A stretch of 64,000 nucleotides of DNA from NCBI RefSeq assembly GCF_947496485.1, contig NZ_CANMCZ010000001.1, positions 1,421,596-1,485,595 of the forward strand, written 5' to 3'. Source of the stretch: an uncultured Winogradskyella sp. Lineage in GTDB: Bacteria > Bacteroidota > Bacteroidia > Flavobacteriales > Flavobacteriaceae. This document shows, piece after piece, positions 1-64,000 of this stretch. Both the position numbers and the translations under genes were made by a program. Position 1 is the first letter of the stretch, and every line of letters begins with the position of its first letter. The notes under the pieces are model-generated. The model worked only from the letters and a program-made list of their open reading frames with translations, searched no databases and was not told the DNA's origin.

Positions 1-353
1 CCATCTTCATCCCAATATTGTAATCTTAAGCTTTCTGTTTGAAAAATTCGAAATACGTATTGAAAAGAAACGACAATGTCAGTTTCCCCAGCATTAACTG
101 CATTAGTAAGATTGATTACAGGAGATTCAACAGCTACGTTGTTAATTGAAGCACTTCCGGCATCATCATCATCGAAAGAAAATGATGTGGAACCACCATT
201 TGTGGTAGGGTCTTCATAAAGATATGTTGCGTCGTAACTACCAGAGAGCGACCAATTTTCATTGGGCCAGTTGGCATCCTGATTTAATACTTGTGCCTTA
301 ATGCTAACAAAAACTAAGCTTAAAAGAACAGTTAGGAGTAATGATTTTTTCAT
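1..353 (-). CDS. Secreted protein, N-terminal fragment (runs off the left edge)
   Basis: The ATG is at 353 and the frame stays open to base 1, so only about 117 residues are visible. They begin with a Sec signal peptide (MKKSLLLTVLLSLVFVSIKA) and then an acidic stretch (FSFDDDDAGSAS). The rest is beta-rich sequence of the MAM/jelly-roll kind seen in Flavobacteriaceae surface proteins (SPVINLTNAVNAGETDIVV, LRLQYWDEDG). No catalytic motif is visible. T9SS export is an inference from the style of the protein, because the C-terminus lies outside the window. It is co-directional with the cytochrome gene upstream, whose stop is 10 bases from this start, so the two probably form an operon. Confidence 0.75.
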   Translation of the reverse strand, partial: MKKSLLLTVLLSLVFVSIKAQVLNQDANWPNENWSLSGSYDATYLYEDPTTNGGSTSFSFDDDDAGSASINNVAVESPVINLTNAVNAGETDIVVSFQYVFRIFQTESLRLQYWDED

Positions 354-363
354 ATTAGTTAAT

Positions 364-1725
364 TTAGTTACAGTCATTATTTAAGGAGTTTATCCACTCT
401 TCGATGAGCTCTACACCTTCAGAGTGTATTGCGGCCCGACCCAGCAAAGGCATTCTATTAGAGGGTTCTGTAGAGTTTAATCTAAAATGTAATACAGAAT
501 TTCTTGCATCACCTGGCTCAACAATAGATCCTAGATTAAATCCTAGGTCAGTATCGGGATCTACACAAACACCTATTTTGGAAAAATCTTCTGTCTCAGA
601 AAAATCAAAGCGCATTGGTCGATATGCACAATGTGTTTCTTCCGAATGACAGTGCGCACAATTAATATCTAAATAAGCTCTAGCCCTTAAGTCGAGACTT
701 ATATCCGTGTTCTTATAATCAGGTAAAGCCCCAATATTATTAGGCAATGAATTTTCTAAATAACCTAAACTTACAAGTTTTTCTAATTGATTTAGAGAAC
801 CATTGCTATAATTGTAAATTAAATTTAGGTTTCTTGGTTTCGGACCTATAGGCTCAGAGATTTCCATAACCTTATGGCATGTGTGGCATTCTGCACCAGC
901 AGGAATTCTATATTGCAATGATTTTATCTCATCATCATCTTGCCATTGAATATCAATATAACTGCCATCTAAATTTAATGTTGCTTCTGTTTGTTCTGAG
1001 TTCCAAACATAATTTGCAAATACCCAACTTTCATTTTTTCTAATCATCAAACGCGTCTCGATTAGACGAGTTTCATTATTTGGTAATACATTTTCGTAGT
1101 AAAAATTTTTAATTAAAATAGTACCAACAGGAAAATTAAGTGATTCATCATCACTAATATAGGTTGCCTTGGTATTGTTTGGCATCCAGATAAAGCGTTT
1201 TTTCTTAGCGTAATCTGTGAATAAAGTAGAGTTCAATGTATAGGGTGTGACTCCAAATTCCGGGTTAAGATCTTTTAAATTTCCTTCAAAAAACTGGTAT
1301 TCCGAAAGTGTTTGATAAGGCATATTTTGCAAATTAAATAGCACATTAGAATTACCAGTGATAGTTATATTAATCGTTTCTGTTTTACAATTACCAGATG
1401 TGTTGCAAATTGTATATTGAAAACTATCAGAGCCTACTTGATTTGGGTTTGCAGAATACTGTATGGTATCATCACTGGGATTATTAGGCGTATTATTAGA
1501 ATCCTTTACTAAGGCACTCCCATTTGTAGGACTGCTAAGACTTAATTGACCATTCGAAGGAATATTGAAATCATTTGATAAAACAAAAATTTCAATTTCT
1601 GAGTTTTGAGCTATAGTAACAAAATCTGGATTTGTTTCTATATCTAAGGAGATCAGGCTGTCATCTGTACCACAAGAAAACACAGATAAAATAATAAGCA
1701 GAAAAAAATAGTATTTTTTTTTCAT
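364..1725 (-). CDS. Diheme c-type cytochrome lipoprotein (SO2930-like)
   Basis: 453 residues. The N-terminus is a lipoprotein signal (LSVFSCGTDDS), so the mature protein should be membrane-anchored. Residues about 25-125 look like an Ig/cadherin-like domain (SPTNGSALVKD, DSFQYTICN). The remaining two thirds match the diheme cytochrome family named after Shewanella SO_2930. Two c-type heme sites are visible: C280-H-T-C-H284 and C356-A-H-C-H360. A late NRMPLLGR motif could supply a Met axial ligand. The electron partner is unknown. In the family's usual context a beta-helix protein is adjacent; here the next gene is only seen as an N-terminal fragment and does not show such a domain. The added Ig-like domain is unusual. 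The heme count is read directly; the redox role is inferred. Confidence 0.82.
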   Translation of the reverse strand: MKKKYYFFLLIILSVFSCGTDDSLISLDIETNPDFVTIAQNSEIEIFVLSNDFNIPSNGQLSLSSPTNGSALVKDSNNTPNNPSDDTIQYSANPNQVGSDSFQYTICNTSGNCKTETINITITGNSNVLFNLQNMPYQTLSEYQFFEGNLKDLNPEFGVTPYTLNSTLFTDYAKKKRFIWMPNNTKATYISDDESLNFPVGTILIKNFYYENVLPNNETRLIETRLMIRKNESWVFANYVWNSEQTEATLNLDGSYIDIQWQDDDEIKSLQYRIPAGAECHTCHKVMEISEPIGPKPRNLNLIYNYSNGSLNQLEKLVSLGYLENSLPNNIGALPDYKNTDISLDLRARAYLDINCAHCHSEETHCAYRPMRFDFSETEDFSKIGVCVDPDTDLGFNLGSIVEPGDARNSVLHFRLNSTEPSNRMPLLGRAAIHSEGVELIEEWINSLNNDCN

Positions 1726-1811
1726 CGTTAATTAATTACTACTATTTATAAGACAGCTAAGCCTATAAAACCCCTACTTTAATCGAAAAATAAAGCTAAA
1801 ACTAATGCTTT

Positions 1812-3881
1812 TTACTTGAATGCATTGTACTTTAAAAGAAAGAAACGGTTTAAAACCTTAAACCTAACATACTTATTAAACCTGAAATAAAGATAAATAA
1901 GATACATCGGTGTAATATATGCAAGGAGTTTGTTTTTCTGATAAAGCACTGGTTTTAACTTAACAATATATCTAAAAAACCTTTCTGGCGTCAATAGGAA
2001 ATTAATCATAAATTTCATAGGTCTTTTAATTTTTGGTGGCTTGTATGAAATTCCAACTTGATTATGACCTACGTTTTGATAAAATCCGTGACTTAATGTG
2101 TCTAAAAATTTCAACTTTTTATTTCCTTGAAATAGTCCAACTTTTAGAGCCATTTTTGAAATTGTTGCTTGCATTAATTCATTACTATAACACACAGGTT
2201 CTAGTGTGTTTAACAACACTTTGTGTAAAGCAAACATTTCTTCTTGATGCGCTTTTATATGATTATCGTACAGCCATTTTTCTTCTGGCTTGTGTGACTG
2301 TATTACAAAACCTTCAACATCTAAACTGTAATCCAATGCACTACCATGATCTGCACCCGAAAACTGCTCATAAAGCTGTTGATTAGCCATTAATATATAG
2401 TCGTGATAATCAGTGTATGGTAAAATGGATGAGATGAGTCCATATCTTTTAGTTTTAGGTTGGATATCATAGATATCACCCAAACCAAGATAATAACCAG
2501 TTACTGGAATGTCACAGTCGAAAAAATTGTAAATAGCTTCTTGCATTGTTCCACCCCAACCAATATCTACAAGGCTAATGCCGTTTTTTTCGATGTCTAC
2601 ATCAAAAGAATTAACGTACACTTTAAACGCATTATAGCTTGTTTTTCTGTGCTCATCATAATAACTCTTTAAAGTTTTGTTTTTCTTTAAGCTTTCAAAA
2701 ATTGAAGAGCTAAAGAAATCTTCAATAACAGTTTTACCATCCACGTTTAGTTCCGAAATAATTTGAGTTTGGAGCTCATCAGAACAATTTATAGCTAATA
2801 AAAACTCATCAACAGCAAGATCACGATATTTTGAACTCAAAAAGGTAAAAGGTTCCTCATCAAATTCTTTTAATGACATTTGAAGTGCTGCGTGTCTAGA
2901 TATTTTTAAATAGTGGGTTTTTATTTTTTGACTTTCATCTACTAGAGAAAAGTCTTGATAACTGTCAAAGAGTTTTTTGAGATATTGACCCTCTCGAGAA
3001 AGAAAGAATAAATCTTTAATGTTTTTTCTTTTAGCTGTTGCGTAGAGTCGTTCAACAAAAACATGATAAAACACTATATATTCTGTGAATGGTTTCGCCG
3101 AGTTTTTATGACAAGTCTTGTAAACAGTATTAATAATCTTTTTTAAACGTTTTTTATCGTTTCCAAAGTTATTGCGCTTATTTTTTTTTAGATATTTTTT
3201 GTGTGGTAGTTGGTATGCATTAAGTCCATTTTTTATGGCATTATTATAATCACTTGTTAGATTATCACCAATCATCATTCCTTCATTAGGATTAATCGAC
3301 AACTCTGAAAGAATTGGAGCATAGATATCGCCTGTATGTTTACTTTTTCCTAGTGTAGATGAACTGTAAACACCATCAAATAAATCTAAAATTCCATGAT
3401 GAGCTAATAACTTTTTGAATAATGATGTAGAACCATAAAAATCTGAAATTAAGTAAATTTTACCTCCATTAGATTTAAAATACTTCAAAGTATCTAAAAC
3501 GTCTTGATTTAGATACTGTACTTGAGATTCTGCTCTGGCGTCAGCCTCTTCGAAAAGATTAATAAAGTCATTTTTATTCTCATCTAAAATGACGTTTGAA
3601 TTGACAAGACGCTTACAGACCTCTGCCTTTATGGCATTATAAGGAATTTCGTCAGTAGTTTTATTAAGTTTACCAACAAGATATTTACTAGATTCTTGTC
3701 TCGTAAAATAAAGTTCATCGATAGATGCTGACAAACCTAATTCCCTAATCATAAATTTCGCCCAAATCCTTTGCACATAATTTGGGTGCACATGTCTATG
3801 AACGATAGTATCGTAATAGTCGGTAAAAAGAAATTTAATATTCTTTTCTTTTAGTTTTTTGTGTAATTGGTTAAGTGACAA
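1812..3881 (-). CDS. HAD-superfamily hydrolase-like protein with large C-terminal region
   Basis: 689 residues, resembling the predicted hydrolases of COG5610 often found in polysaccharide loci. The N-terminal HAD domain has motif I FTDYYDTIVHR (nucleophile and acid/base Asp), a motif II region LISDFYG and motif IV MIGDNLTSDYNNA, all within about residues 15-230. The remaining 450 residues are of unknown function; they are rich in aromatic and basic residues and contain SLVDIGWGGTMQEAIYNFF, a signature found in these long HAD proteins. The start is TTG at 3881: the conserved motif I lies only 20 residues in, no in-frame ATG precedes it, and a stop lies upstream. There are no glycosyltransferases next to it here, so the substrate cannot be guessed. 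Confidence 0.75.
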   Translation of the reverse strand: MSLNQLHKKLKEKNIKFLFTDYYDTIVHRHVHPNYVQRIWAKFMIRELGLSASIDELYFTRQESSKYLVGKLNKTTDEIPYNAIKAEVCKRLVNSNVILDENKNDFINLFEEADARAESQVQYLNQDVLDTLKYFKSNGGKIYLISDFYGSTSLFKKLLAHHGILDLFDGVYSSSTLGKSKHTGDIYAPILSELSINPNEGMMIGDNLTSDYNNAIKNGLNAYQLPHKKYLKKNKRNNFGNDKKRLKKIINTVYKTCHKNSAKPFTEYIVFYHVFVERLYATAKRKNIKDLFFLSREGQYLKKLFDSYQDFSLVDESQKIKTHYLKISRHAALQMSLKEFDEEPFTFLSSKYRDLAVDEFLLAINCSDELQTQIISELNVDGKTVIEDFFSSSIFESLKKNKTLKSYYDEHRKTSYNAFKVYVNSFDVDIEKNGISLVDIGWGGTMQEAIYNFFDCDIPVTGYYLGLGDIYDIQPKTKRYGLISSILPYTDYHDYILMANQQLYEQFSGADHGSALDYSLDVEGFVIQSHKPEEKWLYDNHIKAHQEEMFALHKVLLNTLEPVCYSNELMQATISKMALKVGLFQGNKKLKFLDTLSHGFYQNVGHNQVGISYKPPKIKRPMKFMINFLLTPERFFRYIVKLKPVLYQKNKLLAYITPMYLIYLYFRFNKYVRFKVLNRFFLLKYNAFK

Positions 3882-4034
3882 TTAATTTGATTTGGTTAAT
3901 AGCTAATTACGTTATCAAAAAGGGTAAATTGGGGGAGCAATATAGTAAGAAATCAATCTAAAAAATCAATTAATTAGTTGAAATACAAAAATTTACTGAT
4001 ATTATGGAGTCTGTTAAAAAATATGAAAAAGACT

Positions 4035-5024
4035 TCAAACTAAATCGTTCTTAACTAAATATTCCGCAATTTGAACCGTGTTTGTTGCAGCTCCTTTTCT
4101 AAGGTTATCGCTTACTACCCAGAGATTCAAAGTGTTTGGCTGAGAACTATCTCGTCTAATACGGCCAACAAACACATCATCCTTTCCATTTGCATACATT
4201 GGCATAGGATAAACATTTACATCTAGGTTATCTTGCACTGTAACACCATCTGTTTCGCTAAGAAGTTGCCGTACTTCAGTTATATCAAAATCATTTTCAA
4301 ACTCAACATTTACAGCCTCGCTATGCCCACCAGCGGTTGGAATTCTTACTGCTGTAGCTGTTACTGCAATGGTTTTGTCATCAAGGATTTTTTGAGTTTC
4401 TCTTACCAATTTCATTTCCTCTTTAGTATACCCATTTTCTTCAAAAACATCACAATGCGGAATAGCATTTTTGTGAATTGGATATGGATAAGCCATTTCA
4501 CCTTTTTTTCCTGCAATTTCATTTTCCATTTGTTCAACAGCTTTAACGCCAGTACCAGAAACGGATTGATATGTAGAAACCACAATACGTTTTATTTTAT
4601 ATGCATCATGAAGCGGAGCTAAAGCCATGACCATCTGTATGGTAGAACAATTAGGATTGGCAATAATCTTATCATCTTTAGAAAGCGCTTTAGCATTAAT
4701 CTCTGGCACAACTAATTTTTTAGACAAATCCATTCTCCAAGCAGACGAGTTGTCGATTACCGTAGTACCAACTTCAGCAAATTTCGGAGCCCACTCAAGG
4801 GAAGTGCTTCCACCAGCTGAAAACAGAGCAATATCTGGACGCTTATCAATTGCAGTAGGAATATTGATAACCTCAATATCCTCACCTTTAAATTTTATTT
4901 TTTTACCCACAGAACGCTCTGAGGCAACTAATAATAATTCATTAACTGGGAAATTGCGCTCTTCTAATACGTTAAGCATAACATTTCCAACTAAACCTGT
5001 GGCTCCAACAATTGCTACTTTCAT
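4035..5024 (-). CDS. asd: Aspartate-semialdehyde dehydrogenase
   Basis: 329 residues, the normal family length. It reduces L-aspartyl-4-phosphate to aspartate semialdehyde with NADPH, a step shared by lysine/diaminopimelate, threonine and methionine synthesis. The N-terminal nucleotide-binding loop is GATGLVGNVML. The catalytic cysteine lies in NPNCSTIQMVMALAPL. The substrate-binding segment VRIPTAGGHSEAVNVEF carries the catalytic-site His. It starts with ATG at 5024 and has its own upstream region with a tandem repeat (5052-5094) that may be regulatory. The mscL terminator separates it from mscL, so it is probably transcribed alone. Confidence 0.96.
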   Translation of the reverse strand: MKVAIVGATGLVGNVMLNVLEERNFPVNELLLVASERSVGKKIKFKGEDIEVINIPTAIDKRPDIALFSAGGSTSLEWAPKFAEVGTTVIDNSSAWRMDLSKKLVVPEINAKALSKDDKIIANPNCSTIQMVMALAPLHDAYKIKRIVVSTYQSVSGTGVKAVEQMENEIAGKKGEMAYPYPIHKNAIPHCDVFEENGYTKEEMKLVRETQKILDDKTIAVTATAVRIPTAGGHSEAVNVEFENDFDITEVRQLLSETDGVTVQDNLDVNVYPMPMYANGKDDVFVGRIRRDSSQPNTLNLWVVSDNLRKGAATNTVQIAEYLVKNDLV

Positions 5025-5051
5025 TTTATGAAAATTTAAGGAGTAAAATTA

Positions 5052-5094
5052 GATTATTTCTCATATAAATGTGATTATTTTCTCATAAAAATGT
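5052..5094. repeat. Tandem 21/22-bp imperfect repeat upstream of asd
   Basis: Two adjacent copies, GATTATTTCTCATATAAATGT at 5052-5072 and the same sequence with one extra T and one A/T change at 5073-5094, lie 28-70 bases upstream of the asd start. A third partial start (GATAAAAAT) follows. The period of about two helical turns is what a tandem operator would have, but no regulator is known to me for this sequence. Confidence 0.55.
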
Positions 5095-5150
5095 GATAAA
5101 AATTTAGGTCTTGAATTACGAATTTTTCAATAGTAATACATAAAAAAAGA

Positions 5151-5178
5151 AAAACCCAGATTTTAAAAATCTGGGTTT
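5151..5178 (-). terminator. Intrinsic terminator of mscL
   Basis: A near-perfect inverted repeat (AAACCCAGATTTT / AAATCTGGGTTT, two-base loop) begins 40 bases downstream of the mscL stop. On the minus strand it is followed by a T-rich tract (TTTTTCTTTTTTT). It separates mscL from asd. Confidence 0.85.
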
Positions 5179-5217
5179 GATTAAAAATATATAGTGTAGC
5201 GGCTTCGCTAAACAGTA

Positions 5218-5619
5218 TTATTTTTTCAAAGCATCTCTAATCTCAGTTAATAAATCAATATCAGATGGTCCTGCTGGAGCTTCTTCAACTGGTTTTTTAG
5301 TTTTGTTATATGCTTTAACAATCATAAACATTACAAAACCGACAACAATTAAACTGACGATGGTATCAATCCATGCTCCATATTCTACAGCAGCAACACC
5401 AGCTTCTTTAGCGGCCTCGACAGTTGCATATTCTACATCTCCTGGAGTCCAAAACATGTCAGAAAAACTTTTTCCTCCCGTTACGAGACCAATAAGTGGC
5501 ATAGCAATTTTAGAAACGAAACCGTTTATAACAGCTCCTAGAGCTCCAGCCATAATTACAGCAACAGCGAAATCAATCACATTGCCTGTCATAATAAAAT
5601 CCTTAAATTCTTTTAACAT
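5218..5619 (-). CDS. mscL: Large-conductance mechanosensitive channel
   Basis: 133 residues, typical for MscL. It forms the homopentameric inner-membrane channel that opens under turgor stress after hypo-osmotic shock. The first transmembrane helix carries the family signature (DFAVAVIMAGALGAVINGFV). The second helix is IVSLIVVGFVMFMIVKAYNK, followed by a cytoplasmic tail ending in a short helix (LLTEIRDALKK). The periplasmic loop between the helices is somewhat long. It has its own ATG and a strong terminator downstream. The gap to alr upstream is 82 bases, so it may have its own promoter. Confidence 0.95.
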   Translation of the reverse strand: MLKEFKDFIMTGNVIDFAVAVIMAGALGAVINGFVSKIAMPLIGLVTGGKSFSDMFWTPGDVEYATVEAAKEAGVAAVEYGAWIDTIVSLIVVGFVMFMIVKAYNKTKKPVEEAPAGPSDIDLLTEIRDALKK

Positions 5620-5701
5620 AATTCAGTGTTTTAAATAGTTAGTTAAATACGTTAGTAAGACACTAAAATAGTTAAAAAAGTCACAAATTTTAACATTTCA
5701 A

Positions 5702-6811
5702 CTAATATTTTATGAAAGAACGTTTGACACGTTGGGAAATAGAAGTAATAATTTCATAAGAAATTGTACCAGCTGATTCGGCTAGATTTGAGGCTTTATA
5801 TTTAGGGTTAAAGATAATGACTTCATCTCCTTCGTTACAGTCAATCCCAGTAATGTTTACCATAATCATATCCATGCAGACATTCCCTATGATTGGAGCT
5901 TTTTTGCCATTTATAGTTACAAAACCTTTTTTGTTACCATAAATACGGTTAACACCATCTGCGTGACCAATAGGTATTGTTGCTGTTTTTTCAAAACCAT
6001 TAGCTTTATAAGCTCTATTATAACCTACAGTCTCATCTTTTTCAATATTATGAATTTGAGAAATCACGGATTTCAAACTTGCAATGGGTATAAGATTTCT
6101 ATCCTCTTTTGCAGAATTACCAAAACCATAAAGACCAATACCACAGCGTACCATATCTAAATGTGCTTCAGGATAATTTAAGACTCCAGAAGTATTGCAC
6201 AAATGTAACCAAGGTATATAACCAATTTTGTCTGCAAATTCATTTGAAATGGAGTGAAATGTATGAATCTGTTGCTTTGTAAAATCTTTTTCATCCATAT
6301 CCTCGCTAGCCGCTAGATGAGAAAATATGGACTTAGCTATAATACTATCTGTCTTTTTTAATACATTGACAATATAATCCACATCATTTTCCCAAAACCC
6401 TAAGCGATTTAATCCTGTATTGAACTTTATATGAACCGGATAATTGGTCTGTGAATGTTGTTCGGCAATTTCAATAAATTCATTTAAGATTTTAGCATTG
6501 TACATACTAGGTTCTAAACATCGTTCTATTATGGTGCTAAAGTTAACAGGTTGTGGATGCAAAACTAGTATTGGAGTCGTAATACCTGCATCTCTTAAAA
6601 CAACACCCTCTTTGGAGTAAGCCACAGCAAAATAATCAACGTTTAGTTTTTGGAGATGTTTTGCGATCGCAACCGAGTCACTTCCATAAGCAAAGGCTTT
6701 TACTACAGCTAAAAACTTAGTTTTTGGTTGTAATTTAGATTTTAAATAATTGAAGTTATGTGTTAATGCACTTAAATCAATTTCGAGAACTGTTTCTTGG
6801 GCTTTAGACAT
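5702..6811 (-). CDS. alr: Alanine racemase
   Basis: 369 residues. A PLP enzyme interconverting L- and D-alanine, supplying D-Ala for peptidoglycan. The PLP lysine is in FLAVVKAFAYGSD near residue 38. The second catalytic base, a tyrosine, is in VGYNRAYK. The C-terminal domain has the GNVCMDMIMVN signature. The start codon overlaps the tdk stop by one base (TAATG), so alr is translationally coupled to tdk. This is the single-domain Alr, not the MurF-Alr fusion that some Bacteroidota carry. Confidence 0.95.
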   Translation of the reverse strand: MSKAQETVLEIDLSALTHNFNYLKSKLQPKTKFLAVVKAFAYGSDSVAIAKHLQKLNVDYFAVAYSKEGVVLRDAGITTPILVLHPQPVNFSTIIERCLEPSMYNAKILNEFIEIAEQHSQTNYPVHIKFNTGLNRLGFWENDVDYIVNVLKKTDSIIAKSIFSHLAASEDMDEKDFTKQQIHTFHSISNEFADKIGYIPWLHLCNTSGVLNYPEAHLDMVRCGIGLYGFGNSAKEDRNLIPIASLKSVISQIHNIEKDETVGYNRAYKANGFEKTATIPIGHADGVNRIYGNKKGFVTINGKKAPIIGNVCMDMIMVNITGIDCNEGDEVIIFNPKYKASNLAESAGTISYEIITSISQRVKRSFIKY

Positions 6812-7452
6812 TAGACTTTTTTATCTTTAGAATCTACTTCTTCGGCATCATTCACCTTCATTTGCCTTACCTTATCTCTCAACATACTTTTGTAGTAAGC
6901 GGCTCTACTAAGTGGTTCGTACTCATCGACTTCACCCAGTAAAACCAGATCGTCACTTTTTGCTTTTCGGTAACTGTATTGTGCTAAATTCCCTGTTTTT
7001 GTGCATATGGCATGTACTTTAGTTACGTATTCTGCAGTGGCCATTAGATACGGCATTGGTCCGAAAGGATTACCTTTAAAATCCATATCTAAGCCAGCAA
7101 CAATAACACGAACACCTTTATTGGCTAAATCGTTACAAACGCGCACGATTTCATCATCAAAAAATTGAGCTTCATCAATACCAACAACATCACAACCATC
7201 TGCTAGGATGGGAATATTTGCAGCGGCAGGCACTGGTGTAGAGCGAATTTCATTAGAATCGTGAGATACTACCATTTCGTCATCATATCGTACATCGACA
7301 GCAGGCTTAAAGATTTCAACATTTTGCCTTGCAAACTTTGCACGTTTTAATCTGCGAATTAATTCTTCGGTTTTACCAGAGAACATTGATCCACAAATCA
7401 CTTCTATCCACCCAAATTGTTCTTTATGATTTACCGTATTTTCGAGAAACAT
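6811..7452 (-). CDS. tdk: Thymidine kinase (type II)
   Basis: 213 residues. It phosphorylates thymidine to dTMP in the salvage pathway. The Walker A loop is [20 protein letters not shown] and the Walker B-like motif is [12 protein letters not shown]. The C-terminal lasso, which in many type II kinases binds structural zinc through four Cys/His, here has only one Cys (AICTKTGN), and the final CxxC/H is replaced by EPLSRAAYY. Zinc therefore seems to have been lost, which I believe is common in flavobacterial Tdk. First gene of a tdk-alr operon, divergent from the conserved hypothetical at 7536. Confidence 0.95.
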
Positions 7453-7535
7453 TTCGTAATTTTAGCACTAAATAGCAACCTTTTTTCGTTTGTATAAAGG
7501 TCAAGCAAATTTATTAAAAAACAAAAGTAAAACAG

Positions 7536-8282
7536 ATGAAAAAGAAATTAGAATCAGAATTGGTTAGCATAGCGCACAGGATTCTAAAACTGAAAGGTAG
7601 AGAAGATGTAGATAGAATGCACGAAGAGGTTTCTAAACTATACGAAAAACTTACAGTTTTAAAATTTGCTCAAGAAAATTTTGACGATGATATGCCCACT
7701 ATAGGCAATGACTCATCATTTTTTGACATGCTAGATACAGCTTTTAACAATAAAATAAGTGATAACATTGAAGTTGGAAATAAGACCTATGTCAATCTAG
7801 ATGAGGTTGAAGATGATGGTATTATGGAGCCTGTGATGGAAAAAATTAAAGATATGGTGGCTCAAATGCCAGAGGAGACTCAGCAGGTTGATGCTATCTT
7901 AGAAAAGACCTTACCTAAAGAAAACCCTAACACCATAGAATTTGAGAATATTACCTCGGATTTTGCTAAAATGCCAGAGTTTGAGCCTATTGAAGATGCG
8001 AAAAAACGTGAAGCAGAAAACGAGAAAAAATCCTTAAATGACAAGTTAAAAGGAAGAAGTCTTCAAATTGGACTGAACGATAAGTTGGCTTTTATAAAGC
8101 ATTTATTTGAAGGCAAAAATGAAGACTATGATCGTGTTATTTCCCAAATTAATACCACCCATTCTTTAGGCGAAGCTCGAAAATTGATCATGGAAATGGT
8201 AAAACCAGATTACAATAACTGGGAAGGAAAAGACGAATACGAAGAACGCTTTATTGAAATTGTAGAGGGTAAATTCAATTAA
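7536..8282 (+). CDS. Conserved Bacteroidota hypothetical protein
   Basis: 248 residues with no signal peptide or membrane segment, so probably cytoplasmic. The N-terminus (about residues 1-45) is a predicted helix rich in Lys/Glu. The middle is acidic and low-complexity. The C-terminal 60-70 residues form the best conserved part (GLNDKLAFIKHLFEGKNEDY, then a segment ending in YNNWEGKDEYEERFIEIV), a block I recognise from many Bacteroidota hypothetical proteins. No enzymatic motif is visible and I do not know its function. It is transcribed alone, divergent from tdk, and followed by a degraded DoxX-like gene. Confidence 0.8.
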   Translation: MKKKLESELVSIAHRILKLKGREDVDRMHEEVSKLYEKLTVLKFAQENFDDDMPTIGNDSSFFDMLDTAFNNKISDNIEVGNKTYVNLDEVEDDGIMEPVMEKIKDMVAQMPEETQQVDAILEKTLPKENPNTIEFENITSDFAKMPEFEPIEDAKKREAENEKKSLNDKLKGRSLQIGLNDKLAFIKHLFEGKNEDYDRVISQINTTHSLGEARKLIMEMVKPDYNNWEGKDEYEERFIEIVEGKFN

Positions 8283-8288
8283 AATTCG

Positions 8289-8646
8289 ATGCGTACAAAG
8301 CAAAGTTTGTATTGAATGAGTACTGCTATGTTATGCGGATTTTTCTTGTATTCAACCTCTATATACTTCGCCAAGACAGAAATGATAAAAGGTTTTTTTT
8401 GAAAACTTTAATTACCCCACTTACATTGTTATCCCTTTAACAATCATAAAAATTCTAGGGGTAATAATAATTTTATGGAGAGCAAGCAAATAGTTTACAG
8501 AATGGGCTTATGCTGGTTTTTTCTTTGATTTAGTTTTAGCCACTACAGTATATCATTATGCTAGCCATGGAATTATTGGCTTTTCACTTTATGGTTTAAT
8601 TGCTGTTTTCCCATTTTATTTTTTGGCCAAATACATTCGATACTAA
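8289..8646 (+). pseudogene. DoxX-like family membrane protein pseudogene (three lesions)
   Basis: Conceptual translation from ATG 8289 gives MRTKQSLY, an in-frame TGA at 8313-8315 where the family usually has Trp, then MSTAMLCGFFLYSTSIYFAK and TEMIKGFF. Reading must then shift by one base in the eight-T tract (8393-8400), giving ENFNYPTYIVIPLTIIKILG. After that comes a TAG at 8491-8493, then FTEWAYAGFFFDLVLATTVY and a tail ending FYFLAKYIRY-stop at 8646. The NYPTYI, IIKILG and EWAYAGFFFD motifs are those of small four-helix DoxX-like proteins. The span is 358 bases, that is 119 codons plus one base, which fits one inserted T. Two nonsense changes plus a frameshift make it inactive unless the assembly is wrong. 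Confidence 0.82.
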
Positions 8647-11600
8647 TTAATAATTCAAATACACGTATCCAACTTTTGGCTTTTGAAATCCTTTAATATC
8701 CAAAACATAAAAGTAAGTTCCCACAGGTAATAATTTCGAAGAATCTGGGAAACCCATATTCGCTCTTCCATCCCAAGTATTTAGATAATTTGAAGCTTCA
8801 TAGATTTGTGTACCATATCTGTTGTAGATTTTTAAAGTATTTTCCGGGTAATCTTCAATACAAGGAATAATTAGTGCGTCATTTCTTCCATCGTTATTAG
8901 GAGAAAGACCTTCGGGAATGAGCAAACAACCTGAAATTTCTACTGTGGCATCATCTTCATTATTTGAAGTATTTCTATCTGGTTCATTAACACTATTCAA
9001 AATAGCAACATTTATCAAATTATCAGAGGAAATTATCCTTGCTGTTAAAATTAAAATCTCGGATATATTAGCACTTAGACTTGGGATACTCCATGTAAAC
9101 GTATTTTCATCAAAAACACCAAAACTCGTTGTTGCTGATATAAACTCATAACCTTGTGGTAAAGCATCTATAACTTCTATTATAGTGGCGGTTGTTGTTC
9201 CTAAGTTGGTTGCTGTAATCGTGAATTCCACCTCTTCGCCATAAGCCACTTCATTTGGTTCAACAGTTTTAAGAATTTCAATATCTACATCAGAAGTGTC
9301 TATGATAACATTTAATGTCGCATTTGTTTGAGAGGTATCAATATTATTGTTGTTTGAGAAATTCTGAAAATTATTAAGGTGAGTTCCAACTTCACTCGAA
9401 GTCACCAGAACGGAAAATGTACAACTTGCAACTCCATCAGGGAATACAAGATTGTCCATACCGACAAAAACATCACCAATATCACCAATAAAATTTACTG
9501 TACAACCATTTGCTTCAATCCATTCTGGGGTGTCCGCAAGTATTATTCCCGTTGGTAAATTATCAGTAAATGAAATATTAGTTTGGGTAGGATTAGAAGC
9601 AATATTAAAAACTGTAAATGTTAGTTCACTTTCGCCACCTTCGATAATAGTATCTGGCATAAATGATTTTTGTAAAATAGGAGCCACAACTTGAACGCTG
9701 TTAATAGAAATATTAGTTTCGGGTGTAATTTCTTCATTATTTACTGCGCTAGGAATCGCTTCGGCAATATTATTAAAAGCTCCTCCAAAACTTGGTGCAG
9801 TTACAGGAATACTAATGGAGACTGTAGAACCTGCTTCCATATCTGGTATTGTTCCAGAAATAAAATTATCTATAATATCAAAACTTACAGGGCATGTGGC
9901 ATTACCAGATGATACGATACAAATGGGAGTCCCAATAATATTAAAAACAGGATTAATAGTGTTTTCAAAAAGTACATTTGTAGCATCAGAGCTTGTTGTA
10001 CTATTACTAATATCTATAATCCAGTTAAAAGTCTGATTGGTGTTGACCTGTGTAAATTCCGGATAGGTTTGAACCACTAGATCTACACAAGGCGCAAAAA
10101 ACGTAGATACATCTACTGTTTTATACGAACCTGCTTCATTTGAAGGGCCATTTACATAACCAGCTCTTGCAAAATTTGAACCAACCATAGGCTCTTCAAT
10201 AGAACATTCAGGTTGCCAATCTATTGTTACATTAAAGGTAACTGAACTGTTTGCTGGTAGTATTCGGTTTTCTTCGGGTAAAATTTGCCAAAATATATCA
10301 AATTCTCCTGCTTCTGGTTGTCCATCATAAAAAACACCAATGTTAGTATTTTGAATGTCAAAGCAAGTTGTTGTTCCTGTGGTTTCAACGCATTCGACTG
10401 ATGTTAATGAAGCTAATATTGGAGGACTATCGGTATCTATAATTGAAATAAAATCTTGCAGCACTATTATGCCTTCATAGTCACTTGTATTGGCAACAGT
10501 TACCTCATAACTTACTAAGCCCCATTGTGCCGTATTATCGACAGATGCTCCAATAGGTAATTCAGGACTTATTTGCGTTTTAGTAATATCTAAACTAGAT
10601 AAACTTACACCATCACAATTTTCGATATCAGGTGGTGGAAGATTAAGTATATTGGCAAAAAAGTTATTTTCTAAATTGATATCGGTTACTTGACTATCTA
10701 AAATATTAGTGGCACTTCTAATAATTGCTTGAATAGGATTTGGATTAGTGCTACACTGAGGCTCAATATATTTTATTACGGTTTCAATATTTATAGTGGT
10801 ATTGGGCTGAAGTATAAAATCGTTACTTGTCCAACCTTGTCCATTATTTATACTAGAGATTGAAAAATCATTACAAGAAACAGATCCGGTAGTACCAACG
10901 CAATTTGTAGAAATGATTTCCCACGCGACACTTGTACTAGTTAAATTTTGAATAAAGAAGCGCATAAGAGTTTCTGACGGACCATTATTACAAATCGTAG
11001 TTAGTAACGTTATTTCTTGGTCATAATCTAACGCAATATTTACATCTGGATCTGTTTGTACCGTTTCAATACAAATGTCTGTTTCTGGACAGAAGTCCGC
11101 ATTGAGCAAGTTGGTTAGTACGTTGTTAGAATTGTTTGAGGAAGCATTAGCGTGATCTAATTCAATTTGAATAAAGCTATTAACATCTATTTGCATAGGA
11201 TCTTCTGAGCAAGAATAATTGGAAAATCGATAAACCATTTCAAAAGAGATACTTCCACCAGCAGTAATTTCAGAATTCGCTTCAAACGTAAATACTGTAT
11301 TAGCACTTGTAGTGCCTGCGGAAGAAACATTTATTGAAAATTCGCTAATATTAGTTAAATCAGGACAAGTAGATCCGTTGGTAGTGTTTATGCACTCTAA
11401 TGAAACAAATTCTGCAAAAGGCTCACCATTTTCAGGTGGTAAAGCCAAAAATAGTTTACCTTCAATAGCAGTGACAGGAAAATCAATAGCACTATTATTA
11501 GTAATGGTAAATTGATAAGTTACAGTATCTCCCCAAGCATTAATAGGAACACCTTGAGAAGGTTGAATTTGTGAATGTGTAATCGAAAAATCAATTATAA

Positions 11601-12078
11601 TATCTAAAACATCAATAGATATTATAGATTGATTATTGCTGGTATTGGTGTCTGTTGTACCTCCAGGAGCGTCAACTGTTCCATTTGCTGCTATACCACC
11701 AAGATTGGTTGGTGCAGTAACTAAAACCAATAACTCAACGCTCCCATTGTTAGGTATTGTTGCAATTGAAGCGGTTAAAACATTAGCATTTACATTAATG
11801 TTAGAAAACTCAGATGCACCAGCATTATTATTCTGAGAAGTGTAAGATAAGATGCTTAGATCGTCATCAAAATCTACAGAGATCATTGCGTTATCAACTA
11901 AATTGCCAGAATTTGTGACAGTAATTATATACTGAAAATCTTCATAAATATCAACTTGAGATACAGCTGTACCATTTAAATCTTGAACCTCAATAGCAAT
12001 GGATAGATCAGTTGTTTGACTGGACAAAATATAAACATTGCACAAGACAAATAATAAAAAGTAAAGCGGTTTTAACAC
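8647..12078 (-). CDS. Large DUF11-type surface protein with T9SS type B sorting domain
   Basis: About 1143 residues from the GTG at 12078; a longer frame starts at GTG 12168 but adds 30 residues before the signal peptide and runs to within a few bases of the divergent rsmI start. The signal peptide is LKPLYFLLFVLCNVYILSS. The body is a chain of about six to eight DUF11/CARDB-like beta-sandwich repeats, recognisable by recurring ITVTNSGN, YQFTITNNSA and FTITATNLGT blocks. The last 90 residues are the gliding-motility-associated C-terminal domain (PEGLSPNNDGRND, LKIYNRYGTQIYEASNYLNT, LPVGTYFYVLDI), which directs T9SS export and surface attachment. Likely an adhesin or structural surface protein. 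No partner SprF-type gene is adjacent. Confidence 0.82.
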   Translation of the reverse strand: MLKPLYFLLFVLCNVYILSSQTTDLSIAIEVQDLNGTAVSQVDIYEDFQYIITVTNSGNLVDNAMISVDFDDDLSILSYTSQNNNAGASEFSNINVNANVLTASIATIPNNGSVELLVLVTAPTNLGGIAANGTVDAPGGTTDTNTSNNQSIISIDVLDIIIDFSITHSQIQPSQGVPINAWGDTVTYQFTITNNSAIDFPVTAIEGKLFLALPPENGEPFAEFVSLECINTTNGSTCPDLTNISEFSINVSSAGTTSANTVFTFEANSEITAGGSISFEMVYRFSNYSCSEDPMQIDVNSFIQIELDHANASSNNSNNVLTNLLNADFCPETDICIETVQTDPDVNIALDYDQEITLLTTICNNGPSETLMRFFIQNLTSTSVAWEIISTNCVGTTGSVSCNDFSISSINNGQGWTSNDFILQPNTTINIETVIKYIEPQCSTNPNPIQAIIRSATNILDSQVTDINLENNFFANILNLPPPDIENCDGVSLSSLDITKTQISPELPIGASVDNTAQWGLVSYEVTVANTSDYEGIIVLQDFISIIDTDSPPILASLTSVECVETTGTTTCFDIQNTNIGVFYDGQPEAGEFDIFWQILPEENRILPANSSVTFNVTIDWQPECSIEEPMVGSNFARAGYVNGPSNEAGSYKTVDVSTFFAPCVDLVVQTYPEFTQVNTNQTFNWIIDISNSTTSSDATNVLFENTINPVFNIIGTPICIVSSGNATCPVSFDIIDNFISGTIPDMEAGSTVSISIPVTAPSFGGAFNNIAEAIPSAVNNEEITPETNISINSVQVVAPILQKSFMPDTIIEGGESELTFTVFNIASNPTQTNISFTDNLPTGIILADTPEWIEANGCTVNFIGDIGDVFVGMDNLVFPDGVASCTFSVLVTSSEVGTHLNNFQNFSNNNNIDTSQTNATLNVIIDTSDVDIEILKTVEPNEVAYGEEVEFTITATNLGTTTATIIEVIDALPQGYEFISATTSFGVFDENTFTWSIPSLSANISEILILTARIISSDNLINVAILNSVNEPDRNTSNNEDDATVEISGCLLIPEGLSPNNDGRNDALIIPCIEDYPENTLKIYNRYGTQIYEASNYLNTWDGRANMGFPDSSKLLPVGTYFYVLDIKGFQKPKVGYVYLNY

Positions 12079-12172
12079 AGATTGGTTTTTATATACAAGA
12101 TGTAGATTCTTACAAATGGTTGCGTTAAGATATAGAAAAGATTGTAAATTTGATATTAAGTTATGCACTTAT

Positions 12173-12841
12173 ATGAAGTTATTTTTAGTCCCCACTCCAA
12201 TAGGAAATTTAAAAGACATCACCTTTAGAGCTATAGAAGTTTTAAAGCAAGTAGATTTAATCTTGGCTGAAGATACTAGAACTTCAGGAAAACTACTCAA
12301 ACACTTTGAAATCACTACACAGATGCAAAGTCATCATATGCATAATGAGCATAAAACAGTGAATAATTTAGTTGAAAAATTAAAATCCGGATTATCTATT
12401 GCGGTCATTAGCGATGCTGGTACACCAGCAATTTCTGATCCTGGATTTTTATTAGTGAGAGCCTGTGTGGAAAATAATATTGGGGTAGAATGTTTGCCAG
12501 GAGCAACAGCTTTTGTACCAGCTCTAGTAAATAGTGGTTTACCTAATGATAAGTTTGTGTTCGAAGGATTCTTACCTGTAAAGAAAGGTCGCCAAACACG
12601 ACTTTTATTACTGGCTGAAGAAACCAGAACCATGATTTTTTATGAAAGTCCTCACAAGTTAGTAAAGACTTTAGGGCATTTTTGTGAGTATTTTGGCGAA
12701 GATAGACCAGTTTCAGTTTCCAGAGAATTGACAAAACTCTATGAAGAAACCATAAGAGGGACAGCTAAAGAAGTTTTAGAGCATTATACTAACAAACCTC
12801 CTAAAGGTGAGATTGTTATTGTGGTAGGTGGTAAAAAGTAA
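12173..12841 (+). CDS. rsmI: 16S rRNA (cytidine(1402)-2'-O)-methyltransferase
   Basis: 222 residues from the ATG at 12173, the usual RsmI length; an upstream in-frame ATG at 12116 adds 19 unconserved residues. It methylates the ribose of C1402 in the decoding centre with S-adenosylmethionine. Family hallmarks are LFLVPTPIGNLKDITFRAIE at the very N-terminus, AEDTRTSGKLLKHF, ISDAGTPAISDPGFLLVR and a C-terminal PPKGEIVIVVGG. Its stop overlaps the next gene's start (TAATG), so the two are coupled. Confidence 0.95.
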   Translation: MKLFLVPTPIGNLKDITFRAIEVLKQVDLILAEDTRTSGKLLKHFEITTQMQSHHMHNEHKTVNNLVEKLKSGLSIAVISDAGTPAISDPGFLLVRACVENNIGVECLPGATAFVPALVNSGLPNDKFVFEGFLPVKKGRQTRLLLLAEETRTMIFYESPHKLVKTLGHFCEYFGEDRPVSVSRELTKLYEETIRGTAKEVLEHYTNKPPKGEIVIVVGGKK

Positions 12842-13419
12842 TGGAAGAACTACTTCACAATATAAGCCAATGCACAATATGCAAAGCACACCTTCCATTA
12901 GGTCCTAGACCAGTCGCAACAGCACACATAAATTCTAAAATAGTAATCATTGGCCAAGCACCAGGAACCAAGGTTCATGAATCTGGAATTCCGTGGGATG
13001 ACCAAAGTGGAAAAAAACTAAGACAATGGCTTAACGTCACAGACGAGCAATTTTACAATACAGAAAACTTTGCGATTATACCTATGGGATTTTGTTATCC
13101 AGGAAAGGCAAAAACAGGAGATTTACCACCACGACCAGAATGCGCTCCACAGTGGCACACGCCATTATTAGAAAAAATGCCAAATGTAGAATTGATTATT
13201 TTGGTTGGCGCTTATGCGCAGAAATATTATTTAAAAGATAAAGCTAAACGAACATTGACGGAAACGGTTGGAGAGTACAAAACATATTTGCCAAAGTATT
13301 TCCCAATTCCACATCCATCACCAACTAACCGATTCTGGAGAAGTAAAAACCCATGGTTTGAGGAATTGGTGGTGCCCAAACTAAGAAAGAGAACAAGCTC
13401 AATCTTACAAAGCACCTAA
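12841..13419 (+). CDS. Uracil-DNA glycosylase family protein
   Basis: 192 residues of the UDG superfamily (COG1573-like). An N-terminal CTICKAHLPLG segment precedes motif A, IVIIGQAPGTKVHESGIPWD. The catalytic-loop counterpart near the C-terminus is PIPHPSPTNRFW. The protein should excise uracil or a related damaged base. The Cys residues that ligate an Fe-S cluster in families 4 and 5 are only partly present (CTIC near the N-terminus, later FCYPGK and ECAP), so I cannot assign the exact UDG family. It is co-translated with rsmI and meets the esterase gene tail to tail. Confidence 0.82.
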   Translation: MEELLHNISQCTICKAHLPLGPRPVATAHINSKIVIIGQAPGTKVHESGIPWDDQSGKKLRQWLNVTDEQFYNTENFAIIPMGFCYPGKAKTGDLPPRPECAPQWHTPLLEKMPNVELIILVGAYAQKYYLKDKAKRTLTETVGEYKTYLPKYFPIPHPSPTNRFWRSKNPWFEELVVPKLRKRTSSILQST

Positions 13420-13436
13420 TCTAAAAATAAGGACGA

Positions 13437-14555
13437 TTAATTTATAATAATTTTCACGACTTTTTGACGGTTGTCTTCACCAATGACTTTAGCAAAATAA
13501 ACTCCAGAAGAATAAGAGCTGACATCTAAACTTAGTGCTCTAAAAAATAGACTGTCATAGATTTTTCTACCAGCAAGATTGTAAATTTCAATTGTCTTTT
13601 CGGCATCATCTTTTGTTACAATGTTGACTCTTTCTGAAGTAGGATTTGGATACAAATTAAAACCAATTAATTCCTCTTCAACATTAAGTACACTAAGACT
13701 TTGTGCAAACATCCAATTCCAAACCATTGGATTATTGTAAGTTCTTGTCCAAGAGTCATGGCCTCCATCTTTATATAACGTAAATGATAAATTATCAGCA
13801 GGCTCAATTGCTCCAACAGCTGATGACCATGTTTGATTTGTGGTATCAAACAGCATTGAATAATCTTCACTTGCTGCAGAGTTTCCACTTTCATAAGGAT
13901 ATACCGACATAACAGAACTACTAATATTTGCGATATCGTTTACATTATTTATAGTATTATTTACACCAATAACATTATCATTAAAACTATGAAATGTCCA
14001 AATTGGTGTTTGTTGTAAAAAGTCTGAAGGGTCATTTAAAATTCCTGTTCCGCAGATAGGAACAGCGGCTGCAATCTTATCATAATGCCCTTGTAAGGCT
14101 CCCCAAGTACTAGCTCCGCCAGAACTTAAACCTGTGACATAAACCCTATTTAAGTCAATAGGATAATTATTAATTAAATAGTTGTAGAAATTAAGAAAGT
14201 CTGAAGCGCTATAATTAGCATCAGAATTTTGCGGGGAAATTATTATGGCTTCAAAATCAGAACCTTGCTGAATTAATTTTGGAGGACCAAAAAGAAGAAC
14301 ATCATCTAAATCCGTTGTACCATTACCTCTTTCTCCGTAGCCATGATAAAATAACACTAGAGCATATGTGTCACTTGAAGCGTTGTTGAAATTTAAAGGT
14401 AAGTATTCGTAATACCCAAAAGGAGTATCAGGACTACCAAATTCTACAGGAGTATGGTCTCCTGCATTACCATATGGAGCTTGCGCTGTTAAAACTATTG
14501 TGCTGCATAATACGAAGAAGCACAATACAATAATCTTCTGAGTTTTAATCTTCAT
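13437..14555 (-). CDS. Secreted alpha/beta-hydrolase (esterase/depolymerase type) with T9SS type A sorting domain
   Basis: 372 residues with a signal peptide (IIVLCFFVLCSTIVLTA). Residues about 30-270 form an alpha/beta-hydrolase domain of the PHB-depolymerase/feruloyl-esterase type. LVLFYHGYGERGNG is the oxyanion-hole region, VYVTGLSSGGASTWG holds the nucleophile Ser, and KDGGHDSW holds a candidate catalytic His. The C-terminus is a type A sorting domain: a GFNLYPNPTSERVNIVT start, IEIYNLAGRKIYDS, and SGVYFAKVIGEDNRQKVVKI. It is therefore predicted to be secreted by the T9SS and to hydrolyse an ester in polymeric substrate. The substrate cannot be read from sequence. Confidence 0.85.
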   Translation of the reverse strand: MKIKTQKIIVLCFFVLCSTIVLTAQAPYGNAGDHTPVEFGSPDTPFGYYEYLPLNFNNASSDTYALVLFYHGYGERGNGTTDLDDVLLFGPPKLIQQGSDFEAIIISPQNSDANYSASDFLNFYNYLINNYPIDLNRVYVTGLSSGGASTWGALQGHYDKIAAAVPICGTGILNDPSDFLQQTPIWTFHSFNDNVIGVNNTINNVNDIANISSSVMSVYPYESGNSAASEDYSMLFDTTNQTWSSAVGAIEPADNLSFTLYKDGGHDSWTRTYNNPMVWNWMFAQSLSVLNVEEELIGFNLYPNPTSERVNIVTKDDAEKTIEIYNLAGRKIYDSLFFRALSLDVSSYSSGVYFAKVIGEDNRQKVVKIIIN

Positions 14556-14711
14556 AACACGTTGGGTTTATAGTTGAATAAATACATTGATAGTCAGATC
14601 TTTGCAAATTTCGGAAGCGCAATATAATAAAAACAGACTGTTTATTGACATGAGATATTTGCTTAGATGTTTTGTTTCTTGCAAAAATCATCAACATGTA
14701 GAATAGAGAAA

Positions 14712-14731
14712 CCTTACTTTCTCTAGTAAGG
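14712..14731 (-). terminator. Hairpin downstream of the macroglobulin-like gene
   Basis: CCTTACT and AGTAAGG form a stem with a six-base loop, about 30 bases after the stop at 14764. On the minus strand it is followed by TTTCTCTATTC, a weak T tract. The same stem sequence recurs at 22278-22297. Confidence 0.6.
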
Positions 14732-14763
14732 CTTCAACTAATCAAAATATTAATTAAATTTAT

Positions 14764-17700
14764 CTACTCCACAATCTCAATAATATTCCCAGTAATCCAA
14801 GTTTTGTTCTCATCGCCATAATACAAATAGGCTGTACTTGCAGGCGCTTGATAATTACCAGCAATATCGGCTTTTAAATCTAATCGAATTTCTTTAGTTT
14901 CTGAGACTCTGAATTCTCGCCAGTAAAACACGAGATAGTTATCAAAGACCTCATAATATGCAACTTTGTTCTCTTCTAATATTTTTTTGAGTTGCCAAGG
15001 CTGTGCTGTTGTACCAGACGGAATCCCAATAATAGTCGTGACCATACCTAAGGGCTCTTGTTTTTTATTAGAGACCTTAATAGAAAAGCTCACATTATCA
15101 CCAACCGCATAATTCTTATCTAAAATAGTGGTTTCAAGTTGTAAAGGAGATGCTTCAGAACTGTCTGGTAAAGTACTATCCCATTTTACGTTTAAATTAT
15201 ATGGAAATGTGGCTTTAGAATTATTGAATTTTACACTAATAGTTTGCTTACCAGTTTTTAAATAGTTTTCAAATCCATTGATCCTTATTTTACCTTCATT
15301 ATTAATTTTTAACGATTTCGTCAATGACTTACCATTGACTATTAAAGTGATATTATCATTTTCACTTACCAATTTTTGCTTTTGTTTTTTAGTGTAATTA
15401 ATAAGGGCTTTTAAGGCCATTGCTGTCGCTTGTGTTGACCCAAACCTGTTGTATTGTCTTTGCTTTACTAAATATTCTATGCCTTTAGAAATAAGCGCTT
15501 CGTTTAGGTTAGATTCGTACATTAATGCCAATAAGGTCAAGGCTGTTGTTTCTATATTTTTTGAATTGCCATACGATCTTGTAATCGTATTTTCTACAGG
15601 CAATTTATTAAAACCGTAACGCTCAATATTTGCTTTGATTTGAGTAATTAAAGTTTCAAAATTTTCACCTTTATTCAAATTCTTGCTTGTCATGGCAAGT
15701 AATGCCATTTTATAAGTATCGTTACTTTTAATAGCATCATTATATGCTGTATTATATTCGAGTTCTATGTCTGCTTCGATTTTAGCTTCGCTAAGTGCGT
15801 ATACAATGTAAGCATTAGCCACATCTGTAGGTGAACTTGCAAAACTATCATAGCCCTTTTTACTCTTTTTAAAACCGCCTTTACCGTCTTTTCTGCTTAA
15901 CAACCAATCTACGGTTCTCGCAATCATTTTATCGTTTACACCATTGTATACTTCTTTCATTTCGGTAAATTCCAAAATACCGTAAGCGGTTAAAGTTTCA
16001 TGTGGAGGTGTATGTCCAAACCATTCAAATCCACCTTTTGAAGTTTCAAAACTTATCAGTCTTTTGTAGCCTTTTTTGATAAAGTCTAAAGCTTTAGCCT
16101 CAATTTTAGAATTACTTTTCCCAGACTCTTTAAGGTATTTTAAAACCATAATATTAGGATAGGTTGTGGATGAGGTTTGCTCAAAACAACCATAAGGTTG
16201 ACGTATTAAAGACTCAATACCATCCATGACATCTCCTACAATGTCCGTGTAAATATTGAATTCTGTCGTAATTGTATTTTCAACAGCATGATTAATATCA
16301 AATTCAAAACGTTCGGATTTTGAACCAGATAAAGAGATTTCTGTTGGGAAATATGGACTTATAATAGTGGCTTGTTTTTTAACAAGATCTTTATAATCTT
16401 GAGACGTGGCTAAAACCGAAATTTCAATGGCCTCTCCCTTTGTTATTGGTATTACTTTAATATGTTTTGTTGTAGCACTTAGTGCGTCGACTTGTATGTT
16501 TTCTTCAAAATCTTCAATTAATTTTAAATGGTTTGGAAGTAGGATTTGTAACCTAGTATCTAATGCTTTGTTAGTTTCATTTGTAATGGTTATTGGTAAA
16601 GAAATAGTATCATTTAAAACCATATAGTTAGGTGTTTTGAAATCTAAATTCAGCAATTTCTTTGTAGCATAAAGCTTATCCTTTTTACCAACAAGACCAT
16701 TAAAACCAATCCCTTCAGTAGTGATTTTAAAAGAGGTTACAGCATCAGAATTATAAAATTCTAATTCCGCTATACCATCAGCATTAGTTTGCACTACAGG
16801 ATTCCAGTATATGGTTTGCCTAAAATCTGTGCGCTCTTCTGGCAAGTGATTCCCTTCATATTTAGGCATGTAGAAATTTCTAGACTTCGCCGTACGAATG
16901 GGATTAGAATTATAGAATTGTTTAATAGTGTAGTTATTATATTTTTTATTATTTAGTCGTTTAGTGGCACCACTACCATGATAACTCCCACCATGCTTTG
17001 TATTAATAAGAATGACGCCATTAGCTCCACTTGAGCCATAGATACTTGTTGCTGTTGCGTCTTTTAATACCGTAACACTTTGCACTTGTTGTGGATCTAT
17101 ATCTCCAAAAACAGATTGCTCGTAAGGGACTCCATCCACTACAACAAGTGGTTGGTTGTTGCCAGAAACTGATCCAAACCCTCTAATTCTTACTGTAGGT
17201 GTACTTCCTGGTTGCCCTGATGCATTTACAATACTTATACCAGCAACTTCCCCAGCTAAAGCATTTACTATAGAGTTGCCATTAATTGAAATATCTTCTG
17301 CTGAGACTGTAGTTACTGAGCCTGCAAATGCTTTTTTTGAAGTCGTTCCATAGCCAACTACAACGACTTCGTCCATTGCATTATCTAGATTTAAACCCAC
17401 AGATACTAATGCTTTTTGTTTAATCGTTTCTTTAAGTGGTTTTTCATTCTTCTCAAAAGTTTTAAAGCTATCCTTGTTTTCTCTGTTATTTGGTTTTGTC
17501 TGGTTATTGTAATTGCCTTTTTTTAAGTGAGTTTGTTCTATGGTAACACGTTCCCCATTATCTTTATATGCTAACAAAGTGAGGTAATTGTTTTTGTTGA
17601 ATTTAAAAGCAAACGATCCGTCTTCTTCGGTATCAAAAACCAAAACTTGTGTTCCTTTCCTATCAAAAAGCAATAGATGCGCTTGTGTAGGTTTTCCTTT

Positions 17701-19338
17701 TTTGTCTAAAACTACACCATTTTGTATTGCGCTTTGCTCTGGTAAATATTTTGCGTTCTTAGTTGTAATATTAGGTGTGTTTATGTAATCTCTCCAGCCA
17801 TGTGTTAGCATAACTAAATCTAATGCTTTTGAAGATTTAGGTTCTTTAGGATTAAGATAAAATTCGGGCTTATGTAGTTTACCTTTGAGTTCTGATGATA
17901 TTAGCAAATACGATAGTATATGGTCTTGCTTATCATCTGCAAAAGACAATAATTTATTATCAGTAACTGCAATCGACAAGTTTGCTGGTATTGGATTGTT
18001 TTCATCGTCATAAGTTTTTATGGTAAGCCTTACCTTTTCTCTTGTATCGTAGAGTTCTTTATTAATACTAAGATCAATATTGAGTTTTTTATGAGGATTT
18101 AAAAATACTAGACGTTCAGCAAACGTGCTATCGTAAGCATTCTTTAGACTGAATCTTGTAATACCCATTGGTAAATCTTCTGTAGGTAGAGTCACTTTTT
18201 TCTGATTTCCGATTTTCTTTTTTAGAAGCGTTCCACTGGCATTTGAAACTTCAAGAAATAAATCTGTACTATAGGTTGAAAAAATATTGAGTTGCGTATA
18301 TAGGCTATCTGTATTAACAGAAAAACGAACACCATTTTCGTGTATTTTTGGAAGCGGAATCAGTTCTTCTGAAAGAAAAGGTTCTGTTATTCTGGCAAAA
18401 TAGACTTTGTTTTTAACTGGATTAAAATTGAAGCTACCCATACCATCATGATAGCTTTCAAAATTTGAAACCACAATACTCTTTTCATCTAAAATATCAC
18501 CTTTAATATCTACAGGTTTTCCAAATTCATTTACGGCTTTAAATGCTACTTTGCTTGAACTGCCAGCTACAATTTTTCCGCTTTCAGGTAGAAACTGTAA
18601 ATCAATGTTGTTTAAAACCACGGGCACTGCTCTAGATATAGATTCGGTTGTGCCTTTATTGTAAACCAATACATTTAAAACCACGTCAGCCGTTTCTAAA
18701 TCATTGGGTAAATTAAATGTTGGCTTTAACTTACCGTCTTTATCAGTTGATGCCACTTTATTAATTATCGTCTTTCCTTTTGCATTGACTTTATAAGTAA
18801 CTTCAGTATTTGCAAGCGGATTGTTTTTTAGATCTTTAACTTCGAGATTAGAAATCACTTTAGATGATTTTCCATAACCTTCTTTTTCAAACTTTAAGTT
18901 AAGTAATAGCTTTGGTTTCACCACTTTTTGCACTGTGATTTTCTTTGTAAAAAAAGCATCATCACCGTAATTATTCATCCAATTGGTATAACATTTTAAA
19001 GTATAAATGCCACCAACCCAATCTCTATTGATGTCAAATTCTCCATAAGCATAACCCTGTTTTACATTTAGCCTTAGTGATTTAACAATAGCTCCTTTTG
19101 GAGAAATTAATTCGGAATGCATAATATCGCTCAATGTAGAAATAGTATGATCAGTACCAACGATATATGACTTAAACCAAAGGGTTTCACCAGGAAAATA
19201 GAATGGTCTATCAGTTTGGGTATAAATTTTTTCTAATGGATTATTTAAAACGTCGTATGCCTTAAATGACAATAAAGTAAGAAGGCCAAAACCAATAAAC
19301 ATTAAAAATTTTGCGTGGTGTATTAGATGTCTCATCAT
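14764..19338 (-). CDS. Alpha-2-macroglobulin-like protein carrying an internal SusC-type TonB plug domain
   Basis: 1524 residues. A signal-anchor-like N-terminus (AKFLMFIGFGLLTLLSFKAY) is followed by an MG-type domain (IYTQTDRPFYFPGETLWFKS) and further macroglobulin-like domains to about residue 640. Residues about 655-782 are an intact SusC/RagA plug: TonB-box-like DEVVVVGYGT, then VRIRGFGSVSGNNQPLVVVD, SVTVLKDATATSIYGSSG and GVILINTK. Macroglobulin architecture then resumes: an A2M domain (TIYWNPVVQTNADGIAELEF), a thioester motif C1051-F-E-Q1054 (YGCFEQTSSTTYPN), a complement-like helical domain and a receptor-binding-like beta domain. The plug sits just before the A2M domain, where protease-trapping macroglobulins have the bait region. 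The start lies two bases after the stop of the plug-less barrel gene. A function in complex with that barrel is inferred. Confidence 0.88.
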   Translation of the reverse strand: MMRHLIHHAKFLMFIGFGLLTLLSFKAYDVLNNPLEKIYTQTDRPFYFPGETLWFKSYIVGTDHTISTLSDIMHSELISPKGAIVKSLRLNVKQGYAYGEFDINRDWVGGIYTLKCYTNWMNNYGDDAFFTKKITVQKVVKPKLLLNLKFEKEGYGKSSKVISNLEVKDLKNNPLANTEVTYKVNAKGKTIINKVASTDKDGKLKPTFNLPNDLETADVVLNVLVYNKGTTESISRAVPVVLNNIDLQFLPESGKIVAGSSSKVAFKAVNEFGKPVDIKGDILDEKSIVVSNFESYHDGMGSFNFNPVKNKVYFARITEPFLSEELIPLPKIHENGVRFSVNTDSLYTQLNIFSTYSTDLFLEVSNASGTLLKKKIGNQKKVTLPTEDLPMGITRFSLKNAYDSTFAERLVFLNPHKKLNIDLSINKELYDTREKVRLTIKTYDDENNPIPANLSIAVTDNKLLSFADDKQDHILSYLLISSELKGKLHKPEFYLNPKEPKSSKALDLVMLTHGWRDYINTPNITTKNAKYLPEQSAIQNGVVLDKKGKPTQAHLLLFDRKGTQVLVFDTEEDGSFAFKFNKNNYLTLLAYKDNGERVTIEQTHLKKGNYNNQTKPNNRENKDSFKTFEKNEKPLKETIKQKALVSVGLNLDNAMDEVVVVGYGTTSKKAFAGSVTTVSAEDISINGNSIVNALAGEVAGISIVNASGQPGSTPTVRIRGFGSVSGNNQPLVVVDGVPYEQSVFGDIDPQQVQSVTVLKDATATSIYGSSGANGVILINTKHGGSYHGSGATKRLNNKKYNNYTIKQFYNSNPIRTAKSRNFYMPKYEGNHLPEERTDFRQTIYWNPVVQTNADGIAELEFYNSDAVTSFKITTEGIGFNGLVGKKDKLYATKKLLNLDFKTPNYMVLNDTISLPITITNETNKALDTRLQILLPNHLKLIEDFEENIQVDALSATTKHIKVIPITKGEAIEISVLATSQDYKDLVKKQATIISPYFPTEISLSGSKSERFEFDINHAVENTITTEFNIYTDIVGDVMDGIESLIRQPYGCFEQTSSTTYPNIMVLKYLKESGKSNSKIEAKALDFIKKGYKRLISFETSKGGFEWFGHTPPHETLTAYGILEFTEMKEVYNGVNDKMIARTVDWLLSRKDGKGGFKKSKKGYDSFASSPTDVANAYIVYALSEAKIEADIELEYNTAYNDAIKSNDTYKMALLAMTSKNLNKGENFETLITQIKANIERYGFNKLPVENTITRSYGNSKNIETTALTLLALMYESNLNEALISKGIEYLVKQRQYNRFGSTQATAMALKALINYTKKQKQKLVSENDNITLIVNGKSLTKSLKINNEGKIRINGFENYLKTGKQTISVKFNNSKATFPYNLNVKWDSTLPDSSEASPLQLETTILDKNYAVGDNVSFSIKVSNKKQEPLGMVTTIIGIPSGTTAQPWQLKKILEENKVAYYEVFDNYLVFYWREFRVSETKEIRLDLKADIAGNYQAPASTAYLYYGDENKTWITGNIIEIVE

Positions 19339-19340
19339 GA

Positions 19341-22172
19341 TTATATTTTTAAGTTGACTTTTAATCCAACCTCTGTTATAAGCGGAGTGTTGAAAAAGTT
19401 AAGATTATGCCCAGAATTGGTATCGAAAAGTGATGCATATGGCGATGCTCCGCTGTATTTAGTTATAGTGAATAGGTTATTGGCATAGATGCCTATTTCA
19501 AACTTTCTAAAGAATGCGTTGTAGTTATTATCAGAAAAATCATAAGACAACTCAATTGTTCTAAGGTTAAGATAACTAGCATCTTCAATAGCGTCCTCAG
19601 CAACTCCACTAAAACCATAGCGTACAAACCGGTTATTTTCAATGCCATTGGCTGGATTATAAAAATCCACAGGAACGTCATTAGTAACTCCTTGTTCATT
19701 AACGCCATTAAACACAAAATCAGTAATACCTCTTTGGCTAGCAGATTGCTGTGATGTGCCAAAATAATTGAGAACATTTTGAGTGCCATTCCATACGTCA
19801 CCACCTTTTTGGTAGTCTAATGTGAAAGAGAATTTTAGTTGTTTCCACTCTAATCGATTAGAAAATCCAAGTGTAAAATCGGGTATTGGATCACCAATGA
19901 TTTGTTGTTCAGCATCCACAACAGGAAATCCGTTTGCATCAATAATAATATTATTATTAGTATCTCTTGCGTAAGCAGAACCAACAATTACTCCAGCGGG
20001 TTCATCAACAATGAGATTTTTAGAAACCGATTTAAAACCAGCAATTGGTATACGTTCTTGGTTACTGTAAAGCTGTTCTACTTTATTTTTATTAGTCATA
20101 AAGCTTAGCCTGCTTTCTAGCTTTAAATCATCAAACCATTTATTAACATCTAATTGAAGTTCTAAACCTTTATTAGATATGTCAGCTATATTTTGAAGTT
20201 GAAATACTCCATTTTCCAAAACAGGAAACACACTTCCTTTTGTTTTTGAACCAAAATAACTTGCTGATAAATCCCAATTTAATTCTAATAAACGAAAACC
20301 AATTAAGGCATTAAAAGTATAATCGTGTTTTTCTTCTAATGCAATATCTTCATTAATAAATAAGTCTATATTACTGGTATAAGTAAAACTTTCTGATGGC
20401 AATAATTCTAAACTATTATGACTCTGATTATTATAAAACAAAAGCATTTCGTTAACATCAAAAGCACTACGAGCGCTAAGCGTAATGTCATTAAAATCAT
20501 AGATGTCGATAAAATCTGTTAAATCTATTTTTAAGACAGATGTTGGTAAAAGCAATTTGTTTTTTTGAATTGAAGATATGTGGCTGTTATTACTAAAGAT
20601 GATTTCAGTATTACGAGAACGAGATATTCTAATAAGCTGATTAAGCCTTAGTACATTTCTATATATTTTATTTTCAACAATGGACGTATTGCTTGGATTT
20701 GATAATGTAAATGGATTGAACTCTTCAGACTCTCTAAATTGATAATCTAAATTTTCGTTTCTAAGTTTTGCAACTGAACGTAAGTCAATAGAAAAGTCGC
20801 CTAAATGTTTTTTGTAGTTTAAGTTTAGTGATACATTAAAATTCTTACGTTTTATGGTTTTGTTACTTAGATAACCTTCTTCATACCCAATCGTATTTGC
20901 AACTAACCCAAAATTTTGCTCGTTTGTTGTGGTTTTATAATTTAACTGACTTTCAAGACTTAAATCATCAATAATTTTAAATTCATTTTCTAGGCTAAAA
21001 ACAAATAAATCATTGGCATCATAGTTTTTATTGTTGTTCAGTAACCACTCTGGATTATTATAATTTGTTGGACTAAAACTACGCTGATTATTATCTAGTA
21101 AAACTGTTCCTTGACTATTCTCAAAAGAAACAGGTGTTATCCAAGAATTTATAAGGAGGTTGTTAGTAAACGCATTAATATTGGGTTGGTTATTTATCCA
21201 TTTACTGAGTTTAACGAAGGATTTCCAGGTAAGTTTACGGTCGTAATGACGCTTATTATCAAAGCTTAGAACAATATTATCTCTTTTACTGTGCTTAAGG
21301 CCAAAAGCATCTTCAGTATTTTTATTACTAAAATCGATACCAGCAGTCCAACGGTCTGTGTCAACATTAAAATAGATATTGGTGAACCTGTTAATAGCTG
21401 TATTTAAAATAGTGTTATTATACGTATTTGCTAAGTCACCATTGCCACTTCCTAGAGGAACTAATCTTCCATTAGAATCAAAATTGTAATTACTTCCATC
21501 ATATTCTAAAGTATTTAGATTTGGTCCATACGAAAAGCTATTTCCTGTTTCAGGTCCTAGAAAATAAAGTGCTCCATTTTCTGCAGCACCTTGACTAAAA
21601 GACGATTGTAATTTTGGTAAATTTCTATCTTTTACAAATCGAAAACTTAAGTTAGACTTAACACCGACTTGAAAATAAATATCAGGATTAAAATAAGTAA
21701 GATCGACGTTTTCTGAATTAATAGTTATCGCTTTTATACGCGAAAAAGCATTATAACCTTTTTTGTTATAAGTATGTTTCGAATCTTCAATGGTTAGCGT
21801 TTTGAAGCTTTGTTTTTTAATCGATTTTAAGGCGTTATTGTAGGCATCACTTTCAATGGGTTTTACAGGAATGCGTTCAACATAATTTTGCTGCGCTACT
21901 CCAAACATATCTGCTGTGACTCTTATTTCTTTAGAGGTCATGCCAACATAGCTGATTACAATTATATCACCTACATTACATTTAATATTGTATTTACCAT
22001 CAAAATCAGTTTGTACTCCATTAGAGGTTCCTTTAATGACGATAGAAGCTCCCGGTAATGGTAATCCATCATCATCAGTAGTGAGCGTTCCTGTTACGAC
22101 ACCTTCTTGTGCCAGACCTAACAAGGGAAATAACATTAATAATAAGATTAGTTTAAGCGATATTTTATACAT
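19341..22172 (-). CDS. SusC-like TonB-dependent receptor beta-barrel lacking the plug domain
   Basis: 943 residues from the ATG at 22172; a longer TTG-initiated frame (22196) would overlap the promoter box. The signal peptide is KLILLLMLFPLLGLAQ. Residues about 25-105 are a carboxypeptidase-regulatory-like domain (LPLPGASIVIKGTSNGVQTD, GDIIVISYVGM). A normal SusC would then have a TonB box and a plug of about 120 residues. Here a linker leads straight to the SusC barrel signatures (FLGPETGNSFSYGPNLNTLE, YNFDSNGRLVPLGSGNG), and the barrel continues to the C-terminal strand VGLKVNLKI. The motifs VVDGVP, RIRG and SIYG-GANGVI are absent here but all present in the neighbouring gene. First gene of the pair, with a -7 box upstream. 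The protein is not truncated at either end. Confidence 0.88.
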   Translation of the reverse strand: MYKISLKLILLLMLFPLLGLAQEGVVTGTLTTDDDGLPLPGASIVIKGTSNGVQTDFDGKYNIKCNVGDIIVISYVGMTSKEIRVTADMFGVAQQNYVERIPVKPIESDAYNNALKSIKKQSFKTLTIEDSKHTYNKKGYNAFSRIKAITINSENVDLTYFNPDIYFQVGVKSNLSFRFVKDRNLPKLQSSFSQGAAENGALYFLGPETGNSFSYGPNLNTLEYDGSNYNFDSNGRLVPLGSGNGDLANTYNNTILNTAINRFTNIYFNVDTDRWTAGIDFSNKNTEDAFGLKHSKRDNIVLSFDNKRHYDRKLTWKSFVKLSKWINNQPNINAFTNNLLINSWITPVSFENSQGTVLLDNNQRSFSPTNYNNPEWLLNNNKNYDANDLFVFSLENEFKIIDDLSLESQLNYKTTTNEQNFGLVANTIGYEEGYLSNKTIKRKNFNVSLNLNYKKHLGDFSIDLRSVAKLRNENLDYQFRESEEFNPFTLSNPSNTSIVENKIYRNVLRLNQLIRISRSRNTEIIFSNNSHISSIQKNKLLLPTSVLKIDLTDFIDIYDFNDITLSARSAFDVNEMLLFYNNQSHNSLELLPSESFTYTSNIDLFINEDIALEEKHDYTFNALIGFRLLELNWDLSASYFGSKTKGSVFPVLENGVFQLQNIADISNKGLELQLDVNKWFDDLKLESRLSFMTNKNKVEQLYSNQERIPIAGFKSVSKNLIVDEPAGVIVGSAYARDTNNNIIIDANGFPVVDAEQQIIGDPIPDFTLGFSNRLEWKQLKFSFTLDYQKGGDVWNGTQNVLNYFGTSQQSASQRGITDFVFNGVNEQGVTNDVPVDFYNPANGIENNRFVRYGFSGVAEDAIEDASYLNLRTIELSYDFSDNNYNAFFRKFEIGIYANNLFTITKYSGASPYASLFDTNSGHNLNFFNTPLITEVGLKVNLKI

Positions 22173-22193
22173 GAGTACAAGTGTTGGTTGACT

Positions 22194-22201
22194 CAAATAT
22201 A
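22194..22201 (-). promoter_or_regulatory. Bacteroidota -7 box for the barrel/macroglobulin operon
   Basis: TATATTTG on the minus strand matches the Bacteroidota sigma consensus TAnnTTTG and lies 21 bases upstream of the ATG at 22172. No clear -33 TTTG is seen at the usual distance. Its position supports the ATG at 22172 over the TTG at 22196. Confidence 0.55.
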
Positions 22202-22277
22202 TATACGATATCTAGGGCTTAAAACCGATAATGAGTGAAACGGTCAGATGAGTGAGTGAAGTGGTTAAAATTAAAAA

Positions 22278-22297
22278 CCTTACCAGAAATAGTAAGG
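22278..22297 (-). terminator. Intrinsic terminator of the AhpD-like gene
   Basis: CCTTAC / GTAAGG with an eight-base loop, followed on the minus strand by TTTTTAATTTT, 40 bases after the stop of the gene at 22337. Confidence 0.7.
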
Positions 22298-22336
22298 CTT
22301 AATCTAATATATCTAAAAGCAAAACGCTCTAATAAT

Positions 22337-22939
22337 CTAATATTGACTCCCATCATGCTTTCCAACCTCATAACCATGCTTTCCTAAATATTTGTTTCCA
22401 CTTTCAACAGCCCCTTCTTCAATGCTAGTTCCCATAGAATCATTCCAACGGTTAAGGTATCCAAATAGAGAAATTACGCCTAGCATTTCTACTATCTCAC
22501 CTTCATCCCAATGTTCATATAAACGCTTTTTAATATCTGCATTAACAGCATTTGGTACGAGCGAAGCTGCCAAGCTAAAATCTAATGCAGCACGTTCTGC
22601 CGCAGAAAAGGCTGGATGTGTTCTATATTCCCAAATGTTATCTAATTGCTCTTGCTCGGCGCCATAACGTTCGGCAGCTCTAATAGCATGTGCTTGGCAA
22701 TAACGACAACCTGTTGAGTTACTACTCACCCAAGCAATCATACGTTTTAACGCTGAGGTTACCCTGCCTTCATTTGCCATTACGGCTTTATTTAAGTTTA
22801 TAAACGCCTTACTTATAGCTGGTCTGCGTTGCATGGTTAAGACTGAATTAGGACAAAATCCAAGAGTTTCATTGAAGAATTCTGCTAATTCTTTGGTTTC
22901 TAAATCATGTTCTGCAGATAACGGAGTTACTAATGCCAT
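22337..22939 (-). CDS. Carboxymuconolactone decarboxylase family (AhpD-like) protein
   Basis: 200 residues from the ATG at 22939; the frame can be extended to 23014 but that would overlap the divergent OsmC-family start. The CxxC-type signature of AhpD-like alkylhydroperoxidases is present (TGCRYCQAHAIRAAE), with the redox Cys pair and following His. The surrounding helices (ALKRMIAWVSSNS, FSAAERAALDFSLAASLVPN) are those of peroxidase-related CMD proteins. Likely a peroxide- or thiol-related enzyme. Divergent from the OsmC-family gene, which suggests a shared oxidative-stress theme. Confidence 0.85.
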   Translation of the reverse strand: MALVTPLSAEHDLETKELAEFFNETLGFCPNSVLTMQRRPAISKAFINLNKAVMANEGRVTSALKRMIAWVSSNSTGCRYCQAHAIRAAERYGAEQEQLDNIWEYRTHPAFSAAERAALDFSLAASLVPNAVNADIKKRLYEHWDEGEIVEMLGVISLFGYLNRWNDSMGTSIEEGAVESGNKYLGKHGYEVGKHDGSQY

Positions 22940-22958
22940 ATTTGTTTTTTTTAAGTCG

Positions 22959-22966
22959 TATTTTTG
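22959..22966 (+). promoter_or_regulatory. Candidate -7 box for the OsmC-family gene
   Basis: TATTTTTG fits TAnnTTTG and lies 41 bases upstream of the ATG at 23008. A TTTG at 22941-22944 is only 14 bases upstream, shorter than the usual 17-23 spacing, so the call is tentative. Confidence 0.35.
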
Positions 22967-23007
22967 ATTGTACAAGATAGGAGTTCTATTATTTAAACTA
23001 AAAAAAT

Positions 23008-23445
23008 ATGTCACATAAAATCACAACACATTGGAAGGGTGGATTAACTTTTGAATCGGACAACCCAAGTGGTAAGTCCGTAGTTATGGATACTGATATT
23101 GAAGGTCAAGATGAGCGTTTCGGTCTGTCGCCTAAAGCCATGATGTTATCTTCTTTAGCTGGTTGTTCTGCCTTAGATGTTATTTCTATTTTAGATAAAA
23201 TGAAAGAAGATATTGACGATTTTAAAATTGAAGTTTCAGGTGAACTCACCGAAGAACATCCTAAATATTACCACTCTGTTATTGTTGATTATCACTTTTA
23301 TGGATCAGATTTAAATAAAAAGAAGTGTGAAAAAGCAGTAGATCTTTCAGTTGAAAAATACTGCGGTGTGATGGAAATGTTTCGACAGTTTGCAGATGTA
23401 AAAACCAATATTATTTATCACATAGGAACCAAGCGTAATATTTAA
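23008..23445 (+). CDS. OsmC family protein
   Basis: 145 residues, the length of single-domain OsmC/YhfA proteins. The first conserved Cys is in LSSLAGCSALDVISILDKM and the second in KYCGVMEMFRQFADV, together forming the reactive peroxidatic pair of the family. The N-terminal segment ITTHWKGGLTFESDNPSGK forms the swapped beta strands. OsmC proteins reduce organic hydroperoxides, though the YhfA branch is less well defined. It is followed after 15 bases by recJ in the same direction. Confidence 0.88.
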   Translation: MSHKITTHWKGGLTFESDNPSGKSVVMDTDIEGQDERFGLSPKAMMLSSLAGCSALDVISILDKMKEDIDDFKIEVSGELTEEHPKYYHSVIVDYHFYGSDLNKKKCEKAVDLSVEKYCGVMEMFRQFADVKTNIIYHIGTKRNI

Positions 23446-23460
23446 TTTTTAAGAATATCT

Positions 23461-25152
23461 ATGCGCTGGACACTTAAACCAAAACCAGAACCCTCGAAAG
23501 TTGAAGAGTTAAAAAAAGAACTTCAAGTTGATGAGATTGTTGCAACTTTACTTTTGCAACGCGGTATCGATACTTATGAAGCTGCTAAAACGTTTTTTAG
23601 ACCCAGTTTTGAAGATCTACACGATCCATTCTTAATGAAAGATATGGATAAAGCTGTTGCTCGAATAGAAAGAGCAATTGCCGAAGGTGAAAATATTTTG
23701 GTTTATGGAGATTATGATGTGGATGGCACAACGGCCGTAGCATTAATGTCGTCTTACTTAAAAACCCGAATTGATTCTATTTCAACATACATTCCAGATC
23801 GTTATGATGAAGGCTATGGTGTTTCCTATAAAGGAATTGATTTTGCAGATGACAATGATTTTTCATTAATTATCGCTTTAGATTGTGGTGTTAAGGCTAT
23901 TGATAAAGTGGTATATGCTAATAAAAAAGGCATCGATTTTATAATTTGTGATCATCACAGACCAGCAGAAAAACTTCCAGAAGCTATTGCTGTTTTAGAT
24001 CCAAAAAGAGACGATTGTGACTACCCTTTTAAAGAATTATGCGGTTGCGGTGTGGGCTTTAAATTAATTACTGCATTAGCTCAAAACCAAGGGCAGTCTG
24101 TTGAAGATTTAGTAGAATATCTCGATTTAGTAGCCACTGCAATTGGAGCAGACATCGTTCCTATTGTAGATGAAAATAGAGCATTGGCATATATTGGTTT
24201 ACATGTAATTAATACTAATCCAAGACCTGGAATGAAAGCGATTATCGCTGAAGTAAAAAAAGAAAAATTAACCATTACTGATGTCGTTTTTATTATTGCA
24301 CCAAGAATTAATGCAGCTGGAAGAATGAAACATGGTAATCACGCCGTGACTTTACTTACTGAAACGGATTTTAATTTGGCGGCTGAGTATGCTGTAGATA
24401 TTGATCAATTTAATACTGATCGTCGCGAAACTGATAAGCGAATTACCAAAGAAGCCTTAATTCAAATAAGAGAAAACAAAGAACAAGAGGGTTTTACAAC
24501 TGTGGTTTACCATGAAGATTGGCACAAAGGTGTTATTGGAATTGTAGCTTCTAGATTAATTGAAACCTATTACAGACCAACTTTAGTGTTTACAAAAAGT
24601 GGAGATAAATTGGCGGCTTCTGCACGTTCCGTAAAAGGGTTTGATGTGTATAATGCGTTAGAGGCATGTAGCGAATTTATTGAACAATTTGGCGGTCACA
24701 AATATGCTGCTGGATTAACCTTACTTCCAGAAAACTATAACGCTTTTAAAGCAAAGTTTGAAAGCGTCGTTAAAGACACCATCGACCCAAAGCTGTTGAC
24801 ACCAGAATTAAAAGTTGATTTAGAAATAGATTTAGGTCATATTAATGATAAATTAATGCGAATTCTCAAACAATTTGCTCCTTTTGGCCCAGGTAATATG
24901 TCTCCAACTTTTATGACTCAAGGTATAAAAGACACTGGTTGGGGAAAATGTGTTGGAGAAGATGATAAGCATTTACGATTTACAGCCACCCAATCATTTA
25001 ACGATAAAATAGTCTGTATTGGTTTTGGATTAGGTGATAAAATAGATATCATTAAAAATAGAAAGCCATTTAGCGCAGCCTATTCTATTGATGAAAATCA
25101 ATGGAATGGCAATGTTAGTTTGCAGTTGAAACTTAAAGATATTAAACCCTAA
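23461..25152 (+). CDS. recJ: Single-stranded-DNA-specific exonuclease RecJ
   Basis: 563 residues, the usual RecJ core length. A 5'-3' exonuclease on ssDNA acting in recombination and mismatch repair. DHH-family metal motifs appear in order: NILVYGDYDVDGTTAVALM (motif I), LIIALDCGVKA, FIICDHHRPAEKLPEAIAVL (DHH) and DPKRDDCDYPF. The DHHA1-type motif is FEQFGGHKYAAGLTL, preceded by AASARSVKGFDVYNAL. A C-terminal OB-like domain follows. Its stop is three bases before the MFS gene start, so the two are probably co-transcribed. Confidence 0.96.
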   Translation: MRWTLKPKPEPSKVEELKKELQVDEIVATLLLQRGIDTYEAAKTFFRPSFEDLHDPFLMKDMDKAVARIERAIAEGENILVYGDYDVDGTTAVALMSSYLKTRIDSISTYIPDRYDEGYGVSYKGIDFADDNDFSLIIALDCGVKAIDKVVYANKKGIDFIICDHHRPAEKLPEAIAVLDPKRDDCDYPFKELCGCGVGFKLITALAQNQGQSVEDLVEYLDLVATAIGADIVPIVDENRALAYIGLHVINTNPRPGMKAIIAEVKKEKLTITDVVFIIAPRINAAGRMKHGNHAVTLLTETDFNLAAEYAVDIDQFNTDRRETDKRITKEALIQIRENKEQEGFTTVVYHEDWHKGVIGIVASRLIETYYRPTLVFTKSGDKLAASARSVKGFDVYNALEACSEFIEQFGGHKYAAGLTLLPENYNAFKAKFESVVKDTIDPKLLTPELKVDLEIDLGHINDKLMRILKQFAPFGPGNMSPTFMTQGIKDTGWGKCVGEDDKHLRFTATQSFNDKIVCIGFGLGDKIDIIKNRKPFSAAYSIDENQWNGNVSLQLKLKDIKP

Positions 25153-25155
25153 CTA

Positions 25156-26430
25156 TTGGTAAAAAACGATCCATACGCAGCACTTAGAATAAAAGAGTTC
25201 AATATTTTTTTATTATTACGATTTGCTTTGGTTTTAGGCTGGTCTATGCAATTTGTAGTTATAGAGTGGCAAGTATATGCTTTGACCAAAGACCCCTTAT
25301 CACTAGGAATTATAGGTCTTTGTGAATTTTTACCAGCATTTTTTCTAGCACCTTTTGCAGGCCACATAGTAGATAAAAAAGAAAAGCGAAACCTATTTAC
25401 ACTATGTATTGCACTATTTTCTTTAATAAGCTTTGGATTGTTTTGGTTGACTTCAGAAACAATAGAATCCTCATGGGAAACAACCACTATCTTATACGGA
25501 ATTTATGGATTAGTATTTTTTGGAGGTGTATTGAGAGCGTTTTTTGGCCCAACTATTTTCTCGCTCATCGCATTACTTGTACCTAAGAAAATATATCCTA
25601 ATGCGGCAACATGGAGCAGTAGTACATGGAAAGGGGCTAATGTTTTCGGAGCATTATGTGGTGGGTTTTTAATTGCTTGGATAGGAGTGCATTATACGCT
25701 TGGAATCATATTTTTGTTGGTAATGCTAGCTTTGGTATTGGTTTTTCAGATTGCAAAAAAGCCAATTTTAAATAAAGGCTCTAATGAAACAGTAAAAGAA
25801 AGCCTTAAAGCAGGCCTTAGTTTTGTGTTTAACGATAAAGTTATTTTAGGAGCGCTAACCTTGGACATGATTGCTGTTTTATTTGGTGGTGCAGTTGCCA
25901 TTTTCGCTGTATTTGCTAAAGATATTTTAGATGCAGGACCTAAAGGGTTTGGGCTTTTAAATGCTGCCTTATCTTCTGGAAGTATAATTACGATGTTAGC
26001 GACAACATATATCCCTATTACAAAAAGTACAGGAAAGAAATTACTCATTTCAGTTTTTGGATTTGGCTTTTGTATGATAATTTTTGGTGCTTCAAAATTG
26101 TTATGGTTGAGTGTTATTGCGTTGTTTTTTTCAGGTGTTTTTGATGGGATTTCTATGGTGGTACGACAAACTATTCTTCAATTAAAGACGCCAGACCACA
26201 TGAGAGGTCGTGTAGGTGCTGTTAATTCTATGTTTGTTGGGTCTTCTAATGAACTAGGTGCTTTAGAGAGTGGTATAGCAGCAAGAATTTTTGGAGCACC
26301 ATTGGCAGTAGTGCTTGGCGGTACAGTAACGCTAATCATTGTTGCTATTATAGGCGCAAAAAATAAGCCTTTACGTGAACTTGATTTGCAAGAAGATATT
26401 GAGGATCATTATAGTGAAGTAAGCACTTAG
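25156..26430 (+). CDS. MFS transporter
   Basis: 424 residues with about 12 predicted membrane helices. The start is TTG at 25156, four bases after the recJ stop; no ATG precedes the first helix. The loop 2-3 signature of the family is recognisable (FAGHIVDKKEKRNLF), and the second half has the helix SGVFDGISMVVRQTILQLKT with MRGRVGAVNSMFVGSSNELG, as in the enterobactin-exporter-like MFS branch. The substrate is unknown. Its 3' end overlaps that of the lpxH-like gene by four bases, so the two transcripts converge. Confidence 0.85.
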   Translation: MVKNDPYAALRIKEFNIFLLLRFALVLGWSMQFVVIEWQVYALTKDPLSLGIIGLCEFLPAFFLAPFAGHIVDKKEKRNLFTLCIALFSLISFGLFWLTSETIESSWETTTILYGIYGLVFFGGVLRAFFGPTIFSLIALLVPKKIYPNAATWSSSTWKGANVFGALCGGFLIAWIGVHYTLGIIFLLVMLALVLVFQIAKKPILNKGSNETVKESLKAGLSFVFNDKVILGALTLDMIAVLFGGAVAIFAVFAKDILDAGPKGFGLLNAALSSGSIITMLATTYIPITKSTGKKLLISVFGFGFCMIIFGASKLLWLSVIALFFSGVFDGISMVVRQTILQLKTPDHMRGRVGAVNSMFVGSSNELGALESGIAARIFGAPLAVVLGGTVTLIIVAIIGAKNKPLRELDLQEDIEDHYSEVST

Positions 26431-27197
26431 TATTTTTTAATCTGAAAAGTCTTACCATCAAAAACACCATAGGTGTAATATTGAATCCAGTCGCCTAAGT
26501 TGACGTATTTAGACGTTTCATTAAGCTGAATTTCTAAAGGCAAGTGTCTGTGACCAAATATAAAGAAGTCTCTATGTTTTTCTTGGAGTTTGCGTTTACT
26601 ATAAACAGCTAACCATTCATTGTCGTCACCTAAAAACTTAGCATCGTCATCACCAGAAATCAATTTATTTTTAACCGAGAAATATTGTGCAATACGCATT
26701 CCAATATCTGGATGTCCCCATTTAAAGAGCCACTTAAAGAAAGGACTTATGAAAATCTTTTTCATACGTTTATAGCCTTTGTCACCAGGCCCTAAACCAT
26801 CTCCATGTCCAATAAAAAAAGAAGTACTATTTAATGTAAATTCCCGAGGTTTATGATATACGGGAATACCGAGCTCTTCTTCAAAATACCCATTCATCCA
26901 TAAATCGTGGTTACCAACAAAATAATGAATTGGAATACCTGAGTCACTTATTTCAGCTAGTTTACCAAGTGTTCTAGTAAAGCCTTTTGGTACCACAGTT
27001 TTGTATTCAAACCAAAAATCGAATAAATCACCAAGTAAAAAAATTGCAGCAGCATCTTCCTTGATTTCGTCTAACCAAGCAACGAATTTTTTTTCACGAG
27101 GACGAGACGCTTCCATAGTTGGTGCACCGAGATGATTATCTGAAGCGAAGTAGATTTTTTTTCCGTGTGGAATAGTTATGTGATGGCTTTTACTCAT
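26427..27197 (-). CDS. lpxH: UDP-2,3-diacylglucosamine diphosphatase-like metallophosphoesterase
   Basis: 256 residues from the ATG at 27197; the frame extends to 27221 but the second Met gives a start closer to the conserved beta strand. Metal-binding motifs of calcineurin-like phosphoesterases appear in order: YFASDNHLG, LLGDLFDFWFEY, YFVGNHDLWM, FFIGHGDGLG and FIFGHRHLPL. The DFWFEY and GNHD context matches LpxH-type enzymes, which cleave UDP-2,3-diacylglucosamine to lipid X in lipid A synthesis at the inner membrane face. It overlaps the queD 3' end by eight bases. The gene symbol rests on family resemblance. Confidence 0.85.
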   Translation of the reverse strand: MSKSHHITIPHGKKIYFASDNHLGAPTMEASRPREKKFVAWLDEIKEDAAAIFLLGDLFDFWFEYKTVVPKGFTRTLGKLAEISDSGIPIHYFVGNHDLWMNGYFEEELGIPVYHKPREFTLNSTSFFIGHGDGLGPGDKGYKRMKKIFISPFFKWLFKWGHPDIGMRIAQYFSVKNKLISGDDDAKFLGDDNEWLAVYSKRKLQEKHRDFFIFGHRHLPLEIQLNETSKYVNLGDWIQYYTYGVFDGKTFQIKKY

Positions 27198-27642
27198 TAT
27201 CAGAAGCGTACCATTCTGCAAAACTGGTAGCTGTTTCTTGTAGTTTTAAAGAATGTAGTTTAATATTTTCTGGTAAGCGTTGTTTAATTTTTTTAGCAAA
27301 GTCAATAACCATCATTTCACTAGTCGGCTGGTAATCTACCAATAGAACATTGTGACCTCTATCTTCTAGCTCTCTAGCCAATTCTACGTGAGGTGTGTTT
27401 TTGTTGAAAACAGTAGCATGGTCAAATACATTTACAATTTCTTCTTTAACGATTTTTTTTAAATCACTAAAGTCTATAACCATTCCATATTTTACATTGG
27501 TGTTATCAGAAATTGGCACACCGATTACAGTGACATCCAATCGATAACTGTGACCATGTACATTTTTACATTTACCGTCATAACCATAAAGTGCGTGACC
27601 AGTTTCAAAAGAAAACTGTTTTGTAATGCGTATATTGCTCAT
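27190..27642 (-). CDS. queD: 6-carboxytetrahydropterin synthase / 6-pyruvoyl-tetrahydropterin synthase family
   Basis: 150 residues. Zinc ligands are seen as FSFETGHALYGY and KNVHGHSYRLDVTV, that is one His followed by the HGH pair. The active-site region includes VIDFSDLKKIVKEE, FDHATVFNKNTPH and a C-terminal LQETATSFAEW with the catalytic Glu. The family makes 6-carboxy-tetrahydropterin for queuosine or 6-pyruvoyl-tetrahydropterin for biopterin; no Cys is apparent in the catalytic position of the classic queuosine enzyme, so the exact reaction is uncertain. Its start overlaps the stop of a tiny membrane protein upstream. Confidence 0.85.
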   Translation of the reverse strand: MSNIRITKQFSFETGHALYGYDGKCKNVHGHSYRLDVTVIGVPISDNTNVKYGMVIDFSDLKKIVKEEIVNVFDHATVFNKNTPHVELARELEDRGHNVLLVDYQPTSEMMVIDFAKKIKQRLPENIKLHSLKLQETATSFAEWYASDNE

Positions 27643-27740
27643 TAGCGTCTTTTGTTTCGATTATAGAAATAGACAACAATAAGGACAATACCTAGGATAA
27701 GAAATAGTCCGTTTCCGCCTAAAAAATTAAGAATATCCAT
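27642..27740 (-). CDS. Tiny single-span membrane protein (32 residues)
   Basis: ATG at 27740, stop overlapping the queD start codon by one base (TAATG). The peptide starts MDILNFLGGNG and is followed by one hydrophobic helix (LFLILGIVLIVVYFY) and a basic tail NRNKRR, an N-out/C-in single-pass arrangement by the positive-inside rule. The stop/start overlap suggests it is really translated and coupled to queD. I do not recognise the family. Confidence 0.55.
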   Translation of the reverse strand: MDILNFLGGNGLFLILGIVLIVVYFYNRNKRR

Positions 27741-27741
27741 T

Positions 27742-27918
27742 CTATTCGTCTTTTATTCTGTTTTTATTATATCTGTAAATAGTATATGCTATAATCACTA
27801 AAATCAAAAACGGTAAAAGTGTGCCGATAAAAACACCTATCCCGTAATTGCTGTCTGGAGCATCTTTTAGCTTTTCATCAATATTTATTTCTTGAAATAT
27901 GGAAATAAGAAAATTCAC
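27742..27918 (-). CDS. Small membrane protein (58 residues, GTG start)
   Basis: An open frame from GTG 27918 to TAG 27742. It begins with a short amphipathic segment (NFLISIFQEINIDEKLKDAP), then has one hydrophobic helix (GVFIGTLLPFLILVIIAYTI) and a basic tail YRYNKNRIKDE. It ends one base before the ATG of the 32-residue gene and has the same layout (one helix, basic C-terminus), so the two look like a pair. It lies just downstream of the MATE gene stop (27943). No homologue is recalled. Confidence 0.45.
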   Translation of the reverse strand: MNFLISIFQEINIDEKLKDAPDSNYGIGVFIGTLLPFLILVIIAYTIYRYNKNRIKDE

Positions 27919-27942
27919 TTTTACATTTAATTTAGGCCAAAT

Positions 27943-29277
27943 TTAAGGGTTTTGAGCAAGTGTTTTAAATGTTTTACGGAATTTTATAATTAATGGCAAT
28001 CCACGAGCAATAATCCAAAGCGTAAAAGCTATAAAAACACCGTAAAGCTTATAGCCTAAAGTGTCTGTAATAAAAATAACAGGGATGAAGACCAAAAGTG
28101 TTGAAAACAATAGGACATCTCTCAGATATTTCATTCTCCCAAGACCTTTAAAAACACCATCAAATATAAAAGCTAATGCACATAAAGGTTGCATAGCAAG
28201 GATAATCCAAAAAACCTTATAAAATTCTTTTAAAACGTTTTCATCATTGCTAAATAGATTTCCAATTGAATAATAAAAAAGAGTACCAATTAAACCGATT
28301 AAAATTCCTATTGCAATGCCATATTTAATAAGTTTATTACTCAAGTTAATAAGGCTTTTGTAATCTTTGGATCCTAATAACTTACCAGATAAGATATTAC
28401 CAGCACTTGCATAGCCGTCTATTAAAAATGCACCTAAAAACCAAAGATTGATAGCTATAGTATATGCCGCAATGTATGTTGTGCCATACTTGGTAGCAAA
28501 GCTTGTCCCAAAATATAAAGCTACATTTAGAGCAATGGTTCTAACAAATAAATTGAGAATCATTATAGCAAAACGTTTTATTTCTGGATTAAATGGAAAT
28601 CTGACTAAAAGCGGAATTTCTGTTTTTTTAAGAATATAGTATACCGAAAGTAAAGCCATTATAACTTGTGCTATAACGCTAGCGTAAGCAGCACCTTTAA
28701 TATGCATAGCTGGGATTAAATCATTTATACCATAAACAAAAACGACATCTAAAACAATGTTTACTAGAGCTCCAGCAATAGCAATTAGCATAGGATAATA
28801 TGTGTTTTGTAAACCTCTAAATGTTCCAAAAACAGCAATTGTGAAAAGAGTAAACGGGAAACCAAAAACACGTATTTGATAATAATCTATACTGTAATTT
28901 AAAATTAAATCTGATGCGTTGTAGAGCTTAAAAATTTGAGATGCAAAAGGGTATGTGAAGGCTATAATTAAAACACTTAAAGAGGTAATTAAAAATATGG
29001 CTTGAGCTGGTAAATTTTTTACTGCATTTATGTTACCAGCTCCCAAATATTGAGAAACAATAGATGAAATTGCACTTCGAGTTTGTCCTAAAACCCAGAT
29101 TAGCATAGACATAAAGGTAGTTACTATACCAACTGCAGCTAAAGATTCTGTGGCATTATAATCCATATTGCCAATAATAGCAGCATCTGTTAAAGATAAT
29201 ATAGGTTCAGATACACCAGAAATTAATGCTGGTATGGCAAGTTTGTTGATTTGTTTTAATGTAATAGCTGTACTCAA
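27943..29277 (-). CDS. MATE family efflux transporter (DinF-like)
   Basis: 444 residues with about 12 membrane helices in two homologous halves. The first half begins ITLKQINKLAIPALISGVSE with LSLTDAAIIGN, typical of MatE domains; the second has FLIDGYASAGNILSGKLLGS. It should be a cation-coupled antiporter exporting toxic organic compounds; the substrate is unknown. The start is TTG at 29277, overlapping the stop of the GNAT gene by three bases, because no ATG is available before the conserved N-terminus. Confidence 0.88.
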   Translation of the reverse strand: MSTAITLKQINKLAIPALISGVSEPILSLTDAAIIGNMDYNATESLAAVGIVTTFMSMLIWVLGQTRSAISSIVSQYLGAGNINAVKNLPAQAIFLITSLSVLIIAFTYPFASQIFKLYNASDLILNYSIDYYQIRVFGFPFTLFTIAVFGTFRGLQNTYYPMLIAIAGALVNIVLDVVFVYGINDLIPAMHIKGAAYASVIAQVIMALLSVYYILKKTEIPLLVRFPFNPEIKRFAIMILNLFVRTIALNVALYFGTSFATKYGTTYIAAYTIAINLWFLGAFLIDGYASAGNILSGKLLGSKDYKSLINLSNKLIKYGIAIGILIGLIGTLFYYSIGNLFSNDENVLKEFYKVFWIILAMQPLCALAFIFDGVFKGLGRMKYLRDVLLFSTLLVFIPVIFITDTLGYKLYGVFIAFTLWIIARGLPLIIKFRKTFKTLAQNP

Positions 29278-29774
29278 AGGACTAATTCATAACAATGAAA
29301 AGGAAATTCACTTTGTTTAGGAAAATAAATATCTCCTAAGCGTTTATAGCTGCGAAGTTCGTAAAACTTTTGATTTCTTTTGTTTTGAGAAAACGTATCT
29401 AATCGAATAGAACTATAGCTGTTTTCTATAGCTAATTGCTCTGCAAAATTCATTAATTGTTGAGCATAACCAAAACCTTGATGTTTTGGGTGGATAGCCA
29501 AACGATGAATGTAGATGTTATTCTTATTTGGTGTCAACCATTTAATAGGGATATATTCTTCATCCATAAAAGTTGAAATAACTATACAGCCTACGATTTG
29601 AGACTCTAATTCTAGCACATAAAGTTCATCGCGCTTTATATCGTTTTCAAATGCACTTGCCTTTGGATAATGCTCATTCCATTGATAAATACCTTTGGCT
29701 CTCATAGCTTTAGCACAAGCCTTGGTCATAATTAATATAGGTTCGATATCTGATAGTGTAGCTTTCCGAATCAT
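29274..29774 (-). CDS. GNAT family N-acetyltransferase
   Basis: 166 residues. The acetyl-CoA binding loop is IHRLAIHPKHQGFGYAQQLM (motif A, Q/R-x-x-G-x-G/A), followed by motif B SIRLDTFSQNKRNQKFYEL and a C-terminal SYKRLGDIYFPKQSEFPFHC. The substrate is not apparent; the layout matches the general Rim-like/small-molecule acetyltransferases. It overlaps the MATE start and is divergent from the universal stress protein gene five bases away. Confidence 0.88.
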   Translation of the reverse strand: MIRKATLSDIEPILIMTKACAKAMRAKGIYQWNEHYPKASAFENDIKRDELYVLELESQIVGCIVISTFMDEEYIPIKWLTPNKNNIYIHRLAIHPKHQGFGYAQQLMNFAEQLAIENSYSSIRLDTFSQNKRNQKFYELRSYKRLGDIYFPKQSEFPFHCYELVL

Positions 29775-29784
29775 TTATAATGTT

Positions 29785-29792
29785 TACTTTTG
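29785..29792 (+). promoter_or_regulatory. Candidate -7 box for the universal stress protein gene
   Basis: TACTTTTG fits TAnnTTTG, 17 bases upstream of the ATG at 29810. No good -33 element is visible. Confidence 0.35.
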
Positions 29793-29809
29793 CATCAAAT
29801 TTAGTTTAT

Positions 29810-30607
29810 ATGAAAACAATACTAGTTCCTGTTGGTTCTTCTAAAAATGCAAAATCGCATTTACAATATGCTGTAGACTTTGCAAAAGCATTTGGTGCTA
29901 AGTTATATGTTGTTCAAATATATAATGTTTACACTAAAGCTGGCACTATGATAAAAGTAGATCATATAATTGAAAGAGAATCTAGGGCCTTTTTAGACGA
30001 GCATATTGCTTCAGTAGATACTAAAGGTGTTGAGGTTATAACAAAAACTTTTAAGGGAAAATTAATAGATACCATAGAGAAGGTTTGTGATGCACTAGAG
30101 GTCGATTTAATCATTCTAGAACCTCGTACTAACTCTGTTAAAGACGAGGTTTATTTAGGGCAAACTTCAGGCAAAATTGTAAAGCAAACTCAAATTCCTG
30201 CACTTGTGGTGCCAGAAGGTTATGTCTATAAGCCAATTGGAAAAATATTGCTAGCAATTAAATCTGCAATTGTAAAAAAGGAGAGAGTTTTATATCCACT
30301 GTCTGCGATTAAAAATCAATTTAAGGCTGTTGTAAATCTACTTTTGGTAAAAACGGCATATCATGTAGAAGAAGATTTTGAGCTCAATGAAGAATTGAAG
30401 TCAATAGTAAGTGAGACTGTTATTGCTGAAAAACCAACAACCTTTCAAGCAGTTTTAGAACACTATAAATCTAACAACCCTGATTTGCTATGTGTAGTAA
30501 GACGAAAGCGTGGATTTTTTAAGAAGCTCTGGGAGAATAATGTCATCTTAAAGAAAGATTTTCATAGCACTCAAATACCTGTTCTCATTTTAAGTGGGTT
30601 GAAATAA
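29810..30607 (+). CDS. Universal stress protein (UspA family), tandem-domain
   Basis: 265 residues from the ATG at 29810; an upstream in-frame ATG at 29780 would add ten unconserved residues. The first UspA domain begins MKTILVPVGSSKNAKSHLQY and ends with GQTSGKIVKQTQIPALVVPE, which resembles the nucleotide-binding GxxG-x9-S/T motif. The second half (from KPIGKILLAIKSAIV) is a more diverged domain ending HSTQIPVLILSG. Two-domain Usp proteins are common in Bacteroidota. It probably binds ATP and acts in stress survival, but no partner is visible. Confidence 0.88.
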   Translation: MKTILVPVGSSKNAKSHLQYAVDFAKAFGAKLYVVQIYNVYTKAGTMIKVDHIIERESRAFLDEHIASVDTKGVEVITKTFKGKLIDTIEKVCDALEVDLIILEPRTNSVKDEVYLGQTSGKIVKQTQIPALVVPEGYVYKPIGKILLAIKSAIVKKERVLYPLSAIKNQFKAVVNLLLVKTAYHVEEDFELNEELKSIVSETVIAEKPTTFQAVLEHYKSNNPDLLCVVRRKRGFFKKLWENNVILKKDFHSTQIPVLILSGLK

Positions 30608-30610
30608 TTT

Positions 30611-30684
30611 GGGGATGTAGCTCAGTTGGCTAGAGCGCTTGACTGGCAGTCAAGAGGTCGTGGGTTCGAATCCCATCTTCTCCA
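30611..30684 (+). tRNA. tRNA-Ala (anticodon GGC)
   Basis: The 74-base sequence folds as a cloverleaf. Acceptor GGGGATG pairs with CTTCTCC, including the G3-U70 wobble that identifies tRNA-Ala. The D arm is GCTCAGTTGGCTAGAGC. The anticodon stem CTTGA/TCAAG has loop CTGGCAG, giving anticodon GGC. The T arm is GTGGG TTCGAAT CCCAT. One U-U mismatch lies in the acceptor stem. The discriminator base is A and CCA is not encoded. Confidence 0.95.
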
Positions 30685-30688
30685 CTTT

Positions 30689-31531
30689 TTATTTTACAAT
30701 AAAATTTGAAATTAATTCAACTACTTTTTTTAACTCTTGAGATAAAATATCAGTAGACCAAGGGTGCTTGGTGTTAAACACATGATTTGCGCCTTCAATA
30801 ATTTCGAGTTGACTATCAGGATACCATTTATGTAATTCTTCAGCTTCACTTAAAGATACTGAGGTGTCGTTATCACCATGAATAATCAGTGTGGGAATAT
30901 TTAATCGTTTTATAGCAGACTCAATGTGTAGTCTTTTTTCATTGGCTTTAAAATCCTCGAAGAATTGATAATAGTGAGGCATTTGCTGTTTTGTTCTCCC
31001 ATTAAGCACGTATTTTACTCCTTTTTCTTTCCATTCTTTTAAATCACCAATTGTAGCTGTTCGTTTTCCAAAATCACAAACACTAGCAAGAGTAACAAGT
31101 TTATTTATCCTATTGTCTTCAGAGGCTTTCAAAATTGCTATGCCACCACCACGACTGTGACCAATTAAATCAATCTCATTAACATCTACATATAAATTGT
31201 CTTTAAATTGGTTTTGAATCCAATCTATCACATCATTAAGATCATCAAGTTCTTTAGAATAGTTATTATTACCAAAAGCTTCTAAATCTGGAAAATCAAT
31301 GGGATTTTCTATGGTGGCTCCATTATGCGAAAAGTTGAATTTAATAAAACAACAATCAGCTTTGGCTATTTTTTCAGCCATCAAATTCCAAGCACCCCAA
31401 TCTTTAAACCCCTTATAACCATGACAAAAAATTACTATGGGCTGATTGGCTTTATCTTTAGAGTAAAAGGTGTCAATAAGAATAGGTTTTTTGTCTGTTC
31501 GCTCTAATATGATGTTTCTGTCAATTTGCAT
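30689..31531 (-). CDS. Alpha/beta hydrolase
   Basis: 280 residues with no signal peptide. The oxyanion-hole strand is IVIFCHGYKGFKDWGAWNLM. The nucleophile elbow is DLIGHSRGGGIAILKA (Ser in G-x-S-x-G-G). A later Asp region is LIIHGDNDTSVSLSEAEELH and the His is in EGANHVFNTKHPW, so the triad is complete. It resembles S9-like/dienelactone-hydrolase-type serine hydrolases. Its start overlaps the stop of the AddB-like gene by one base (TAATG), so it is the last gene of that operon. It converges on tRNA-Ala. Confidence 0.86.
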   Translation of the reverse strand: MQIDRNIILERTDKKPILIDTFYSKDKANQPIVIFCHGYKGFKDWGAWNLMAEKIAKADCCFIKFNFSHNGATIENPIDFPDLEAFGNNNYSKELDDLNDVIDWIQNQFKDNLYVDVNEIDLIGHSRGGGIAILKASEDNRINKLVTLASVCDFGKRTATIGDLKEWKEKGVKYVLNGRTKQQMPHYYQFFEDFKANEKRLHIESAIKRLNIPTLIIHGDNDTSVSLSEAEELHKWYPDSQLEIIEGANHVFNTKHPWSTDILSQELKKVVELISNFIVK

Positions 31532-34278
31532 TAATCGAGTTCTTTTTCAATAAAGTTAATATCTGGGTTAAAGATTTCTAAAATGAGTTTTTTAAGTTCT
31601 ATTTCAAAATTATTAAGTGTTTCTTCAGTTATTGTTTGGTCTTTTGTTCTGCTGTAAAATGATTCTTTTTTTCCGAATTTTAAAAAGCCAGCATTGAGGT
31701 TTTTAAAAGAAATAATACCAGCTTCAATTGGTAGCTCAATTCGATTTTTTTGGTGCATCATATAAGCGTAGCATAAAATTTGAAACGACTTGCTATATTT
31801 CTTGTAGTCTGAGGTTAAGTCTTCCCAATTTACAATTTCAACTTTATTTTGCTCAACCTTTCCAGACTTGTAGTCAATAACTCGAGTTACCCCATTAAAA
31901 GTATCTATTCTATCAATTTTTCCATTTAATTTGACAGGAAAATCTAAGCCCTCTACTTTAATTTCAATAGTTTCTTCCGCTTCAATAGCTAGAATTTTTA
32001 TTTTATTACCAGCTTTAAGATTTTTAATTTCAGAATTTAAAAAATTGAAAATATAACGTTGTGCAATTTCAAAAATGATGAGGTTTTTCCCCATGGTGAA
32101 ATCACCATCTTTATATAAGTCTTTAAAATGTTTGGCAATTGTTTTTTCGATTTGATTTTTAAAGGTATCTAAATTTTCTACTGTTAAAAATTCATTTTCC
32201 AATGGTTTATAAAAGTCCTCCAAGGTATTATGAATCACAGAACCCAAAGTATTTGCGGCTATATTTTCTTCAACATCTTCAAATTCTTTGATGCCAAGAA
32301 TTTTTTCGTAATAAAAATCAATAGGGTTTCTGATATAATTGGTCAGAGATGAAGGTGAAAACCCTTTAGAAGAGAGCTCTTTTAGTTTTTCGGCAACAGA
32401 CAATGTTTTAGAAATTTCCGTTAATTGTTTTTTTATTACAGGCAAATCAGGGGAAACTATTATATTTTTTATCTGATGAATTCCCTCAACCTCTAGCTGT
32501 GTAATAAATCTACTTTTTTCACCTCCTTTCAAAGCATCAATCTCAGTATTATAAAGAATATATACATTTTTGGCCCTCTGCAAAAGCCTGTAGAAGTGAT
32601 AGGTGTAAACAGCGTCTTTTTCTCTGAAGGTTGGCATGTTGTTTTCAACTTTCACATCGAAAGGAATAAAAGAATTATTTGTTTTACCAGAAGGTAATAT
32701 GCCTTCATTAACTGAGCTAATGATAATAGTTTCAAAATCTAGAACACGAGATTCTAACATCCCCATTATTTGAAGACCCTCTAAAGGTTCACCCTTAAAA
32801 TCTAATGTTTCTGAGCTTAAAAGCTCTTTATAGACAGAGTATAAGGCTACAATACTATTAAGGTGTTTATAGTTGTCATTTAATTCTAAAAGTTGGTTGA
32901 ATAAGATATTAAAGCGGTATAAATATTCTAATTCTAGGCTGTTAGTTTTTTTGTTAATATCATAATGAGCCTTCATCTTAAAAATAAGACGAGAACAATT
33001 TCTTAAAGCCATTTTAGGATTGTTTTCCCAAGATTTAAATATTAAATCGATAAGCTCAGCATGTGAACCTAATCGCTTTTTTAATTGATCAACAGAAATA
33101 TAAACAAGGTTATTCTTTTGAATATAAGCTACTAGTCCAACCGATTTACCTTCAAAAAGTGAATAAATCGATGGATGGGAAAGAAGACTTATGACATCTT
33201 TATAGTAAAAGTTATTTGGAATATTTTTGTGTACAGCAAATAAGTGCTCAAAAAAAGAAGATAATGGTACAAACTGCAATGGCAAACCCATGGTAACATT
33301 AAGTTTCTCTATAGTTTTGGGGATAGAATTTAATACAGGTATCAAAAGATTTTCTTCTCCTAATACTACAGCTACACTTGAAAGATTTTTATTGGTTTGA
33401 CTTATGTCTTCTAATAGTTTTCCAATATATTTTGCTTGCCCAATAAGCTTGGGTATTCCAACAACATGAATATTCTTTTCCTCATTGTAATGAGATGAGA
33501 CCCAATTAAAGGGTTGTTTTTTAAAGTAGTTCCATGAGTTTCTGTGCATTCTTGTAAATAATCCAGCATCATGTATTGGATCATCTATGAATGTTTCGTC
33601 TATATCCCAATATATATGTGCTAAATCACTTTGAAGCAAACCTTGTATAATTTGTGATTCTGATTCGTTTAAGGCATTAAAGCCTAAAAAAATATGCTTT
33701 TTACCATCATTATTTTCAATATATGCTTCTAGATTATCACATGCTTCTCTATAGACTAAACCTTGATACCCTTGTTTGTTTTGAAGTAGTTTTTCGGTAA
33801 AAACTTGATAATACTCTTTAAGATGTTTCCAAAACTTCAAGTGATTTTTTACTAAATTGGTCTGTTCGGTTTCTAAAGACCAATGATTGAGTTCTTTTAT
33901 AGCATGTAGATAATCGAATATATGTTCTTGTGATATAAGATAGCGATCAATTTCATTAAAGTCTTGTAATAGAATTTGTGCCCACTTAGAGAACGTGTCA
34001 AAAGGCTCTTGATCTTCTTTTTTAGTGAGTGAAATATAGGTTTCGTATAGTTTAAATAGTAAGTCTGTATTTTGTAAAGTTTGTAAACCAGAAAGTTCTT
34101 CAACAAATTCTTCAATACTTAGAATCTGGGGTGAAAAAATAGGTTGACTTAATAAAGTAGAAAGGTGATGTTTTAAAAATACACCTGCGCGCTTACTAGG
34201 AAGTACAAAATATAAATCTTTAAAATTTAGGTTTTTTTCTCTAAGATCTATTAATACAGTTTTTATAAAACCTTCCAT
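31531..34278 (-). CDS. AddB-like PD-(D/E)XK nuclease family protein
   Basis: 915 residues. The N-terminus resembles an AddB-type inactivated helicase (DLYFVLPSKRAGVFLKHHLS). The C-terminal 260 residues form a PD-(D/E)XK nuclease (SLTNYIRNPIDFYYEKILG, LNGKIDRIDTFNGVTRVIDY, DYKSGKVEQNKVEIV) with a late ILCYAYMMHQK segment. In flavobacteria this protein pairs with the RecB/AddA-like protein (here 37072-40212) to make the recombinational double-strand-break resection complex. The two genes are separated by ompA and kbl. It starts just 13 bases after the ompA terminator and overlaps the downstream hydrolase gene. Confidence 0.85.
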   Translation of the reverse strand: MEGFIKTVLIDLREKNLNFKDLYFVLPSKRAGVFLKHHLSTLLSQPIFSPQILSIEEFVEELSGLQTLQNTDLLFKLYETYISLTKKEDQEPFDTFSKWAQILLQDFNEIDRYLISQEHIFDYLHAIKELNHWSLETEQTNLVKNHLKFWKHLKEYYQVFTEKLLQNKQGYQGLVYREACDNLEAYIENNDGKKHIFLGFNALNESESQIIQGLLQSDLAHIYWDIDETFIDDPIHDAGLFTRMHRNSWNYFKKQPFNWVSSHYNEEKNIHVVGIPKLIGQAKYIGKLLEDISQTNKNLSSVAVVLGEENLLIPVLNSIPKTIEKLNVTMGLPLQFVPLSSFFEHLFAVHKNIPNNFYYKDVISLLSHPSIYSLFEGKSVGLVAYIQKNNLVYISVDQLKKRLGSHAELIDLIFKSWENNPKMALRNCSRLIFKMKAHYDINKKTNSLELEYLYRFNILFNQLLELNDNYKHLNSIVALYSVYKELLSSETLDFKGEPLEGLQIMGMLESRVLDFETIIISSVNEGILPSGKTNNSFIPFDVKVENNMPTFREKDAVYTYHFYRLLQRAKNVYILYNTEIDALKGGEKSRFITQLEVEGIHQIKNIIVSPDLPVIKKQLTEISKTLSVAEKLKELSSKGFSPSSLTNYIRNPIDFYYEKILGIKEFEDVEENIAANTLGSVIHNTLEDFYKPLENEFLTVENLDTFKNQIEKTIAKHFKDLYKDGDFTMGKNLIIFEIAQRYIFNFLNSEIKNLKAGNKIKILAIEAEETIEIKVEGLDFPVKLNGKIDRIDTFNGVTRVIDYKSGKVEQNKVEIVNWEDLTSDYKKYSKSFQILCYAYMMHQKNRIELPIEAGIISFKNLNAGFLKFGKKESFYSRTKDQTITEETLNNFEIELKKLILEIFNPDINFIEKELD

Positions 34279-34290
34279 TGTATAAAAATA

Positions 34291-34319
34291 AAAAACGCTC
34301 CGAATTTCGGAGCGTTTTT
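34291..34319 (-). terminator. Intrinsic terminator of ompA
   Basis: AAAAACGCTCCGAA / TTCGGAGCGTTTTT forms a 13-14 bp stem with almost no loop, followed on the minus strand by TTTTTTATTTTT, 23 bases after the ompA stop. It lies only 13 bases upstream of the AddB-like gene start. Confidence 0.92.
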
Positions 34320-34341
34320 AAAATATATTTTAGAGATATAA

Positions 34342-35706
34342 TTAGTTTTTCAACTTCACCTCTACACGTCTGTTTTCTTTTCTACCAGCTCTAGTTTTGT
34401 TATTGGCGATAGGATTGTCTTCACCATATCCAGAAGCTGTTAATCTATCTGCACTAATTCCATTAGCAATTAAATAATCTCTAACTGCATTAGCTCTTCT
34501 TTCAGATAAGGCTTGGTTACTAGACTTAGATCCTACACTATCAGTATAACCTTCGATAGCGAAATCTGCTCTTGGGTATTCTTTAAAGATAGCAGTCATT
34601 GCTTCTAATACTTGATTAGTTTCTTTTTTGAAAGATGCTTTACCAGTATCGAATAAAATAGTTCTTGCATAGCTATTTAAAGTTTCCATTACTTCTTCTG
34701 TAGGCTTAACTTCTGGACAACCATTATTTGCAGCTGTACCAGCTTCATTAGGACACTTATCATCTTTATCTAAAATACCATCACCGTCAGTATCTGGCCA
34801 AGGACACCCGTTGTTAGCTGCAGGACCTGATTCGTTAGGACAGTTATCATCACCATCAGCGATACCGTCACCATCAGCATCCGGACAACCCATTAACGCT
34901 TTAGAACCAGCAACAGCAGGACACTTATCATCTTTGTCAACTACTCCGTCACCATCAGCATCAGGACAACCATTAAATTCAGCTAAACCTGCAGTATTTG
35001 GACAATCATCTTTAGAATCTTGAATACCATCATTATCAGAATCTGGACAACCATTAAAGATTTCTAAACCAGCTTCTTCAGGGCAAGCATCGTCTTGGTC
35101 ATAGATACCATCACCATCTGTGTCAGTACCACCAAACTTAAATGTTAAACCAAGTGTATGTTGAAAATGTTTTGGTAAATAATCTTCAAAAGAATGCTTA
35201 TATGTAGAATTAAAATTCACACCTACTTTCTCACTAATCCAAAACTTAATTCCTAATGTTCCATTTAATGTACCAGCACCGATGTTGTCTAACCAAGAAT
35301 AACCACCACCAACTCCTAAATATGGATCGATTGTGTTAGACTTAAGGACATCCATAAAGCTGTAAGAAACTCTACCGTCAAGCCCATAATAAGATAAATC
35401 ATCTACTGAAGCATCACCAAATTTATCAATTCTGTTTAATGAACCTGTAGCGGTAAAAACAAAACCATCACTAAGGTATCTAGAAACTGAAATTGAAGAA
35501 AGCGAAGGCATAATATTCCAATGATCTCCAAAGTTGAAATATTCATTGAAGTAATCACCTTGAGGAGCATCTTCACCTACAGGGTAAGCATCAACTGCAT
35601 TGGTTCCAATTTCGATAGCCCATGGATTGTTCTGATCTTGAGCATTGGAAGTGCTAAAGCTCATAAGAAGCACTGCTGCAAAAAATAATCTGCTAAGATT
35701 TTTCAT
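34342..35706 (-). CDS. OmpA family outer-membrane protein with thrombospondin type 3 repeats
   Basis: 454 residues with a signal peptide ([16 protein letters not shown]). Residues about 25-200 form an OmpA-like beta-barrel ([25 protein letters not shown]). Next come about five calcium-binding TSP3 repeats, each D-x-D-x-D-G-x-x-D-x-x-D-x-C-P (for example [19 protein letters not shown]). The C-terminal OmpA-C peptidoglycan-binding domain runs from [20 protein letters not shown] to the end, with [20 protein letters not shown] and [20 protein letters not shown]. Likely an abundant envelope protein linking the outer membrane to peptidoglycan. It has a full consensus promoter and a strong terminator, so it is probably highly expressed alone. 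Confidence 0.93.
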
Positions 35707-35745
35707 ATTCTTAATAATTTTAATTTTTAAGTGTTAAATTGTTGT

Positions 35746-35776
35746 CAAAAGTAAGTTGTTAAATATTATTAACAAA
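35746..35776 (-). promoter_or_regulatory. Consensus Bacteroidota promoter of ompA
   Basis: On the minus strand, TTTG (35776-35773), 19 bases, then TACTTTTG (35753-35746), an exact TTTG-N19-TAnnTTTG. It leaves a leader of about 35 bases to the ATG at 35706. A second -7-like box (TATATTTG, 35786-35779) lies just upstream. Confidence 0.75.
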
Positions 35777-35843
35777 GACAAATATAAAAAAATATTGTGA
35801 TATCGCCCTAAAATAGAGTGATTGAGTTAAATTTAGATTGATT

Positions 35844-37037
35844 TCAGATAACTTTCAATAGTTTACCGACTTTAATAAAAGCAGATATTGCTTTATCCAG
35901 CTGTTCTTTATTATGGGCAGCAGATAGTTGAACACGAATTCTAGCCTTGTCTTTTGGAACTACAGGATAGAAAAAACCAATAACGTAAACGTCTTCCTCT
36001 AATAGCATATTTGCCATAGTTTGCGAAAGTTTTGCATCATATAGCATTACTGGAACAATAGCAGAATCGCCATCAACAATATCAAAACCTGCTTCTTTCA
36101 TTCCTTTTTTAAAATATTTTGTGTTCCAATCTACTTTGTCTCTTAATGAAGTGTTGTTTTTGAGCATATCAAAAACTTTGATAGAAGCTCCTACAATTGC
36201 TGGAGCTAAGGAATTAGAAAATAAATAAGGCCTAGAGCGTTGACGCAGAATTTCTATAATTTCTTTTTTCGCCGTAGTGTATCCACCCATTGCGCCACCC
36301 ATTGCTTTCCCTAAAGTACCAGTAATAATATCGATTCTTCCTAATACACCTTTTTCTTCGAGAGTACCAATACCAGTTTCTCCGATAAAACCAGTAGCGT
36401 GGCATTCGTCAATCATTACCATTGCATTATATTTATCTGCTAAATCACATATTTTATCTAATGGAGCCACTAAGCCATCCATAGAAAATACACCATCTGT
36501 TACAATAATTTTAAAACGTGCTCCATTTTCGTTAGCGGCAATTAACTGCACCTCTAAATCTGCCATGTCATTGTTTTTGTAGCGATATCTAGCCGCTTTA
36601 CAAAGTCTTACACCGTCAATAATTGAAGCATGATTTAAAGCATCCGAAATAATAGCATCTTCTGCCGTCAATAAAGGCTCAAAAACTCCTCCATTGGCAT
36701 CAAAAGCTGCTGCATAAAGTATGGTGTCTTCTGTGCCATAGAAGTCAGCAATTTTTTGTTCAAGTTCTTTATGAATGTCTTGTGTGCCACAAATAAATCT
36801 TACAGATGACATACCAAACCCATGTGAATCTAAAGTATCTTTTGCAGCCTTTATAACTTCAGGATGTGATGATAACCCCAAATAATTGTTGGCGCAGAAG
36901 TTTAAAACTTTTTGCCCTGTATTTAGAGTTATTTCAGCACCTTGAGGTGATGTAATGATCCGTTCTTCCTTAAAAAGTCCAGCTTCTTTTATAGATTTAA
37001 TTTCTTTTTGTAAATGAGTTTTTATATCTCCGTACAT
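35844..37037 (-). CDS. kbl: Glycine C-acetyltransferase (2-amino-3-ketobutyrate CoA ligase)
   Basis: 397 residues, the family length. A PLP enzyme that cleaves 2-amino-3-oxobutyrate with CoA to glycine and acetyl-CoA in threonine breakdown. Recognisable motifs: [57 protein letters not shown], and the PLP lysine segment [15 protein letters not shown]. No threonine dehydrogenase gene (tdh) is adjacent. It belongs to the alpha-oxoamine synthase family, so BioF or a serine palmitoyltransferase-like enzyme is a less likely alternative. Confidence 0.9.
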
Positions 37038-37071
37038 AGTTTTAAATTTTAATCAAAGATACTATGAAAAA

Positions 37072-40000
37072 TTAGACCTTAATAACCTCAATTGTGTCAT
37101 TTATATAAACTAGTATTTTGTTGGTAACCTTTAAATTCATCTGATTTAAGACAGCTTCATAATCCTTAAGTTGTGCATTGTGATAACTTTCAGAATCACC
37201 AGTTTTATAATCAAGAATTACAGCTTCATTTTTAGAATTGATGTTGATGCGATCGGGTCTCAATAACTGACCGGAACTGGTAATGATATCACGTTCATTA
37301 TAAATAGTGAAACTGTCTTCAAAATATATATTTAGTTGTGGGTGTTCAATTACTTTTAAAACTAAATTTTTTAAGTCATCAATATTATCTTTGGTAATAT
37401 CTCCAGAAACTAGCAAATCGTTAAAAGCAAAATCAAAATCTTGTCTAGTTCTAATTTTAGACAACACCAAGTGTACTAAATTTCCTCGTTCTATGGCGAT
37501 TTCTTGCTGCGTGTCCCAAAGTAATCCTGCTTTAGTAATAATACTGAGATTATGATCTTCTTTTGGCACCGAAATTAAATTTAGAGGTTCTAAATATTCT
37601 TCTGCTTTTAAAATATGCTTATAAGTTTTTTGTACACCAAAACTATATCTTAATTGATTGTCTAACCATTTACCTTGTTGTTGCAAGAAAGAAATTAAAA
37701 GACCAGCATATGTTTTTTCATTTACCAACCCTTTGTTACTAATATCTTTTTTTGAAATTACATATAATTGATCTATAGCTCTAGTTAAAACTACATAAAG
37801 TAAATTGATATTGTCCAACTCTAGTTTGGACTGATGTTTCTGATATAAGTCACTGCCTACATCTCCAAAGTGTTCAATATCCTTACCATAATTAAGAAGC
37901 AAAGTATCAAAACCGCTGAAGTCTTCTTTTTTTACTGGAAACCAAATTTTGGGTTCCAGTTCTTTATAAATATTAAGGTCGGCGAATGGAAATATTACTA
38001 CAGGAAACTCCAAGCCTTTGGCCTTATGGATGGTCATAATTTTAACAGCATTAGTATGACTTGGAGAAACAACACTTAGTTTATCTTTTTTCTTTCCGAA
38101 ATAATCAATAAAGGCACCTAAATCTGAATTTTGTTTTTGTGTGAATTCTAAAACTACATCCATATAAAACTGAAGGTAGGCATCAGAATTTTTATTTAGA
38201 TTAAAAACCCTAATGATTTGTTCTAAAAGTTCATATAGCGGTAGTTGAAGGAGCTCATCTTTGTTTATAAAAATGTTCAAAGGCTTTAATCCATCAAACA
38301 TATCGTCTATATTTTTCTTTAGATATGAACTAAAAAAATGATGCTTGTCTTCAATTTGGTGTTGTTCGGCAATAAATGAAAGAAACTTAACTTTGAGACT
38401 ATCGTTATTCGGTTGAAGCAGTAGTTTTAAGAAAGAATCAATAAAAATGATTTTTTTAGAATTTTTGAGTAGAAGTGTTTCAGACGAGGTTATATTAACA
38501 CCATTTTCATTTAGGTGATTTGCAACAGCGACTCCTTCTTTTCGCTTTCTTACTAAAACACAAATATCATCTAAAGAAAAACCGTCCCTCAAGCACTGAT
38601 TTATAGTTTCTAATACTTTTGAAACATATAATTCAGCAGAATCTTCGTCTTTTTTAATATCTAAGAAATTAAGGTCTACATAACCATCAGATTCGCTATA
38701 AGTTTTTTGTTTTGCTTTTCCAAAGAGTTCTGCATAGTTTGAATCATTAAAATGTTGTTCGCTCAAAAATTCAAAAAACGAATTATTAAATAAGATGATT
38801 TCTTTAGCACTTCTGTAATTAGTTTCTAAAGAAAGCACATCCGCCTCAATCTGAAATGGATTTTCGGTTTTATTATAGAGATGTATAAATTGCTCTGCTT
38901 CACCACCTCTCCATCTATAAATGGCTTGTTTGGCATCACCAACCAGCATTGTTGAGCCATTGGTAGCTGAGAGAGCACTATCTAGTAAAGGCACTAAGTT
39001 CTCCCATTGCATTTTTGAAGTATCCTGAAACTCATCAATAAAATAATGTTTAAATTTTTCACCCAATCGTTCATAAATAAAAGGGGTAGGTTGATCTTTT
39101 ATTTCATTGCTAATAATTTTATTAAATTCTGAAATAAGCATTTTATTTTGCTCTTCTTTTAGACTATTTAATTCGTTCTGAATTGCGTTTAAAACTGAAA
39201 GTGGAGTGATATTTTTATAGGCGGATTTTAAGAATTTAATCTTAAAAACAAAATCTTGTGAGGTATTAAAAGCCGTAATAATTTCTGGTTGAAGAGCATC
39301 TAAAATCTGTTTTATTTCATCAGTTGTTGAGGTTTGAGGATATAGAGGCTTATTTTCTAAGTTTATTATCCAAGCAGCGCTAAAATTAATATCGAGATTA
39401 AGCTGCTGCAGTTTTAAAAAATAATTGGGCAGATAGGCGTTTTTACCACCAGAAAAATCGCTGTTTTCCAAACCAGCTTCTTCAATTAATTTTAAGGTAG
39501 AACTTGCTAAAGACTTTATGGCTTGTTCGGTCTCTGAAATCTGTTTTAATAATTGTTCTTTTAAAGTATTAAAATCTTGAAGAGTCTTGCCTTTTAATTT
39601 TTCAATTTCCTTGAGATCATTTTCATTAACCAAGAGTTTTGAAATTTTATTGAAGTCGTAACTAATATCCCAACTTTTGTCATCATCTGCTTTTTCTATA
39701 GCAAAATCTACTAAAATTTTGGTTAGCGTTTTATCACTTCCCGCTTTTGCTATAAGACTGTCTACAGCTTCATTTAATAGACGTTCCTGGTCAAGTTCAA
39801 CTTCAAAATTTACAGGTAGTTTTAGATCGTGAGCAAAGGTTCTTATTACTCTGTGAGTAAAGCCATCAATAGTAGAAATATCGAAAGCACCATAGTTATG
39901 AATTATGTGCTTAAGAATATGTTTTGATTTACTATAAAGAATTTCGGGTTGAATCGATAATTCTTCACATATCGCTTCAAACATAGGGTGTGGATTGGCT

Positions 40001-40212
40001 AAATTTTGTTCATCCGAAAAAGACTTTAGCATCTCCAATATACGCTCTTTCATTTCACCAACTGCTTTGTTGGTAAAAGTTATTGCTAAAATGTATTTAA
40101 ACTGGTCATAGTTTTTAGACCTAATCAGAATTTTTAGATATTCTTTTGCTAATGTGAATGTTTTTCCACTACCTGCGGAAGCATTATATATTTTATAGTC
40201 TGAGTTTTGCAA
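37072..40212 (-). CDS. AddA/RecB-like UvrD-type helicase-nuclease
   Basis: 1046 residues. Superfamily 1A helicase motifs appear in order: [20 protein letters not shown] (motif I), [17 protein letters not shown] (Ia), [18 protein letters not shown] (II), [19 protein letters not shown] (III), LETNYRS (IV), [19 protein letters not shown] (V) and [16 protein letters not shown] (VI). The C-terminus carries a RecB/AddA-type nuclease motif ([11 protein letters not shown]). It is the partner of the AddB-like protein in double-strand-break resection. It starts with TTG at 40212, with no ATG ahead of motif I, and is divergent from sodA. Confidence 0.9.
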
Positions 40213-40279
40213 AAGATAAATTTTATACCAAAATAGGGAATCTTAATAATTTATTAAGTAAATCTTGTTTTCAAAATTG

Positions 40280-40287
40280 TAAATTTG
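40280..40287 (+). promoter_or_regulatory. Candidate -7 box for sodA
   Basis: TAAATTTG fits TAnnTTTG, 38 bases upstream of the sodA ATG at 40326. No exact -33 element is seen, so this is tentative. Confidence 0.4.
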
Positions 40288-40325
40288 TTAAAATAGAAAC
40301 ATTAACACTTAAAACACAAAATATT

Positions 40326-40934
40326 ATGGCTTTTGAATTACCAAAATTAAAATATGCTTATGACGCTTTAGAACCAAACATAGATGCTCGCACAATGGAG
40401 ATTCATCATACAAAGCATCATAATGGATATACTACTAAACTAAATGCGGCGATTGAGGGAACAGATTTAGAAGGTAAATCTATAGAAGATATCCTCAACA
40501 ATTTAGATATGAATAACAGCGGTGTAAGAAATAATGGTGGCGGATTTTATAATCATTCCTTATTTTGGGATGTTATGAATCCTGAAGGAAAAGGCCGTTT
40601 GTCTGGGGATTTAAAAGATGCGATCGAAGCAGAATTTGGATCTTTTGATGCGTTTAAAGATGCTTTTTCTAAAGCTGCCGCAACACAGTTTGGCTCAGGT
40701 TGGGCTTGGCTATGTGTTCACAAAGGAGGAAAAGTTGAAGTTTGTTCTACTCCAAACCAAGACAATCCTTTAATGCCTGGAGTAACATGTGGTGGAACAC
40801 CAATACTAGGCTTAGATGTTTGGGAGCATGCGTACTATTTAAACTATCAAAACAGAAGACCAGATTATATTGAAGCATTTTTTAATGTTATTAACTGGAA
40901 TGAAGTCGAAAGAAGATATGCTGAAGCCAAATAA
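40326..40934 (+). CDS. sodA: Superoxide dismutase (Fe/Mn)
   Basis: 202 residues from the ATG at 40326; the frame continues upstream to 40158 but those residues are not conserved and overlap the AddA-like gene. It converts superoxide to oxygen and peroxide in the cytoplasm. Metal ligands are in [14 protein letters not shown] (first His), [16 protein letters not shown] (second His), [19 protein letters not shown] (Asp and third His). The [10 protein letters not shown] context is shared by Mn- and Fe-type enzymes; I cannot decide the metal. Confidence 0.96.
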
Positions 40935-41008
40935 TCTTTCTCTTTCCTAGATAAAGTGCTGAATTTATTGCAGCAACTTTAATTTTTAGGTAATACTATT
41001 ATAAAAAA

Positions 41009-41038
41009 ATCCGAGTCTTTTAAAGGCTCGGATTTTTT
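41009..41038 (+). terminator. Intrinsic terminator of sodA
   Basis: AATCCGAGTCTTT / AAAGGCTCGGATT stem followed by TTTTTTA. The hairpin starts about 75 bases after the sodA stop. Confidence 0.85.
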
Positions 41039-41084
41039 ATGTTTTATTGAAATATTTGTTTCTCATTATTTGAAATTGGGCATG

Positions 41085-41156
41085 AAAAAGGGCGAACAGA
41101 CGTCCACCCTTTTTGCCCCAAATCTACCATAAACTTAACCTACTTATGTTATGGTG
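41085..41156 (-). ncRNA. Candidate small RNA, copy A (about 72 nt)
   Basis: On the minus strand a -7 box (TATATTTG, 41167-41160) with an upstream TTG 22 bases away places a start near 41156. The transcript would begin with a 7-bp-stem hairpin (ACCATAA...TTATGGT, 41155-41126), then an unpaired AGATTTGGGGC, and end in an intrinsic terminator (41114-41085: AAAAAGGGTGGAC, GTCT loop, GTTCGCCCTTTTT). The core is 47/48 identical to copy B. No open frame of convincing length is seen. The layout promoter-hairpin-terminator is read from sequence; expression is inferred. Confidence 0.55.
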
Positions 41157-41392
41157 ATTCAAATATAAGTTTACATTATTTTAACCATTCAATTTTTTGG
41201 ACAAACGACCTATATATTAGTCTAACAGTGGAAAATACTGCGATTACAATTCAATAAGAGTAAAAACATATTCTAAATTGAATTAATTACTTAAAGTAAA
41301 ACTTTAAATTAGACTAATAAAAAAAGGTGAACTAAGTTCACCTTTTTTTGCCCCAAATCTACCATGAACTTAACCTACTTATGTTATGGTGA
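41110..41392. repeat. Pair of 48-bp direct repeats (41110-41157 and 41345-41392)
   Basis: The two copies differ at one base (41131 A against 41366 G) and start 235 bp apart. They contain TTTTTGCCCCAAATCTACCAT followed by ACTTAACCTACTTATGTTAT. Outside the repeat the flanks are unrelated in sequence, yet keep a hairpin on one side and a -7-like box on the other. The 565-base gap between sodA and purF (40935-41500) holds the sodA terminator and these two units; I see nothing else in it. Confidence 0.9.
41319..41391 (-). ncRNA. Candidate small RNA, copy B (about 73 nt)
   Basis: Same arrangement as copy A. A weaker -7-like box (TACATTGG, 41402-41395) sits in the matching position, with a TTG 17 bases further upstream. 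The 30-base hairpin region (41390-41361) has one base changed (A to G on the plus strand, at 41366). The end is a perfect 14-bp terminator stem (AAAAAAAGGTGAAC / GTTCACCTTTTTTT, loop TTA on the minus strand). It lies about 110 bases past the purF stop. Confidence 0.55.
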
Positions 41393-41500
41393 GACCAATG
41401 TAAATGTTATTTGTTAAATCAATACATATATTGGACGAAATACATATTTCTCGGATAAAATACACATTTTTTCGGATTAAACGCTATTTTGGGGTGTTAT

Positions 41501-43399
41501 TTAGTAAGCGCGCTCCTTATTTCCTTCGTAGAAGTTAATAAAGGCTCTGTTAACAACTCTATTACCACCAGCTGTTGGATAATTACCAGTAAAATACCAA
41601 TCACCTAAATTTTTAGGACAAGCCTTGTGGAGATTTTCTACAGGTTGAAAAATAATTTTCACTTCAGCGTTAACGTCTTCGTCACTAAGTAATTCTGAAA
41701 TTTTATCAGAGATTTGTTCGTCTGTAAAATTATTGTAAATGTCTTTCACATAATTAACGACATTTTTATCATTCAAACTTATCTGAGTAACACACTTCTT
41801 ATAAACCTCTTCTATTATATGATATTGATCGTAGTCTTTTAATAGTGCTAGTGCGGCTCTAAAAGCCACTAAGCTTTCTAGATTTGCCATATCAATTCCA
41901 TAACAATCAGGATAGCGTATTTGTGGCGCGGAAGACACTACAACTATTTTCTTTGGGTTAAGTCTATCCATCATTTTGATGATACTCTTTTTAAGTGTAG
42001 TTCCTCTTACAATGCTATCGTCAATAATAACTAAGTTGTCAGTAGGCTTAATGACTCCGTAAGTAACATCGTAAACGTGTGCAACCAGATCGTCCCTACT
42101 ACTATCTTCAGTGATAAAGGTTCTGAGCTTTACGTCTTTAACAGCTATTTTTTCAATTCTTGGGCGCTCAGATAAAATTTGTTTAACTTTTTCAGCAGAT
42201 AATTCTCTTTGACCATTAAGAATAGCATTTGTTTTCTTTTGATTAAGATGTTCTTCAACAGTATCTATCATACCAAAGAATGATGTTTCTGCTGTATTTG
42301 GTATAAATGAGAAAACCGTGTTTTCAGTATCATTATCTATGGCTTCAAGAACTTTTGGCATTAATAAGCGACCAAGTTCTTTACGTTCTTTGTAAATTTC
42401 TGCATCACTCCCTCTTGAAAAGTATATGCGCTCAAAAGAACAGGCCTTACGTTCTAAAGGTTCTAGTATTTTTTTAATTGATGTTGAACCTGACTTTTTA
42501 GTAATTATAGCATGTCCTGGATCTAACTCTTTAACAGCTTCGAAGGGTACGTTAAACACGGTTTGTATCACAGGTCGTTCTGAGGCTACAACAACAACCT
42601 CATCGTCTTTATAATAATAAGCTGGTCTAATACCAGCGGGATCCCTCAATACAAATGAATCTCCATGACCTAATAAACCAGCCATAGCATAACCTCCATC
42701 CCAGTTTTTCGCAGCACGTTTTAAAATTTTGGCAACTTTTAAGCGCTCGGCAATAAGTGGCGAACATTCATTTTTATTGTAGCCTTCTTTTTTAAGATCT
42801 TTGTATATTTTAGCAACAGCATCATCTAGAAAATGACCAATTTTTTCCATTACAGTAATGGTATCAGCTTTTTCTTTTGGATGCTGACCAATCTCAATAA
42901 GATTATTGAAAAGCTCATTGACATTCGTCATGTTAAAATTTCCAGCGACAATAAGATTTCTATGTTGCCAGTTATTTTGTCTTAAAAATGGATGTACACT
43001 TTCTACACTGTTTTTACCAAATGTTCCATAACGAACATGACCTAATAATAGTTCGCCTATGTATGGAATGTTTTTCTTCTGTAAGGCGACATTATCTTGG
43101 TATTGCGGATTTTTAGTTAAGTCCTCATTGATACGTTCATTGATTTGAGCAAAAATATCTTGAATAGGTTGTTGAGCAATGGAACGTACTCTACTAATGT
43201 AACGCTCACCAGGTTGGGTATTTAATTTAATACTAGCAAAACCGGCTCCATCTTGTCCTCGGTTGTGCTGTTTTTCCATCATTAAATACATTTTATTGAC
43301 ACCATAAAATGCACTCCCGTATTTCTCCTTGTAATATTCTAATGGTTTTAAAAGTCTAATAAGTGCGATACCACACTCATGTTTTAAAGCATCACTCAT
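41501..43399 (-). CDS. purF: Amidophosphoribosyltransferase-type enzyme
   Basis: 632 residues, longer than the E. coli enzyme. It transfers the glutamine amide to PRPP in the first committed step of purine synthesis. The N-terminal nucleophile would be C9 in MSDALKHECGIALIRLLKPL after removal of an eight-residue propeptide. Glutaminase motifs: MMEKQHNRGQDGAGFASIKL, LLGHVRYGTFGKNSVESVHP and IVAGNFNMTNVNE. The PRPP-binding motif is NLVIIDDSIVRGTTLKKSII. The C-terminal 150 residues extend beyond the classical enzyme. The purine role fits with purN nearby. A terminator hairpin lies just ahead of the start. Confidence 0.85.
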   Translation of the reverse strand: MSDALKHECGIALIRLLKPLEYYKEKYGSAFYGVNKMYLMMEKQHNRGQDGAGFASIKLNTQPGERYISRVRSIAQQPIQDIFAQINERINEDLTKNPQYQDNVALQKKNIPYIGELLLGHVRYGTFGKNSVESVHPFLRQNNWQHRNLIVAGNFNMTNVNELFNNLIEIGQHPKEKADTITVMEKIGHFLDDAVAKIYKDLKKEGYNKNECSPLIAERLKVAKILKRAAKNWDGGYAMAGLLGHGDSFVLRDPAGIRPAYYYKDDEVVVVASERPVIQTVFNVPFEAVKELDPGHAIITKKSGSTSIKKILEPLERKACSFERIYFSRGSDAEIYKERKELGRLLMPKVLEAIDNDTENTVFSFIPNTAETSFFGMIDTVEEHLNQKKTNAILNGQRELSAEKVKQILSERPRIEKIAVKDVKLRTFITEDSSRDDLVAHVYDVTYGVIKPTDNLVIIDDSIVRGTTLKKSIIKMMDRLNPKKIVVVSSAPQIRYPDCYGIDMANLESLVAFRAALALLKDYDQYHIIEEVYKKCVTQISLNDKNVVNYVKDIYNNFTDEQISDKISELLSDEDVNAEVKIIFQPVENLHKACPKNLGDWYFTGNYPTAGGNRVVNRAFINFYEGNKERAY

Positions 43400-43408
43400 G
43401 TTATGTAA

Positions 43409-43436
43409 TAAAAAACGCGCTCAATTTAGAGCGCGT
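43409..43436 (-). terminator. Intrinsic terminator of the PfkB kinase gene, in the purF leader
   Basis: ACGCGCTC / GAGCGCGT with a six-base loop and a following TTTTTTATT on the minus strand. It begins five bases past the kinase stop and ends ten bases before the purF ATG, so there is no room for a separate promoter between them. Confidence 0.85.
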
Positions 43437-43440
43437 CGGT

Positions 43441-44367
43441 TTAAGTTAATTCTATATCAAATTGTGTTAGACTCTTAAACTGGTCTAAACGTTTATAAAC
43501 TTCTTTATCTGTTAAATTTTGCATGCGCTCAGTGCCAAATTTTTCTACACAGAAAGATGCTAATGTAGAACCATAGATAACAGCAGTCTTCATATTTTCA
43601 AAAGAAAAATCACCAGTTTTCGCTAAATAACCTGCAAAACCACCAGCAAAAGTATCACCAGCGCCAGTTGGATCAAATACCTCTTCTAAAGGCAAAGCCG
43701 GAGCATAAAACACATTATCGTCGTGAAACAACAAAGCTCCGTGTTCTCCTTTTTTAATTACTACATATTTTGGACCCATGTTGTGAATCTTTCTTGCTGC
43801 AACAACTAATGAATATTCTCCAGTTAATTGCCTAGCCTCTTCGTCGTTTATAGTAATGACATCTATATGCTTAATAGTATTGTGTAAATCCTCTAGGGCA
43901 CAATCCATCCAAAAATTCATAGTATCTAGAATAACCAGCTTGGGTTTTTTAGACATTTGGTTTAAAACACTCATTTGGGTTAAAGGATGCAAATTTCCTA
44001 ACATTACAACTTCAGCATCTTTATAACTTTCAGGAACCACAGGTTCAAAATCTGCGAGTACATTTAGTTCAGTAGCTAAGGTGTCGCGAGAGTTCATATC
44101 GTTATGATATTTACCACTCCAAAAGAAGGTTTTACCGTCTTTTACAATTTCAATACCAGAAACATCAATGTTTTTATCAGACATTAAGTCTAAGTATTCT
44201 TGAGGAAAATCTCCACCCACAACGGATACTACTGCGGAGTCTACATTAAAATTAGAAGCTGCTAAACCTATGAAAGTACCTGCACCTCCTAGAATTTTGT
44301 CGGTTTTACCAAAGGGTGTTTCAATAGCGTCAAAAGCTACAGTACCAACAATCACTAATTTACTCAT
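43441..44367 (-). CDS. PfkB family carbohydrate/nucleoside kinase
   Basis: 308 residues of the ribokinase fold. The N-terminal glycine-rich motif is TDKILGGAGTFIGLAASNFN. The catalytic Asp and anion hole are in the C-terminal signature PTGAGDTFAGGFAGYLAKTG. Substrate-binding residues are not distinctive enough to choose between adenosine, ribose or another sugar. The neighbourhood with purF might suggest a nucleoside or ribose-like substrate, which is inference only. It ends in a strong terminator. Confidence 0.88.
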   Translation of the reverse strand: MSKLVIVGTVAFDAIETPFGKTDKILGGAGTFIGLAASNFNVDSAVVSVVGGDFPQEYLDLMSDKNIDVSGIEIVKDGKTFFWSGKYHNDMNSRDTLATELNVLADFEPVVPESYKDAEVVMLGNLHPLTQMSVLNQMSKKPKLVILDTMNFWMDCALEDLHNTIKHIDVITINDEEARQLTGEYSLVVAARKIHNMGPKYVVIKKGEHGALLFHDDNVFYAPALPLEEVFDPTGAGDTFAGGFAGYLAKTGDFSFENMKTAVIYGSTLASFCVEKFGTERMQNLTDKEVYKRLDQFKSLTQFDIELT

Positions 44368-44447
44368 TACCTAAGTTTAAATTAAGGTGCAAAAGTACAT
44401 AAAATATATTCCTTTTGAAACAGGGATTTTCGCCTTTTAAATGCATA

Positions 44448-45089
44448 TTATTTTCTCCCAAAATCTGCAGGAATTTCTCCCCAAGCTTTTGTTTCCCACT
44501 TTACAATAGTTGTAGAATATTCATTTGTTTTTAGCCATTGTATAGCACGATCTATCAAATCATAAACAGGTTTGTTTTTTTCATTTCGCTCTAGCTTAGA
44601 GTTGCACATCTTTTTTCTAACCCAACTCATTGCTGTTTTAGAGTCTGTGTACATAATACGATCACTTTTATGCTGTTTTAAAAAAGCTAGGCCATGTACC
44701 AAGGCTAAGAATTCACCAATGTTATTCGTTCCTTCTTCAAAAGGACCCTGAATAAAAAGTTGCTTTTTTGTTTTTGTATCAACTCCTCTATATTCCATTT
44801 TACCAGGATTTCCACTTGATGCGGCATCTACAGAAATAGAATTATAGTTAGGCTTTCCTATTTTTTTGAGTTGTGCTTCGGTAAGTGCGCTTTTAAAGGA
44901 TTTAGATTTTCCTACATAATCTTTATAGTTTCCTTTCAGTGCTTTTTTTGCAGCTTCAAAAGTTGAAAACGATTTATATTGTGCTCCTTTAAAATCTTTT
45001 ATTTGAGCTTTACAGTCATCCCATTTTTCAAACACTCCGGTTTTGTGACCTTTCCAAACGGTGTAATATTTTTTCTTTTTTTTACTCAT
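44448..45089 (-). CDS. rnhA: Ribonuclease H with N-terminal viroplasmin-like domain
   Basis: 213 residues. The N-terminal 50 residues form a caulimovirus viroplasmin-type RNA/DNA-hybrid binding module (YYTVWKGHKTGVFEKWDDCK, FKGAQYKSFSTFEAAKKAL), as in eukaryotic RNase H1. The catalytic domain has SVDAASSGNPGKMEYRGVD (first Asp), FEEGTNNIGEFLALVHGLAF (Glu), IMYTDSKTAMSWVRKK (Asp) and a late WGEIPADFGRK (final Asp). Thus all four acidic residues are present. It degrades the RNA of RNA-DNA hybrids. A hairpin lies directly ahead of the start codon (45096-45113). Confidence 0.9.
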   Translation of the reverse strand: MSKKKKKYYTVWKGHKTGVFEKWDDCKAQIKDFKGAQYKSFSTFEAAKKALKGNYKDYVGKSKSFKSALTEAQLKKIGKPNYNSISVDAASSGNPGKMEYRGVDTKTKKQLFIQGPFEEGTNNIGEFLALVHGLAFLKQHKSDRIMYTDSKTAMSWVRKKMCNSKLERNEKNKPVYDLIDRAIQWLKTNEYSTTIVKWETKAWGEIPADFGRK

Positions 45090-45095
45090 GTTTAC

Positions 45096-45113
45096 TTCCT
45101 GCGAAGGCAGGAA
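45096..45113 (-). repeat. Short palindromic hairpin in the rnhA leader
   Basis: TTCCTGC / GCAGGAA with a four-base loop, six bases upstream of the rnhA ATG. The following GGAAGTAAACATG matches the sequence after a similar palindrome ahead of the CYTH gene (GGAAGTAAATATG at 55747-55761). Confidence 0.75.
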
Positions 45114-45118
45114 TCTTA

Positions 45119-45430
45119 TTAATCGCTTCCTTCTAATGTTATATTAACATCTTCATTACCAATGTTAAGACCAAGTAATATATCTAAAGTTTCATTATCT
45201 CCAGAAATAGACAAAAGTTTATATTTTTCTTCTTCCCCAGAAATTTCTATTTCATCAATATTAAAGATTCTCAAAGTTAAAGATAGTGAGCTATTCAATA
45301 CAACATTCACAAACCATTCTTTTTGAATTTCTCCCTCAGTAAGACTTCCTATTAAATAAAATTCGTCTTTTGATCTAATAGCAAAGCTTTCAATAACATT
45401 AAACTTACCTTTTATGTTTTTAGAATACAT
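45119..45430 (-). CDS. Small hypothetical protein
   Basis: 103 residues, acidic and beta-strand-rich (NVIESFAIRSKDEFYLIGSL, FVNVVLNSSLSLTLRIFNID, ISGDNETLDILLG). No signal peptide, membrane segment or catalytic motif is visible. It lies six bases after the purN stop on the same strand and just ahead of rnhA, so it is probably part of a purN-hypothetical-rnhA transcript. I do not recognise a family. Confidence 0.6.
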   Translation of the reverse strand: MYSKNIKGKFNVIESFAIRSKDEFYLIGSLTEGEIQKEWFVNVVLNSSLSLTLRIFNIDEIEISGEEEKYKLLSISGDNETLDILLGLNIGNEDVNITLEGSD

Positions 45431-45436
45431 TACTAA

Positions 45437-46000
45437 TTACTTTAATAATCTATCAACCACCTTCGGAAAATGTTCCATCTCTAACAAATGAATCTTCCCA
45501 GCGACATCTTCGGCAGAATCCGATGGTAAAACATCACATTTGGTCTGAAAAATAATAGCTCCTTCATCATAATTCTCATTCACATAATGGATTGTAATCC
45601 CAGTTTCAGTTTCTTTATTTGCAACTACAGCTTCATGAACATGCATACCATACATACCTTTTCCACCATATTTCGGTAATAAAGCGGGATGAATGTTTAT
45701 AACTTTGTTTTCAAATTCTTTTAGTATAAACTCAGGAAATTTCCAAAGAAAACCTGCTAGTACAATTAGGTCTGGTCGAGAAGCTTTTAAAATATTTAAA
45801 ACGTCTTCAGATTTTGAAAAAGCGATTCTATTAAAAGATAAGGCGCTAATATTCAGTTTTTTACAACGATCCAATACTTTGGCATGAGGATTGTTAGTTA
45901 ATACCTGAATAACAGACGCATTATCGCTGTTGTGAAAAAACTTTATCAAATTTTCAGCATTACTCCCACTTCCGGACGCAAAAATTACCACACGTTTCAT
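45437..46000 (-). CDS. purN: Phosphoribosylglycinamide formyltransferase
   Basis: 187 residues, the family length. It transfers the formyl group of 10-formyl-tetrahydrofolate to GAR in purine synthesis. The GAR-binding N-terminus is VVIFASGSGSNAENLIKFF. The catalytic motifs are VINIHPALLPKYGGKGMYG (Asn, His) and TGITIHYVNENYDEGAIIFQ with the catalytic Asp. First gene of a probable purN-hypothetical-rnhA unit. Confidence 0.95.
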   Translation of the reverse strand: MKRVVIFASGSGSNAENLIKFFHNSDNASVIQVLTNNPHAKVLDRCKKLNISALSFNRIAFSKSEDVLNILKASRPDLIVLAGFLWKFPEFILKEFENKVINIHPALLPKYGGKGMYGMHVHEAVVANKETETGITIHYVNENYDEGAIIFQTKCDVLPSDSAEDVAGKIHLLEMEHFPKVVDRLLK

Positions 46001-46142
46001 TTACAAGCTATCAATGTTATATTATTCAAACAAAAAAAAGAATAATAATTAACAATTAGGGCAAAACCAAAAGACTTATATTTATTTTAGTAAATTAAAA
46101 GCACATTTTATCGGTAAAGGTGATTATTAAAATAAAGTTTTT

Positions 46143-46150
46143 TATTTTTG
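46143..46150 (+). promoter_or_regulatory. Candidate -7 box for acpP
   Basis: TATTTTTG fits TAnnTTTG, 31 bases upstream of the acpP ATG. The -33 element is not clear. Confidence 0.45.
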
Positions 46151-46181
46151 CCATCTAATTAAAACTTAAAATTAAAAAATT

Positions 46182-46415
46182 ATGTCAGACATTGCATCAC
46201 GAGTAAAAGCGATTATCGTAGATAAATTAGGTGTTGATGAAAACGAAGTTGTAACTGAAGCGAGCTTCACTAACGATTTAGGAGCGGATTCATTAGATAC
46301 TGTTGAATTAATAATGGAATTTGAAAAGGAATTTGATATTCAAATCCCAGACGATCAAGCTGAGAACATTGCAACAGTTGGTCAAGCTATTTCTTACATA
46401 GAAGAAGCAAAATAA
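46182..46415 (+). CDS. acpP: Acyl carrier protein
   Basis: 77 residues. It carries growing acyl chains on a phosphopantetheine arm during type II fatty acid synthesis. The modified Ser is in [19 protein letters not shown]. The acidic helices are typical. It is directly followed by fabF (13 bases), the standard bacterial pairing. Confidence 0.97.
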
Positions 46416-46428
46416 TAACTTCACTTTT

Positions 46429-47679
46429 ATGGAATTAAAGCGAGTCGTAGTTACTGGTTTAGGTGCACTTACGCCAATAGGCAATACCAAAGATGAATAT
46501 TGGAATGCGCTTATTAATGGCAAAAGTGGTGCCGCACCAATTACACATTTTGATGCTGAAAAGTTCAAGACGCAGTTCGCTTGTGAAATAAAAAACTTTG
46601 AAGTCACTGACTTTATTGATAAAAAGTTGGCGCGACAAATGGATAAGTTTTCACAGTATGCAATGGTTGCTTCGGATGAAGCAATTGCAGACTCAAAACT
46701 AGATCTAAATGCTATAAACAAATTAAGAGTTGGAGTAATTTGGGGAGCAGGTATTGGTGGTTTAGAAACATTTCAAGAAGAAGTGTTAAACTATGCTGCT
46801 GGTGACGGAACACCTCGATTTAATCCGAGATTCATTCCAAAAATGATTGCTGATATAGCACCAGGAAACATATCTATAAAATATGGTTTCATGGGTCCTA
46901 ACTATACCACAGTTTCTGCTTGTGCATCCTCTGCAAATTCAATGATCGATGCTCTAAACACTATTCGTTTAGGCACTTGTGATGTTGTAATCACTGGCGG
47001 AAGTGAAGCTGCGGTTACTATTGCAGGTATGGGAGGATTTAATGCTATGCATGCAATGAGTACTCGAAATGATGATCCAAAAACTGCTTCCAGACCTTTT
47101 GATGCCACCAGAGATGGTTTTGTATTAGGAGAAGGAGCAGGAGCGATTGTTTTAGAAGAGTATGAGCATGCCAAAGCAAGAGGAGCTAAAATCTACGCAG
47201 AAGTTGTAGGTGGAGGTTTGTCTTCTGACGCTTATCATATGACGGCACCACATCCAGAAGGTATAGGTGTCATTGCGGTAATGAAAAATTGTTTAGAAAA
47301 TGCTGGTTTAAATCCTGAAGATGTAGATCATATTAATACACACGGTACATCGACACCATTAGGTGATGTTGCTGAGTTAAAAGCTATATCAGAAGTATTT
47401 GGCAGTCATGCTAAAAACATAAACATTAATTCAACAAAATCTATGACAGGTCACTTGTTGGGTGCTGCTGGAGCTATTGAGGCTATTGCTTCAATTTTGG
47501 CCATGGAGCATGGTATTGTACCTCCAACAATAAACCACCAAACGGTTGATGAAAACATAGACCCAGAATTAAATTTAACACTCAATAAAGCTCAGAAACG
47601 AGATATTAAAGTCGCAATGAGTAATACATTTGGATTTGGCGGTCACAACGCTTGTGTATTATTTAAAAAATTAGATTAA
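46429..47679 (+). CDS. fabF: 3-oxoacyl-[acyl-carrier-protein] synthase II
   Basis: 416 residues. Condenses malonyl-ACP with acyl-ACP to elongate fatty acids. The catalytic Cys-His-His triad is visible: TTVSACASSANSMIDALN (Cys), HINTHGTSTPLGDVAEL (first His) and STKSMTGHLLGAAGAIEA (second His). It starts MELKRVVVTGLGALTPIGN, the family N-terminus. It lies between acpP and rnc in one transcription direction. Confidence 0.97.
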   Translation: MELKRVVVTGLGALTPIGNTKDEYWNALINGKSGAAPITHFDAEKFKTQFACEIKNFEVTDFIDKKLARQMDKFSQYAMVASDEAIADSKLDLNAINKLRVGVIWGAGIGGLETFQEEVLNYAAGDGTPRFNPRFIPKMIADIAPGNISIKYGFMGPNYTTVSACASSANSMIDALNTIRLGTCDVVITGGSEAAVTIAGMGGFNAMHAMSTRNDDPKTASRPFDATRDGFVLGEGAGAIVLEEYEHAKARGAKIYAEVVGGGLSSDAYHMTAPHPEGIGVIAVMKNCLENAGLNPEDVDHINTHGTSTPLGDVAELKAISEVFGSHAKNININSTKSMTGHLLGAAGAIEAIASILAMEHGIVPPTINHQTVDENIDPELNLTLNKAQKRDIKVAMSNTFGFGGHNACVLFKKLD

Positions 47680-47686
47680 ATCCCGA

Positions 47687-48430
47687 ATGAGCATCATTCG
47701 TAACATATTGAAAAATTCCCGTTCTGAAGAAGACGGGAATTTTTTTTTAAAACTGAAAGTTATCCTTGGGTTTAAGCCAAAATCAAAACCTCTTTACTTA
47801 AAGGCATTTACCCATCGTTCTATGAACATCAGGGACAAAAAAGGGAATGCCATTAATTACGAACGTTTAGAATTTGTAGGCGACGCTATGCTAAGCTCAG
47901 TTATTGCTGCATATTTATTTGAAAAAGTGCCGCATGGTGATGAAGGCTATCTTACTAAAATGCGCTCTAAAGTAGTAAGCAGAGAGCATCTTAATGAGTT
48001 AGGAAAAGATTTGAGTCTTATTGATTTGGTTCAGAGCAGAATTCCTAAATCAAATTTTGGAAGTAATATTCATGGTAACCTTTTTGAAGCTCTAGTTGGT
48101 GCTATTTATTTAGATAAAGGCTATAAAACTTGTGAAAAATTTATTTATAGACGTGTTATTAATCCTTATGTTGATATAGAAACCTTAGAAGGTAAAGTAA
48201 TTAGCTATAAAAGTTTGCTCATAGAGTGGTGTCAGAAAGAAAAGAATACATTTGATTATGAAGTCTATGAAGACACAGGTAAAGATGAACTAAAACACTT
48301 TTCGGTTAAACTCAGTATTAATGAAAAAGTAGTATCTAAAGCAAGAGCAACTTCAAAAAAGAAAGCCGAGGAAAAAGCTTCTAAACGTGCATTTTTTGCC
48401 TTTCAGAATCAAATCACCAAGCTTATTTAA
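47687..48430 (+). CDS. rnc: Ribonuclease III
   Basis: 247 residues. An endonuclease cutting double-stranded RNA in rRNA and mRNA processing. The catalytic signature is NYERLEFVGDAMLSSVIAAY, with the second acidic region FEALVGAIYLDKG. The C-terminal dsRNA-binding domain has LKHFSVKLSINEKVVSKARA and KKKAEEKASKRAFFAF. Codons 9-21 include a perfect terminator-like hairpin with nine Ts (47711-47748). The gene is seven bases after the fabF stop. Confidence 0.95.
   Translation: MSIIRNILKNSRSEEDGNFFLKLKVILGFKPKSKPLYLKAFTHRSMNIRDKKGNAINYERLEFVGDAMLSSVIAAYLFEKVPHGDEGYLTKMRSKVVSREHLNELGKDLSLIDLVQSRIPKSNFGSNIHGNLFEALVGAIYLDKGYKTCEKFIYRRVINPYVDIETLEGKVISYKSLLIEWCQKEKNTFDYEVYEDTGKDELKHFSVKLSINEKVVSKARATSKKKAEEKASKRAFFAFQNQITKLI
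47711..47748 (+). promoter_or_regulatory. Terminator-like hairpin inside the 5' end of rnc
   Basis: AAAAATTCCCGT / ACGGGAATTTTT forms a perfect 12-bp stem with a ten-base loop and a run of nine Ts (47740-47748). It looks like a fabF terminator but lies within the first 21 codons of rnc. It could attenuate rnc or be a substrate for RNase III itself. Confidence 0.6.
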
Positions 48431-48552
48431 CCTGTCTTTACTAATTCTGTTCCACGATAACGTTTTCGTAAATTTTAAGGGTTAAGATTAACCAAATCTT
48501 AATAAAACTAAGCTTTTATTATACTATATTTACCATTCAAAGTTGTAATTAT

Positions 48553-49032
48553 ATGGCTTTACACAAACTTCAGGTTGATGATTTTTATGACGATACCTAC
48601 AAACTCATTGCGATTCATTGTGGGCTAGAAGATTATCGTTTGGCCTATTTACTTAATAAGAATTTAGACTTAAACCTAAAGCGTAAAGTAGAAGATTTAG
48701 ATTTTAAATATTTAAAATCATCTTACAGCATTTTTGAATGGGAAAACGAATTGGAATATGTGAGATGGAATCTAATATCTAATGTTTGTAAAAAAGAAGA
48801 AGATGGTTTGTACAGCACAGGAACTTTATTTGAAACTAATCATAAAGTGCTTAAAACGTTCAACTTAATTTCAGAGTATAAAAATGTTGATTATTTCATT
48901 AAGATTTCTGATGAAATTAAGAATGTTAGTGAGCGATTAATTTTGAACAAACTACATTCTATTCCTCAAATTATTACTAGTTACACGGTAGATCCGTTAA
49001 AAATAAAATCGAAAGATCATTTAATTTTCTAA
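48553..49032 (+). CDS. IPExxxVDY family protein
   Basis: 159 residues, with no signal or membrane segment. Residues near the C-terminus (SIPQIITSYTVDPLKIKSKD) are this protein's variant of the motif for which the family is named, with Gln and Pro in place of Glu and Tyr. The N-terminus (KLQVDDFYDDTYKLIAIHCG) and the aromatic-rich middle are typical. The function is unknown. Its stop is four bases before pyk, an arrangement I recall from many Bacteroidota, which suggests a role connected with pyk expression or central metabolism. Confidence 0.8.
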   Translation: MALHKLQVDDFYDDTYKLIAIHCGLEDYRLAYLLNKNLDLNLKRKVEDLDFKYLKSSYSIFEWENELEYVRWNLISNVCKKEEDGLYSTGTLFETNHKVLKTFNLISEYKNVDYFIKISDEIKNVSERLILNKLHSIPQIITSYTVDPLKIKSKDHLIF

Positions 49033-49036
49033 TTTG

Positions 49037-50476
49037 ATGTCAAATAAAAAAACAAAAATAGTAGCCACTTTAGGCCCAGCAACAAGCACAAAAGAAGTGT
49101 TAAAAGCGATGTTAGATGAAGGAGCCAATGTATTTAGAATCAACTTTTCGCATGCGGATTATAAAGACGTTGAAGAGCGTATAAAAATGATTAGAGAACT
49201 CAATGAAGAGTTTGGCTACAATGCTTCTATTTTAGGTGATTTACAAGGCCCTAAATTGCGTGTTGGAATGATGAAAGGAGAGGTAATTGTAAACGAGGGA
49301 GATGAAATTATTTTCGCTACTGGTAAACGTTTTGAAGGCACAAAAGAGCGCGTTTACATGACCTATGATAATTTTCCGCAAGACGCTAAACCAGGAGAGC
49401 GTATTTTGTTAGATGATGGAAAATTAATTTTTGAAGTCGTTTCTACAGACAAGAAAACGGAAGTAAAAGCAAAGGTAATACAAGGAGGACCTTTAAAGTC
49501 TAAGAAAGGAGTCAACTTACCTAATACAAATATTTCGCAACCAGCATTAACCGAAAAAGATATTGAAGATGCCATTTTTGCCATAGGACAAAAAGTAGAT
49601 TGGATAGCTTTGTCTTTTGTAAGACATGCAGAAGATTTAATGCAATTGGAAAATTTAATTAATGAGCACAGTGATCATAAAATTCCTATCATAGCCAAGA
49701 TAGAAAAACCTGAAGCCGTAGAGAATATTGATAAAATTGTTGCCTATTGTGATGGGTTAATGGTAGCTCGTGGTGATTTAGGTGTTGAAATACCAGCAGA
49801 AGAAGTGCCATTAATACAAAAGCAATTAGTATTAAGGGCCAAACGCGCAAGAATACCTGTAATTATAGCAACCCAAATGATGGAAACTATGATTACCAGT
49901 CTCACACCTACACGTGCTGAGGTAAATGATGTGGCAAATTCTGTTATGGATGGTGCAGATGCTGTAATGTTATCTGGCGAAACCTCAGTGGGGCAATATC
50001 CTGTGCAAGTTATTAGACAAATGGCAAATATTATTCGCAGTGTAGAGGAATCACCATTAATTGAAGTACCACAATCTCCGCCTCATATTCGTACTAAAAG
50101 ATATATTACAAAAGCGATTTGTTACCATGCAGCAAACATGGCAAACGAAATTAATGCTAAAGCTATTTCTACATTAACTAATAGTGGTTATACAGCATTT
50201 CAGATCTCAGCATGGAGACCTTCAGCACATATTTTAGTATTTACGTCTAATAGGCTAATTTTAACACAACTAAGCTTACTTTGGGGTGTTACTGCTTTTT
50301 ACTATGATAGGTTTGTAAGTACTGATGAAACGATTGAAGATGTGAATGCCATTGCATGTAAAAAAGGTTATTTAGAAGTAGGCGATATGCTTATTAGTTT
50401 AGCAGCAATGCCGATACAGGATAAAGGTATGGTAAATACATTGCGAGTTACTGAAATTGAGAGTTGTAGCTTCTAA
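49037..50476 (+). CDS. pyk: Pyruvate kinase
   Basis: 479 residues from the ATG at 49037. It transfers phosphate from phosphoenolpyruvate to ADP. Family motifs: TKIVATLGPATSTKEVLKAM, FRINFSHADYKDV, LGDLQGPKLRVGMM, IPIIAKIEKPEAVENIDKIV (with the catalytic Lys), GLMVARGDLGVEIPAEEVPL and DGADAVMLSGETSVGQYPVQ. The C-terminal domain is the allosteric region. It is co-directional with the IPExxxVDY gene and converges with the dioxygenase-like gene. Confidence 0.97.
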   Translation: MSNKKTKIVATLGPATSTKEVLKAMLDEGANVFRINFSHADYKDVEERIKMIRELNEEFGYNASILGDLQGPKLRVGMMKGEVIVNEGDEIIFATGKRFEGTKERVYMTYDNFPQDAKPGERILLDDGKLIFEVVSTDKKTEVKAKVIQGGPLKSKKGVNLPNTNISQPALTEKDIEDAIFAIGQKVDWIALSFVRHAEDLMQLENLINEHSDHKIPIIAKIEKPEAVENIDKIVAYCDGLMVARGDLGVEIPAEEVPLIQKQLVLRAKRARIPVIIATQMMETMITSLTPTRAEVNDVANSVMDGADAVMLSGETSVGQYPVQVIRQMANIIRSVEESPLIEVPQSPPHIRTKRYITKAICYHAANMANEINAKAISTLTNSGYTAFQISAWRPSAHILVFTSNRLILTQLSLLWGVTAFYYDRFVSTDETIEDVNAIACKKGYLEVGDMLISLAAMPIQDKGMVNTLRVTEIESCSF

Positions 50477-50491
50477 GAATATATAACGACT

Positions 50492-51697
50492 TTATTCCTG
50501 TTTTAATTTTGATAGTTTGAAATACTTATTAGAAGTTTTATCTAGTCGTTCAGTTATTTTTTTGAAATTTTTCTGATTTGGTTTAAGATTAATGTATTTA
50601 TCAATAACGTTACTTCTTTTATAAATAATAATTGTGTTTTCTACATTTTGATTTATCTTGTTTAAATGTACTTCTGAATCCTTATCTGAAAATGAAGGTA
50701 TAAAAGTCAAAGCAGTTTTCACTAAATTAAGATTAGTACCAATTCTCTCTAATTCTTTCATTCTTCTGGTTTTATCATAATTAGTTTCATTACCATAAAC
50801 AAAGTAAACCTTTAAATATTCATCTCTTTTAATACTTTCTTTATCTAAAAAAACCAACCATTTTTTGATTTCGTCCCAATTAGGATTATTACCTACAAAG
50901 TATAGAATACCATGAAACCAACCATATTTACAAATAGGACATGTTTTTGAACCTTTGTCTTCACCATAAGCATGAAATGGTGTAAAGGAAATAATATCTT
51001 CTCCAATATTTTTTCCTGAATTAAGTAGGTTAGTATTTTGCTTAGGATAATCTCGAATATTTAAACCTAAGACAATATCTCGTTCCCCAACCCACAGATT
51101 ATCTTTCTGAACAAAACGAATAACACCACTTCCTCCACGATTCTTCATTTTTATTCTTTTCTTGGTAGTTAAAAGTGGGTCGTTATCAAACACAAAATCA
51201 TCAATATAATATGGTTTTTTTACAAGCTTGTCTTTGATGGTTATATGCACATGTGCGGCTTCAGTTCTACTTGGATAAGTACCTGGTTTTATTGTATAAA
51301 TGGAATAATTACCATGTTTATTTGTTTTTAGCCAACCCCTAATGTAACCATGAGTTTGACCTAACTTATTTTTTGGCATATTTCTTTCTTCGCTTTCTTT
51401 TGTAGCATAAACACCATTCGTGTTAGTCTGGTAATAATAAAGAATTACATTTGGCGCTGGTGTTTTTCCGTCTCTTTGATAAACTGTTCCCGTAAGTAGA
51501 ATTTTCTGTCCATCTTGTTTAAATGCAGGACTTGTATCTTTCGATGACAATTTTTTAGGCATTTTGTAATTAAATGGTGGGGATTGATCAAAATCCTCGC
51601 TTAATTTATTTCTTTGCACTAAGTTGGTTTGCCCATTACAACTAATTAACTGCATACATATTAAGCATAGAAAACCTCTTTTTAAAACTCGTAACAT
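50492..51697 (-). CDS. Lipoprotein with intradiol-dioxygenase-like and thioredoxin-like domains
   Basis: 401 residues from the ATG at 51697; a TTG nine codons earlier is possible. The lipobox is CMQLISCNGQ. Residues about 45-190 resemble an intradiol ring-cleavage dioxygenase beta-sandwich: LTGTVYQRDGKTPAPNVILY, GWLKTNKHGNYSIYTIKPGT and the His-x-His iron motif in TEAAHVHITI. The remaining 190 residues are a thioredoxin-like region with SKTCPICKYGWFHGILYFVG, a CxxC pair, followed by LKVYFVYGNETNYD. A periplasmic or outer-membrane lipoprotein combining an iron-binding sandwich with a redox fold would be unusual. Catalysis is not established because the Tyr ligands cannot be fixed by eye. Last gene of a four-gene cluster. 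Confidence 0.72.
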   Translation of the reverse strand: MLRVLKRGFLCLICMQLISCNGQTNLVQRNKLSEDFDQSPPFNYKMPKKLSSKDTSPAFKQDGQKILLTGTVYQRDGKTPAPNVILYYYQTNTNGVYATKESEERNMPKNKLGQTHGYIRGWLKTNKHGNYSIYTIKPGTYPSRTEAAHVHITIKDKLVKKPYYIDDFVFDNDPLLTTKKRIKMKNRGGSGVIRFVQKDNLWVGERDIVLGLNIRDYPKQNTNLLNSGKNIGEDIISFTPFHAYGEDKGSKTCPICKYGWFHGILYFVGNNPNWDEIKKWLVFLDKESIKRDEYLKVYFVYGNETNYDKTRRMKELERIGTNLNLVKTALTFIPSFSDKDSEVHLNKINQNVENTIIIYKRSNVIDKYINLKPNQKNFKKITERLDKTSNKYFKLSKLKQE

Positions 51698-51785
51698 TTT
51701 GATAGTTTTCAATAAATGTAGCAATTTGTAAAATGGATTATTCTATATTTTACAGGGAATTACCCAAGTGGAGTTAAAAATAGAT

Positions 51786-52583
51786 TCAGTGGAGTAGTTG
51801 ATGCCAATTATCTCTGTAATGTCTACTTAAACGAATAACTTCATCGTTTTGAAGTAGTGCTTCATAATCACCATTATTTCTTGATTTTAGTTCTTTTATG
51901 AATGTAGAATTTATGATAAAAGAACGATGAACTCTTAAAAAAATACTTGGATCAAGTTTGTTTCCAAATTCCTTTAAGCTTTTGCTGTCTAAAATTTTTT
52001 TATCATTTGTGTGAACAACCGAATACGGTTTCTCGGTTGAAATTAATTGAATAGAAGAAGTTAGAACAGTAATAATTTTTGAGCCTATTTTGAATTTTAT
52101 TTTTTCTGAATAAGGAGTAGCTTCTTCAGTTGTTTTACGTAATGAAATATAAACAAAAGGAAAAATCACATACCATAATAAAGCAATATAAAATTGATTT
52201 GATAAAGCAGAATTAAAAATATTTGAAAAACGATGTGCTGGAGTAAATATCAAAGAACTAACAAAGACAAATAAAAAGGTAAATAAAACTAAATGTAGAA
52301 AACTAAAAGTTATTCCAATTCCTAAATTATAGACTAGTCTCCTATATTCTCTATTAGGATTAATAATTTTTATTAACCTATTTATAAAAACGGTTAAAGG
52401 AATGAAAAACGTCCAAAACGTATTATAAAGAAATGACTCTGACAAATAAAAGCCCGTTCCTTGTATTCTGCTGTATATGTAATCTTGAAGTATTGCCAAT
52501 ACAAAAACAAAAACCACAATGATTAAATACGAGGGTATTTTACCATTTTCCAGTATTTTTTTTATGTAAAATAATTTTTTCAA
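51786..52583 (-). CDS. LytTR-type transcriptional regulator with four membrane helices
   Basis: 265 residues. About four membrane helices in the first 150 residues (LIIVVFVFVLAILQDYIYS, YNTFWTFFIPLTVFI, FLHLVLFTFLFVFVSSLIF, FYIALLWYVIFPFVYISLR). The last 100 residues are a LytTR DNA-binding domain (SKSLKEFGNKLDPSIFLRVH, RSFIINSTFIKELKSR, VIRLSRHYRDNW). No receiver domain is present, so the membrane part probably senses something. The start is TTG at 52583; no better codon is seen. It is 11 bases after the stop of the L7/L12-like gene. Target promoters are not visible. Confidence 0.82.
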   Translation of the reverse strand: MKKLFYIKKILENGKIPSYLIIVVFVFVLAILQDYIYSRIQGTGFYLSESFLYNTFWTFFIPLTVFINRLIKIINPNREYRRLVYNLGIGITFSFLHLVLFTFLFVFVSSLIFTPAHRFSNIFNSALSNQFYIALLWYVIFPFVYISLRKTTEEATPYSEKIKFKIGSKIITVLTSSIQLISTEKPYSVVHTNDKKILDSKSLKEFGNKLDPSIFLRVHRSFIINSTFIKELKSRNNGDYEALLQNDEVIRLSRHYRDNWHQLLH

Positions 52584-52594
52584 TGTTTTTTAGA

Positions 52595-52942
52595 TTACTT
52601 GGTATTATACATATAAACCAGAATAACAATGCAAAGCAGCAAAAATATGATTACGTAATTCTTATAATTAGAGTTATTACTTTTTATAATATGGCTTCCT
52701 CTTTTTGAGCGCTGCTTTATGGGTTTATTATAAGCTTTTAAGATTTTCGTTTCTGGTATATAATCTTTTCCATCATAAAAATTAGGATTTTCAATCAAAT
52801 TATCTATAACATCTTTACATTCTTTAAGTCCCATATTGGTTTTATCCTTAACCAGCTTTATGGCACTAAGGCTTTTTCCACTATTGATTAAATGAAGTAA
52901 TTCGTATTTGTTTAGCTCAATATTATTAATTCTAATTATCAT
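52595..52942 (-). CDS. Small membrane protein with ribosomal L7/L12 C-terminal-like motif
   Basis: 115 residues. Residues about 15-50 (LSAIKLVKDKTNMGLKECKD then VIDNLIENP) match the L7/L12 C-terminal domain pattern of lysine-rich helices in which glutamate contacts elongation factors. A basic stretch (KQRSKRG) precedes one membrane helix near the C-terminus (NYVIIFLLLCIVILVYMYN). A membrane-tethered L7/L12-like module has been noted in bacterial small proteins but its function is unknown to me. The start overlaps the stop of the lipoprotein gene by four bases. Confidence 0.65.
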   Translation of the reverse strand: MIIRINNIELNKYELLHLINSGKSLSAIKLVKDKTNMGLKECKDVIDNLIENPNFYDGKDYIPETKILKAYNKPIKQRSKRGSHIIKSNNSNYKNYVIIFLLLCIVILVYMYNTK

Positions 52943-53928
52943 TGATTTAAAAAGGTATTAAAATCTATCTGATAAATTCTGCTAGTACCATTATCATATT
53001 TATTAATCTCTGAGAATAATTCTTCCGCACTAGAAAAACCACCTTCTTTTAATTCAACACTACTTCTTCGGCTGGTAAAATAAAGTATATTATTATTTAC
53101 AAAAGGGCAGAAGTCTGTTTGTTTGGAGTTAATCTTTTCACCTAAATTTTCAGCTGTAGCCCATTCTCCATTTATATTTCTACTGATATATAAATCACCA
53201 GCTCCAATACCGTCTGTGCGTTGCCAACCACCAAAAATGATATAAGATTCGTCAGGAGCAATAAACGCATTAAATTCGGCCCCTTTTGTATTTACTCCTT
53301 CGCCTAAAAGTTTTGGTTCAGAATACCTGTTGTTTTCCCATTTACTCATAAAAATATCGTCAGCTGATTCTAATTCCTTTTTTATGGTGGTATAGTATAA
53401 GTTTTTATTACTAGCTACTGCTGGATAAAACTCATCAGCTATTGTATTTATAGGTGCACCAATATTTTTTGGTTCAGACCATTTAGCCATTTTGGTTTCG
53501 CGTTCTACATACCAAATATCCATATCCTTTATATTTGTACTATCTGCTGAAATAGGTCTATTTGAAACAAAATAGAGTTTTAAATTATCTGGAGACAAAA
53601 AAGGTTCTAAATCTGTATATCGTCCTGAAAAACTACTTATTTGAGGCTCTTGCCAAACATCATTTTTCTTTTCAATTTTCATGATTACAGAAAGCTCTCT
53701 AGCTGGACTTTGTAAAGAGAAATAAGCTTCATTCTGTTCTGTATTCATCGTAAAATCTCTAACATTAGTAAACCGAGAAAAGATGTGTTCAGCAAAAGGT
53801 TGAACCCCTTCTTTATGTTCCTCGTCTTTTTTAATTTCGTTCAATTCTGTTGTAGTTTCTTCTTTCTCTTTACAAGAATGAATTACAAAAATGAAAAAGA
53901 CGAAGAGTAATAAATTTTGAAGTTTCAT
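52939..53928 (-). CDS. PD40-repeat (WD40-like beta-propeller) lipoprotein
   Basis: 329 residues. The N-terminus is a lipoprotein signal (FVFFIFVIHSCKEKEE), so it is likely envelope-anchored. The body is TolB-like PD40 repeats, for example LEPFLSPDNLKLYFVSNRPI, ADEFYPAVASNKNLYYTTIK, GAEFNAFIAPDESYIIFGGW and QTDFCPFVNNNILYFTSRRS. These build a beta-propeller that binds proteins or glycans. Upstream gene of a cluster with the L7/L12-like protein, LytTR regulator and dioxygenase-like lipoprotein; it could be the extracytoplasmic sensor, which is inference. Confidence 0.8.
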   Translation of the reverse strand: MKLQNLLLFVFFIFVIHSCKEKEETTTELNEIKKDEEHKEGVQPFAEHIFSRFTNVRDFTMNTEQNEAYFSLQSPARELSVIMKIEKKNDVWQEPQISSFSGRYTDLEPFLSPDNLKLYFVSNRPISADSTNIKDMDIWYVERETKMAKWSEPKNIGAPINTIADEFYPAVASNKNLYYTTIKKELESADDIFMSKWENNRYSEPKLLGEGVNTKGAEFNAFIAPDESYIIFGGWQRTDGIGAGDLYISRNINGEWATAENLGEKINSKQTDFCPFVNNNILYFTSRRSSVELKEGGFSSAEELFSEINKYDNGTSRIYQIDFNTFLNQ

Positions 53929-53974
53929 TTCTGGGGGTTTTAGTTAGAGTTATAAACTTAAATAAATCAGACCA

Positions 53975-55084
53975 TTAAAATTCAAATTTTAACTGAACAC
54001 TAACAGATTTTTTTTCTTCTAATTTAGCTTTTGGTTTCTTTGGCTCTGTATTCAAATTAGATAATGAAATACCTAATAGCCTTACAGAATTATTCATCTT
54101 ATCCTGATATAATAGATCTTTTGCAGTTTCAAGAATAATAGCTTTTTCGCTCATGTAATATGGTAATGTTTTGCTACGCGTTTGTAATGTAAAGTCGCTA
54201 TATTTTATTTTAAGTGTTATGGTTTTTCCTGAGACCTTGCTTTTGCTCAAACGTTTTGAAACCTCTTCAGCAATATGCTCTAATTTTTCGAGCATAAAAA
54301 TTTCTGAGGATAGATTTTCGCTAAATGTTCGTTCAGCAGCCAAAGACTTTCTAATACGATTGGGTTTTACTTCACTGTTATGGATTCCACGTACCACATG
54401 ATAGTAATAACGACCAGATTTCCCAAAGTTTTCATCCAAGTATTCAAGTGTTTTAGACTTTAAATCTTTTCCAGTAAAAATGCCTTTTTGATACATCTTT
54501 TCTGCTGTCACTTTACCAACACCATAAAACTTTCTAATGTCTAAATCTTCTAAAAATTGAATAACATCCTCAGGATTTATTGTTTTTTGGCCATTAGGTT
54601 TGTTAATGTCACTTGCAACTTTAGCAATAAACTTATTAATTGAGATGCCTGCGGAAGCTGTTAAGCCCACTTCGTTAAAAATGCGTTGTCGTATCTCTTG
54701 AGCAATTAAAGTAGCGCTAGGAAGTCCCTTTTTGTTTTCAGTAACATCTAAATAAGCTTCATCTAAGGACAGAGGTTCGACTAAGTCTGTATAGTCAAAA
54801 AAAATCTTTCGTATGCGGTTAGAAATTTCTTTGTAGCGATCAAAATCTGTTCTAACAAAAATTAATTCTGGGCAAAGTTTTATGGCCAAGCGACCAGACA
54901 TGGCACTTTTCACTCCAAATTTTCTAGCTTCATAACTGGCAGCACTAATAACACCTCTAGCACCTCCACCTCCAACAGCTATTGCTTTTCCTCTCAATTC
55001 AGGATTATCCATTTGTGCTACAGAGGCATAAAATGCATCCATATCTACATGTATAATCTTTCTATTAATAGGTGCATTCGACAT
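53975..55084 (-). CDS. dinB: DNA polymerase IV (Y family)
   Basis: 369 residues. Catalytic acidic residues are in IIHVDMDAFYASVAQMDNPE and in VEPLSLDEAYLDVTENKKG (SLDE). The finger region is SAASYEARKFGVKSAMSGRL. The little-finger domain follows residue 240. A beta-clamp-binding motif, QLKFEF, is the last six residues. It extends damaged templates with low fidelity. It is 43 bases from the DUF2238 gene, which is divergent. Confidence 0.94.
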   Translation of the reverse strand: MSNAPINRKIIHVDMDAFYASVAQMDNPELRGKAIAVGGGGARGVISAASYEARKFGVKSAMSGRLAIKLCPELIFVRTDFDRYKEISNRIRKIFFDYTDLVEPLSLDEAYLDVTENKKGLPSATLIAQEIRQRIFNEVGLTASAGISINKFIAKVASDINKPNGQKTINPEDVIQFLEDLDIRKFYGVGKVTAEKMYQKGIFTGKDLKSKTLEYLDENFGKSGRYYYHVVRGIHNSEVKPNRIRKSLAAERTFSENLSSEIFMLEKLEHIAEEVSKRLSKSKVSGKTITLKIKYSDFTLQTRSKTLPYYMSEKAIILETAKDLLYQDKMNNSVRLLGISLSNLNTEPKKPKAKLEEKKSVSVQLKFEF

Positions 55085-55127
55085 AAAGCAAATTTATAAT
55101 ATCTTTGATTTAATTGTAGCTTTAAGC

Positions 55128-55733
55128 ATGAAACTTATATACACACTTTTAGTATTAGTACTATTATTATTGATTTGGTCTGCAATTAATCCTTATGAAT
55201 ATTTTACTTGGTTCTTAGAAGTTTTGCCGGCCATTATAGGTATTGTAATTCTTATTGCGACGTTTCACAAATTTAGATTTACAAATTTTGTGTATGTACT
55301 TGTTTTCATTCACTGTGTTATTTTGATTATTGGTGGTCATTACACCTACGCAGAGGTACCTTTATTTGATTGGATTCAAGAGACTTTTAATCAGACCAGA
55401 AATAATTATGACAAGGTTGGGCATTTTGCACAAGGATTTGTACCAGCAATGATTACGAGAGAAATATTAATTCGTCAAAATGTGGTCAATAAGACGTCTT
55501 GGCTCAATTTTATTGTGGTTTGTGTTGCAATGGCAATTAGTGTTACTTATGAGTTTATTGAGTGGGCAGTTTCATTAGGAACTGGAGATGGTGGAGATGC
55601 TTTTTTAGGTACCCAAGGTTATATTTGGGACACACAGTCCGACATGCTTTATGCAACTATTGGTGCGATTTGTGCCCTTGTATTTTTGAGTAAATCTCAT
55701 AATAAGCAAATTGAATATTTAAATTTTAAATAA
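55128..55733 (+). CDS. DUF2238 domain-containing membrane protein (YjdF-like)
   Basis: 201 residues with about five membrane helices. The conserved block is VGHFAQGFVPAMITREILI, TYEFIEWAVSLGTGDGGDAF and LGTQGYIWDTQSDM, typical of the DUF2238/YjdF family of integral membrane proteins. Function is unknown; the conserved His, Glu and Asp may bind metal or substrate. It is transcribed with the CYTH gene. Confidence 0.85.
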   Translation: MKLIYTLLVLVLLLLIWSAINPYEYFTWFLEVLPAIIGIVILIATFHKFRFTNFVYVLVFIHCVILIIGGHYTYAEVPLFDWIQETFNQTRNNYDKVGHFAQGFVPAMITREILIRQNVVNKTSWLNFIVVCVAMAISVTYEFIEWAVSLGTGDGGDAFLGTQGYIWDTQSDMLYATIGAICALVFLSKSHNKQIEYLNFK

Positions 55734-55735
55734 TA

Positions 55736-55752
55736 TTCCCGTTTCACGGGAA
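55736..55752 (+). repeat. Short palindromic hairpin in the CYTH leader
   Basis: TTCCCGT / ACGGGAA with a three-base loop, six bases upstream of the CYTH gene ATG (55759). It is followed by GTAAATATG and closely resembles the rnhA leader palindrome (45096-45113) and the stem within rnc (47716-47739). Confidence 0.7.
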
Positions 55753-55758
55753 GTAAAT

Positions 55759-56232
55759 ATGATAGAAATAGAACGTAAATTTTTAGTTATTTCAGAAGCT
55801 TTTAAAAAAGAAGCAATTAATAGTTATAGTATTAAGCAAGGGTTTTTAAATAGCCATAAAAAGCGTGCCGTAAGAGTAAGGATTAAAAAAGATAAAGGCT
55901 ACTTAACTATTAAAGGAAAATCAACAAAAGATGGGTTATCTCGTTTTGAATGGGAAAAGGAAATATCTAATACAGAAGCTGAATCGCTTTTGAAATTATG
56001 TGAAAAGGGTATTATTGATAAAACACGGTACGAAATTAAATGTGGTAATCACATCTTTGAAGTTGATGAATTTCATGGTGATAACAAGGGTTTAATTATT
56101 GCTGAAGTTGAACTAGATTCTGAAAACGAATATTACGAAAAGCCTAATTGGTTGGGCAAAGAAGTAACGGGTGACATAAAATATTACAATGCAGTATTAA
56201 GTAAACAACCTTATAAAACTTGGAAAAAATGA
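55759..56232 (+). CDS. CYTH domain protein (triphosphate-tunnel metalloenzyme)
   Basis: 157 residues. The N-terminal MIEIERKFLV is the ExExK signature of the CYTH superfamily. Further basic residues along the tunnel appear in RAVRVRIKKDKGYLTIKGKS, with acidic residues in FEVDEFHGDNKGLIIAEVEL. CYTH proteins bind triphosphate and divalent metals; most bacterial ones are inorganic triphosphatases. Its stop overlaps the next gene's start by four bases (ATGA). Confidence 0.88.
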   Translation: MIEIERKFLVISEAFKKEAINSYSIKQGFLNSHKKRAVRVRIKKDKGYLTIKGKSTKDGLSRFEWEKEISNTEAESLLKLCEKGIIDKTRYEIKCGNHIFEVDEFHGDNKGLIIAEVELDSENEYYEKPNWLGKEVTGDIKYYNAVLSKQPYKTWKK

Positions 56233-56750
56233 AAAAATCAATTCTATTATTTATAATTGTATTAGGTTTTCTATCGTGTAAAAATGATTCTAATGTCGAA
56301 ACAGACTTAACAGAAAATAAAACGGTCAAAGTGGAGTCTACAAATGAAGTTGTTAAAGAGCAATCTACCGCAGAGCTTAAAGCTAAATTAACATCTAAAG
56401 GATATCAAATTTTTGACTATGTAGATGAGAAAACGCAAGACACAATATTAATGCAACAGTATTTTATTGCATTTCTTAAAAGAGGATCAATACGAACTCA
56501 AAATGAAGAAGAAGCTGCAGTTTTACAAAAAGAACACTTAGCGCATTTAGGAAAGATGTATGATTTAGGTTATGCTGATATTTCTGGTCCTTTCGGTGAC
56601 GATGGTGATATAAGAGGCATTACAATTTATAATGTACCAACTCTAGAAATGGCTGATAGTTTAGCTAATTCTGACCCAATGGTAAAAGCTGGTCGGTTAG
56701 CTATAGAAATTCATCCTTGGTGGGCTGCTAAAGGATTTCCACTAAGATAA
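56229..56750 (+). CDS. YciI-like lipoprotein
   Basis: 173 residues from the ATG at 56229; a TTG nine bases earlier is less likely. The lipobox is VLGFLSCKNDS. After a Glu/Thr/Val-rich linker comes a YciI-type ferredoxin-like domain (MQQYFIAFLKRGSIRTQNEE, KEHLAHLGKMYDLGYADISG, PFGDDGDIRGITIYNV). The conserved His of the domain is in the KEHLAHLG part. Its function is unknown. It is coupled to the CYTH gene and followed by a bidirectional terminator. Confidence 0.8.
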   Translation: MKKSILLFIIVLGFLSCKNDSNVETDLTENKTVKVESTNEVVKEQSTAELKAKLTSKGYQIFDYVDEKTQDTILMQQYFIAFLKRGSIRTQNEEEAAVLQKEHLAHLGKMYDLGYADISGPFGDDGDIRGITIYNVPTLEMADSLANSDPMVKAGRLAIEIHPWWAAKGFPLR

Positions 56751-56753
56751 ATT

Positions 56754-56783
56754 AAAAAGGCTCTGAATTTTCAGAGCCTTTTT
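56754..56783. terminator. Bidirectional intrinsic terminator
   Basis: AAAAAGGCTCTGAA / TTCAGAGCCTTTTT with a two-base centre forms a 14-bp stem between the converging YciI-like and PorE-like genes. Both strands end in a T run. Confidence 0.92.
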
Positions 56784-56805
56784 AACTATATAATCATCAA
56801 TTTAT

Positions 56806-58719
56806 TTATTGTGCCTGTGGACCACCACTCACAATAATAAACTCTGAACGTCTGTTTTCTGCATGCTGATCTTTTGTACAACCACTAGAACAATCTATGC
56901 GAGGCTCTGATTCACCTTTACCAGATCCTGATATACGAGATTCATCAATACCTTGGGAAATCACATACTGAATCGTAGTTTTAGCTCTACGATCAGAAAG
57001 ACTTGCGTTATAAGATTCTGGTCCTCTTTCATCTGTGTGTGAATTAGCAACAATAATCATTTCAGGATATTTTTTCATAATCTGAACCAGTTTATCTAAT
57101 TCAAATGCTGCTTGATCAGTGATATTAGATTTATCGAACTCAAAGAAAATTGGTGCTAAATTAATTTTTTCAGCAACAATTAATTTTTCTATTGGATCTA
57201 AAGAAATCTGAATATTATTCTCTTCTTCGCTAGATCCTTTAACAGGTACTCTCTTGCTGTTGAAACCATCCATTATTACTTCTAATTCGGTATCTTCTTC
57301 ACATTCAACAATAAATTCGGCAACACCTTCAGCATTAGTTGTTTTTGAAACGACACTATTACCTTCTGAATCGAATAACGATACTGAAGCTCCACTAATT
57401 GGCTCACGTGTTTTATCATCTAAAACTGTTGCGCTGATTAAAACATCACAAAGTGGTTGTAATTTTTTAAAGGCATAAACATCATCACTACCTTTTCCAC
57501 CATCTCTATTTGACGATACAAAACCAGATTCATCTTCTTCGTTAATAGTAAAGGCAATATCATCGGCATTACTATTTATAGGAATACCAACATTTCGTAT
57601 TGGTGCCATTTTACCGTCAATTTCTCTAGTGTAGAATACATCCATTCCACCAAGTCCTAAATGACCGTTGGAAGAGAAATAAAGCATATTTGTACTGCTG
57701 ATGTAAGGAAACATTTCCTGCCCCTCAGTATTAACTTTTTGACCTAAATTTTGAGGCTCACCTATCGTTCCATCTTTATTTATAGGTGCTTTGTAAATAT
57801 CAAAATCACCATAACCACCTGGCATGTTAGAAGCAAAATATAATGTGGAACCATCCGCACTAACAGACGGATTTTTAACTGAATAGTTTTCACTATTAAT
57901 AGACAAACTTTCTACTGTATCCCAATCATCACCTAATTTAGTAGCTTTAAAAAGATATAACTGACTATAACGTACTTTGCTTAAAGAGTCTTTCTGATAA
58001 GCTTTTTCAAAATAGCTTTCTCTAGAAAAATACATCGTACTTCCGTCTGGTGTAAAGGATACTAAACCTTCATGAAAACGTGTGTTAATTTTATCGTTTG
58101 CCAGTGTAGCTTCTTGGTAAGAACCATCTGAATTTTTAGTCATTGAATAGATATCTAAAAAAGGTTGTTCATTCCAACCATAGGTTTTACGACTATCATT
58201 ACGACCAGAGGTAATATATAATTTTCCGTCATTTGTTGTACCTCCAAAATCTGATTGTTCAGAGTTGAAATTCGCATTCTGCAAATTAAACTTTTTACCT
58301 TGCTCTAAAATTTTAGGAAGGTAATCAGGGTTTTTTCTGAATGCGGTAGCTCTATCGTCTGAAGGACGCATAGTTGCAAATCGATCCATTTGTTGGTTAG
58401 ACTCTTCATACTTACCGTTGGCTTTAAGCATTTGAGAATACTTATAAATCATTTCTGGGTTATCAGAAGTCTCTAGTGCTTTAGCATACCAGCGTTCGGC
58501 TTCAACCGTATTGAAAATATTGTAGTAACTTTCAGCAAGTTGACTGTAAACGTATGCATCGCCTTTACCATTTTCAATAAGTTTATTGTAGCTTTCTGCC
58601 GCATCTACAAATTCAAATCTGGCAAAATGTTTGTCTGCTTTTTTAGTAGCTTTATTCTGAGCAGTTAAGCAAAAACCACTCATCAACGTAATAAATAATA
58701 ATGTTTTAAAGTTTTTCAT
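56806..58719 (-). CDS. PorE-like OmpA family protein of the type IX secretion machinery
   Basis: 637 residues. A signal peptide (TLLFITLMSGFCLTAQ) is followed by TPR repeats to about residue 125 (FVDAAESYNKLIENGKGDAY, AERWYAKALETSDNPEMIYK). Then come PD40 propeller repeats (NFNSEQSDFGGTTNDGKLYI, TRFHEGLVSFTPDGSTMYFS) to about 410. A carboxypeptidase-regulatory-like domain spans about 420-500 (VLDDKTREPISGASVSLFDS). The C-terminal OmpA domain has IFFEFDKSNITDQAAFELDK and VANSHTDERGPESYNASLSD. This TPR-PD40-CRD-OmpA order is that of PorE, a peptidoglycan-anchoring T9SS component. It is followed by the sprF-like and adhesin genes upstream, a common T9SS cluster. Confidence 0.88.
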   Translation of the reverse strand: MKNFKTLLFITLMSGFCLTAQNKATKKADKHFARFEFVDAAESYNKLIENGKGDAYVYSQLAESYYNIFNTVEAERWYAKALETSDNPEMIYKYSQMLKANGKYEESNQQMDRFATMRPSDDRATAFRKNPDYLPKILEQGKKFNLQNANFNSEQSDFGGTTNDGKLYITSGRNDSRKTYGWNEQPFLDIYSMTKNSDGSYQEATLANDKINTRFHEGLVSFTPDGSTMYFSRESYFEKAYQKDSLSKVRYSQLYLFKATKLGDDWDTVESLSINSENYSVKNPSVSADGSTLYFASNMPGGYGDFDIYKAPINKDGTIGEPQNLGQKVNTEGQEMFPYISSTNMLYFSSNGHLGLGGMDVFYTREIDGKMAPIRNVGIPINSNADDIAFTINEEDESGFVSSNRDGGKGSDDVYAFKKLQPLCDVLISATVLDDKTREPISGASVSLFDSEGNSVVSKTTNAEGVAEFIVECEEDTELEVIMDGFNSKRVPVKGSSEEENNIQISLDPIEKLIVAEKINLAPIFFEFDKSNITDQAAFELDKLVQIMKKYPEMIIVANSHTDERGPESYNASLSDRRAKTTIQYVISQGIDESRISGSGKGESEPRIDCSSGCTKDQHAENRRSEFIIVSGGPQAQ

Positions 58720-58738
58720 AATTGTTTAGCTTAACTGA

Positions 58739-59644
58739 TTAAAAGTATCTTGGTGAACGAGAAACACGTTTTGGAAAATTGAGATCAAATAACAACATCA
58801 CCTCATGAGATGCAGGTGCATATGCTTTGATATCTGATGATATAGCATCATAAGCATATCCAATTCTAAGAGAAGGTGTAAGAGCAAAGTTGATTAACCC
58901 TGAAAAAGAATCATCTAATCTATATGAAGCTCCGATTTCAAATTTCTTATAGAATCGCGCATTAACATTAACATCAAAAGATGTTGGTGCATCAAAAGAA
59001 GATTTAACCATAAACGAAGGTTTTAATTCCGTATTCGGTGACAAATCAAAAACATAACCACCAGTCAAAAAGTAATGTTGAGTTTCTGAACCTATTTTAA
59101 AACCATTAGCATCTAAATGCACAGAGGATAATAAATTAGGTACAGACAATGATAGATAATAGTTATCAGTGTAATAAAAGAAACCGGCTCCAATATTGGG
59201 TGTTGTTTCATTTATATTTTCATCAAAAAATGGATCGTTTTGGTCAATAACATCTAAGGTACTTAGACCGATATCATGAAATGTAGCACCAGCTTTGACA
59301 CCAAATGCCAAATTATGTCCACCGCCTAATTTTAAGGTGTAAGAAACGTCTGCGTAAACATTTGTCTCTTTAACTGGGCCAATTTGATCTGCAATAACAG
59401 ACAAGCCTAATCCTAAGTTATTACCAATAGGAGAGTGTCCAAAAAATGTTCCTGTCTGAGGCGCACCATCAATTCCTGCCCATTGCGTTCTGTATAATAA
59501 TCCGAAAGATAGATTCTCTCGTGAACCAGCATAAGCCGGATTAATGATATTCATATTATACATGTACTGTGTGTACTGAGGGTCTTGTTGCCCATGCATT
59601 TGAAATGCCAAGAGCAAGACCGCTATAATAGAGAGTTTTTTCAT
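58739..59644 (-). CDS. PorP/SprF family type IX secretion membrane protein
   Basis: 301 residues with a signal peptide (KLSIIAVLLLAFQMHGQ). The N-terminal block QDPQYTQYMYNMNIINPAYA and GSRENLSFGLLYRTQWAG is the hallmark of PorP/SprF proteins, followed by beta-barrel strands (LGLGLSVIADQIGP, YKKFEIGASYRLDDSFSG). SprF-like proteins assist export of surface proteins with type B C-terminal domains; the neighbour at 59676 has such a domain, so this is its likely dedicated partner. It lies 19 bases upstream of the PorE-like gene in transcription order. Confidence 0.92.
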   Translation of the reverse strand: MKKLSIIAVLLLAFQMHGQQDPQYTQYMYNMNIINPAYAGSRENLSFGLLYRTQWAGIDGAPQTGTFFGHSPIGNNLGLGLSVIADQIGPVKETNVYADVSYTLKLGGGHNLAFGVKAGATFHDIGLSTLDVIDQNDPFFDENINETTPNIGAGFFYYTDNYYLSLSVPNLLSSVHLDANGFKIGSETQHYFLTGGYVFDLSPNTELKPSFMVKSSFDAPTSFDVNVNARFYKKFEIGASYRLDDSFSGLINFALTPSLRIGYAYDAISSDIKAYAPASHEVMLLFDLNFPKRVSRSPRYF

Positions 59645-59675
59645 ATTATAATTTAAGTTGATTCAGTTAGTCGAT

Positions 59676-62600
59676 TTATTTGTTAATGTATACCCAAGAA
59701 CTACGCATTTTTGTACCGCCTTCATATTCCATGGTGTAGAAATAAGTTCCTACTGGAAGTTCTTCACCATCATTGGTTTGTCCTACCCATTCATTGGTAT
59801 AATCAGTCTTAGAATACACTAGTGTACCATTTCTATTAAATATCTCTAATTTGGAAACGTCATAACTACTTAGGTCGAAGATATCATTAAAGCCATCTCC
59901 ATTTGGTGATATACCTTCTGGAATTACACAAGTATCTAATTCACTAACTGTAGCTGAAAGCGTATTATTTACACAACCAGAATCATTGAATATTATCTCA
60001 GCTCTATACTCACCTTGGACAAGCACTGAAGATAAAGTTAATCCGTTTCCACCTGAAATAAGTACGTCATCTAAGAACCATCTCACTGTCACTTGATCAG
60101 CTGTAAAGTTTGTTGGGATTAGCCCTATTTCTACAGGTACTGTTGCATTAGGACAAACTTCGTAATCGTAAATTGGATCAAAAGTTGCTAATGGAACGAT
60201 ATTTACCTCTAGGTTAAATGATGTTGTGTCGTAACAACTCGTTATAGTGTTTTCTGCCCTTACATAAATCGTCTCACCTGCACTTGAATAAGGACTAGTT
60301 AAAGCTCCAATTCCACTATCTGCGTCTTCTTGCGAAGTGTGGTAAGTAATTACTACATCAGCTTCTGTATTTACTTCATCATCAATTGAAGTTAAATCAA
60401 AAGCGGTAACACCATCAACATTGCCATCAATATCATCACAAACTATAAAATCAGCTGGTTGATTGATTACAGGTACAGGGTTTACAACAAGTTCTACTTG
60501 AGATAACTGGCGGCAACCTAAGAATCCGTTAGTAGCGGCATCAGTATCTTCTACTCTGATAATTAATGTTTCACCAGTAGAGTTGTAAGGTGAAGCCACT
60601 GGGTTCATTGCCTGATTTGCATCTGCCATACTAGTGTAATAACTGATTGTAAATCCATCAACTAAACCAAGGGAAGTTGATAAAGCATCTAAATCGAAAT
60701 CAGCAGTTCCAGGACTAACAGGGCTATCACATGCAGTTATATTTTGCGGGTCAATAGAGCCTGCATCATCATAAAGGTTTACAATTACGATTTGAGAAAA
60801 AGCTTCTGAACCACATTGGTTGTCAAATGCTTGAACTTGGTAATTGTCTGATTCAGTTACTACTAGTGTAGAAGATGTTTCATCAGTCATCACAAAACCA
60901 TTTTTGTACCAAACAAATTCGTCTGCAAATGGTGAGTTGGTTTCAATTGTAACAGTGTCAAAACCACATACATTCGCTTCTACTGGAGTGCCAGGATCAG
61001 AATCAGTATCTACAAAAACAACTTCATTACTTACAATTTCAGCAGATATTTCTGCGTCAATAGTACCATTATCTGTTCCTCCTACATTAGTTTGCTCAAT
61101 AGTTATATCACCAGCACTTCCATTGAAATTAGTTACCAATAACATATATATTTCATCAGCTTGAGCATTATTAATAGTAAGGTTTTCTACTGAAGATGCG
61201 GAATAGCTACAATCTACAATATTACCAAACGGATAGAAATTAGGATTTGTGGTGTTATTAGGACATGTAGGACAATCTTCCAAGATAATATCTGTACACG
61301 CCTGTTCAACAGAAGCAAAAGGTCCCCAAATTACAAAGTCTACGTCCAATCCATTTCCATTAGCATCTTGTTGATTTATTTCGATTTCAATTGTACCAGG
61401 ATCACCTATTTGAATAATATTCCAAGTTGGGTTTGGTGCGGTAAATAAACAAGCTACTTGTCCACTACTCGGAATTCCAATAATATTTGGTGTAGTTAGC
61501 GCACCACCTACTGAACAGAAATTCTCAGCATTTTCACATATAATGTTGGTTGGTGCAGGTCTTATACAAAGATCGAATGTAGAAGTCTCAGGTTGATTAC
61601 CACCACTAAATACTCTAATGTAATACGTATTGCCTACTACTAAAGAAGGGGTAACACTAGCATCATCATCAGAGCAATAAAGCTCTGTTAATGTACCACA
61701 TGAACCTTCATAAACTGCATGGTCAATATTAAATGTTCCACCAACAACATTGAGTATTGATATAATTTGTATTTCATCTAAGGCTTCAAATGTAAACCAT
61801 ACATCGTCATTTGTACTACCTGTACAACTTCCATCAGGAACTCCAGAAGGTGTAGCTGCTAATATTGTTCCAGGTGTTGTTGCGTCACAGGTACTATTTG
61901 CATTAACAACTGCAGCAATTGCACCTGCACAGTCGTCATTTGCTGGCGGACATGCTAACACTTCATAGTTTTCACTACTAATAACACAGTTGTTATCTTG
62001 TTCATTGGTTACGAATATTTTCACAGTACTACCAAATGGATATGGGCCAGCTTGGTAAACATCCACAGCTGTTGCTTGTAGCGTAGCAGTATCGAAATTA
62101 TTAGAAATTTGAAGAGATGTCGCATCACCTAAACTAGTTACGTTAACATCTATAAAAAATTGGTCATTTTCACAATCCGCTACAACTGTGTAATCTGCTG
62201 CGGGCAAAGTACAGGTTAATTCTTGGATATTTACTGTAAAGTCTAAAGTAACACCCCAAGCTCCATTATAACAAGGATCCGGTGTTGCTTGTCCAAAATC
62301 AGCACTGCCAATACGCATTCTATGTTGTCCTAGAGGTGCCGTTGCAGGCATAACAAAAGAGGCATCTAATATATGAGGATTATTACCTCCAGCTGACTCT
62401 CCTTGGAATACTATTTCTGAAGCGTCAAAAACTAAGTCGTCATTGAAATCTATCCAAATATTTGTACCATAAGTAAATGTATGGCCGAATTCTATTTCAA
62501 CAGTTGTATTAATACCTTGAAAAACATTAACGACTGGTGTTGTTTGGTTTTCATAAGTTACATCACCCAAACTTGGAAAGTCCGTTACACCAATAGTAAC

Positions 62601-64000
62601 ATTATTTACACCGTCACCATCATTACTACTTGGAATTGATTCACAATAGCCAGTAAAAAACTGAAAAGGACCAGCGAATGAACTCTCATCACCAGGACCA
62701 CAAATAGCTTGAACATAGAACTCATAACTTGTGTCCGACATTAGACCAGTTAACACAAAAGGATTAGTTGTAACATTAGGTTCAATTGTTCCAGATCCTA
62801 ATGCGAAACCTGCCTCACCGTATTGTATATTCCATGATGTTGAAGTTCCTGCTTCTGTCCAGCCTACTTCTGTAGATGTTAAGCTTAAATTTGTAGCTGT
62901 TAAATCTGTTGGCTCAGCACATGTAGGTATATTTCTAACACGGAAGTTATCTACAAAGACATCATTATCTTCTGGATCATCAACTGTACCTTCAGACCCT
63001 AATATTCCAAATTGTACTATTTGTCCACTATATGCTGTTAAATCTACAACAGGATGCTCACCAGCAGGTGAAACGACAGATGTATTATCATAAGTTAATA
63101 GCGTAATCCATGTAGCTCCATTATCATTAGTCATTAGTAATTGTACAGTATCATCAGAACCTAGAGTCCCAGCAGTATCATCACTACCGAATTCCATTAT
63201 TCCAAAATCAAATTCTACCTGAAAAGGACCACCAGTTAAATCAAATAAAGGAGATATAATCCAATCACTTTTACTAGCTAACCAAAGGTTAATTTTATAT
63301 GCTCCATCATCTGTACCGATATTAAGAAACTCGTCTGCAGTCCATGAACCAGCACCTAAATCACCAGGGCCAGTCATTGCGTCACCACTATCAGCCTCAT
63401 CCCAACAATCAGGAGGAACTGTACCAGTAACTGTTGTGAAATTTTCTATGTAATCTGGTACAAAAACATCACACAATGTTATGAATGTAAATGGTCCAAC
63501 CCAATCGCTTAATTCACTTCCGCAATTAGCTTGTACATAATAGTCGTAACTTGTTATTGCAGCTAAGCTAGTTGCTGTGTATGGATTAGAAATATCACTG
63601 GCAGTTGGTGTTCCTGATGGTGTTGTTCCAGTGGTTACAATTTCAATATTCCATAAAGACACGGCTCCGTCTTGAGACCAACTAAGTTCAGCCGTATTTG
63701 ATGTTATCGCATTTGCCGTTAGCAAAGAAGGATTGAAACAACTTGGTGCTTCATCAAAAGTAACATCGTCAATTGCGATGTCATCATAAAAATCACCAGT
63801 TTCAGTCTCCGAGAATATAAATCTTACTTGCACATCGCCTGTAATTGTAAGTGTACTTATATCGATAACTTTTAACTCCCAACCTACTGTATTTGTATTG
63901 AAAGTACCCATGTTATTCCACGCAGCACCATCCCATACTTCAACATCTAAGTTACTATTGGCGTTACCTTCGTTATCACTTATTTCGTAAAAAGAAAGGG
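59676..64000 (-). CDS. Giant multidomain surface protein with T9SS type B sorting domain (runs off the right edge)
   Basis: At least 1440 residues; the frame is open to base 64000, so a Met at 63911 is only internal. Visible domains: MAM-like/jelly-roll modules (IDDVTFDE, then ENFTTVTGTVPPDCWDEADS with WIISPLFDLTGGPFQVEFDF), fibronectin type III modules (SNTAELSWSQDGAVSLWNIE; SLTSTEVGWTEAGTSTSWNI), a GEVED-like domain (IWIDFNDDLVFDASEIVFQG), pre-peptidase-like modules, and Ig-like repeats. The sequence ends in the gliding-motility type B domain (CVIPEGISPNGDGFNDIFDL, LEIFNRNGTLVYSKTDYTNE). It should be exported by T9SS with the adjacent SprF-like protein and act as an adhesin or gliding surface protein. 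Confidence 0.85.
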   Translation of the reverse strand, partial: LSFYEISDNEGNANSNLDVEVWDGAAWNNMGTFNTNTVGWELKVIDISTLTITGDVQVRFIFSETETGDFYDDIAIDDVTFDEAPSCFNPSLLTANAITSNTAELSWSQDGAVSLWNIEIVTTGTTPSGTPTASDISNPYTATSLAAITSYDYYVQANCGSELSDWVGPFTFITLCDVFVPDYIENFTTVTGTVPPDCWDEADSGDAMTGPGDLGAGSWTADEFLNIGTDDGAYKINLWLASKSDWIISPLFDLTGGPFQVEFDFGIMEFGSDDTAGTLGSDDTVQLLMTNDNGATWITLLTYDNTSVVSPAGEHPVVDLTAYSGQIVQFGILGSEGTVDDPEDNDVFVDNFRVRNIPTCAEPTDLTATNLSLTSTEVGWTEAGTSTSWNIQYGEAGFALGSGTIEPNVTTNPFVLTGLMSDTSYEFYVQAICGPGDESSFAGPFQFFTGYCESIPSSNDGDGVNNVTIGVTDFPSLGDVTYENQTTPVVNVFQGINTTVEIEFGHTFTYGTNIWIDFNDDLVFDASEIVFQGESAGGNNPHILDASFVMPATAPLGQHRMRIGSADFGQATPDPCYNGAWGVTLDFTVNIQELTCTLPAADYTVVADCENDQFFIDVNVTSLGDATSLQISNNFDTATLQATAVDVYQAGPYPFGSTVKIFVTNEQDNNCVISSENYEVLACPPANDDCAGAIAAVVNANSTCDATTPGTILAATPSGVPDGSCTGSTNDDVWFTFEALDEIQIISILNVVGGTFNIDHAVYEGSCGTLTELYCSDDDASVTPSLVVGNTYYIRVFSGGNQPETSTFDLCIRPAPTNIICENAENFCSVGGALTTPNIIGIPSSGQVACLFTAPNPTWNIIQIGDPGTIEIEINQQDANGNGLDVDFVIWGPFASVEQACTDIILEDCPTCPNNTTNPNFYPFGNIVDCSYSASSVENLTINNAQADEIYMLLVTNFNGSAGDITIEQTNVGGTDNGTIDAEISAEIVSNEVVFVDTDSDPGTPVEANVCGFDTVTIETNSPFADEFVWYKNGFVMTDETSSTLVVTESDNYQVQAFDNQCGSEAFSQIVIVNLYDDAGSIDPQNITACDSPVSPGTADFDLDALSTSLGLVDGFTISYYTSMADANQAMNPVASPYNSTGETLIIRVEDTDAATNGFLGCRQLSQVELVVNPVPVINQPADFIVCDDIDGNVDGVTAFDLTSIDDEVNTEADVVITYHTSQEDADSGIGALTSPYSSAGETIYVRAENTITSCYDTTSFNLEVNIVPLATFDPIYDYEVCPNATVPVEIGLIPTNFTADQVTVRWFLDDVLISGGNGLTLSSVLVQGEYRAEIIFNDSGCVNNTLSATVSELDTCVIPEGISPNGDGFNDIFDLSSYDVSKLEIFNRNGTLVYSKTDYTNEWVGQTNDGEELPVGTYFYTMEYEGGTKMRSSWVYINK

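What the first reader, a model, noticed from the sequence alone, without database searches (positions are those of the whole stretch)
14764..22172. SusC-type TonB receptor split in two: the barrel lacks its plug, and the plug is inside the adjacent macroglobulin-like protein
Seen: the 943-residue barrel protein has a signal peptide, a regulatory-like domain and SusC barrel signatures (FLGPETGNSFSYGPNLNTLE) but no plug motif. The next gene, two bases downstream, contains a complete SusC plug at residues about 655-782, including the TonB-box-like DEVVVVGYGT and VRIRGFGSVSGNNQPLVVVD. Known: SusC proteins keep box, plug and barrel in one chain, and the plug gates the pore on contact with TonB. Inference: the plug acts in trans, docked in the neighbour's barrel and linking outer-membrane transport to a thioester protein. 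I know of no described system of this kind.
Basis: partly seen in the sequence, partly recalled or inferred. Interest (0 to 1): 0.86.

Follow-up and report, generated by a model that had tools for sequence, protein, structure and literature searches.

The report
Outer-membrane channel with a borrowed plug
Two neighbouring genes in Bacteroidota bacteria appear to make one machine: an outer-membrane channel without its own stopper, and a complement-like thioester protein that carries the stopper, which would join TonB-driven import to a protein-trapping molecule in a way that we found no description of.

Summary
The 943-aa SusC-type barrel (window 19341-22172, minus strand) has no plug. A complete plug with its Ton box sits inside the 1,524-aa thioester macroglobulin encoded two bases downstream. 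It is not an error: 82 distinct pairs show barrel, then macroglobulin with plug (mainly Flavobacteriaceae and a second, unnamed family of the order; also Sphingobacterium, Chitinophaga, Bernardetiaceae). Pfam finds Plug in 69 of 69 macroglobulin plug regions and 0 of 51 barrels. AlphaFold gives a full barrel matching BT1763 from just after its plug. The macroglobulin aligns with C3, C5 and A2M, the plug hanging on disordered linkers in the bait/anaphylatoxin slot. In 53 second-family pairs, plug divergence follows the barrel in the other gene (partial r 0.72) better than nine control segments of its own protein do (-0.35 to 0.38). This supports a plug working in trans. But the signal rests on one clade of nine loci, where plug and half-barrel switched together; without it, and in Flavobacteriaceae, the plug does not stand out. 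No complex could be modelled. In the second family a further plug lies on an anti-sigma-like protein. I propose a TonB-gated receptor whose gate is built into a thioester trap; trapping is inferred.

The parts
19341..22172 (-). Plug-less SusC-type barrel gene (P0002, 943 aa)
   Evidence: no Plug in Pfam scan; model 165-943 aligns to BT1763 210-1016
21912..22097 (-). CarboxypepD_reg-like N-terminal domain of the barrel protein (residues 26-87), as precedes the Ton box in SusC (PMC7782687, passage)
   Evidence: Pfam PF13715 E 2.4e-13
21678..21896 (-). Linker (residues 93-165) standing where box and plug should be; pLDDT under 60 at about 91-140, short strands 146-160
   Evidence: AlphaFold pLDDT and DSSP
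19344..21680 (-). Complete beta-barrel (residues 165-943)
   Evidence: VIA-align Z 28.4 to 5t4y_C, rmsd 4.1, 644 aligned
20115..20963 (-). Barrel residues 404-686: counterpart of the half-barrel patch that switches together with the plug in one clade of the second family
14764..19338 (-). Thioester macroglobulin with internal plug (P0001, 1524 aa)
18979..19230 (-). MG2 domain (residues 37-120)
   Evidence: Pfam PF01835 E 2.3e-9
17512..17718 (-). CarboxypepD_reg-like domain before the plug (residues 541-609)
   Evidence: Pfam PF13620 E 0.0033, below cut-off; strands in model
17347..17373 (-). Ton-box-like DEVVVVGYG (residues 656-664) in a low-confidence linker
   Evidence: E657 in 78 of 82; pLDDT under 50 in model 586-645, that is residues 612-671
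17014..17337 (-). TonB-receptor plug domain (residues 668-775)
   Evidence: Pfam PF07715 E 4.8e-18; 69 of 69 plug regions
16546..16815 (-). A2M domain (residues 842-931)
   Evidence: Pfam PF00207 E 6.1e-7
15394..16254 (-). Thioester domain (residues 1029-1315)
   Evidence: Pfam PF07678 E 4.7e-35
16177..16188 (-). Thioester motif CFEQ (residues 1051-1054)
   Evidence: invariant in 82 of 82
14708..14735 (-). Terminator-like hairpin just after the macroglobulin gene
   Evidence: 5 found in the region, 3.6 expected, so weak
22275..22300 (-). Terminator-like hairpin just before the pair, after the upstream gene
   Evidence: weak

Best explanation
A two-protein, TonB-gated outer-membrane receptor in which the gate is supplied in trans. 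The barrel protein is a complete SusC-type barrel without a plug. The periplasmic macroglobulin carries Ton box and plug on flexible linkers in the slot that holds the bait region in A2M and the anaphylatoxin in C3. The plug docks in the neighbour's barrel, which also holds the macroglobulin at the outer membrane (it shows no lipobox). A ligand is recognised jointly by barrel and plug; TonB pulls on the box, the plug leaves, and the ligand passes. Because the plug is part of the bait slot, pulling or cutting there would activate the macroglobulin and expose its thioester, so that an incoming protein is bound covalently. Shown: anatomy, conservation, missing plug, barrel fold, plug position, and plug-barrel co-divergence in one clade. 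Inferred: docking, TonB drive, thioester triggering and trapping.
For: 82 distinct pairs in one order of genes, mostly 0-6 bases apart. Pfam Plug in 69 of 69 macroglobulin plug regions and 0 of 51 barrels; plug profile made here in 0 of 138 barrel ORFs and 137 of 138 macroglobulin ORFs, duplicate loci included. The exception, L211, has neither plug nor barrel neighbour, and its genome shows only partial matches to the barrel profile. The barrel model aligns from residue 165 with BT1763 210-1016 and BtuB 134-594, just after their plugs (plug borders recalled). The box shares DEVVV with the proven box of BT1763 (PMC7782687, passages). CFEQ and plug RG in 82 of 82. Low-confidence linkers (pLDDT under 50) flank the plug, in the bait/C3a slot. 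Partial r plug-barrel 0.72, p 0.001, n 53; nine equal-length control segments -0.35 to 0.38. The 39 loci fetched after the first 14 gave 0.68 on their own, controls -0.31 to 0.40. Among pairs with core distance under 0.16 the barrel patch is diverged (over 0.3) in 24 of 33 with switched plug and 0 of 134 without.
Against: Without the nine loci of the one switching clade the plug's partial r falls to 0.38 and controls reach 0.37. The regulatory-like segment beside the plug is coupled too: 0.55 in the 53, 0.51 in the 39, 0.65 in the first 14. In 63 Flavobacteriaceae pairs, the window's family, the plug gives 0.21, inside the controls' range of -0.10 to 0.31, and it follows the barrel worse than the rest of its protein does, unlike in 35 ordinary SusC proteins. 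Few independent switches: one of 23 disjoint pairs has a clear patch switch, and 9 of 33 close pairs switched plug without the patch passing 0.3. Over all 53 the patch types follow core clades (0.73) more than plug types (0.57), and two plug types go with more than one patch. The arginine of YGSRG is Ser in the window, kept in 47 of 82. The plug is modelled with moderate confidence. No complex was modelled; TonB contact, transport and thioester chemistry are untested.
Confidence: 0.58

Rival explanations
1. Surface-signalling device: the trans plug is mainly a signal relay. Plug occupancy of the barrel, by the macroglobulin's plug or by the plug of an anti-sigma-like inner-membrane protein, reports ligand or damage at the surface to an ECF sigma factor. 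Compatible with the trans-plug anatomy; it replaces the trapping function.
For: In 53 of 53 pairs kept from the second family the locus holds a gene with a plug segment by our profile besides the macroglobulin, upstream of the barrel on the same strand, sometimes with another gene between. In the examples scanned by Pfam, L196 and L199 have Plug with VWA and a secretion tail, and the gene before it in L196 is an ECF sigma factor. L089, of the window's genus, has an ECF sigma gene and a small protein with a partial plug upstream. The periplasmic stretch of the anti-sigma-like protein is as variable as the macroglobulin's plug in the pairs compared.
Against: No sigma gene beside the pair in the window or in most Flavobacteriaceae loci, judged by eye from gene lists. 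The anti-sigma plug shows weak coupling with the barrel (0.12; 0.28-0.30 with other borders) and little with the macroglobulin's plug (0.02; 0.22). An invariant thioester is not needed for a relay. Pfam found no Plug in the upstream genes of L202 and L205.
Confidence: 0.2
2. The macroglobulin's plug serves other, ordinary SusC barrels or only TonB; the adjacent barrel is an open or self-closed pore.
For: Plugs resemble one resident SusC plug (61-62% in the window genome, 58-60% in a Dokdonia) while barrels share about 22-31% with the SusC compared. The plug's history is decoupled from its host protein, and some SusC plugs fall among macroglobulin plugs in a FastTree tree whose support was not examined.
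Against: Steady pairing with a plug-less barrel, and plug-barrel coupling in one clade of the second family. Ordinary SusC barrels already hold their own plugs. In 4 of the 6 genomes compared, the resident SusC plugs taken (four each) were no closer than foreign ones.
Confidence: 0.12
3. The plug is a bait or decoy domain, a former SusC plug reused as the cleavage region of a protease trap, and the linker 93-165 closes the barrel.
For: The plug sits in the bait/anaphylatoxin slot, flanked by low-confidence linkers, and is more diverged relative to the barrel than SusC plugs are: 0.42 (101 pairs) against 0.20 (8 pairs) at barrel distance under 0.4.
Against: Box and plug core motifs are kept (RG 82 of 82, E657 78 of 82), which a bait does not need. 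The barrel's linker is poorly conserved: its profile misses or barely hits the second family.
Confidence: 0.07
4. Artefact: mis-assembly, or a decayed SusC gene next to an unrelated fusion.
For: None beyond the oddity. L195 and L342 show that broken copies exist.
Against: 96 loci with both genes complete.
Confidence: 0.01

Closest known systems
SusC/RagA TonB-dependent transporters (BT1763, RagA, BT2264)
   Same: Barrel fold, N-terminal regulatory-like domain, Ton box and plug sequence
   Different: Box, plug and barrel lie on one chain there; here they are on two proteins. Whether a SusD-like protein goes with the pair was not tested
BT1763 with plug ejected or proteolysed (PMC7782687, passages read)
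   Same: Shows that a SusC plug can leave the barrel in vitro; BT1762-1763 structures top the list for the model
   Different: There the loss is proteolysis or gating of one chain; here the gene itself lacks the plug
Bacterial alpha-2-macroglobulins (E. coli, PMC4498604; P. aeruginosa, PMC5764988; start of abstracts in the listing only)
   Same: MG domains, A2M domain and a thioester motif; activation by cleavage in a bait region (recalled)
   Different: Here a plug fills the bait slot, 81 of 82 show no lipobox-like start (that YfhM is a lipoprotein is from PDB names), and a barrel partner is encoded next door
Complement C3/C5 (structures)
   Same: A separate domain in the slot before MG7, and a thioester in C3 (recalled)
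   Different: The slot holds the anaphylatoxin there, a TonB plug here
T9SS SprA with its Plug protein (recalled; papers seen in the listing only)
   Same: A Bacteroidota barrel closed by a separate protein
   Different: Not a TonB plug domain, no macroglobulin, export rather than TonB-gated import
FhuA barrel and cork expressed separately in the laboratory (recalled; not found)
   Same: Barrel and plug can work when made as two chains
   Different: Laboratory construct, no natural split, no macroglobulin

Membership tests
SusC/RagA TonB-dependent transporter | SusC-type beta-barrel | tested here: met
   Z 28.4 to 5t4y_C; TIGR04056 partial match, below cut-off
SusC/RagA TonB-dependent transporter | Plug domain in the same chain | tested here: not met
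   none in the window barrel, 0 of 51, 0 of 138
SusC/RagA TonB-dependent transporter | Ton box in the same chain | tested here: not met
   read by eye: the window barrel has no DEVVV-like box between residues 87 and 165; the box is at macroglobulin 656-664
SusC/RagA TonB-dependent transporter | TonB-driven transport | not testable with these tools
   needs experiment
SusC/RagA TonB-dependent transporter | SusD-like partner gene | not tested
   gene neighbourhoods listed but not scanned for SusD
Thioester alpha-2-macroglobulin | MG domains with A2M and TED | tested here: met
   alignment with C3, C5 and A2M
Thioester alpha-2-macroglobulin | CxEQ thioester motif | tested here: met
   CFEQ in 82 of 82
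Thioester alpha-2-macroglobulin | Bait region cleaved by proteases in the slot before MG7 | tested here: inconclusive
   slot holds plug and low-confidence linkers; cleavage not testable
Thioester alpha-2-macroglobulin | Covalent protease trapping | not testable with these tools
   needs experiment

The most novel reading that the evidence does not exclude
A new class of envelope machine: a complement-like thioester protein that is itself the gate of an outer-membrane channel, armed when TonB pulls its built-in plug out of a partner barrel, so that what comes through the pore is captured covalently as it arrives. Plug and half-barrel are exchanged together between strains to change ligand, and in a second family a competing plug on an anti-sigma-like protein reports the event to the genome.
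Probability: 0.23. Interest if true: 0.95.

Novelty: categorically new. Interest (0 to 1): 0.83.

Why it matters
TonB-dependent transporters are taken to be single chains in which the plug stays covalently joined to the barrel, and whether the plug leaves the pore during transport is a long debated point (recalled). A natural system with the plug on another protein makes full exit directly testable. It would also give bacterial macroglobulins an energised partner at the outer membrane and a trigger other than proteolysis. Terms for macroglobulin, TonB and plug domain together drew no paper in the full-text library. Wider searches showed none on the subject in the rows listed; some listings were capped (20 of 63, 20 of 603, 20 of 261, 15 of 62), and the library holds open-licence PMC papers only.

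Tried and rejected
Considered and rejected: assembly error or split gene (96 complete loci); a natural fusion of barrel and macroglobulin in G1094, suggested by a long open frame, which proved to be two genes with a stop codon between. The idea that the barrel's regulatory domain and the macroglobulin's plug track the same resident SusC was weakened by a near tie for the window genome and is not used. Plug exchange against mere fast evolution in Flavobacteriaceae is left open: the decoupling may be partly saturation, although the SusC control and close pairs favour exchange or very fast change. Thresholds and patch borders were chosen after looking, so those counts describe and do not test. 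The partial correlations use the whole barrel; one search had already hinted at co-divergence in one pair, and the second family was enlarged because its first 14 loci gave 0.85, so the 39 later loci (0.68) are the fairer figure.

Led nowhere: distance correlations on all pairs did not single out the plug-barrel pair. Anti-sigma plug against macroglobulin plug: little coupling (0.02, 0.22). Structure searches list only Foldseek's best 1000 chains, so families absent are not excluded.

Rows dropped: 15 duplicate loci and incomplete genes before the 82; 13 further relatives at 90% identity or more for the 69; L342 (broken barrel) from the 54 second-family loci, leaving 53; of 77 positive genomes, 40 were fetched then and some had been fetched before. 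L158 and L195 of the 69 loci are not in the table (short contig; both genes broken into several frames).

Full report
What is in the window. Two genes on the minus strand, two bases apart. The upstream one (19341-22172) encodes 943 residues: hydrophobic start, a carboxypeptidase-regulatory-like domain at 26-87, then a barrel. Pfam finds no Plug in it. The downstream one (14764-19338) encodes 1524 residues: MG2 37-120, Plug 668-775 (E 4.8e-18), A2M 842-931, thioester domain 1029-1315 with CFEQ at 1051-1054. Terminator-like hairpins lie just after the pair and before it (weak), consistent with a two-gene unit.

It is conserved, and so not an error. A scan of named genomes with the barrel alignment gave 69 loci. 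In 67 of 69 a macroglobulin with plug follows the barrel on the same strand, a few of them cut by contig ends or split in frame (L127, L161, L175); of the other two, L158 is a short contig and L195 (Chitinophaga) has both genes in several frames. Gaps are mostly 0-6 bases; outliers such as L188 with 155 and L138 with 50 and overlaps such as L189 exist, depending on the start codon taken. Hosts named: Winogradskyella, Aquimarina, Psychroserpens, Kordia, Tenacibaculum, Flavobacterium, Dokdonia, Leeuwenhoekiella and others, Sphingobacterium, Chitinophaga, a Bernardetiaceae MAG; and a second family of the same order that the tool leaves unnamed. The window's genus is Winogradskyella, since contigs of same-genus genomes have the lengths of named Winogradskyella contigs. 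It is patchy: full-length barrel in 8 of 60 genomes, own included, all in the genus; full-length macroglobulin in 12 of 299 family genomes, own included, plus one cut by a contig end; 77 of 148 genomes of the second family's main genus have a strong match.

The plug has moved for good. Pfam Plug is found in 69 of 69 macroglobulin plug regions and in 0 of 51 barrels at E up to 0.1. With a plug profile made here from 16 members, 0 of 138 barrel ORFs and 137 of 138 macroglobulin ORFs match, duplicate loci included. The exception (L211) has regulatory-like domains in the slot instead of a plug and no barrel beside it, and its genome shows only partial matches to the barrel profile. The box residue E657 is kept in 78 of 82, plug RG in 82 of 82, thioester CFEQ in 82 of 82; the arginine of YGSRG is kept in only 47 of 82 and is Ser in the window. 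The box shares DEVVV with the VDEVVV box of BT1763, whose deletion gave a growth defect on levan like that of a SusD deletion (PMC7782687, passages). One macroglobulin of 82 and no barrel has a lipobox-like start by a simple pattern.

Structures. AlphaFold with an alignment of 69 sequences gives the barrel at mean pLDDT 89.1, pTM 0.78. Residues 165-943 align with BT1763 210-1016 (5t4y_C, Z 28.4, rmsd 4.1, 644 aligned) and with BtuB 134-594, that is, from just after the plug (plug borders recalled). A BT1763 crystal without plug arose by proteolysis, and in cryo-EM only open states contain the plug (PMC7782687, passages), so plug exit is physically possible. The macroglobulin segment 27-1028 (mean pLDDT 80.2, pTM 0.73) aligns over its length with C5b, C3 and A2M (Z 24.0 to 17.3 for the full-length rows). 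Model 1-499 pairs with the C3 beta chain up to 639 (2qki_A), and model 813 on with the C4 alpha chain from 778 (5jpn_B), so the insert of about P0001 526-838 occupies the slot of the anaphylatoxin in C3 and of the bait region in A2M (slot positions recalled). The plug, model about 626-760, has block means of pLDDT of about 41-74 outside its disordered start, and lies between stretches under 50 (model 586-645 and 757-773).

Does the plug belong to the neighbour's barrel? First, history. In 52 Flavobacteriaceae pairs, distances of 40-residue windows of the macroglobulin follow the barrel (Spearman 0.43-0.87) except in windows at 661-790 (0.12-0.42), the box end and plug. In 35 ordinary SusC proteins plug follows barrel (0.63; 0.82 for barrel distance under 0.7) and is the less diverged part; in the split pairs it is more diverged (0.42, 101 pairs, against 0.20, 8 pairs, at barrel distance under 0.4). 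Close species can have quite different plugs: L206 and L207 differ by 0.12 outside and 0.60 in the plug. Some SusC plugs fall among macroglobulin plugs in a tree (support not examined). So the plug is exchanged or changes very fast.

Second, coupling. In 53 second-family pairs, plug distance correlates with barrel distance at 0.72 when the rest of the macroglobulin is held constant (p 0.001, 999 permutations), while nine equal-length segments of the same protein give -0.35 to 0.38. The 39 loci fetched after the first 14 had prompted the test give 0.68, controls -0.31 to 0.40. Thinned to 43 it is 0.69; among close pairs 0.73. L207 and L346 are 87-100% identical in barrel and macroglobulin except for barrel 421-690 and macroglobulin 631-810 (the plug), and they also differ in the periplasmic part of the anti-sigma-like protein; L207 and L204 largely share the first two and differ in the third. 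Plug correlates with the barrel patch given the barrel flanks (0.60) and not with the flanks given the patch (-0.19). Among pairs with core distance under 0.16 the patch is diverged in 24 of 33 with switched plug and 0 of 134 without. Within the one clade that switches, five plug types go with three patch types and no plug type goes with two patches. Nearly 900 codons lie between the two patches in L207 and most windows there stay similar, so a single recombination tract does not explain the pattern.

Limits. The coupling rests on that one clade: without its nine loci the plug gives 0.38 and controls 0.00 to 0.37. The regulatory-like segment next to the plug is coupled as well (0.55 in the 53). 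In 63 Flavobacteriaceae pairs the partial correlation is 0.21, no better than control segments (-0.10 to 0.31). Of 23 disjoint second-family pairs one has a clear patch switch; plug against patch is 0.65 (p 0.0008) but plug against core is also 0.53. Over all 53, patch types agree with core clades (0.73) more than with plug types (0.57), and two plug types go with more than one patch. Patch borders were set. Only single chains could be folded.

Signalling link. In 53 of 53 second-family pairs another gene of the locus carries a plug segment by our profile, upstream of the barrel, sometimes with a gene between. Pfam confirms Plug with VWA and a secretion tail in L196 and L199, not in L202 and L205, and an ECF sigma factor before it in L196. 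'Anti-sigma' is inferred from position next to the sigma gene and a hydrophobic span read by eye. L089, of the window's genus, has a sigma gene and a small protein with a partial plug upstream. No such genes are beside the pair in the window (by eye).

Mechanism and verdict. Best reading: a TonB-gated receptor split over two proteins, the gate being part of a thioester macroglobulin. That the plug works in this barrel I hold at about 0.7; that thioester trapping is triggered by plug movement at about 0.3. It is not a member of the SusC family as defined (plug and box in chain: not met), though it probably works like one; the macroglobulin is a thioester A2M relative with a new insert. Searches combining macroglobulin, TonB and plug terms found no paper, and the listings showed none on the subject; the library holds open-licence PMC papers only.

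Noticed in passing
L196:1360-4206; L199; L312-L351: In the second family a gene upstream of the barrel encodes an anti-sigma-like protein with its own Ton-box/plug (with VWA and a type IX secretion tail in the two cases where Pfam found Plug), next to an ECF sigma gene in L196; its periplasmic stretch differs strongly between close species.
   Followed up: partly
L212:6215-11769, L213:6001-8463, L214:4588-9431 (window's genome): Several 800-925 aa MG2-type proteins without thioester domain; L213 carries a sub-threshold Plug match (23.2 bits, cut-off 23.9). Plug-bearing macroglobulin-like proteins may be a wider family; L210 (904 aa) passes the Plug cut-off.
   Followed up: partly
L211:6174-10877: A thioester macroglobulin with regulatory-like domains in the slot where the others have the plug, and no barrel beside it: a possible relative from before the plug insertion.
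   Followed up: partly
L195, L342, L161: Broken copies: barrel in pieces (L195, L342) or macroglobulin in two frames (L161). Decay or sequencing error was not decided.
   Followed up: no
14708-14735 and 22275-22300: The two terminator-like hairpins that bracket the pair share nearly the same stem sequence (AAGCCTTACTA...GTAAGG).
   Followed up: no
Flavobacterium loci such as L088:14097-15230: A divergent ECF sigma gene (Pfam-checked in L088 only) and a 210-aa gene lie beside the pair in most Flavobacterium loci listed; whether they belong to it is unknown.
   Followed up: partly
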